Shown here piece by piece: positions 1-30,792 of a DNA stretch of 30,792 bases. Position numbers and translations under genes: made by a program. The stretch's first letter is position 1; the number at the start of each line of letters is the position of its first letter. Under the pieces are notes generated by a model. It saw only the letters and a program-made list of their open reading frames with translations, was not told the DNA's origin and did no database searches. Source of the stretch: a virus; IMG/VR virus record IMGVR_UViG_3300030102_005027, positions 37,838 through 68,629 of that record; one strand, 5' to 3'.

Positions 1-1
1 C

Positions 2-1081
2 GTAAACGCATTGGAAGCAGCAGCTGGTACTGCGGGTGACGCTAGATTCAGCGACCTTGAGAAGGGTAAGTTGGGATTCTGGTGCCTTGACGCAGCTACT
101 GGTGGTGACTGGTTCGCAAGCGCCTTGTTTGAAAACCGCTTTGTGATTGCAGATACTGATACCGATGATGGTGATGGTTCTGACATTTCAGTGTCTCCTA
201 CTGTAACTATGGCGGGAGGTAACATGCTTAAGAACAAAATCCAAGTCGTTCAAGGATACGGAGCAGCTAACCCAATTGCTTCTCCTATCATCCACACTAG
301 CGATATCGTTAGAATCACAGCAGCTCACTACGAAGCTTCTGTTGGTCACACTATCAGATACACACCTGATAACACTAACGAAAACACTGGTGATGAGATG
401 AACTTCAAGTTCATCATCCGTATGGCTCCTACTGGTTACTTGAACTACGTCAATGGTGAGAATGTTATTGCTGACCTCAGCGGAGGCAATTTCCAATTCC
501 CACTTGGCAACTTCAATACAACTAACCACAAGGCAGTCAACTTGACTATTACTGCTGGTGCTTCTGCAAACGCAACTGCAACTGCAGTGAAAGACGCTAT
601 CGAAGCGGATGATAAGTTGAACAAAATCTTTGTCTGCACTGACAACACTGGTACTGTAGATATCAAAGCAAGACACGCACACGTGATCTTTGAGATCGTT
701 GGTTACAACAACACTGAGGATCAAAGAATCACCGCAACTGACTTTACTCTTCAGCAAGCTTGGAAGCCAGGTACTGGTAACGATTGGCAGGCTCGCACTG
801 ATGAGTTGAAGGCACGTGCACAGTTTGGAAACTTCAACCGCATGTACTTCCCTGATACTGTGACTGACTTCGTAACTGATAATTCTCAGTGGGATCGCTT
901 TGAGATTACCTACAAGATCAACGGTGATTGGGGTCCTGTGAAGGGTTCTGAGTACGGTTGCGCTATCATCTATGAAGGAACCGGAGCAGATCCTGGGGAT
1001 GACGTCAAGGACGTTTTGAACTTGGGCACTGCACCTACAGCAGGCACAGTCGTTGAGCACATCTTCGGCAGAAGCCACTAA
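2..1081 (+). CDS. Putative abundant virion protein (possible major capsid protein), 5'-truncated
   Basis: The reading frame is open from base 2 to the TAA at 1079-1081, so the gene enters from the left edge. The TTG at 11 is unlikely to be the true start because coding frame continues before it (V-N-A-L-E-A-A-A). The visible 359 residues are soluble, Gly/Thr/Asn-rich and likely beta-rich, with no signal peptide or membrane segment, as expected of a capsid or tail subunit. Phage major capsid genes are often followed by a strong terminator, and one lies directly downstream. The position ahead of the fibre, connector and nozzle genes also fits. I cannot see a diagnostic HK97-fold motif, so a tail or decoration protein is possible. 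Seen: open frame and terminator. Inferred: capsid role. Confidence 0.45.
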   Translation, partial: VNALEAAAGTAGDARFSDLEKGKLGFWCLDAATGGDWFASALFENRFVIADTDTDDGDGSDISVSPTVTMAGGNMLKNKIQVVQGYGAANPIASPIIHTSDIVRITAAHYEASVGHTIRYTPDNTNENTGDEMNFKFIIRMAPTGYLNYVNGENVIADLSGGNFQFPLGNFNTTNHKAVNLTITAGASANATATAVKDAIEADDKLNKIFVCTDNTGTVDIKARHAHVIFEIVGYNNTEDQRITATDFTLQQAWKPGTGNDWQARTDELKARAQFGNFNRMYFPDTVTDFVTDNSQWDRFEITYKINGDWGPVKGSEYGCAIIYEGTGADPGDDVKDVLNLGTAPTAGTVVEHIFGRSH

Positions 1082-1089
1082 TCCTAATT

Positions 1090-1116
1090 AGGGGGGCACA
1101 TAGGGTGTCCCCCTTT
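1090..1116 (+). terminator. Intrinsic terminator after the first virion gene
   Basis: A 10-bp stem (1090-1099 with 1105-1114) has a 5-base loop (1100-1104). Its 5' arm is AGGGGGGCAC and its 3' arm GTGTCCCCCT, with a single G-U pair. It is followed by a short, interrupted T-rich tail (TTTATTACTT). It lies 9 bases after the stop codon and fills most of the only sizeable gap in the window. I see no TAnnTTTG-type Bacteroidota promoter in the 15 bases before the next start, so the genes downstream probably depend on read-through or on a promoter inside the upstream gene. Confidence 0.85.
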
Positions 1117-1129
1117 ATTACTTCTAACT

Positions 1130-1612
1130 ATGCCATCAGTAACATACTCCCCCGTCGTTGTAGATACTACGTGTAACGTAGTCTACCTCAACAACCTGAA
1201 CACAGGATCAGGATACACAGGTTCAGCAACAGTAAACATTACCTCATCAGGTAATGGAGGCTCTCTCTCAGTAGATACAGCTCTGATTGACGGAGTCATT
1301 ACTGAGTCATTTACTATGGCTACGGATGGAGTAGTGAAAGTGATAATCAATTACAACACTAGTTCATCGTACACTGCTATGACGGTGTCAACTTGCTCTG
1401 TAGACTGTTGTATAGCAAAACTCGTAGAGGATGCTATCAAGTGCACATGTAAGTGCGATAAGTGCAAAGAAGAACTAGATAGAGCAGAAAAAGTCTTCTT
1501 GCTCCTGCAGGCTGCTGAATACTCTGCAAGTCAGGGAAACGAGCAGCTTGCTACAGAGCAGTATGATAAGGCTAAAGACATGTGTATCGAAGTCTGCGCT
1601 TGCGGCTGTTAA
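1130..1612 (+). CDS. Small Cys-rich virion-module protein
   Basis: This 160-residue protein of unknown function has two parts. Residues 1-85 are Thr/Ser/Val-rich and look like a small beta domain. The remainder is helical and carries 11 of the 12 cysteines, grouped as C-x3-CC, C-x-C-x-C-x2-C and C-x3-C-x-C-x-C at the very C-terminus. Such clusters could bind zinc or form disulfides. There is no signal peptide. It follows the terminator and precedes the giant Cys-repeat protein by 9 bases, so a small structural or assembly role is a reasonable inference. The ATG at 1130 is the first start in the frame and lies in an A/T-rich context without a Shine-Dalgarno. Confidence 0.75.
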   Translation: MPSVTYSPVVVDTTCNVVYLNNLNTGSGYTGSATVNITSSGNGGSLSVDTALIDGVITESFTMATDGVVKVIINYNTSSSYTAMTVSTCSVDCCIAKLVEDAIKCTCKCDKCKEELDRAEKVFLLLQAAEYSASQGNEQLATEQYDKAKDMCIEVCACGC

Positions 1613-1621
1613 TAGTAAAGC

Positions 1622-4600
1622 ATGTCATCATACACTCCTAAATATTCCAGTACAGGCAAGGCGTTTGGCAACAAGGGGACCGGTAAACTTAGTGATAAAG
1701 CTGGGAAGTCTAAGTCTCAACGTACGACTATTGCTTCAAGGTTCCAAGAGCAGACTAAGGCTGTAGCTAACGCACACAGGTTCTTCATCATCCACGGTAC
1801 TAACGCCAACACTATACAAGTGTGGGGTGGTAACAAGCTGTGGCTTGGACACGCAGCTGGTAATGGTGCTCAATTGCCCAGACACGCTAGAGTTACAGCC
1901 ATTGCTATGCTTGGGCCTAGAGGAGGACAAAAGCTTTCAGGTGACCTAAGTCAGGCTAACTTCTTCCCGTATGGGAACGTAGGAAATACAGATATAGAAG
2001 TAGGGTCAGTTGATCTAGCCGGTCAAAACGATCTTCCAGGAATAACACACGCCGTTGCCGCTGGGTTAGATGGGGCATATTCAACTGGAGGTGGACCAGG
2101 ATTCGCAAATGGTGGAGGATTTTGTAGAATAGCATGCGGCCATGAACCTACTATAGATGGACAATCTAGTAATGCTGTAGTAGAAGCTACACTCGTCAAG
2201 AGACTAGCGGGAGGTAACATCTTAATAGAGATGATGATCAACCGGGCTAAAGTGCTCGATTTGTTCAATTCCAACGTCCCCAACCTATCGGGCATAGCAC
2301 CCAAAAACTACCTTGGAACAGGTGGTTCAGGAGACGCTTTTTGGGAAGCTCCGTTACTATGTGAGGTAGAAGTCATATTTGACGACGGAGAAATAAGAAC
2401 TGTAGACATCATACTGCCCGGGGGAGATCAACCCCAAGGGCAGGGCAGCACTATGCAACCAGGAGGGGGTGATATATATAGCGGTCTGCCTTCAGGTGTA
2501 CTTGGGCTCACAACTCCTCCTAGCACACCTATGAACAAGGGACTATTCCCCTCGTTCGGGTTTAACCTTGCAAATGGCAATAATGCTGATGCTGCTGGGA
2601 TAGTGGGAGATGATACTGGACTTAGCAGTCAGTTAAGTGCTGAAAATATGTTTGGCACATGGGATAGGCGTTGGCACAACAAATGGCCAATGGAGGCAAA
2701 CAGTATACTATCTTACTCTAGTACAAGTAAAGCCACTCAAAACCCTGGAGGAATAGGCAAGTGGATGCTGGGCAGATTTGGTTTCTATGAAGGCCAATCT
2801 ATGTTCGTGAACGACGGGTTTCGGATGAAATCAAGGCAGGGGGCTTCTGGTTCTATGCTTGTTGTATTCGCATCTAAGAACGGAGAAGGAGGAGGCTACA
2901 CTACAAACAGAGGAGCTGTTGATTGGCCACAAATGGCTGTATGGTCTAACTACGCCGACGTAAACAATGGACACCTTTGTCCAAGGCATAGTGTAAACGA
3001 CCAAGGAAATACAGCAAAAACCTACGATGGGGCAACAGCATTTGACCTGCTGTCAATCACACAAAACCAAGGATGGGCTACATCATTCATGCTATCAGTA
3101 TTTCCAGGCACATTGATACCTACTACCTGGGATACTAAAGATAGCAGCTTCAGTCTTGTAGATTACTATGATCAGATAAAGGCTGCAGAGGGAGACTTCG
3201 TATCAACTGATGTTCTGGAGTTTTCAGGGTTCTTGGTGAACATATGTCCCCAGAACATGCTGCACCCTGCCATGTTCATACAGGATTACTTCAGCTCAGC
3301 GCTTCATCTGGGAAATGCAAACCTACACAATCAGAGGGATGGAGACGACAGCCCAGTAATATGTACGTCTGACTACAGAACTTTCCTAGGAGCTAATAAC
3401 ACAACAACTAACCCAGGTGTTAATCCTAACGCTCAACCTATTAGAGATAATGCTAGACTGACTGCGTTTTGGTGGGCGAGATCAGGAGAATGGTATGCAG
3501 GCAGTGAGGAGGATACCTGGTTTAACACAGGTGGAGATTCTCAGGATCTTGTTGGACCTACAGCAATTCCTATAAGACAAAACCTTTTCCACTATCTCAA
3601 TACGTACATAAGTAACTACGACTTAGAGGTAACAGTAAACAACGACGGTGAGCAGAATGGAGGTGATGGGATTGTAGAGTTTAACAAGGAAGCCACTATG
3701 TGCAACTATGGGAACCAAGCTCAGAAAGCAGATGCCCACCAATGGAATGAGTTCGCAACCCACCTTGGTATAGGATCAGGCTATCAGTTTACAAACTGGC
3801 ACATCTACATAGAAGATCCCAGACATGATGAACTCATACTTGGTACAGACTACCTAGAGAGTGATCGTGGCATACTTGATCCTTACGCAACCAACTATGC
3901 TTCTTCAAAGAAGATAAACTTCGTATTAGACACAGATACTCAACCTGACTACTCCCCACATACGTCTGGTGACTTCAGTGGTATGAACAGACTGCCTTGG
4001 AATACAAACTTGTTCCTTGGATGGGATGGAAATTACCAACTTAAAGCAGACACTCGACCAGGTGGTACGTATGACAGCAACAACGAGATAGGTGCAGCCA
4101 TCTATGAGTTTGGGTTTAAAAATACTACGACTGGAGCTACATCTAATGCTGCAGAAGATATACTGCATAAGCAGTACACCCTCAACAACTCAAACCCCTA
4201 CCCAGTAGAGGGCAGTAACAAGGGTATACTATCACAGAACGGAGGCAGCATAACACTTGGAGGAAATACCACTACAGACCTAGACTTTAAACTAGGCAGT
4301 AACTTCTCTACAGGAGCGGCTCCTGCCGAGATGGTATTGGCTAGGGTGCAGTATCTGCAATCTGATAACGCCCTCGTTCACAACCTTGACCTTGGGGAAG
4401 ACCCAGGTCTTGACGCGGCGTTTACAAAGACATCTGTGTTTGGTCTTACGTTTACCATAGGTACAGGTACAAACGTAGACTGGGATTTCACTACAGTGAT
4501 AAACGGCTCAACCGCTTCTACACCTGCAGCAACAGGATGTACAGATGCTACAGCAATAAACTATGACTCAAGTGCAACGGTAGATGACTCGACCTGCTTC

Positions 4601-7333
4601 TTCTGCGGAGATTCTTCTGATGAGCCTGACTCCGACAACATCTGGGCTGTAAGTCAGAGCACAACTTACTTTGCTCAGTTTGCAGAGGTTGTAACACAAA
4701 ACGCAGATGTAGTAGGACTTAACTGCTACGCAGTTACTACAGACAACACTGTAAGTGATCAGACTCACTTCTCATTTACGCACCAACCAAGTGGTAGCGT
4801 AAGCGAAGAGGCATTTTGGAAAAGATGGAATCAATTCGGAATTACGGTAACTGGAGGTGTGTATCAGCCCAGTGACGATGTGCAGCTAGGTAGATTGTAC
4901 TATGAGGGATCACAAGGAGAAAACGATCACAGTGAGGTAGGATCTCTTACACAAGTAGGAGCTGACGTACCAAACGTAGGAACAGATCGTAGCTGGTCAT
5001 TTGGACTAAGCCCTGGGGACAGAGCACTTATAGCCGGTAACCAATATCTGTTCAAGCTCACACTGACAATCAACGCTAACTGTAAGATACACGTCTACAC
5101 CAAGTTCTTTGTTGAGTACTGTCAGTGTACAGACGAACAAGCCAACAACTTTTTTCCGTACCCAGCCATTCTTGATCTCACAACATGTGCCAACGTTCTT
5201 TCGTCAAGAGCAAAGACAAACAGGAACAATGCTGTTGACCTGGATCAAATACGAGAAGCTTTATGCAGCTACGCTCTGTACGATACCTCCTGCGATAACA
5301 GGTTTACTGTAACAGCACAGCCTCCTGTAGTATCAGAGTCCTCAACTGCAGGTATTTGTAAGGTAGAATACACATGGACAGTAAGTCCTTACATACTAGG
5401 GTATGAGAACGATACCCCAATCTATCTCCCCATGCATACTGCTAGTTCAGATTACTATGCTACTGGGGCACCAATAGGTGGTTTCAGCTTCGACGTGGCA
5501 GATTTTTGCGATGCTATCGTCAATGCTGGGGGCACAATAATAAATAGCCCAACACAGCATTGGGGAGTAAACGTAGGAGATGGTGTGGGACTGAATCTTA
5601 ATTCAGGAGGACCCCCGGCTATATACAACAACTATAGAAATCTCAGCACAAGCAGCTATATAGCCAACTCAAATCTTGAGGATGAATTTGGAACTGATAT
5701 GACTGGACAGTCATTCAACTACCACATATCAGTTCTCTGGAATGGAGATCCGATAACAGTGCAGAATGAGATAAGAGTTAAGTACGTAACCTACAGTGGT
5801 GACTTACCTCCTCAAGTTCCACAAGGGTTTGTAGCAGATTGCTGGGTTGAATCAGTAGGAACTGGATCATTCCCACCAGCTGCTCAATGTGACCCATGCA
5901 GCTTCCTGCCAACATGTCTGTTGCCAGGCTGTACAGATGATACAGCTCTGAACTACGACGCTGATGCGGGAATACCAGACGGCTCTTGCATATACTGCCC
6001 GGATGAGCAAACAGAGGTAACAGAGATTACTCTAGCACAAGAAAGCACTACAACGCTTACATGTGATGGAGATAATCTACCTACTGTAGACAGCTCTAGT
6101 GGTTCCCTTGTGAGTACAGTAACAATTCCTAATGGAACAACTCAAAGACTTGGGTTTGTACTTATGAATACCAACAGTCCTACGATAAGCTACATAGAAA
6201 GTATATGGAATCAGATGCAGCCTGCACTGGTTACTGCATTCAGCAATGCGAGTCTTGAGGCATATATAACTACAGACTTTGGTGGGGTATTCATCAAGGA
6301 GTTTACCGGAACAGGACTACCGCAAGATGTAAACAACTTCCAAGAAACATTCTTAGGAGGTCTTCCAGCAGGAGGCTACACAATCGCAGTAACTACAGAC
6401 ATAGTAGATACAGATCTGTGGGACAATTGTAAAGATCAATTTACACGTCCACCGTTCATAGCTTCAGCAACCATATCAGCTACAGAAACTTCTTGTCAAA
6501 TCCCAGGATGTACAGATCCTAATGCGGATAACTACAATGAAAGTGCAACCGTAGATGATGGATCATGTACTTACCCAGACCCACCTATACAAGGGTGTAC
6601 AGATACAGAAGCTGTAAACTACAACTCGGATGCAGAGGTAGACGACGGGTCGTGCCTTTACGATTCTGACGACGGAGTCATTATAGGCAACGAGTTTGTA
6701 TTTGACTGCGTGCCTACAACGGTGCAGAACAACCAACCATTCGAAGCATTCATGAACTTTGCTTCTGGATGTGTAAGCGAAGAAGGCAATGTACTGATGG
6801 CTAAGATCAAGACAGGAGTGCAGTGCTCAAGAGAAGACAACATCAAGATCTCTTTGATCACGTACTTGCTGAACAGAGTGGGGCTGCCTTGCATCTACAA
6901 CTGCAATGACGATTACCCAAAGGCATTCGGAGCCTTGGTCAACTGCGTAGACAACTGGAAGAGAGGAAGCCGTAATGGTAAGAAGCTAGTCTTCACACCA
7001 GCTAACAACTACCAAGTAGGAGATGTAGTAGCTGTAAGCGCACTAGACCACGGCACAATATCCACAGAATATTACGTAGCTGTAAAAGACTACATAGCAG
7101 GCTCACCCCCACCTAGATACAAGAACTCTGGATGGAAGAAGTGCTTGAACACAACAACAAACTCAGGTGACGAAAACTACCTGGAGACCTTCATATCGTT
7201 CATGTCAGATAAATGTACTATCTGCTCAGTACCCCCAACACAGGCCAACAGACAATACTCAGAGCCTAAGGCGGGTGAGGGAAGAACAATAGACGGCTTT
7301 GACTTGAACGGACAACAATTCATAATAGACTAA
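1622..7333 (+). CDS. Giant Cys-repeat virion-module protein (1903 aa)
   Basis: I do not recognise a named family over most of this protein. It begins with a short basic, Gly/Ser/Lys-rich segment (residues 1-45) and has no signal peptide. A long Asn/Gly/Asp-rich, apparently globular region follows (about 50-960). Four copies of the Cys repeat G-C-T-D-x-x-A-x-N-Y-x(8)-D-G/S-S/T-C lie at about residues 972, 1436, 1629 and 1658, separated by long Cys-containing domains. The C-terminal 200 residues form another Cys-rich domain ending in DLNGQQFIID. The gene sits between the putative capsid protein and a fibre-like gene and overlaps the latter by one base (TAATG). A head or tail appendage or adhesin is the most likely role. 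The same repeat occurs in the exported protein at 12692-14890. Confidence 0.8.
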   Translation: MSSYTPKYSSTGKAFGNKGTGKLSDKAGKSKSQRTTIASRFQEQTKAVANAHRFFIIHGTNANTIQVWGGNKLWLGHAAGNGAQLPRHARVTAIAMLGPRGGQKLSGDLSQANFFPYGNVGNTDIEVGSVDLAGQNDLPGITHAVAAGLDGAYSTGGGPGFANGGGFCRIACGHEPTIDGQSSNAVVEATLVKRLAGGNILIEMMINRAKVLDLFNSNVPNLSGIAPKNYLGTGGSGDAFWEAPLLCEVEVIFDDGEIRTVDIILPGGDQPQGQGSTMQPGGGDIYSGLPSGVLGLTTPPSTPMNKGLFPSFGFNLANGNNADAAGIVGDDTGLSSQLSAENMFGTWDRRWHNKWPMEANSILSYSSTSKATQNPGGIGKWMLGRFGFYEGQSMFVNDGFRMKSRQGASGSMLVVFASKNGEGGGYTTNRGAVDWPQMAVWSNYADVNNGHLCPRHSVNDQGNTAKTYDGATAFDLLSITQNQGWATSFMLSVFPGTLIPTTWDTKDSSFSLVDYYDQIKAAEGDFVSTDVLEFSGFLVNICPQNMLHPAMFIQDYFSSALHLGNANLHNQRDGDDSPVICTSDYRTFLGANNTTTNPGVNPNAQPIRDNARLTAFWWARSGEWYAGSEEDTWFNTGGDSQDLVGPTAIPIRQNLFHYLNTYISNYDLEVTVNNDGEQNGGDGIVEFNKEATMCNYGNQAQKADAHQWNEFATHLGIGSGYQFTNWHIYIEDPRHDELILGTDYLESDRGILDPYATNYASSKKINFVLDTDTQPDYSPHTSGDFSGMNRLPWNTNLFLGWDGNYQLKADTRPGGTYDSNNEIGAAIYEFGFKNTTTGATSNAAEDILHKQYTLNNSNPYPVEGSNKGILSQNGGSITLGGNTTTDLDFKLGSNFSTGAAPAEMVLARVQYLQSDNALVHNLDLGEDPGLDAAFTKTSVFGLTFTIGTGTNVDWDFTTVINGSTASTPAATGCTDATAINYDSSATVDDSTCFFCGDSSDEPDSDNIWAVSQSTTYFAQFAEVVTQNADVVGLNCYAVTTDNTVSDQTHFSFTHQPSGSVSEEAFWKRWNQFGITVTGGVYQPSDDVQLGRLYYEGSQGENDHSEVGSLTQVGADVPNVGTDRSWSFGLSPGDRALIAGNQYLFKLTLTINANCKIHVYTKFFVEYCQCTDEQANNFFPYPAILDLTTCANVLSSRAKTNRNNAVDLDQIREALCSYALYDTSCDNRFTVTAQPPVVSESSTAGICKVEYTWTVSPYILGYENDTPIYLPMHTASSDYYATGAPIGGFSFDVADFCDAIVNAGGTIINSPTQHWGVNVGDGVGLNLNSGGPPAIYNNYRNLSTSSYIANSNLEDEFGTDMTGQSFNYHISVLWNGDPITVQNEIRVKYVTYSGDLPPQVPQGFVADCWVESVGTGSFPPAAQCDPCSFLPTCLLPGCTDDTALNYDADAGIPDGSCIYCPDEQTEVTEITLAQESTTTLTCDGDNLPTVDSSSGSLVSTVTIPNGTTQRLGFVLMNTNSPTISYIESIWNQMQPALVTAFSNASLEAYITTDFGGVFIKEFTGTGLPQDVNNFQETFLGGLPAGGYTIAVTTDIVDTDLWDNCKDQFTRPPFIASATISATETSCQIPGCTDPNADNYNESATVDDGSCTYPDPPIQGCTDTEAVNYNSDAEVDDGSCLYDSDDGVIIGNEFVFDCVPTTVQNNQPFEAFMNFASGCVSEEGNVLMAKIKTGVQCSREDNIKISLITYLLNRVGLPCIYNCNDDYPKAFGALVNCVDNWKRGSRNGKKLVFTPANNYQVGDVVAVSALDHGTISTEYYVAVKDYIAGSPPPRYKNSGWKKCLNTTTNSGDENYLETFISFMSDKCTICSVPPTQANRQYSEPKAGEGRTIDGFDLNGQQFIID
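4535..6660 (+). repeat. Four GCTD-NY-DGSC Cys repeats in the giant protein
   Basis: Repeat units start at 4535, 5927, 6506 and 6593, each about 22-24 codons, with consensus G-C-T-D-x-x-A-x-N-Y-(N/D)-x-x-A-x-(V/I)-x-D-(G/S)-(S/T)-C. The last two are nearly adjacent; the others are spaced by hundreds of residues. This repeat is familiar from secreted, cell-surface proteins of marine Bacteroidota, where the two cysteines probably form a disulfide. Confidence 0.9.
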
Positions 7334-9054
7334 TGGCTAGAGTATCAGAACTCCAACGACTAACTAACAGCTCCACGTTATCGTCGACCGACACATTGTT
7401 TGTCGATCAGAACGGTAGTGGTAGAAAATACAGGCTGTTAGATCTTTTTGACACGATAACGAACACAGACTCTATGTCTGGTACCAGTATTATCTCTGGT
7501 ACTACGAATAGAACTACGCACAAGTTCAAAGGCATCAAGTCTGCGAACTCACGTATTGTTATGAGCAGTGACTCCAACGACGTCATCATGACGTTGACGG
7601 AAGCTAACATTGACTTGAGCAACTGTAATAATACTTCATCTGGGTTTATCACAAGCGTGAATCTTGCAAGTGATACAACAGGAACCCTCGCAGTGGCTAG
7701 TGGTGGGACAGGAGCAACCACACTGGCAGACGGAGGTATCTTGTTGGGTAGCGGAACAGGAGCTATCACAGCTATGGCTGCACTTGCTAAGGGTAGTATT
7801 GTAGCTGGTGATGGGGCTACAGACCCTGTAGCTCTTGCAGTAGGAACAGACGGATACTTCTTGAAGGCTGACAGTAGTGCGGCAAGCGGTCTTGCATGGT
7901 CTCAGGTAACACTGGCTTCAGCAGCAATGAGCGGTACGCTGGATATGGACAACAACAACATCGATCTTGGAACAGGATGGATATCTGGTGACGGTTCAAA
8001 CGAAGGCATCAACATAGACAGTACAGGTAGAGTATTTATTGGAGATGGAACTCCAACAGCATTCTTCAGTGATGCCTTGAACCTAGATGGTGGCATACTA
8101 ATCAAGGAGGGAACTGCTACATCTATTAAGATGAACGATACCTCTGGAACTCCATCTACATTTACTATTGCAGGAAGCTCTGCTACAGCAGGAAACACCA
8201 ACGGCGGAATACTAAGAATAAACGCAGGGTCATCAAATGGCACGGGGCAAGGAGGTAGTATAGCATTCTTTGCAGGAGGTCATGACGGCAGTGGCTCATC
8301 AGGGGACATCACTTTCAATGCTGATGATGCAGCAGGAAGTAGCCAAGCACTGCTTACCATCGACTCGTCAACAGAGAACATTGTAGTTAATCAGGGACAC
8401 CTGACCTTCACACAAACGGATAAGGGTATTGTATTTGGTAACAGTGCTGAGATCGATAACGACAGCTCTGGTATCATCACTTTGACTGCAGCTACTAAGA
8501 CAGTTCTGAGCTCAGACCTCGAGGTGCTTGGTGGTGACATTACTCTGACAAATGGTAGTACCATCTCCTCTACCTCCGCAGGCACATTGTTGTTGACAGA
8601 AGACGTAGTCAAGTCTAGCGCTGCTCTTCAAGCAACTACATCGATTACTGCAATTGCAGGTAACATCACAGCTACAGATGGTGACATAGTCATCACTGCA
8701 GGTGATCATGGTATAATACATACCAACCGAGGAGCAGTAACTCAGTCTACAGGACACACCAATGGGGTTACAGTTAACACAACCTCTGGTATTATTACGC
8801 TCGCTGCTGTATCTTTGGCGTCAGGAGCACAAGCAGAATTCACTGTGACTAACAGTACTGTACAAGCAGACTCCCTTATTCTCCTGACAGTAGAGGGAGC
8901 AACAGCAGCGTCAGAGACAGACGACTCTATACTTATTGCACAGACAACAGGTCTTGGTGCAGGGTCGTTCAAGATAACTCTGTCTAACGTCGGAGACTCG
9001 GCGACAGACACGAACGCTCGCAAAATCCACTTCTTGGTAATAAACAATTCGTAA
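7333..9054 (+). CDS. Fibre-like structural protein
   Basis: This 573-residue protein is dominated by Gly, Thr, Ser, Ala and Asn. An N-terminal segment (1-60; VSELQRLTNSSTLSSTDTLF) resembles the virion-attachment end of fibre proteins. It is followed by the low-complexity motif SGGTGATTLADGG with GSGTGAITA (about residues 123-150), which recurs in tail or head fibres of many aquatic phages. The centre is a probable beta-helix or triple-beta shaft of repeated D-I-x-F/L-x and S-S-x-I-x-I patterns. The last 60 residues look like a compact beta C-terminal head. It overlaps the giant protein's stop codon by one base (TAATG), so the two are probably translationally coupled. It could be a tail or head fibre; receptor binding is inferred. 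Confidence 0.75.
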   Translation: MARVSELQRLTNSSTLSSTDTLFVDQNGSGRKYRLLDLFDTITNTDSMSGTSIISGTTNRTTHKFKGIKSANSRIVMSSDSNDVIMTLTEANIDLSNCNNTSSGFITSVNLASDTTGTLAVASGGTGATTLADGGILLGSGTGAITAMAALAKGSIVAGDGATDPVALAVGTDGYFLKADSSAASGLAWSQVTLASAAMSGTLDMDNNNIDLGTGWISGDGSNEGINIDSTGRVFIGDGTPTAFFSDALNLDGGILIKEGTATSIKMNDTSGTPSTFTIAGSSATAGNTNGGILRINAGSSNGTGQGGSIAFFAGGHDGSGSSGDITFNADDAAGSSQALLTIDSSTENIVVNQGHLTFTQTDKGIVFGNSAEIDNDSSGIITLTAATKTVLSSDLEVLGGDITLTNGSTISSTSAGTLLLTEDVVKSSAALQATTSITAIAGNITATDGDIVITAGDHGIIHTNRGAVTQSTGHTNGVTVNTTSGIITLAAVSLASGAQAEFTVTNSTVQADSLILLTVEGATAASETDDSILIAQTTGLGAGSFKITLSNVGDSATDTNARKIHFLVINNS

Positions 9055-9072
9055 TACATAAACCATACACCG

Positions 9073-9477
9073 ATGCCAAACATCAAATCAACCAACCGTG
9101 AGTTCCTCGAACTCTTCAGAGCGCTTGACAGCGTGAAAGAAATCAAAGGCGCACGTTTCGCCGTGATTGTCGGACGCAACATCAAGGAGCTCAAGACACA
9201 CCTCGACCCAATCGAGAAGGCTTCTATCCCCTCAGAAGAATTCCAACGCCTGTCAATACAGGTGCAGGAATTGATCCAGAAGGAAGACAAGGAGGCTATC
9301 GAGACACTCGAGAAAGAAAACGAGACACTCATTGAGGAGCGTAAGAAGCAGATGGAAGAAGTCGAGAACATGCTCGACGATGCATCTGAATGCTTCTTGC
9401 ACCCAATCCGTGAAGATCAGTTGCCAGACGAGATCACGGGACAACAAGTAGAACAACTAATTCAAATCATAGAATAA
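9073..9477 (+). CDS. Charged coiled-coil protein of unknown function
   Basis: This 134-residue soluble protein is rich in Glu and Lys. Residues 75-110 are a strong coiled-coil candidate (KEDKEAIETLEKENETLIEE). The N-terminal half has short helices with a VKEIKGARFAVIVGRNIKEL segment. No enzyme motif or membrane segment is visible. It lies 18 bases after the fibre gene and 1 base before the next small structural gene. A chaperone or scaffold for fibre or capsid assembly would fit its size and position, but that is only inference. Confidence 0.7.
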   Translation: MPNIKSTNREFLELFRALDSVKEIKGARFAVIVGRNIKELKTHLDPIEKASIPSEEFQRLSIQVQELIQKEDKEAIETLEKENETLIEERKKQMEEVENMLDDASECFLHPIREDQLPDEITGQQVEQLIQIIE

Positions 9478-9478
9478 A

Positions 9479-9871
9479 ATGGCTGCTATTACCACTAGAA
9501 TAAGCGTAAGCGGTAGAGGTATCACTGCAGATAGATTGGCTTCCAATTGTTCCTTCACCGTAATAGCTGAAAGCATATTGGAGAGAGGCACTAAGGTGAT
9601 TACAAGCACTGACACAGCTTCTCCTAATATGATTGCTGACGCTGCAGATTTTGGTGGTGCAAACAATAGGGCGCTCGTCTATCTCAAAAACACTTCTACA
9701 ACGAAGGATCAGTACGTATACATCCACTTGGGTGGTACTAGAATCTTTAAGCTCAATACAGGAGAAGCAACAATCTTCCCATGGGAGGCTGACGCTAACA
9801 CCGATGATATCGAAGCACACGCTACGACTAACACGAACACAATTGAGTACACCATCGTAAACATTAAGTGA
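9479..9871 (+). CDS. Small beta-rich structural protein
   Basis: This 130-residue Thr/Ala/Ile-rich protein has alternating hydrophobic strands (for example RALVYLKNTSTTKDQYVYIHLG at 62-83) and no signal peptide or membrane segment. Its composition and size fit a capsid decoration or other small virion protein. The stop codon overlaps the following holin start (TGATG). I do not recognise a family, so the structural role is inferred from context. Confidence 0.7.
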   Translation: MAAITTRISVSGRGITADRLASNCSFTVIAESILERGTKVITSTDTASPNMIADAADFGGANNRALVYLKNTSTTKDQYVYIHLGGTRIFKLNTGEATIFPWEADANTDDIEAHATTNTNTIEYTIVNIK

Positions 9872-10305
9872 TGGGTAAGAAGAAGATAAGAGATACCGGC
9901 CTTGGCAAGTGGTTAGCGGAGAAGGCACCTAATGTATTGAATACTGTAGGTGACCTGCTCCCTGACCAAGGCGCCCTTGGAGTAGTCAAGAACCTCTTAG
10001 ACAAAGAGCCAGGAGTTGACCCAGCCGAGGCCCAGGCCAAAATAGATGCTGAGATTCAGTTTCAGAACAACGTTACTGAGCGTTGGAAGGCAGACATGGG
10101 CAGTGACGTAAAGCTTGCAAAGCTGATCAGACCTGTCACACTCATCTCACTGATGGTGATGTTCTGCCTCACAATGATCTTTGACAGCCTTGACAACTGG
10201 CCCTTCAACGTGAAGGACAGCTACATAGATCTGTTGCAGATTCTCATGCTCACAGCATTTGGTGCATACTTCGCAGGTAGAACTATAGAGAAATCTAGGA
10301 AGTGA
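9871..10305 (+). CDS. Holin of the GTA/3TM type
   Basis: This 144-residue protein has an N-terminal amphipathic region, then the pattern ERWKAD-x3-D-x2-LAKLIRPVTL (70-91), characteristic of the phage 3TM/GTA holin family. Two clear membrane helices follow at about 87-105 and 119-137, and it ends in a basic tail. Holins form lesions in the inner membrane that trigger lysis. I chose the ATG at 9871, which overlaps the previous stop as TGATG, over the GTG one codon upstream. No endolysin is recognisable nearby, so the murein hydrolase must be elsewhere or be an unrecognised protein. Confidence 0.8.
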   Translation: MGKKKIRDTGLGKWLAEKAPNVLNTVGDLLPDQGALGVVKNLLDKEPGVDPAEAQAKIDAEIQFQNNVTERWKADMGSDVKLAKLIRPVTLISLMVMFCLTMIFDSLDNWPFNVKDSYIDLLQILMLTAFGAYFAGRTIEKSRK

Positions 10306-10324
10306 TGTACCGCAAACCAAGTCC

Positions 10325-11455
10325 ATGACCATAAACGAAATCAAAGACTTCCTTGCTGAGAAGCACGGATATCTTAAGAAGAGTGCAGATGTATTAGCAG
10401 AAAGGCTTAACTGCCCAATAGAAGACTGCGAAACCGCACTCTACGAAGCCAGAAAGCTGGCTCGTGAAGAAAACACTAACGACAGTAACAACGTCATTAG
10501 TGAGTTCGAACAGTTCCTTGACAAGAATGGCATCAGCCAGTCCGATGTCTCCAGTGTAAAATTCTGGCAGACAGTATCTGGGCAGCAACGATTCTCAGTT
10601 GTAACCAAAGGGGAGTCGATGAGTGTAGAGGCAATCAAAGAAGAGATTGAGCTCTACGCTAGCAACTACAGTCCGAGGGTTCATAAGATCCAACGTGACC
10701 CAGTCGTAGAGCCAGTGGCCTACGAGATATCTCTCCCAGATATACACTACGGTAAACTGCATGACTTGAACCTACAAGAAGTAGAAGACCAGTACATGTC
10801 AGTCGTACGTGAACTTGTAAGAAAGGCAGCGGGCTTTGACGTAGAGAGGTTCATACTACCTATCGGTAACGATGGTATGAACTCAGAGGGGATGAGACGT
10901 ACTACAACCAAGGGCACTCCGCAAGAAGAGTCTGCAGGTTGGAAGGATACGTTCAGAGGTTACTGGCAACTGATGACAACTGCAATTGACTTCTTGAAAG
11001 AAAGAGCACCTGTAGATGTCATTGTTGTCTCAGGCAACCACGACTACGAGCGCATGTTCTATGCAGGAGATGTGCTTGCAGGCTGGTACAGGAATGATGC
11101 CAACGTTGATGTAGACAACAGCTACAACTCACGCAAGTACTACGAGTATGGTGAGAACATGCTGATGTTTACTCACGGCGACAAGGAGAAACCTGCTGAT
11201 ATGCCACTCATCATGGCAACGGAAAAACCGGAGATGTTTGCACGTACATCACATCGTGAAGTGCACTGCGGACACCTTCATAAAGAAATGGTCAATGAGT
11301 ACAGGGGTATCAAAGTACGGTTCATACCATCTATTTGTCCTAACGACGAATGGCATAAGCAGATGGGGTATGAAGCTAAACGAACAGGGCAAGCATATAT
11401 ATGGAATAAGTTCACTGGACTTGAAGGATATTTACAAGCAAATGTTAGAGTTTGA
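10325..11455 (+). CDS. Calcineurin-like metallophosphoesterase
   Basis: This 376-residue protein has the ordered metal-binding motifs of the metallophosphoesterase superfamily: D139-x-H141, G181-N182-D183, G237-N-H-D240, H284 in THGD, and G316-H-L-H319. The second motif is GND rather than the more usual GDxxD. The first 50 residues form a separate helical region that could be a helix-turn-helix, and residues 100-120 form a linker. Such enzymes hydrolyse phosphodiesters in nucleic acids, nucleotides or phosphoproteins; the substrate here is unknown. It overlaps the next gene by 14 bases. Its place between a holin and virion genes, away from any visible replication genes, is notable. Confidence 0.88.
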   Translation: MTINEIKDFLAEKHGYLKKSADVLAERLNCPIEDCETALYEARKLAREENTNDSNNVISEFEQFLDKNGISQSDVSSVKFWQTVSGQQRFSVVTKGESMSVEAIKEEIELYASNYSPRVHKIQRDPVVEPVAYEISLPDIHYGKLHDLNLQEVEDQYMSVVRELVRKAAGFDVERFILPIGNDGMNSEGMRRTTTKGTPQEESAGWKDTFRGYWQLMTTAIDFLKERAPVDVIVVSGNHDYERMFYAGDVLAGWYRNDANVDVDNSYNSRKYYEYGENMLMFTHGDKEKPADMPLIMATEKPEMFARTSHREVHCGHLHKEMVNEYRGIKVRFIPSICPNDEWHKQMGYEAKRTGQAYIWNKFTGLEGYLQANVRV

Positions 11456-11741
11456 GGATACATACGACGACGAAGAAGACATCACTAAGACACTAGAAGA
11501 AGAGATAGAGGTCTTGGATGAGGCGTATCGTAATGCGTACAAAATCGCTACGGGTAAGATGACTGTCAAGGAGCTCCTCGAGAGCGCCACGGACATGATC
11601 TTCTTGCCGTTCGATCCCTCAGCACCCGAGACATTTGCGATGATAATAGATGACATTATACAGTACTTCTCAGACAACGAAGAATATGAGAAGTGCGCAG
11701 AACTGGTTAAGGTAAAAGATAAGTTCGATGACACTGAATGA
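11442..11741 (+). CDS. Small acidic protein of unknown function
   Basis: This 99-residue protein is strongly acidic (Asp/Glu clusters in residues 3-25) and predicted helical, with a central LPFDPSAPETFAMIIDDIIQ segment and a C-terminal EEYEKCAELVKVKDKF helix. I chose the ATG at 11442, giving a 14-base overlap with the phosphoesterase, because extending upstream to 11238 would bury 200 bases in that gene's coding frame. The same 14-base overlap links it to the next gene. The acidic character suggests a protein-interaction partner, perhaps a chaperone or DNA mimic, but nothing diagnostic is seen. Confidence 0.7.
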   Translation: MLEFEDTYDDEEDITKTLEEEIEVLDEAYRNAYKIATGKMTVKELLESATDMIFLPFDPSAPETFAMIIDDIIQYFSDNEEYEKCAELVKVKDKFDDTE

Positions 11742-12414
11742 GATCGCATACAACTTGCTCAACCTCGTAAGAGGGGGTAGGTCAAACGATGATGAGCATA
11801 TATCTCTCGATCAGATAAAGTTCAACATCAAGCATTACCGTGCGATGTTTATTCGCAGGGACTACGCTCGTAACAGGTTGATGACCAACCACATAGAGCA
11901 AGACCTAGGGTGTATACCCCTAGAGCGAGTTGATGCATCTAAGTGTTGTAAACTACCAACTAGCTGTACAGTCTATCGTACCGCGTTAGATATTCCTAAA
12001 ACTGTTAGGTTTAACATGCAAGATGGTATTACCTTTATAGGCGCAGCCAATGGTCTAACTAGTATACCTAGAGTCGAACCATTCTTTGTAGAGTTCTTGC
12101 CGTTTGACAAGTACACTTCTAATAAGCCTAAGGCTTATATGATAGAAGATAGGATCTACATCTACAGCCCTAATGGCATGGAAGTCATTAATGTTAGAGG
12201 TGTATTCGAAGACCCAGAAGCCGTAGCCAACATAGCCACATGCGAGAGCGGCTATTGCTACGACGACAACACCACATTCCCAATGCCCATGGATATGGTT
12301 AGCCTTATCACACAGGGTATGTTGAGCGGAGAGCTGAGACTGCTCTCTGCAACTTTTGATGATGATGAACAGGATAGGCAGCAAGACAAAACTCCAATCC
12401 CACAACAACAATAA
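11728..12414 (+). CDS. crAss-like tail ring/connector-type structural protein
   Basis: This 228-residue protein opens with MTLNEIAYNLLNLVR and then DQIKFNIKHYRAMFIRRDYARN, a helical N-terminus followed by a beta-rich core. This arrangement matches conserved virion proteins of crAss-like phages that sit in the portal-to-tail ring stack. Two cysteine groups are visible (KCCKLPTSC at 73-81 and ATCESGYC near 170-177). The C-terminus is an acidic, Gln-rich tail (DDDEQDRQQ). It is soluble with no export signal. The exact ring position cannot be assigned from sequence alone. It is separated from the other tail genes at 17359-24141 by about 4.9 kb of unrelated accessory genes. Confidence 0.6.
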   Translation: MTLNEIAYNLLNLVRGGRSNDDEHISLDQIKFNIKHYRAMFIRRDYARNRLMTNHIEQDLGCIPLERVDASKCCKLPTSCTVYRTALDIPKTVRFNMQDGITFIGAANGLTSIPRVEPFFVEFLPFDKYTSNKPKAYMIEDRIYIYSPNGMEVINVRGVFEDPEAVANIATCESGYCYDDNTTFPMPMDMVSLITQGMLSGELRLLSATFDDDEQDRQQDKTPIPQQQ

Positions 12415-12416
12415 CA

Positions 12417-12692
12417 ATGGCTAAGTCACCGGCATGGCAAAGGAAAGCAGGTAAGAATCCTGCAGGAGGTCTTAATGCAAAGGGACGTGCGTCTTACAGA
12501 CGTGCAAACCCTGGCAGTAAGCTCGCTGCGCCTGTGACAGAATCAAACCCCAAGGGTAAGAGAGCTGGTAGACGTAAATCATTCTGCTCACGTATGTGTG
12601 GGATGAAGCGTAGCAGAACAGGGGCCAAGGGCAAAAGAGATCCTAATTCAAGAATCAACAAGGCGCTCAGACGCTGGAGATGCAGATGCTAA
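12417..12692 (+). CDS. Small Arg/Lys-rich protein, DUF6321-like
   Basis: This 91-residue, very basic protein begins SPAWQRKAGKNPAGGLNAKGRASYRR and contains RRKSFCSRMCGMK at about 53-65. This pattern is found in a small family (resembling DUF6321) encoded by large viruses and phages. The four cysteines (CSRMC and CRC at the end) could bind a metal. High positive charge and lack of a membrane segment suggest nucleic-acid binding or packaging in the virion, by inference. It overlaps the next gene by one base when that gene starts at 12692. Confidence 0.72.
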   Translation: MAKSPAWQRKAGKNPAGGLNAKGRASYRRANPGSKLAAPVTESNPKGKRAGRRKSFCSRMCGMKRSRTGAKGKRDPNSRINKALRRWRCRC

Positions 12693-12745
12693 TGAGAAAC
12701 TTCTTAACCATATTATTGTTTGCTGCGGCAAACATTCTTAACGCT
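12692..12745 (+). other. Predicted signal peptide region of the T9SS protein
   Basis: The encoded 18 residues have a short basic start (MRN), a hydrophobic core (FLTILLFAAANIL) and likely signal peptidase I cleavage after L-N-A, leaving Gln first. The A/Q boundary is characteristic of exported Bacteroidota proteins. Confidence 0.8.
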
Positions 12746-14890
12746 CAAGGTAGTTGGGTGGATGTCCAGATTCAGACAGACCAGTACGCTGGTGAAAGTT
12801 CCTGGGAGATCCTCAACGAAGATGACCAAGTTGTAGCCGTTAGTCCCCCGCTTCAAGACAACACCTTACAGAATATGATGGTGCTCTTGCCGGCAGGGGA
12901 TTACGAGTTTGTAATGATGGACGCATTCGGAGACGGTATCTGCTGTGGATTCGGGGAAGGTTGGTATAGACTGAGCAATAGCTGTGGACTAGACACTGCA
13001 GTGTATGACTTCGATACCGCTCTAGATACAATAGCCTTTACGTTGAACCCTTGTATACTACCACTACCAGGATGCACAGACGAATCGTCAAATAACTACA
13101 ACCCCTGGGCTAACATAGACAACGGTACATGCAATGTGAGTGAGTGCCCAGAAGATCAGACTCTTGTGTCAATGGCGTTGACGCTAGACACATGGCCCAA
13201 CGAAACTGGGTTCACACTAGTAGACTTGGCTGTTGGTCAGTTCTATGAGCAGGTGCTGCCTGGGGAGTTTGATTTTGGAGATCAGCTTGTAACCTACAAC
13301 TACGACTTCTGTGTAAGCCTAGGCTTTGAGTTGATACTAGTGGACGTCTTTGGAGATGGACTCAATGGGTCTGCAAGCGGAGGTCAAGACGGAGCATGTG
13401 TTATCACAGCGTGTGATAGTATCATCTGGGAGCTAGAAGATATAGCCTTCACCACATTCGACGATGGGAACACAGTGTACTCTGGTCCAATATTTACTGA
13501 GCCATGCGAACCAGAACCTGACGTAGTTGGATGTATGGATGACGATTACGTTGACTACAACCCAGAGGCTACAGCTCCAGGACCATGTGAGACCTTGCAC
13601 ACGTGGGGATGTACAAACCCTGAAGCTTTGAACTACGATAGCTTGGCTACTATATCAGACAACAACAGCCCATGCACATTGCAGATCGTACTAGAAGACG
13701 ATGCTGGTGATGGCTGGGGTAACTCTACCATAGGTATGGTACAAGGTGAGCAGCAGTGGTTGTTCACAGTAGGACCAGGAGAGTTCTCTCAATCTTGGGA
13801 CTTGGTTCTAGATTCTGACGAGGAGGTAGACGTATACTACTTCCAAGCTGGTAACCAACAGCAGTCTTCTCAGGAACTCGCTTTCCAAACACTGCACAAC
13901 TCTGTGCACGTTATAAACGAAGCTGGAGACACTTTGATGTCTGAAGGAAGCAACCCATTCATAAACAACGGGCAAGGTGCACTACAACCATTCACTGCTC
14001 CTAACTGGACAGTCTACAGCTTCACACCTTACTGTGGAGACACCTGCATCCCATACGTCTACGGCTGTACTGATGAGACAGCATGTAACTATGACGAGGA
14101 AGCTAACACTCCAGATGAGTGCAACTACCCAGTTCAGTACTACGACTGTGATAACTTCTGCATAAATGACACAGATGGAGACGGGGTATGTGATGAGCTC
14201 GAGGTTGTAGGATGTCAAGACCCAACTGCATTTAACTATAACGAAGCAGCTACGGATGCAGGTGAGTGTGTGCCTGTAGTATTCGGCTGCACTGACGCAA
14301 CACAATATAACTATGATCCGGAGGCTAACACTGAAAACGGTAGCTGTATTCCTTACCTGTATGGTTGCACTGATCCTCTTGCCCTTAATTATGATGAGGA
14401 TGCTAATACTGACAACGGTTCGTGTATTGAGGTGGTTGAAGGGTGTGCAGATCCGGAAGCTTATAACTACGACGAGTCAGTTAATGTGGGAGACAGTAGT
14501 GCTTGTCTTTACGACGCTGGCTGTATTGGCGGTCCTGGCGAGCCTTATTGGCTCAATAATGAGTGTTATGCCTGGGTGATTACTGTAGACCCCTACTGCT
14601 GTCAAACAGAGTGGGATGAGGTTTGCATTGAGCAATACCAGTACTGCGGCAATCAGGTATCGTCTATAGACATAGCTGTTGCATCTCTGCTACACTTCTA
14701 CCCCAACCCAACAGCAGGTGAGGTACGAATTCAGGCACCGATAGGTACAGCGATAACAGTAGTAGATGCCTCAGGCAGAGAGATAGCTTCTGGCTCCCTT
14801 AGTCGTGTAGAGCTCCCATCTCCAGGTCCATATGTAATCATGGCCAACTACAAGGGTAGAATCAAGAGAGAAATAATCGTAAGACAATGA
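12692..14890 (+). CDS. T9SS-exported Cys-repeat surface protein
   Basis: The mature protein is built for export by the Bacteroidota type IX secretion system. From the chosen ATG at 12692 (732 aa) it begins MRNFLTILLFAAANILNAQG, a typical Sec signal peptide. Three domains carrying D-x-(F/A)-GDG motifs follow (DAFGDGICC, DVFGDGLNG, DDAGDGWGN), then eight GCTD-type Cys repeats. A Ca-loop-like DTDGDGVCDELE lies among the repeats. Next come a CC-x-TEWDEVC Cys motif and a C-terminal type A sorting domain (FYPNPTAGEVRI ... GPYVIMANYKG ... EIIVRQ). ATGs at 12680 and 12686 are possible, and a GGAG precedes 12686. I prefer 12692 because it gives the TAATG junction seen at many other boundaries. It overlaps the barrel gene by 4 bases (ATGA). 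A phage-encoded T9SS substrate is unusual. Confidence 0.88.
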   Translation: MRNFLTILLFAAANILNAQGSWVDVQIQTDQYAGESSWEILNEDDQVVAVSPPLQDNTLQNMMVLLPAGDYEFVMMDAFGDGICCGFGEGWYRLSNSCGLDTAVYDFDTALDTIAFTLNPCILPLPGCTDESSNNYNPWANIDNGTCNVSECPEDQTLVSMALTLDTWPNETGFTLVDLAVGQFYEQVLPGEFDFGDQLVTYNYDFCVSLGFELILVDVFGDGLNGSASGGQDGACVITACDSIIWELEDIAFTTFDDGNTVYSGPIFTEPCEPEPDVVGCMDDDYVDYNPEATAPGPCETLHTWGCTNPEALNYDSLATISDNNSPCTLQIVLEDDAGDGWGNSTIGMVQGEQQWLFTVGPGEFSQSWDLVLDSDEEVDVYYFQAGNQQQSSQELAFQTLHNSVHVINEAGDTLMSEGSNPFINNGQGALQPFTAPNWTVYSFTPYCGDTCIPYVYGCTDETACNYDEEANTPDECNYPVQYYDCDNFCINDTDGDGVCDELEVVGCQDPTAFNYNEAATDAGECVPVVFGCTDATQYNYDPEANTENGSCIPYLYGCTDPLALNYDEDANTDNGSCIEVVEGCADPEAYNYDESVNVGDSSACLYDAGCIGGPGEPYWLNNECYAWVITVDPYCCQTEWDEVCIEQYQYCGNQVSSIDIAVASLLHFYPNPTAGEVRIQAPIGTAITVVDASGREIASGSLSRVELPSPGPYVIMANYKGRIKREIIVRQ
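13070..14509 (+). repeat. Eight GCTD-NY Cys repeats in the T9SS protein
   Basis: Units start near 13070, 13529, 13607, 14063, 14210, 14285, 14363 and 14441; the last five lie within about 450 bases. Consensus is G-C-(T/Q/A)-D-x-x-A-x-N-Y-(D/N)-x-x-A-(N/T)-x-x-(N/D)-(G/A)-x-C. Some copies diverge (GCMDDDYVDYN; GCTNPEALNYD). The family is the same as in the giant protein at 1622-7333. Confidence 0.9.
14687..14887 (+). other. Type A T9SS C-terminal sorting domain
   Basis: About 67 residues at the extreme C-terminus show the conserved order: LLHFYPNPTAGEVRI, then a hydrophobic strand with ITVVDASGREI, then SRVELPSPGPYVIMA, and finally KREIIVRQ. In host proteins this domain is recognised by the T9SS, removed at the surface, and the protein is either anchored to lipopolysaccharide or released. 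The match covers the whole expected domain and ends exactly at the stop codon. Confidence 0.9.
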
Positions 14891-15933
14891 AGAGGCTAAT
14901 AACCGCGATACTGATTATACTCCCCAGCGTAGCACTGGGTCAAAGTGACTTCTACAAGAACGTGCTCAGAAGAGCCACATTCTACGGAGCAGTCAACGGT
15001 GGTAACTCTGTATCAGACAGAGATGTATTCTCTGTAGCTACAGGAGGACTGACTACAGATATAGTAGAGACACCGTTTGACTACAGCTTGACTCTAGGTG
15101 TACGTAAGATTGCACGCTTTGGTTACGAGAACAGAGCCAACATCTTCTACGACGGAACAGAAAAGACGTATGGAGATGCAGCAACACTGGGTAGGTACGA
15201 TGGCTTTGAGTTCCTCGCTGAGGCTGACTGGAGAAGACAGCAAGGCAAGAACTTCTTGGACCAAGACTACTTCGTCAGGTATGTAGCTGACAAGTGGATT
15301 GTAAAAGCAGAATGGCTGCAGGACGGCTTTGCAGATGTCAAATACTTCGAGGCATCACAAAGAGGTAGACTGAACATAGGAAAGAAGCTGTCATTCAATG
15401 CAGGTATTGTACAGCGCATCTCAGAGCCATACGGATATGACCCACTACAAGAGTGGTTGCTGGACAACAACCAGATCCACTACACATCTCTTGCATTACA
15501 AGAAGGATACAACATAGATGTAGCTACTGGAGAGTTCTTCAACCCTGAAGGAGAACTTGTAGCAAACGACCCAGCAGTGTGGGAGCAGGTAGTCATACCT
15601 CAGGTACTCAATGACTACGTAGCTGCGAAAAGAGCTGAGCTCACCAACCAATGGGTTTACTCAGCAGTGATAGGATTTGACTTCTACCACTACAAGAAAG
15701 ATTTCTGGATACACTCATGGGGCAACTTGATGCCCTACCACCTGAACACAGGAGGTGAGTATTCGTATCACAACTTCGTGAACAGCAGCCAGTGGGTAGA
15801 CATTGGGGCTGGACTCGTGTTTGGAACCAAGCTAACAAAAAGCCTTGGCGTGTTCGCTGAAGGCAAATACAACAGATACTGGAACAGGGAGTGGCATGAC
15901 TTCTCGATCGGTATCAACTACATACTACTGTAA
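14887..15933 (+). CDS. Predicted outer-membrane beta-barrel protein
   Basis: This 348-residue protein starts MKRLITAILIILPSVALGQS, a clear signal peptide with likely cleavage after A-L-G. The rest is a succession of alternating polar/hydrophobic strands rich in Tyr, Trp and Phe (for example YDGFEFLAEADWRR, KWIVKAEWLQDG, WVDIGAGLVFG) and ends HDFSIGINYILL, a terminal-strand pattern, although with Leu rather than the usual Phe. A long polar insertion around residues 185-250 could be an extracellular loop or periplasmic segment. The 4-base ATGA overlap with the T9SS substrate implies coupled synthesis and possibly joint function at the cell surface. It could be a receptor-masking, exclusion or anchoring protein; none is proven. 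Confidence 0.75.
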   Translation: MKRLITAILIILPSVALGQSDFYKNVLRRATFYGAVNGGNSVSDRDVFSVATGGLTTDIVETPFDYSLTLGVRKIARFGYENRANIFYDGTEKTYGDAATLGRYDGFEFLAEADWRRQQGKNFLDQDYFVRYVADKWIVKAEWLQDGFADVKYFEASQRGRLNIGKKLSFNAGIVQRISEPYGYDPLQEWLLDNNQIHYTSLALQEGYNIDVATGEFFNPEGELVANDPAVWEQVVIPQVLNDYVAAKRAELTNQWVYSAVIGFDFYHYKKDFWIHSWGNLMPYHLNTGGEYSYHNFVNSSQWVDIGAGLVFGTKLTKSLGVFAEGKYNRYWNREWHDFSIGINYILL

Positions 15934-16217
15934 TGGCACAAAAGATAAGCGAGGATACACAGGTAACTCTAGACCTGAAAACAATTGGAATGGCAACAGC
16001 TGGACTTGGGGCACTGATCAGTATGTGGTTTGTGCTGCAAGCTGACATTGCCGAAGCGAAGGAGCTGCCCTTGCCGCCTGACCCTGAAATCACACGCATG
16101 GAGTTTGATATGAAAGATCAGCTTGTGCGTCAAACAATTATGACTACGCAAGAAGATGTCACCGAGATCAAGGAGGACATGAAGCGTATAGAAGAAAAAA
16201 TAGATCAACTAAAATGA
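15933..16217 (+). CDS. Membrane-anchored coiled-coil protein
   Basis: This 94-residue protein has one membrane helix at about 17-37 (KTIGMATAGLGALISMWFVL), a Pro-rich linker (ELPLPPDPE) and a C-terminal coiled coil (EDVTEIKEDMKRIEEKIDQL). The start forms TAATG with the barrel stop. The layout resembles holin accessory proteins or the inner-membrane partner of a spanin pair, but no obvious outer-membrane lipoprotein partner is visible. I cannot separate those options from a simple membrane scaffold. Confidence 0.7.
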   Translation: MAQKISEDTQVTLDLKTIGMATAGLGALISMWFVLQADIAEAKELPLPPDPEITRMEFDMKDQLVRQTIMTTQEDVTEIKEDMKRIEEKIDQLK

Positions 16218-16220
16218 GAC

Positions 16221-16589
16221 ATGAAAACTGTAACGTTCTTTGCGTCCTGTCTTGCATTGTCACTGGTTCTTGCATCCACGACAACGACTGAGACAGCGCC
16301 AGAAATATCCGACGTAGGTATCTGTGTAGTTGAGTTCAACGCAGCGTTTAACTCAGCTAACTCTGTCCCATGGGTAGAGAATATAAGCGACTGCGAACAC
16401 CAACGCATAGATATTGCAGCACAGCCTGAGATGCAGAAGAAACACAAGATCGTGGTAGTACCAACGATCATTGTCTTCAACGATGGAGAAGAAGACTCAC
16501 GATTCCAGGCAAACATTATGATGCAGATGGAGGCCACAGAAGATGAGGTCCAAGAAGCTGTAGACGAAATTATTTTGAACTCTTTCTAA
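16221..16589 (+). CDS. Exported thioredoxin-fold protein lacking CxxC
   Basis: This 122-residue protein has an N-terminal signal peptide (MKTVTFFASCLALSLVLAST, cleavage near 18-20) and a thioredoxin-like pattern: strand ICVVEFNAAF (34-43), a helix, strand QRIDI (61-65), then KIVVVPTIIVFNDGEE (76-91), where P81 occupies the conserved cis-proline site. The redox CxxC expected after VVEF is absent; the place reads NAAFNSANSVPW. Remaining cysteines (C35, C58) are far apart in sequence. It is therefore more likely a binding or structural thioredoxin-fold protein, probably periplasmic, than a classical reductase. A lipoprotein reading at C10 seems unlikely because the preceding segment is too short. 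Confidence 0.7.
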   Translation: MKTVTFFASCLALSLVLASTTTTETAPEISDVGICVVEFNAAFNSANSVPWVENISDCEHQRIDIAAQPEMQKKHKIVVVPTIIVFNDGEEDSRFQANIMMQMEATEDEVQEAVDEIILNSF

Positions 16590-16599
16590 TACAACAACA

Positions 16600-16962
16600 A
16601 TGATACAGAAATCCAAAAGACTCGAGTTTGGGAAGCCCAAGAAAAAAGCTATGTACGGCACAAGCGCAACCCCAGCCAAGAAGAAGAAGAAGAAAGCCAT
16701 GTACGGCAAAACTCCTAAGGTGATGCGAGACGCAGGAATGCGTAGCGTCAAGACAGGAATGGATAACAACCCAGAAGAAACCAAAGCTGACTTCCTCCCA
16801 ACCAGCGTGCAAAAAGACATTGCAAAGAACAAGGGAAAGAAGACTGGCATGAAAGCTGGCTACGGCATGTCCCCAGGCAAGGTCAAGATGAAGGCTGGTA
16901 AGTCTCCTATGAAAGCTAAGAGCGGTAAGTCTCCTATGAAGGACCGCCGTAAGAAGAAGTAA
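16600..16962 (+). CDS. Lys-rich histone-tail-like protein
   Basis: This 120-residue protein is extremely rich in Lys, Gly, Met and Ser. It has repeated short motifs: KKAMYG (twice), MKAGYGMSPGK, and KSPMKAKSGKSPMKDRRKKK at the end. The KSPMK units resemble the SPKK-type DNA-binding motifs of histone H1 tails. No membrane segment, cysteine or enzyme motif is present, and it is probably disordered. A DNA-condensing or packaged virion protein is a plausible inference. Its final codons AAG AAG AAG and TAA form the junction with the next start. Confidence 0.72.
   Translation: MIQKSKRLEFGKPKKKAMYGTSATPAKKKKKKAMYGKTPKVMRDAGMRSVKTGMDNNPEETKADFLPTSVQKDIAKNKGKKTGMKAGYGMSPGKVKMKAGKSPMKAKSGKSPMKDRRKKK
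16897..16940 (+). repeat. In-frame 17-base direct repeat encoding KSPMK
   Basis: GGTAAGTCTCCTATGAA occurs at 16897-16913 and again at 16924-16940, 27 bases apart (nine codons), so the reading frame is kept. Exact nucleotide identity suggests recent duplication or gene-conversion expansion of the basic tail. Confidence 0.9.
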
Positions 16963-17129
16963 TGAACTACCCTAAGCTAGAGTATAAGAGTGGTGGCGCA
17001 AAGAAAGATGCGTGCTACCACAAAGTGAAGTCACGCTATAGAGTGTGGCCTTCTGCTTATGCTTCAGGTGCATTGTCAAAGTGCCGTAAGGTTGGTGCCG
17101 CAAACTGGGGCAACAAGAAGAAGAAGTAA
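16962..17129 (+). CDS. Small basic Cys protein, DUF5872-like
   Basis: This 55-residue gene starts at the TAATG junction (ATG at 16962) and ends in KKKK-stop. It contains DACYHKVKSRYRVWPSAYASGALSKCRK, a compact pattern with two cysteines about 24 residues apart and conserved Tyr/Trp/Ala positions. I recall this in very small proteins of marine phages and large DNA viruses (DUF5872-like). The function is unknown; basic charge and neighbours suggest nucleic-acid binding or virion packaging. It is shorter than most gene-calling thresholds, but junctions on both sides and the family pattern support it. Confidence 0.8.
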   Translation: MNYPKLEYKSGGAKKDACYHKVKSRYRVWPSAYASGALSKCRKVGAANWGNKKKK

Positions 17130-17359
17130 TGGCCAAGAGTGAGGGACTTCGTAAATGGTTCAGTAGAAACCAGGGTCGTGGCTGGGTAGATTGTAAAGCT
17201 TCAGCAGCAGCTGGCAAGTTTGTACCATGTGGTAGAAAGAGTGCAGGTGCAAGCAGAAAGTCAGGCTATCCAGCATGTAGACCTACACGAAGTGCCTGCA
17301 CTAGAGCCGGCATGAAACGTAAGAAGTCCACCAAGAGAGTATCTTGGAAGAAGAAGTAA
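17129..17359 (+). CDS. Small basic Cys protein, second DUF5872-like copy
   Basis: This 76-residue protein starts at a TAATG junction. Its key features are GWVDCKA (20-26), FVPCGRK (31-37), YPACRPTRSACTRAG (47-61) and a KKSTKRVSWKKK tail. The four cysteines could bind a metal ion. The pattern of a Trp/Asp/Cys start and PAC-RPT-x3-C matches small proteins found in aquatic viruses. It sits immediately after a related basic protein and before connector genes. Packaging with DNA is inferred from charge; no enzymatic feature is visible. Confidence 0.78.
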   Translation: MAKSEGLRKWFSRNQGRGWVDCKASAAAGKFVPCGRKSAGASRKSGYPACRPTRSACTRAGMKRKKSTKRVSWKKK

Positions 17360-17841
17360 TGCATACGATAAAGGATATACACAAGGAGTACATAGTAGAA
17401 GTTGAAGACCCTATCGAGACCAGACTGTTCAAAGAGATCTGTGAGCAGTTCAACATGATGGTCATCGACTCTATACTGCAAGGCAAAGAGTTCAACATGA
17501 AGAACAACATGTCTACGTTGTCCATACGTCGTATAGAACGCAACCCCAGCAAGCCTACGATAGATTGGTGGGAGAGCAACAAGTACAAGCAGGAGTTGAT
17601 TGCAGAGGGCAAGAAACTCTATGACGCAGAATCAGGGGAAGGTGAGAAGTGGTTCATCTACTACACCGACCCCTGGTACTGCAAGTATCACTGGCAGAAG
17701 TCTAGATGTAAGCTGGCTAACAAATCTGCCTACAGGTTTACCCCTACCCGAGGAATCAAGGGGAACAAGGAGAAGCTGACAGCACTCCTAAAGAATGATG
17801 ATCTCGCATACCTAAGATTCAAGAAGCATGGCAATATATAA
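17359..17841 (+). CDS. crAss-like conserved structural protein
   Basis: This 160-residue soluble protein begins MHTIKDIHKEYIVEVEDPIE and continues with conserved-looking aromatic and charged patches: SIRRIERNPSKPTIDWWESNKYKQEL and KWFIYYTDPWYCKYHWQKSRC, then YRFTPTRGIKGNKEKL near the end. This matches my recollection of a conserved small protein in the tail module of crAss-like phages. The ATG at 17359 forms TAATG with the preceding gene; an upstream TTG at 17344 would extend it but is less likely. The 14-base overlap with the next tail gene supports a shared assembly role, perhaps part of the connector or ring stack. Confidence 0.62.
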   Translation: MHTIKDIHKEYIVEVEDPIETRLFKEICEQFNMMVIDSILQGKEFNMKNNMSTLSIRRIERNPSKPTIDWWESNKYKQELIAEGKKLYDAESGEGEKWFIYYTDPWYCKYHWQKSRCKLANKSAYRFTPTRGIKGNKEKLTALLKNDDLAYLRFKKHGNI

Positions 17842-18826
17842 GACAACATCCAGTCAGACAGTTATCAGGAAGGTCTACAGAGATCTACGTCCTGACTCTG
17901 ACCATTGGATCGACGATGCCGTAGAATGGATCGGAGAGGCATTGGAGCACATAGGTGCCGCTGCATCCCTCGAACGTAAGGGGTGTACACTTGAGGTCAA
18001 CAACCACAAGGCTGTACTTCCTGCAGACTTGTACTACATCAACCAGGTTGCAATCAACGAAACACCAGCAGGTGTTGGGAGTGAAGCACAAATTCTAGAC
18101 TTGCGTAATCAGGTCAAGCTGTTGAATGACAACCTGAAGACATACAACAACAACCTAGCGGACACTGTGATTAGTAACGAAGACGGTACGTTTCAGTCTA
18201 GTCTTACTACAGATGATCTCAAGAACTTCCAGAATCTGAAAAAGACGACGGACCACGAGATCAGAGAAATCAATGCCCGCTTGGCGGTACTTGAGACAAG
18301 CTACTTAGATCCTGCTGCTCTCACATCACTTGCATACTGCACAACAAACTTCCCTGAGGGACTGCACTGTGACAGCTGTGTAAACAAGAGAGCAAAGTCA
18401 AAGGAGTGCTACTACATAGATACTGGATACATCAAGACATCATTCGCATCAGGAACTGTGTGCTTGAACTACATGGCTATACCTACAGATGCTGACTGCT
18501 ACCCTATGGTACCAGACGACATCAGCTTCAAGGAGGCTATGTTCTGGTACATAGTCAAGAAGATGATCCTCGGAGGGTTTGCACCTAAGAGTGGTGTGAA
18601 CTACCAGCTGTCAGAACAACAGTGGAAATACTACTGCTCACAAGCTAGAAACGCTGCAGTGTTCCCAGACATCGACAGATGGGAGAGCTTCATGAACCAG
18701 TGGGTCAGACTGATCCCTAACCTGAACAGACATGCTGTAGGGTTTGACAATCTTGGTAGTAGAGAGAGCCTAGACAGAGGACATTTCAACACAAGTAAGC
18801 TAACTCGAGTATCTGACGTAGGATGA
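17828..18826 (+). CDS. crAss-like tail connector/hub-type protein
   Basis: This 332-residue protein has an N-terminal motif VIRKVYRDLRPDSDHWIDDAVEWIGEALEHIG (12-43) followed by KAVLPADLYYI (61-71), which I associate with a conserved connector or hub protein of crAss-like podoviruses. Residues 86-157 are a probable coiled coil, likely inserted. A cysteine group follows (C171, C181-x2-C184, C194, C212, C224) that may form disulfides or bind a metal. The C-terminal half is mixed helix and strand. It overlaps the following nozzle gene by 4 bases (ATGA), the expected tail-assembly neighbour. Its exact place in the tail is inferred. Confidence 0.65.
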   Translation: MAIYKTTSSQTVIRKVYRDLRPDSDHWIDDAVEWIGEALEHIGAAASLERKGCTLEVNNHKAVLPADLYYINQVAINETPAGVGSEAQILDLRNQVKLLNDNLKTYNNNLADTVISNEDGTFQSSLTTDDLKNFQNLKKTTDHEIREINARLAVLETSYLDPAALTSLAYCTTNFPEGLHCDSCVNKRAKSKECYYIDTGYIKTSFASGTVCLNYMAIPTDADCYPMVPDDISFKEAMFWYIVKKMILGGFAPKSGVNYQLSEQQWKYYCSQARNAAVFPDIDRWESFMNQWVRLIPNLNRHAVGFDNLGSRESLDRGHFNTSKLTRVSDVG

Positions 18827-21800
18827 AGAAGTTTGTAAAAGGTATGAGCAAGGACGCAGGTAGGGTAGACCAACCCAACCTGACGTACCGTGATGCACTA
18901 AATGCTGTGCTGAACTCAGTCAAAGGAGCTGTAGTATCAGAGGAGGGGATGTCTAACACAGGCTTCCAGACCACAGAAGTATATGGCAGTGTAGTTCTTG
19001 AGAACAACGATGTAATTGTTCTTTGCAACATTATATCTAGAAATGCTTTCGGATCTAGCGTAACCTTCCATGCCATAGCCTCTTTAGACACATCTACTGG
19101 AGAGAGACAACTTCTGTATGGTACACAGGAAGATGATCTAACTGGCCTGAACTTTAGTACAGAGCACCCAATAGAAGTAGAGTATAAGATCAACAGCCGA
19201 GGAGATACAATCATCTACTTCACGGACAACCTGTACTATGAAGCAGATAGAAACAATGGGCTAGAAAGGGAGGTAACCTACAACAATCCCCCAAGAGCAT
19301 TCAATGTTAGCAGGCAGAAGAGATTTATTGACGCTGGTGGACACCACGAGATATTGTACGGCAACAGTAAGTTTACAGTAAGCAAGCTTAATATATTCCC
19401 ACAAGCAGAAGACGTAGCTATTATAAAAGACGCTGCTGTAGGAACTGGTGGAGCTCTCATTACTGGTGCATACCACCTCGCTATCGCATTTGCTGATGAA
19501 GACTTCGTTACCACAAACTACTTTGAGGTATCTAACCCTGTGTACATCACCCCCATTGAGGAGAAGTCAGTCCCATTTGAGAACATCATAGGTTCGCCTG
19601 CAGGGTTTGCCACGAATAAAGCTATCACCTGGACTGTACAAGGTTTTGCAGGTTCAGGGTATGAGTATATACAACCTGCTGTAATACAAAGAGTTGGGGG
19701 ACAAATACTTGCATACAGATTAGAACCAATCCCTATCACGTTTATTGGACAAAGTGGGGAACTAGAGGTAGGCTACAGTGGTCTTGAGAATGTGCCTGGA
19801 CTAGCACTCAACGACGTAGTGATAGATACAGTGTCTTACCTCAGCGCTAAGACAATATCTCAACTAGACAAGAGACTTTACTTAGGCAACTTAAGATCTC
19901 GACCAGATCTTGGTATGCAGAAGTATGTCAATAGCATAAAACTTGATGTAGAGATAGAATCTCAAGGTAGATTTGACCCAAGGGTGTTTACAATCTATAG
20001 ACTAAATGCAGGTATAACTAAGCTGATACAACCTCTAGGTACTAATTCTCCAGAATCTAATCAGACTGGTAGTATTCTCAGCACCATTGCAACGCAACAG
20101 ACTAATGTGAATGCTAGCTCTGGGTACAGGGAGACAGACTTTTCGTTTAAGAAGAAGTCATACCGTAGAGGAGAGGTATATGCTTTCTACATATCATTCA
20201 TACTACATGATGGTACAGAAAGTTATGCATATCATATACCTGGTAGACAGGCAGCGGTAGTATCTACATCTGGGGGAGTAAAGAGAGAGAACAGCACTGC
20301 TGATGATTTCAGCTCAAGCACCATGGTAAATCACATTGGGTTTAACATGGCAGAGTTTGGGGACGACCAACCGCTGTTTAGATTCGCAGATACAAGTTTG
20401 CTTGTCAGTGGAGAAAACACAGGCTATCATGAGAACGAGAATGAGAGATACCCAGAGACAGATGACTTTGATCTCTACAGTGTAGACTCAAGTGGTAACC
20501 CCATAAACATTACCACCATAACACCTGGGGGTACTCTTAAAGGTAAGAAAGTTAGGCACCACAAAATGCCTAGCAATAAGAACACTTCTTACGCTTTTGT
20601 TGGGAGCGGTAACCAAACTCAAAATAGCTTCTTCGAAAACCACCACGGCGGAGATGGTGATATAACTCTAACCCCTAATGTAAGAATACTGGGTGTGAAG
20701 CTTAGAAATATTCGTATACCTAAGCACGTACTCAGTAAAATACAGGGGTACAGAGTATACTATGCTAAGAGAGAAGAGGAAGATAAGACAGTACTCGGGC
20801 AGAGCATAGCTCACCCAGGTGTACCAAGATTGGCTAGCTATCCTTCACAGGATAAGGAAATAGCTAGACTTGGACCTTACTACAAAGCATACTACATGTA
20901 CGGGGGACCTGTCACAAGACATACATGGTTCCCAAGGATTGAGGCGGACTGGACTGCAGACGCAGGCAATAACCCCATGGATTACATAGGGTACCCTGTA
21001 ATAAAGATGCATGACTTTAGAATGCTGCGTAAGCGCCCATCTCTTGCAGGCGCTACACATATTGACTGCCAGTTTATAGTACAAAGCCACAGGTATTCAG
21101 GAGGACCTAGGGTGTTTGACAAGAGGGGTAGTGGAGAAAATGGAGACACAGAGTTTAACATCTTCCCATACAGTATTCTCCCATCACTCCCTCATTTGGG
21201 TTGGATTACTGCAGGTAACCAGTCGTTCCCTAACAGACGGAGACAATGGGAAGATGAAGTAGGTAGATACTTTGAGGACCCTGGAGACGCGGGACAAAAC
21301 TTTGACCCTGACTCTTTAAACTATTGGAACAGCTACATACCTACATGGATAGGTAATGTATTCATAGGAGCAGCATACCTACCACCCTCAAATACAGCTA
21401 CTAACACCAGCGTTTGGGGAGAGCAGAGAAACACACTGTTTACAAGTAACGCGTATACATTTGCGATAGAGTCAAACAGTAAGACGTACTTGCCTGGACA
21501 GTCTCTGTATGTAGTAGATGACAACTCCTCGTTTGGAGGGGCAAGCTACATATACAATGAGGCGGGAGAGACATCTATACTGTTAGGACTAGAGAGTGGT
21601 CTACCATTCCTTCAAGGATGGGCGCCAGTCACTCGCCCTGCAGGTAATAACCAAGAGAGGTATGGAGTTTCAGAGAGAGCTCAAAAGTGGAACTTCCCTG
21701 ATCGCTATTTGAATCCGTCTGAACAAATAGTACCCGAGATTCTAGGAAATGGAACTTTCAGTGAGGCTTTCGGAGAGACAGCTGGTGGTAGAGGATTTGT

Positions 21801-24141
21801 AGCTGGACTGCAGATGGGTAAAGGGACTGAACAGGGCATGCCGTTGCATTGGATGGTAAACATATGTGCAGCTAAGACTGACGTATTCCAACCATTCGAT
21901 CAACAAAACCTTGTGTACACAGGGTACACCAAGCGCATACGTAATGTGATTCTAAACTCAGGCACAGGCCGAGATGAAGAAAACCGGTCATCTAACTATT
22001 ATGATGGCAGTGCTGAATCTGATATCATCTTTGGGGGAGACACGTACATATCTCACTACTCTTGTAGAACTACATCTCAGAGCTATGGCCATTGCTTCTT
22101 CAGAGCAAACGAAGCTTACAAGTATAAACCAGATAACCCCCTCAACAGAGTCCCCAAATCAGCTATTGTAGGACATGGTGGTGGTGGTGATGATAACCAA
22201 GTATCTGCAGGAGTCGACAGCAGTGGTGTAACTGATGGCAGCTTTGCTGACTTGAGAGCTGTACAGAGAGATATACCTATAAATATTGACCTTACGGTTC
22301 AGGAGTTTGGGTTTAGTGGAGGCACTCAAGTTGCTGATGGAGGTACCGATGAGTTAGGTAGAAGCTTCATCCTGAACGAGGTAGGAGATCTCAGTAACTG
22401 GGTAGAAGGGCAGAACTTTGCAATCAGTTCAATCTATTACTTCTTGACAGAGTCAGATGATAACCTGAACTTCCGTCATACAGAATCACCTGCAGGAGGG
22501 GAGGAGCAAAGCAGTACGATGTTCTTTGACTACAACCTAGCCATTGCAACATTGTGGGCACCTCCTACATTGGACTTGACAGCTCAGCAGAACCTGCTGT
22601 ACAATGATGACTACAGTGCACTGCAAGACCTTAGAGTAGCTGTACCTTACCCAAAGAAGGTAGTAACTCCTGATGACTTCCCCACAAGGATCATCAGATC
22701 CACTGCAGATACAGGGTCTCTCGTAGACAAGTACAGAGAGTTCTTGGCTTTGGACTTCAAAGACTTGCCTAAGAACAGAGGAGAGGTAGAAGACATCTTC
22801 GTCGTCAATTCTATACTGCACCTGCACGCAGAGAGATCGTTGTTTAGAACAAGGGGTAAAGAGAAGCTTGGACTTAGTGATGGTAGCGAAGCATTCGTTG
22901 GTAGCGGTGACATCTTCGAACAAGACCCAGACGAGGTGATCACTACCATAGATGGGTACGGTGGCACTACTTCTAGATTCGCATCCATAACTACCAGGTA
23001 CGGGCACTTCTACGTGAACCAGAGAGACCGTAAAGTCTACATGGTTACACAGAACATTGAGGAGCTTAGTGCCTACGGTATGGAACAGTGGTTCAGGGAC
23101 AACATGAGGTGGGAGCTAGAGTTCTATGACATGGTCCGAGATCAAGTCAAGAACACAGATGCTAGTATTGGGACAGATAAGATTATGCTGGACTCCCCAC
23201 TCAAGCACTTTGGTTTTACAGCAGGGTATGACTCGAAGTACAAAAGAATCATGCTTACAAAACATGACCTGTCACCTACCAAAAAGTTTAAGACTGGGCA
23301 CGCCCTAGGACAAGTTGATGGAGGAATAGCTTGGGACGGAGACAAAGGAGTCTTTCTACGTTACCAAGATGTTGGGGGTGGAAATCTTGGCGGATTCATA
23401 GTTAAATGGGATGACTCTACGTACTTCACACAAAGTGGTTGGACTCTATCATACTACCCTGAGTACAAGATATGGGGTAGCAGACACAGTTATCTCCCAA
23501 CAAACTACATGTCTACTGCTGAGAACATGCACGTGTACACCAATGACCTTGGTAGAATACAGAGGCTAGACAACTTCTCTAAGCCGGGTCACTTCTCTGG
23601 TACAACGTACCCGTTCGAGTTTGAGTTTATAGACAACTCAGCACCGAACACATCTAAGATATACTCAACCTTCTACTACTGGGCAGATGTAACAGATAGC
23701 AAGGACAGCAAGAGTCAGACAAATGTGTACACCTCACCAGGGTTTACATCGTTCTACGTATACAACTCTAGGCAGGTGTCAGGCACAAGTACAGTCGTTA
23801 ACTACTTGTCTAATGCTAGACTAGCAGATAAAATCTGGTATATCAATGACTTCAGAGATATGTCTAAAGTAGAGACATCTACTGATACACAACTCTTGCA
23901 TGATGATGTTAATGTTGCTGGGGACTTTAACACTGAAATACAAACAGCCCCTAGCACAGTTTCTATGTTTACATACGAAGGTCAAGTTAACTCGGAGTAC
24001 GTAGACACAAATAAGGACTGGTTTAAACGCAGAAAGTTCATCGATCAGTATATAGGAATACGATTGATTAACGATAATACTAACGAAAAATTAGTACATT
24101 TGTATTCTGCGGGAACTAAGTACCGTAACTCCAACAGATAA
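18823..24141 (+). CDS. Large tail nozzle (muzzle)-like protein
   Basis: At 1772 residues this is the second largest protein in the window. Its N-terminus (MKKFVKGMSKDAGRVDQPNLTYRDALNAVLNSVKGAVVSEEG) shows the D-Q-P ... Y-R-D-A-x-N-A ... K-G-A pattern seen at the start of crAss-like tail nozzle/stabilisation proteins. Its end (DWFKRRKFIDQYIGIRLINDN ... LYSAGTKYRNSNR) also fits that family. Between them are many beta-rich repeats consistent with a propeller-type nozzle closing the short tail. There is no signal peptide. It is longer than most relatives I recall, suggesting extra domains in the middle (about 550-1200). It follows the hub gene and precedes cargo genes, the usual order. Confidence 0.65.
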   Translation: MKKFVKGMSKDAGRVDQPNLTYRDALNAVLNSVKGAVVSEEGMSNTGFQTTEVYGSVVLENNDVIVLCNIISRNAFGSSVTFHAIASLDTSTGERQLLYGTQEDDLTGLNFSTEHPIEVEYKINSRGDTIIYFTDNLYYEADRNNGLEREVTYNNPPRAFNVSRQKRFIDAGGHHEILYGNSKFTVSKLNIFPQAEDVAIIKDAAVGTGGALITGAYHLAIAFADEDFVTTNYFEVSNPVYITPIEEKSVPFENIIGSPAGFATNKAITWTVQGFAGSGYEYIQPAVIQRVGGQILAYRLEPIPITFIGQSGELEVGYSGLENVPGLALNDVVIDTVSYLSAKTISQLDKRLYLGNLRSRPDLGMQKYVNSIKLDVEIESQGRFDPRVFTIYRLNAGITKLIQPLGTNSPESNQTGSILSTIATQQTNVNASSGYRETDFSFKKKSYRRGEVYAFYISFILHDGTESYAYHIPGRQAAVVSTSGGVKRENSTADDFSSSTMVNHIGFNMAEFGDDQPLFRFADTSLLVSGENTGYHENENERYPETDDFDLYSVDSSGNPINITTITPGGTLKGKKVRHHKMPSNKNTSYAFVGSGNQTQNSFFENHHGGDGDITLTPNVRILGVKLRNIRIPKHVLSKIQGYRVYYAKREEEDKTVLGQSIAHPGVPRLASYPSQDKEIARLGPYYKAYYMYGGPVTRHTWFPRIEADWTADAGNNPMDYIGYPVIKMHDFRMLRKRPSLAGATHIDCQFIVQSHRYSGGPRVFDKRGSGENGDTEFNIFPYSILPSLPHLGWITAGNQSFPNRRRQWEDEVGRYFEDPGDAGQNFDPDSLNYWNSYIPTWIGNVFIGAAYLPPSNTATNTSVWGEQRNTLFTSNAYTFAIESNSKTYLPGQSLYVVDDNSSFGGASYIYNEAGETSILLGLESGLPFLQGWAPVTRPAGNNQERYGVSERAQKWNFPDRYLNPSEQIVPEILGNGTFSEAFGETAGGRGFVAGLQMGKGTEQGMPLHWMVNICAAKTDVFQPFDQQNLVYTGYTKRIRNVILNSGTGRDEENRSSNYYDGSAESDIIFGGDTYISHYSCRTTSQSYGHCFFRANEAYKYKPDNPLNRVPKSAIVGHGGGGDDNQVSAGVDSSGVTDGSFADLRAVQRDIPINIDLTVQEFGFSGGTQVADGGTDELGRSFILNEVGDLSNWVEGQNFAISSIYYFLTESDDNLNFRHTESPAGGEEQSSTMFFDYNLAIATLWAPPTLDLTAQQNLLYNDDYSALQDLRVAVPYPKKVVTPDDFPTRIIRSTADTGSLVDKYREFLALDFKDLPKNRGEVEDIFVVNSILHLHAERSLFRTRGKEKLGLSDGSEAFVGSGDIFEQDPDEVITTIDGYGGTTSRFASITTRYGHFYVNQRDRKVYMVTQNIEELSAYGMEQWFRDNMRWELEFYDMVRDQVKNTDASIGTDKIMLDSPLKHFGFTAGYDSKYKRIMLTKHDLSPTKKFKTGHALGQVDGGIAWDGDKGVFLRYQDVGGGNLGGFIVKWDDSTYFTQSGWTLSYYPEYKIWGSRHSYLPTNYMSTAENMHVYTNDLGRIQRLDNFSKPGHFSGTTYPFEFEFIDNSAPNTSKIYSTFYYWADVTDSKDSKSQTNVYTSPGFTSFYVYNSRQVSGTSTVVNYLSNARLADKIWYINDFRDMSKVETSTDTQLLHDDVNVAGDFNTEIQTAPSTVSMFTYEGQVNSEYVDTNKDWFKRRKFIDQYIGIRLINDNTNEKLVHLYSAGTKYRNSNR

Positions 24142-26861
24142 TGGCCGATAAGAAATTCATAAAGGATGCGATAAAAAGACCGGGAGCCTTCAAAGCTAAA
24201 GCTGAGTCTAGAGGAATGACTACTGAGGAGTTCCGCAAGAGAGTGCTGGCCAACCCTGGCAACTACGATGCACGCACAGTAAGACAAGCTCAGCTAGCCA
24301 AGACACTTGGTAAGCTTAGAGCACAGAGCGGTGTCGACCCATACAGTGCTCTCCCTACGTCATCAAATACGATGACCTCCCCAATCCTTGATCCACAAGA
24401 AGCTGCAGAACAGACTGCAGAAATACAAAAACAGCAACAACAAGTAGTTCAAAATAGAGCTGAAGCTGAAGCTGAAAGGGAAAGACTCAACAATGCAGCT
24501 GCAGACGCCACCATACGGAGTGGTATGCAAGACCTGCAAGGAGCAGGAGGGGATAAGGTAAGAACCTCTATCCAAGCAGGTAGGGCTGCAAGAGATGCAT
24601 CTATTACACAAGCATACGGCACGGATGATCTAGCCTCTCTTGGTGTAGACGCCTCGGCTAGAATTGCAGGTAAGATTGCACAGGGTACAGCTACTAGCGC
24701 TCAAGTAGCAAAAGCTAGTGGTGATACCGGGGCACTACTCACTAACCTCGGTGCATATGGACAAGGAGCTGGAGCTGCTGCAGATGCTGGACAAGCCGCT
24801 GCTGGTGTAAGCTCAAGTGCAATAGCAGGTCCTGCTGCAATAGCATCCATCGGAGGTAAGATAATTGAGGGTACAGCAGCAACCTCTAGAGGTGAAGACG
24901 CAGCTGCTGAATACAGCTTTCAGGAAGGTCTGGGTAGTGGCTTGAAAGCTGCTGGTACTGGGGCAGGCACCGGTGCTATGATAGGTAGCATCTTCGGACC
25001 TGTGGGCACACTTGTAGGAGGTGCTGCTGGAGCTCTTGTAGGCCTAGGTGTAGAAGCATTTAGAGATGTCAGAGAGGTAAGACGAGGTAGAAGGGAACGA
25101 GCTGGGAGACAATTCAGAGAAGGCATGGAAGACAGGCGTCTTAGCAGAGCTGCTACTGATGTACGTAACCAGTCTTACATGGTTAGCGGTTCTAATAGAG
25201 GTTACAACCCCAACTACCTCGGTAATATAGAAGAGGGGATCACATATATGCACGGAGGAATGAAAGTACCAGGTGGTAAGGTAATGCCCATGAGAGATGG
25301 GGGTAAGCAGTACATAGGTAGAAAGCACAGCAAGGGCGGTATTGACCTTGGAGATGTTGAAGTCGAAGGCGGTGAAACGTCTAGACCCATCATGAACTCA
25401 CAGGGTAAGACTGTAGACTACATCTTCAGTGAGTTCCAGAAGCTCAAGCCTGAGTATGCTGAGCAGCTTGGTGTCAAAGAAGGCTCGTCTTATGCTGATG
25501 TGCACAAGATGATGGAGCGAGGTGCTATAGCTAAAGACTACAGAGGTCTTGCTAAGATGCAAGAGCAGCACATGAAAGAGAAGGGTAAAACAGAGACAGG
25601 TCCTCGTGGTCCTGAACTGATTGCACAGAATGCTCTGTCACCCATGATGACCACTGCAGTAACAGAACCTGCACTCAATACCCCGCTCACTGTCCCAACA
25701 GTAGCTGACCCTACTATGCTGTTCAATCAGCAGTTCCCTGCTGGTATGCCTTTCGCTGCACAGGCTGGACCTAGAGCTGTAGAACAGCCAGAGATGCCAG
25801 AGCTTAATAGACCAGTAATGACTCGTCAGGGTATGCCACTCAGCACTATGATAGCTATGGGAGGTAAGGCACCTGAGCCCAAAGCTCCTATCGGCCCTAC
25901 TATGCCCGAAGAGTACGTAAGACTCCAAGGCATACAAGAAATCCCCCTGAAGGAAGAAGAAGACATCCCACTGGACTTTGAGCAGTTTAGCGATACGTAC
26001 CCCAACATGGATAATAAAGAGCAAGCGTATGCGAACTACGTGAATGCTATGGAAGAACAGGGTAAGACTAGGAAGAAAAAAGAGAAGAAGACTAAGACTA
26101 AGAAAGAGAAGGACACTGCCGATACCAAAAACTTCGAGGCTGGACCTGAGGCAGCTCTGCAACTTATCCCACCACTGGCAGGTGTGTTTACATCTATGAG
26201 ACAGAGGGATAGAGCTGCAGGACTTGAGGCTAAGGGTACACCTACCGTAGCTAGAACACGTAGAATACGTCCTAGGTTGATAAACAGAAACGCAGACAGA
26301 GCTGCAGCTAGAGAGAACCAGCTGAACACCAACGCAGCTATCGAAGCTTCAGGGTTGAGCGCTGATCAGAAGAGAGTACTGCGAGCTAGATCTACTAATC
26401 AATTCAACCAAGCTAATGCTAAGATCAGTGCGGCTGAAGACAATGCTAACCAACAGATTATTGCCAGAGCAGATCAGCTTAACCAAAGAGCAGATCAGGT
26501 AGATGCACAGCTCAATTTGAGAAATGCTACACAGCAGCAGATGCTGAACCTGAGAAACAAACTCATTAAGAACCAAGCTCTTACAAATGCTGACGAGCAA
26601 CTGCTTGCATCACTTGACGCAGGGTTTGGTAGATTTGCAGGAGCTGTCGGAGATAAGAGACAGTATGATGCTACCAAGCTTATGGCAGATGCTGTTGCTT
26701 CTGGTACAGAGAACGCCAGTGGTTTGAATGCACTCGAGAGATACCTTGTATCTCAGGGCATGATGACACAAGAGCAGATCGATGAAGCAAAGGAGAACAA
26801 AGCTAAGTCTGGTGGATATATAAGACGGTCTAACAAGATCAGAAGAAAGAAGAAGAAGTAA
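24141..26861 (+). CDS. Internal virion/cargo-type protein with glycine zipper
   Basis: This 906-residue protein opens with FIKDAIKRPGAFKAKAESRGMTTEEF ... NYDARTVRQAQLAKTL, a domain recurring in virion proteins of phages and large viruses. Then come a Gln/Glu coiled coil (about 85-125) and a Gly/Ala-rich glycine-zipper membrane-like segment (about 269-308), followed by a basic stretch. The motif HGGMKVPGG ... KHSKGGIDL ... VEVEGGE spans 370-415, and I recall similar HSKGG/EVEGGE segments in crAss-like cargo proteins. A Lys-rich patch lies near 640-655, then long amphipathic helices, ending in RRKKKK. It is likely packaged in the capsid and ejected with DNA, perhaps inserting in the host membrane. 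It overlaps both neighbours by one base (TAATG). Confidence 0.65.
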   Translation: MADKKFIKDAIKRPGAFKAKAESRGMTTEEFRKRVLANPGNYDARTVRQAQLAKTLGKLRAQSGVDPYSALPTSSNTMTSPILDPQEAAEQTAEIQKQQQQVVQNRAEAEAERERLNNAAADATIRSGMQDLQGAGGDKVRTSIQAGRAARDASITQAYGTDDLASLGVDASARIAGKIAQGTATSAQVAKASGDTGALLTNLGAYGQGAGAAADAGQAAAGVSSSAIAGPAAIASIGGKIIEGTAATSRGEDAAAEYSFQEGLGSGLKAAGTGAGTGAMIGSIFGPVGTLVGGAAGALVGLGVEAFRDVREVRRGRRERAGRQFREGMEDRRLSRAATDVRNQSYMVSGSNRGYNPNYLGNIEEGITYMHGGMKVPGGKVMPMRDGGKQYIGRKHSKGGIDLGDVEVEGGETSRPIMNSQGKTVDYIFSEFQKLKPEYAEQLGVKEGSSYADVHKMMERGAIAKDYRGLAKMQEQHMKEKGKTETGPRGPELIAQNALSPMMTTAVTEPALNTPLTVPTVADPTMLFNQQFPAGMPFAAQAGPRAVEQPEMPELNRPVMTRQGMPLSTMIAMGGKAPEPKAPIGPTMPEEYVRLQGIQEIPLKEEEDIPLDFEQFSDTYPNMDNKEQAYANYVNAMEEQGKTRKKKEKKTKTKKEKDTADTKNFEAGPEAALQLIPPLAGVFTSMRQRDRAAGLEAKGTPTVARTRRIRPRLINRNADRAAARENQLNTNAAIEASGLSADQKRVLRARSTNQFNQANAKISAAEDNANQQIIARADQLNQRADQVDAQLNLRNATQQQMLNLRNKLIKNQALTNADEQLLASLDAGFGRFAGAVGDKRQYDATKLMADAVASGTENASGLNALERYLVSQGMMTQEQIDEAKENKAKSGGYIRRSNKIRRKKKK

Positions 26862-29353
26862 TGTATAAGTTCAACAACTATACACCTACGTATGTCAACC
26901 CAGGCAGCGTAGCCATAGCTGAAACTCTTAGACAGAGATACGGACAGGCGCTGCTTGCACAGGACACACTGACTGATAAAGTAGAGAACATGCATGCCCT
27001 TGAGAAAGACAAGGAGCAGATGAACTTGATGCAAAATCAGTACAGAGAACAGATACAGTCATTCGTTGACCGAGGTGATTACGAGAACATGGGTATGGAT
27101 ATACTCAGGAGTTCTCGTCAGTTCCTTAGCGACTACAAGGACATCGATAGAAACTTCCAAGCACGTCAGGCAGAAGCTAAAAAGCTGCAAGATCGTATCG
27201 GTAAGAGTGAAGACCAGAACGGCATCACGACACAGATGTACTACGACATGATGGCTGACATGGACAAACGCTATAAGGGTGCAGCCTCTGGAGATACATA
27301 CGGTGGTAAGAACTACGCTAAGTATGTCAACGTCAACGAACGTATGGACAAGCGACTCAAGGGTATTGCATCAGATGCTATAGGTGGTCTTAAGATTCAG
27401 TACGCTGACCTCACCCCAACTCAAGTTAATGAGATGGCAGAGATGGCAGGTGTTGGTGCTATACTACCAGGTGCTACATACAGCTACACCACTGAGACAG
27501 GAGAAACCAAGCTGTTGACAGAAGACCAGATAGACTACGTAGTTAGAGGTGTACTCAATGAGGGTGACGTCAAGGAATACTTGCAGCAAGATGCATACTT
27601 CAGAGTTGGTAAGATGGATGACAGGCAGAAAGCACAGCTTATCACAGATGAGCTTGCACAACTGCAGGTTGGTAGAGATGCTATTGAGGGCACAACTCCA
27701 GAAGACAACGAGCTGCGTGAGGCATATGCTAGACGTATACAGGATTTGCAGAGTGCTACACAGAATGGTACTGTAGATTCAATAGCGCAGGACATTGCTA
27801 TGAGCAGAGCATCTGACCCATTCAGAGACGCAATGAAGGCTAAGTACGGATTCGTACAAGAGGCAGATAGAAGTGAGATTGTGAAACGTATGTCTGAGAT
27901 GAACGACAACGCAGCTAACAGTTCAACTAGTCCTATCGTACAAAGACCAGGTGCTCTCCAAACACAGCAGTCACCAGGTGGTATGAACAGAGGTGATAAG
28001 TTGGCTACACTCACAGGCTACCAAGAGCAGATAGACAGTTTGGAGCAGTCAGGTATTGAGAATCTTGGAGGCATCAAGCCTAGCCAACTTGTAACCATGA
28101 CCTCAGAGCAAGCTGAGGAGCTTGGACTTGACCCAACACTGTTCCGACTGGAGCAGAACAACATACGTAACCTGCAAGGTCAGATAGCTGCAGAACGCAC
28201 AGTCATTGCAGAAGCTATGAGAGCTACAGGTGAAACAGATAAAGCTAGAGAGGAAGCTATAATGGCTGCCCCGAACATGGCTCAAGCTATTACTTTGCTC
28301 CGCGAGAACTTCTCAGGACTTGAGAATGACTCTGAAGCAATCTCTCTCTTGCAGAGATACGTAGACCACGTACACGCTCAAAGCGCTAACTTCTCAGGAA
28401 GTATGGCAATAGGTGGGGTGGCTGTACCAGGTCTTGCTAGAGACTTCTCTCAGTCTAGACAAACACTACCACCTGAAACTGCACAGAAGATAGGACAGAT
28501 ATTTGGAGGTAAAGGAGCTTACACCGATCCATTCGACAATGCAAGCAGTGCATTTGGTGCAGTGAATGAGTCTAGTCTGTTGGATATTACACGTCCTGTG
28601 AAGGATATCATAGCTGCATCTAACGCTAAGATTGATGAGTACATCAACACTGTAGCTACTAGAACGATGTCTAACCCTGTAGTTAGCACACTGCCTGGTG
28701 CTACACCTCAGCAGGAGACAGAGATTGTAAACTTCTTGAAAGGCAAGCAGCTCAACACTTTGTCTCAACAGTTCATAGATCCTCAGACAGGTAAGTTCGA
28801 ACAAGCAGATGTTGTCGCTGACTCACGTGTAGCAAGAGGAGAAACAGAGGAGGGCTTCAAGGTAGAGAACGCGTCAGTCACAGACGTAGAGTTTGGACCG
28901 TACAGCTCAGGAGTTGGAGGTGCTACACTTGTACTTACAGCTGAAGACGCAGATGGTAGAAAGGTAGTCATGGAGACTCCGTTGTCTCAGATGTCATCAC
29001 CAATCTTTGACCAGTACACGTCAGGTGCTTCATACCAGTTCTTGACTCAAGCCAATGCTCAGCATGGTGCTGGTGTAGAGAACATCATGGTACCGATACA
29101 AGCACAAGACGGTACTATGTTTGTGATCGAGGTAGACTACGGAGAGAAAGCATCTGACCATACGTACAATATCCTCATGCCTGACGGCAGCTACAAGTAC
29201 ACAAGTTCACAAGGCAAGCAATTGCCACGCAGCCTAGAGGCCGCACTTAAGGAAGGTGGAGAGATCTACCAGATCGGTCAAAAAGGAGGAGCAATACTGC
29301 CCCGAGGTATAGAAATTTCACCTAACTTTAGAGAACAGGTACCTAGATACTAA
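26861..29353 (+). CDS. Helical internal virion/cargo-type protein
   Basis: This 830-residue protein is predominantly helical in its first 500 residues, rich in Gln, Glu, Asp, Arg and Met, with coiled-coil stretches around 30-75 and 100-135. The final 250 residues appear more beta-rich (VTDVEFGPYSSGVGGATLVLTA). No enzyme motif, signal peptide or clear membrane helix is seen. It begins at a TAATG overlap with the glycine-zipper cargo protein and lies 11 bases before another large, membrane-prone gene. By position and composition it is a probable capsid-internal or ejected protein. I do not recognise an exact family. Confidence 0.6.
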   Translation: MYKFNNYTPTYVNPGSVAIAETLRQRYGQALLAQDTLTDKVENMHALEKDKEQMNLMQNQYREQIQSFVDRGDYENMGMDILRSSRQFLSDYKDIDRNFQARQAEAKKLQDRIGKSEDQNGITTQMYYDMMADMDKRYKGAASGDTYGGKNYAKYVNVNERMDKRLKGIASDAIGGLKIQYADLTPTQVNEMAEMAGVGAILPGATYSYTTETGETKLLTEDQIDYVVRGVLNEGDVKEYLQQDAYFRVGKMDDRQKAQLITDELAQLQVGRDAIEGTTPEDNELREAYARRIQDLQSATQNGTVDSIAQDIAMSRASDPFRDAMKAKYGFVQEADRSEIVKRMSEMNDNAANSSTSPIVQRPGALQTQQSPGGMNRGDKLATLTGYQEQIDSLEQSGIENLGGIKPSQLVTMTSEQAEELGLDPTLFRLEQNNIRNLQGQIAAERTVIAEAMRATGETDKAREEAIMAAPNMAQAITLLRENFSGLENDSEAISLLQRYVDHVHAQSANFSGSMAIGGVAVPGLARDFSQSRQTLPPETAQKIGQIFGGKGAYTDPFDNASSAFGAVNESSLLDITRPVKDIIAASNAKIDEYINTVATRTMSNPVVSTLPGATPQQETEIVNFLKGKQLNTLSQQFIDPQTGKFEQADVVADSRVARGETEEGFKVENASVTDVEFGPYSSGVGGATLVLTAEDADGRKVVMETPLSQMSSPIFDQYTSGASYQFLTQANAQHGAGVENIMVPIQAQDGTMFVIEVDYGEKASDHTYNILMPDGSYKYTSSQGKQLPRSLEAALKEGGEIYQIGQKGGAILPRGIEISPNFREQVPRY

Positions 29354-29364
29354 AACAACATATT

Positions 29365-30792
29365 ATGCCAGAATCACACTTTCTAGATGGCACCAGTAAC
29401 GGTCAGCAAGATGGTGAGCAGCAAGAACACTTCCTCGATAATCACGGAGGAGGTGATGCTGCACCCGTCCAAAGCGGTCCTGGTGTAGACATAGGTTTAA
29501 CGTTTACCCCGCAGACGCCAAGAGATAACTTAGCTAAGTACGGTAAGTACGGAGTAAACCTGAACCCGTTCGCTGACCTCAACGAGGAGCGTGCAAGACG
29601 ACAGAGTAGGATTGAGAAGTGGGGCCACGGGATGGTCAAGATGGGTGTCACTACTGCAGGTGCAGTAGCAGAGAATACACTTGGACTGCTGTTCGGTGTA
29701 GGAGAAGCAATTGCACACTGGGACAAGACTAAGTTATTCGATAACTCTGTAGGTAACCTTGTAGACAGCATCAATGAGCATGTCAACGAGGCACTCCCCA
29801 ACTACTATACACAGCAGGAAATGGATGCTGAGGGCTTTGAAGCTCTTGGCTATGCCAACTTCTGGGCAGATAAGTTCTTGAACGGAGCGGGGTATGCTCT
29901 TGGTAGTATTGCTTCACTTGCTCTTACAGGTGGTGCATCTGGACTTACAATCACTGGTGGGTTGGCTAGAGGTGCTAAAGCTGCAGGTACACTTGCAAAG
30001 ACAGGTAAGATGAGCAAGGCTCTTGCATCTTACAATGCAGCTAGAACGGTAGCAACACAGGGAACCAAAGCGGGTAAGGTTGGTAGTGCAACCGCAGCAT
30101 TGGGAGAGGCAACAGCAGGTGCATCTAGGGCACAGAGAGCCTTGAATGCAACTAAGCAACTTGAGGTAGCTACTATGATGTCTTGGGCAGAAGCATCTGT
30201 AGAAGCTAGAGAAAGACTTAGAGACACCGAACAACAACTGCTTGAACAATACGCAGCCGACAAAGGCATAAGCGTAGAGCAGGTACCTAATAATGTACAG
30301 CAGCAGATAAAGAAGAAAGCTGCATCTGCAGGTAACACTGCATTTGGTTTGAACTTGATTGCATTGTCAATCACCAACTCCATCACCTTCGGAAAGATGC
30401 TCGGACCTGGGTACATGAAGAAGATGAAGGCGGAGTCCTTGCTTGATCCTATTGAAAAGGTAGCAGATGGTAAGTTCGCCAACATGTTTGCACTTGACCC
30501 TACATGGGCAAACATATACCGTAAGTATGGTAAGAATATTATAGTACCTGGTGTAACTGAGACAGCACAAGAGTCGTCTCAGTTTGCAATTAGTGAGTAT
30601 GCAAACAACAGAGCCTTTGGAAAGAACTGGTTGGAGTCATTCAATCAGTCTATGGAAGAGTTGTATAGCTCACAAGAAGGCTTTGAGTCTGCAATACTTG
30701 GTGGTCTCATTGGTATAGCTACAGGTGGTTTGGGTAGTATCCGCTCTGCCAAAGCATTTGACGAGAAGCAGAAGCGTACACAGGAAGTTGTG
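29365..30792 (+). CDS. Large membrane-prone cargo-type protein, 3'-truncated
   Basis: The frame is open from the ATG at 29365 through the window end (476 codons visible). After an acidic, His/Gln-rich N-terminus (MPESHFLDGTSNGQQDGEQQ) it has a Pro-rich segment and then several Gly/Ala-rich hydrophobic stretches: about 175-195 (YALGSIASLALTGGASG), 320-338 (NTAFGLNLIALSITNSI) and 446-462 (ILGGLIGIATGGLG). Between them are charged helices. Such alternation suggests a protein that inserts into a membrane during DNA ejection. In crAss-like genomes the genes beyond this point can include very large virion RNA polymerase proteins, so the missing part could belong to an even larger multidomain protein. 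The ACTAAAACAACATATT leader lacks a Shine-Dalgarno. Confidence 0.7.
   Translation, partial: MPESHFLDGTSNGQQDGEQQEHFLDNHGGGDAAPVQSGPGVDIGLTFTPQTPRDNLAKYGKYGVNLNPFADLNEERARRQSRIEKWGHGMVKMGVTTAGAVAENTLGLLFGVGEAIAHWDKTKLFDNSVGNLVDSINEHVNEALPNYYTQQEMDAEGFEALGYANFWADKFLNGAGYALGSIASLALTGGASGLTITGGLARGAKAAGTLAKTGKMSKALASYNAARTVATQGTKAGKVGSATAALGEATAGASRAQRALNATKQLEVATMMSWAEASVEARERLRDTEQQLLEQYAADKGISVEQVPNNVQQQIKKKAASAGNTAFGLNLIALSITNSITFGKMLGPGYMKKMKAESLLDPIEKVADGKFANMFALDPTWANIYRKYGKNIIVPGVTETAQESSQFAISEYANNRAFGKNWLESFNQSMEELYSSQEGFESAILGGLIGIATGGLGSIRSAKAFDEKQKRTQEVV

Follow-up and report, generated by a model that had tools for sequence, protein, structure and literature searches.

A predicted type IX secretion cargo of a crAss-like phage is paired with a phage-specific predicted outer-membrane barrel in a cassette that moves between Bacteroidota phages

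Why a phage late gene cluster should encode a protein tagged for type IX secretion (T9SS), and what such a protein might do at the surface of the infected cell, is the question raised by this locus. For marine Bacteroidota, hosts of crAss-like phages, the T9SS is a main route by which proteins are exported to the cell surface. The window, by which we mean the whole stretch of 30,792 nucleotides analysed here, corresponds to bases 37838-68629 of the IMG/VR record IMGVR_UViG_3300030102_005027, which is 68,629 bases long. The record contains a Crassvirales capsid gene (PF23898, E 1e-76), Ring_1, Ring_2 and Ring_3/4 genes, and genes for a family A polymerase and for a terminase that shares 40-43% identity with those of gut crAss-like phages. 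A crass-type major capsid, ring proteins and terminase are the markers of Crassvirales membership, and on its gene content the carrier is a relative of the crAss phages. Judged by its cousins it would be a marine one.

The gene at the centre of this study, gL, starts with an ATG at 12692 and ends with a TGA at 14888-14890 (Table 1). By inspection, its N-terminus, MRNFLTILLFAAANILNA^QGSW (MRNFLTILLFAAANILNAQ), is a classic Bacteroidota Sec signal peptide. All full-length orthologues have a hydrophobic leader ending before a Q, yet the leaders are only ~33% identical pairwise. The C-terminal ~66 residues (HFYPNPTAGEVRIQ...GPYVIMANYKGRIKREIIVRQ) are composed like a type A T9SS sorting domain. Both signals had been read from the letters alone in the initial annotation, with a search against TIGR04183 and PF18962 as the proposed check. 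This search gave an ambiguous answer for gL by itself, which scores 15.4 bits against TIGR04183 (E 0.013, cut-off 23) and 15.3 bits against PF18962 (E 0.025, cut-off 27), below the cut-off in both cases. The objection that the sorting domain is not significant is thus true of gL taken alone, but it is overturned by the relatives. Among the 37 orthologue-bearing viral records, TIGR04183 is matched at E <=0.001 in 31 and above its cut-off in 29, the best score being 53 bits. In addition, a profile of orthologue C-termini, built only from those less than 45% identical to that of the window, finds the gL sorting domain as its single match in the six-frame window (E 7.5e-12). An NCBIfam scan with E up to 1 returned TIGR04183 only, hence no type B domain on gL. 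These results confirm at the sequence level that gL combines an N-terminal Sec signal peptide with a type A sorting domain that runs to the stop codon. In three other loci (L049, L051 and L068, from records G025, G027 and G034), a second, shorter sorting-domain ORF of 412-474 aa lies close behind gL, making two T9SS-tagged proteins per phage.

The same annotation had described tightly coupled junctions within a phage tail module. The coupling is as described: gL starts within a TAATG overlap with the DUF6321 gene and shares an ATGA at 14887-14890 with the next gene, gM. The tail surroundings hold for the upstream side, where the CrAss_Ring_2 gene is found, while the downstream side consists of a cassette encoding the barrel gM, the small membrane protein gN and the thioredoxin-fold protein gO. 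It had also been considered that the contig might be a chimera of phage and host DNA at 12.7-14.9 kb. This is excluded, since the phage-gene/gL/gM junctions, or parts of them, recur in independent contigs (L036, L066, L115, L121 and L158). As for related phages, which the initial annotation had proposed to inspect, 82 stretches in IMG/VR encode gL relatives. Judged by these sequences, gL is a conserved phage gene and not host contamination. The matches of a promoter scan did not exceed chance. A small lipoprotein-like ORF (SLASCTKEQAIP; 16040-16513, minus strand, of stretch L002) lies in the minus-strand half of its record and is possibly a separate surface factor.

Table 1. Features of the gL locus, in window coordinates
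Feature	Position	Strand	Basis
gG, holin-like; in many other phages the gene directly upstream of gL	9868..10305	+	phrog_3427, E 6e-22
crAss tail ring protein 2 (CrAss_Ring_2), upstream phage context	11728..12414	+	PF25702, E 4.4e-35
DUF6321 protein; overlaps the gL start by one base	12417..12692	+	PF19846, E 2e-19
gL, phage-encoded T9SS type A cargo, 732 aa	12692..14890	+	ORF, signals, relatives
gL Sec signal peptide, residues 1-18, predicted cut before Q19	12692..12745	+	sequence
gL exchangeable exodomain, residues 20-450	12749..14041	+	AF2; divergence uncorrelated with gM; swapped between lineages
gL Cys-pair repeats, GCTDPxAxNYxxxA type, residues 451-610	14042..14521	+	also in host secreted proteins
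gL membrane-proximal CCxxxWDxxC segment, residues 611-655; co-varies with gM	14522..14656	+	Spearman rho 0.71 with gM
gL type A T9SS C-terminal sorting domain, residues 667-732	14690..14887	+	TIGR04183, PF18962, orthologue profile
gM, phage-specific predicted outer-membrane beta-barrel with signal peptide, 348 aa, putative gL partner	14887..15933	+	AF2, PDB barrels, co-occurrence
gN, small membrane protein with coiled coil, conserved cassette	15933..16217	+	recurs in cassette loci
gO, signal peptide and thioredoxin-like protein without CxxC, conserved cassette	16221..16589	+	sequence; recurs in cassette loci

Between its two export signals gL is modular and, over residues 20-655, very acidic (calculated charge about -113); the protein has 37 Cys. 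The exodomain is modelled as three beta-rich domains with GDG motifs and Cys motifs between them (AF2 mean pLDDT 65.5). Grouping at a 50% threshold gives seven exodomain classes, and several of these turn up in more than one gM clade; by sequence, the exodomain is thus exchanged in at least seven versions. Its fold is uncertain. The model gave weak structural matches only, the best being vCBM60, a Ca-dependent carbohydrate-binding module, which aligns with the first gL domain at 2.6 A over 87 residues with a Z of 7.5 that is within chance range. A segment in one exodomain class resembles, by eye, a CBM48-type domain. MAM is an adhesion domain best known from animals, and a gL counterpart in another crAss-like phage (L203, 2558-5923) has such a domain at its N-terminus (E 5e-20). 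The modules of gL occur piecemeal in Bacteroidota secreted proteins, while in the searches made the full-length form was found only in phage DNA.

The late protein gC (1903 aa, window 1622-7333) contains four GCTDPxAxNYxxxA...C repeats of the type seen in gL. We considered whether gL might act as a decoy of this virion protein. The case is weak, because host secreted proteins match the gL repeats better (50-60%) than gC does (about 48%), and it is further weakened by crAss-like relatives without gL or the cassette, which keep GCTDP repeat matches in the gC region.

The neighbouring gene gM had received no attention in the initial annotation, nor had the swapped tips of gL or its spread across unrelated phages. 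The AlphaFold model of gM (pLDDT 73) is an outer-membrane beta-barrel with an uncertain strand count of 12-14. Its best PDB matches, with Z values of 12-13.6, are Tsx (Z 13.6), the EstA barrel, NanC and KdgM, and CymA is also among the best structural matches. FadL is found among the Foldseek barrel matches and is absent from the best 50 matches listed by a second aligner, with the strand count uncertain as stated. A Pfam search of gM returned sub-threshold matches only and a sequence search of the PDB returned no homologue. One trait of PorP/SprF proteins is shared by gM, namely that it is a predicted outer-membrane barrel encoded beside its cargo. Membership of that family is nevertheless unsupported, as none of 64 gM proteins matches PF11751 and comparison with the PorP/SprF profile by hhalign gives a probability of 15% over 24 columns. 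Of 395 Bacteroidota genomes, 394 lack the gene; the lone carrier is a phage contig, with the gene order gN-gO-gL-gM, binned with a Sphingobacteriales MAG. T9SS cargo genes are numerous in the remainder of that MAG, which fits a Bacteroidota host. Within the searches made, gM is phage-specific by sequence. Cultured phages gave no gM match in 50,697 phage records and, for gL, matches in only 5 records, over the repeats; a sorting domain was not found in six sequenced relatives.

The nature of these structural matches raises the possibility that the locus serves nutrient capture, with gL binding a surface glycan or polymer and gM acting as a substrate-specific channel, the two feeding the infected cell as a SusD/SusC-like pair. 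Tsx, NanC, KdgM and CymA are indeed specific channels, the first gL domain and the CBM48-like segment resemble carbohydrate-binding modules, and swapped tips would suit ligand specificity. However, the barrel matches of gM are generic, being tied with autotransporters and a phospholipase, and the vCBM60 score is one that chance can give. Moreover, the cassette contains no enzyme or transport genes, and its holin-like and small membrane-protein neighbours suggest late events. We therefore regard this explanation as unlikely.

The association of gL with gM is tight. Within the loci of 101 distinct gM genes, a sorting-domain ORF is present in 93, either within 1 kb upstream (83) or elsewhere (10). 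Six of the eight loci without one are cut by contig ends. In the remaining two (L209 and L224), neighbouring secreted proteins have short, unusual C-termini, and proteins of L194 and L200 end similarly (DLLGRPVNK...YMYDDGSVKRKIIIK); by eye, this ending resembles a variant sorting signal. The two genes also diverge together, in a way that depends on the part of gL considered. Over 79 gL-gM pairs, gM divergence shows no relation to the divergence of gL residues 1-450 (rho about 0-0.15), a slight one to that of the Cys repeats and a strong one to that of the last ~130 residues (~600-732; rho 0.6-0.7), with a sharp step near 590-610. Part of this correlation is physical linkage, as gM also tracks gO (rho 0.68), and the partial correlation between gM and the gL C-terminus given gN and gO is 0.5; the contigs behind it are, in addition, not independent. 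Linkage alone is argued against by loci with gL downstream of gM, in which the exodomain has been swapped, while gM and the more distant sorting domain have remained lineage-specific. For example, the exodomain of L032 is 95% identical to that of L022, while its gM is at most 66% identical to those of loci with the standard order. This reversed-order control consists mainly of one lineage plus L018. Taken together, the sequences support co-evolution of gM with the gL C-terminus without proving it.

These data also bear on a plainer reading of the locus, in which gL is an ordinary secreted adhesin derived from a host and gM a separate phage porin, the two being adjacent only by inheritance as a block. 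The piecemeal occurrence of gL modules among Bacteroidota secreted proteins would agree with such an origin, as would the co-inheritance of gN and gO. It is difficult to reconcile, however, with the presence of gM and a sorting-domain protein together in 93/101 loci despite changed gene order and intervening genes, or with a co-variation that ends sharply at the C-terminal module of gL. Plain cargo of this kind is, in our estimate, an improbable explanation.

The cassette comprises gN, gO and often the holin-family gene gG in addition to the gL-gM pair. In gO the CxxC motif is replaced by FNSAN (WNxxN in relatives); the protein has the look of a secreted thioredoxin fold, is probably redox-inactive and is conserved across phage lineages beside a cargo with 37 cysteines. 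Most crAss-like contigs found via the ring-2 gene have no cassette near that gene and only 4 of 13 large crAss-like contigs have gM anywhere, so the cassette is accessory. Further carriers come from other groups. One group has terminases scoring 570-695 bits against phrog_6681 (full-length cases) and no crAss capsid; the closest cultured relatives of one of them (G004) are the Flavobacterium elemo podophages. A third group consists of 114-120 kb phages with only a distant crAss capsid. Between the window phage and G004, G016 and G027, the terminases are 20-23% identical, while gL is 49-71% and gM 57-66% identical. With another phage of the non-crAss type, G021, the identities reach 84% for gM, 83% for gN, 81% for gG and 59% for gL. 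Across lineages gG is 76-81% identical and travels with the cassette. The well-supported branches of a gM tree require at least 4 changes between crAss-like and elemo-type carriers; the window gM itself groups with the latter (support 97/96). On this sequence evidence the cassette is an accessory unit moving between unrelated Bacteroidota phages.

The company of gG, directly upstream of gL in many phages, could suggest an aid to exit or dispersal at lysis. In such a scheme gL would coat virions, debris or outer membrane vesicles, and gM, along with gG and gN, would weaken the outer membrane. Every cassette gene does lie in a late module. On the other hand, export by the T9SS costs time and energy, which is odd for a lysis-stage factor, and no catalytic motif was recognised in gM. 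An N-acetylmuramoyl amidase-like ORF is located ~25 kb upstream of the cassette (L003 5177-5593, record 25177-25593), so the endolysin gene is apparently no neighbour of the holin-like gene. A role at lysis seems to us the least probable of the explanations considered.

We propose instead that gL is made late in infection, crosses the inner membrane by Sec and has its sorting domain recognised by the T9SS of the host. Given both signals and their conservation, it would finally be displayed at, or released from, the surface of the Bacteroidota host cell, as the initial annotation foresaw. That annotation had named receptor blocking, competition for the T9SS and aggregation as possible roles. 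The barrel gM would insert in the outer membrane, most likely as a dedicated partner or anchor keeping the C-terminal region of gL in place there, by analogy with SprF and SprB. The outer domains would be exchangeable recognition modules whose tips cover or occupy surface receptors or glycans, so that rival phages, or the progeny of the phage itself, could not adsorb to a cell already under infection. We give this model as a whole, that is a displayed T9SS cargo with a barrel partner, exchangeable tips blocking competing adsorption and a mobile cassette, a probability of about 55%. As to the end function taken singly, surface masking or superinfection exclusion is the role we favour, tentatively, because of the exchangeable recognition-like tips, the accessory and mobile nature of the cassette and its position in late modules. 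Type A sorting domains are normally cleaved. Moreover, type A cargo uses PorV (PMC12618676), while type B cargo is bound by its SprF/PorP barrel, as in the pairs SprB-SprF and PG1035-PorP (PMC9143113, PMC12618676). Cleavage and the use of PorV count against our model, as a private barrel should then be unneeded. The arrangement may represent either a private anchor for type A cargo or a barrel serving some other purpose next to an ordinary cargo. It is conceivable, though somewhat doubtful, that gM represents a new, phage-evolved class of outer-membrane partner, which would take type A cargo from the translocon and hold it at the surface. Phages would then exchange, as a cassette, an anchoring route of their own, related neither to PorV nor to PorP/SprF, for cargo with swappable recognition tips.

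Since the gL-gM pair recurs in dozens of phages from at least three lineages, these phages probably remodel the outside of the infected cell. Phage T9SS cargo as such is already known. T9SS-tagged ORFs near crAss-BACON ORFs were reported by de Jonge et al. 2019 (PMC6949934) and a T9SS-tagged Cryophage cargo by Bellas et al. 2020 (PMC7468147), and the latter already suggests superinfection exclusion. In the literature searched we found neither a phage barrel paired with T9SS cargo nor its exchange among crAss-like phages and others; both the barrel partner and the modular organisation appear to be undescribed there. If our reading is true, a conserved, mobile phage cassette using the T9SS would show phage remodelling of the host surface and would offer a route for phage control of re-adsorption.

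Several known systems invite comparison. Surface proteins that phages use for superinfection exclusion, such as T5 Llp, are small lipoproteins or membrane proteins. They resemble gL in being phage products placed at the surface of the infected cell, and we know of none that uses the T9SS. With T9SS type A cargo (TIGR04183/PF18962), gL has in common the Sec signal peptide, the C-terminal sorting domain and exodomain modules; it differs in being phage-encoded, in having a full-length form found only in the phage DNA searched and in being tied to a phage barrel gene. The Cryophage cargo and the ORFs adjacent to crAss-BACON are, like gL, phage-encoded, provided with type A domains and variable among related phages. 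They are, however, enzymes or BACON ORFs for which the accessible text of those reports describes no barrel partner, while the gL cassette is common to at least three phage lineages. The closest parallel in gene arrangement is provided by SprB-SprF and PG1035-PorP, where an adhesin gene likewise adjoins the gene of an outer-membrane barrel, there specific for the C-terminus of the cargo. In contrast to these pairs, the sorting domain of gL is of type A instead of type B, and neither Pfam nor profile comparison relates gM to PorP/SprF. Should the proposed partnership be true, gL-gM would be an independently evolved cargo/barrel pair for comparison with SprB/SprF.
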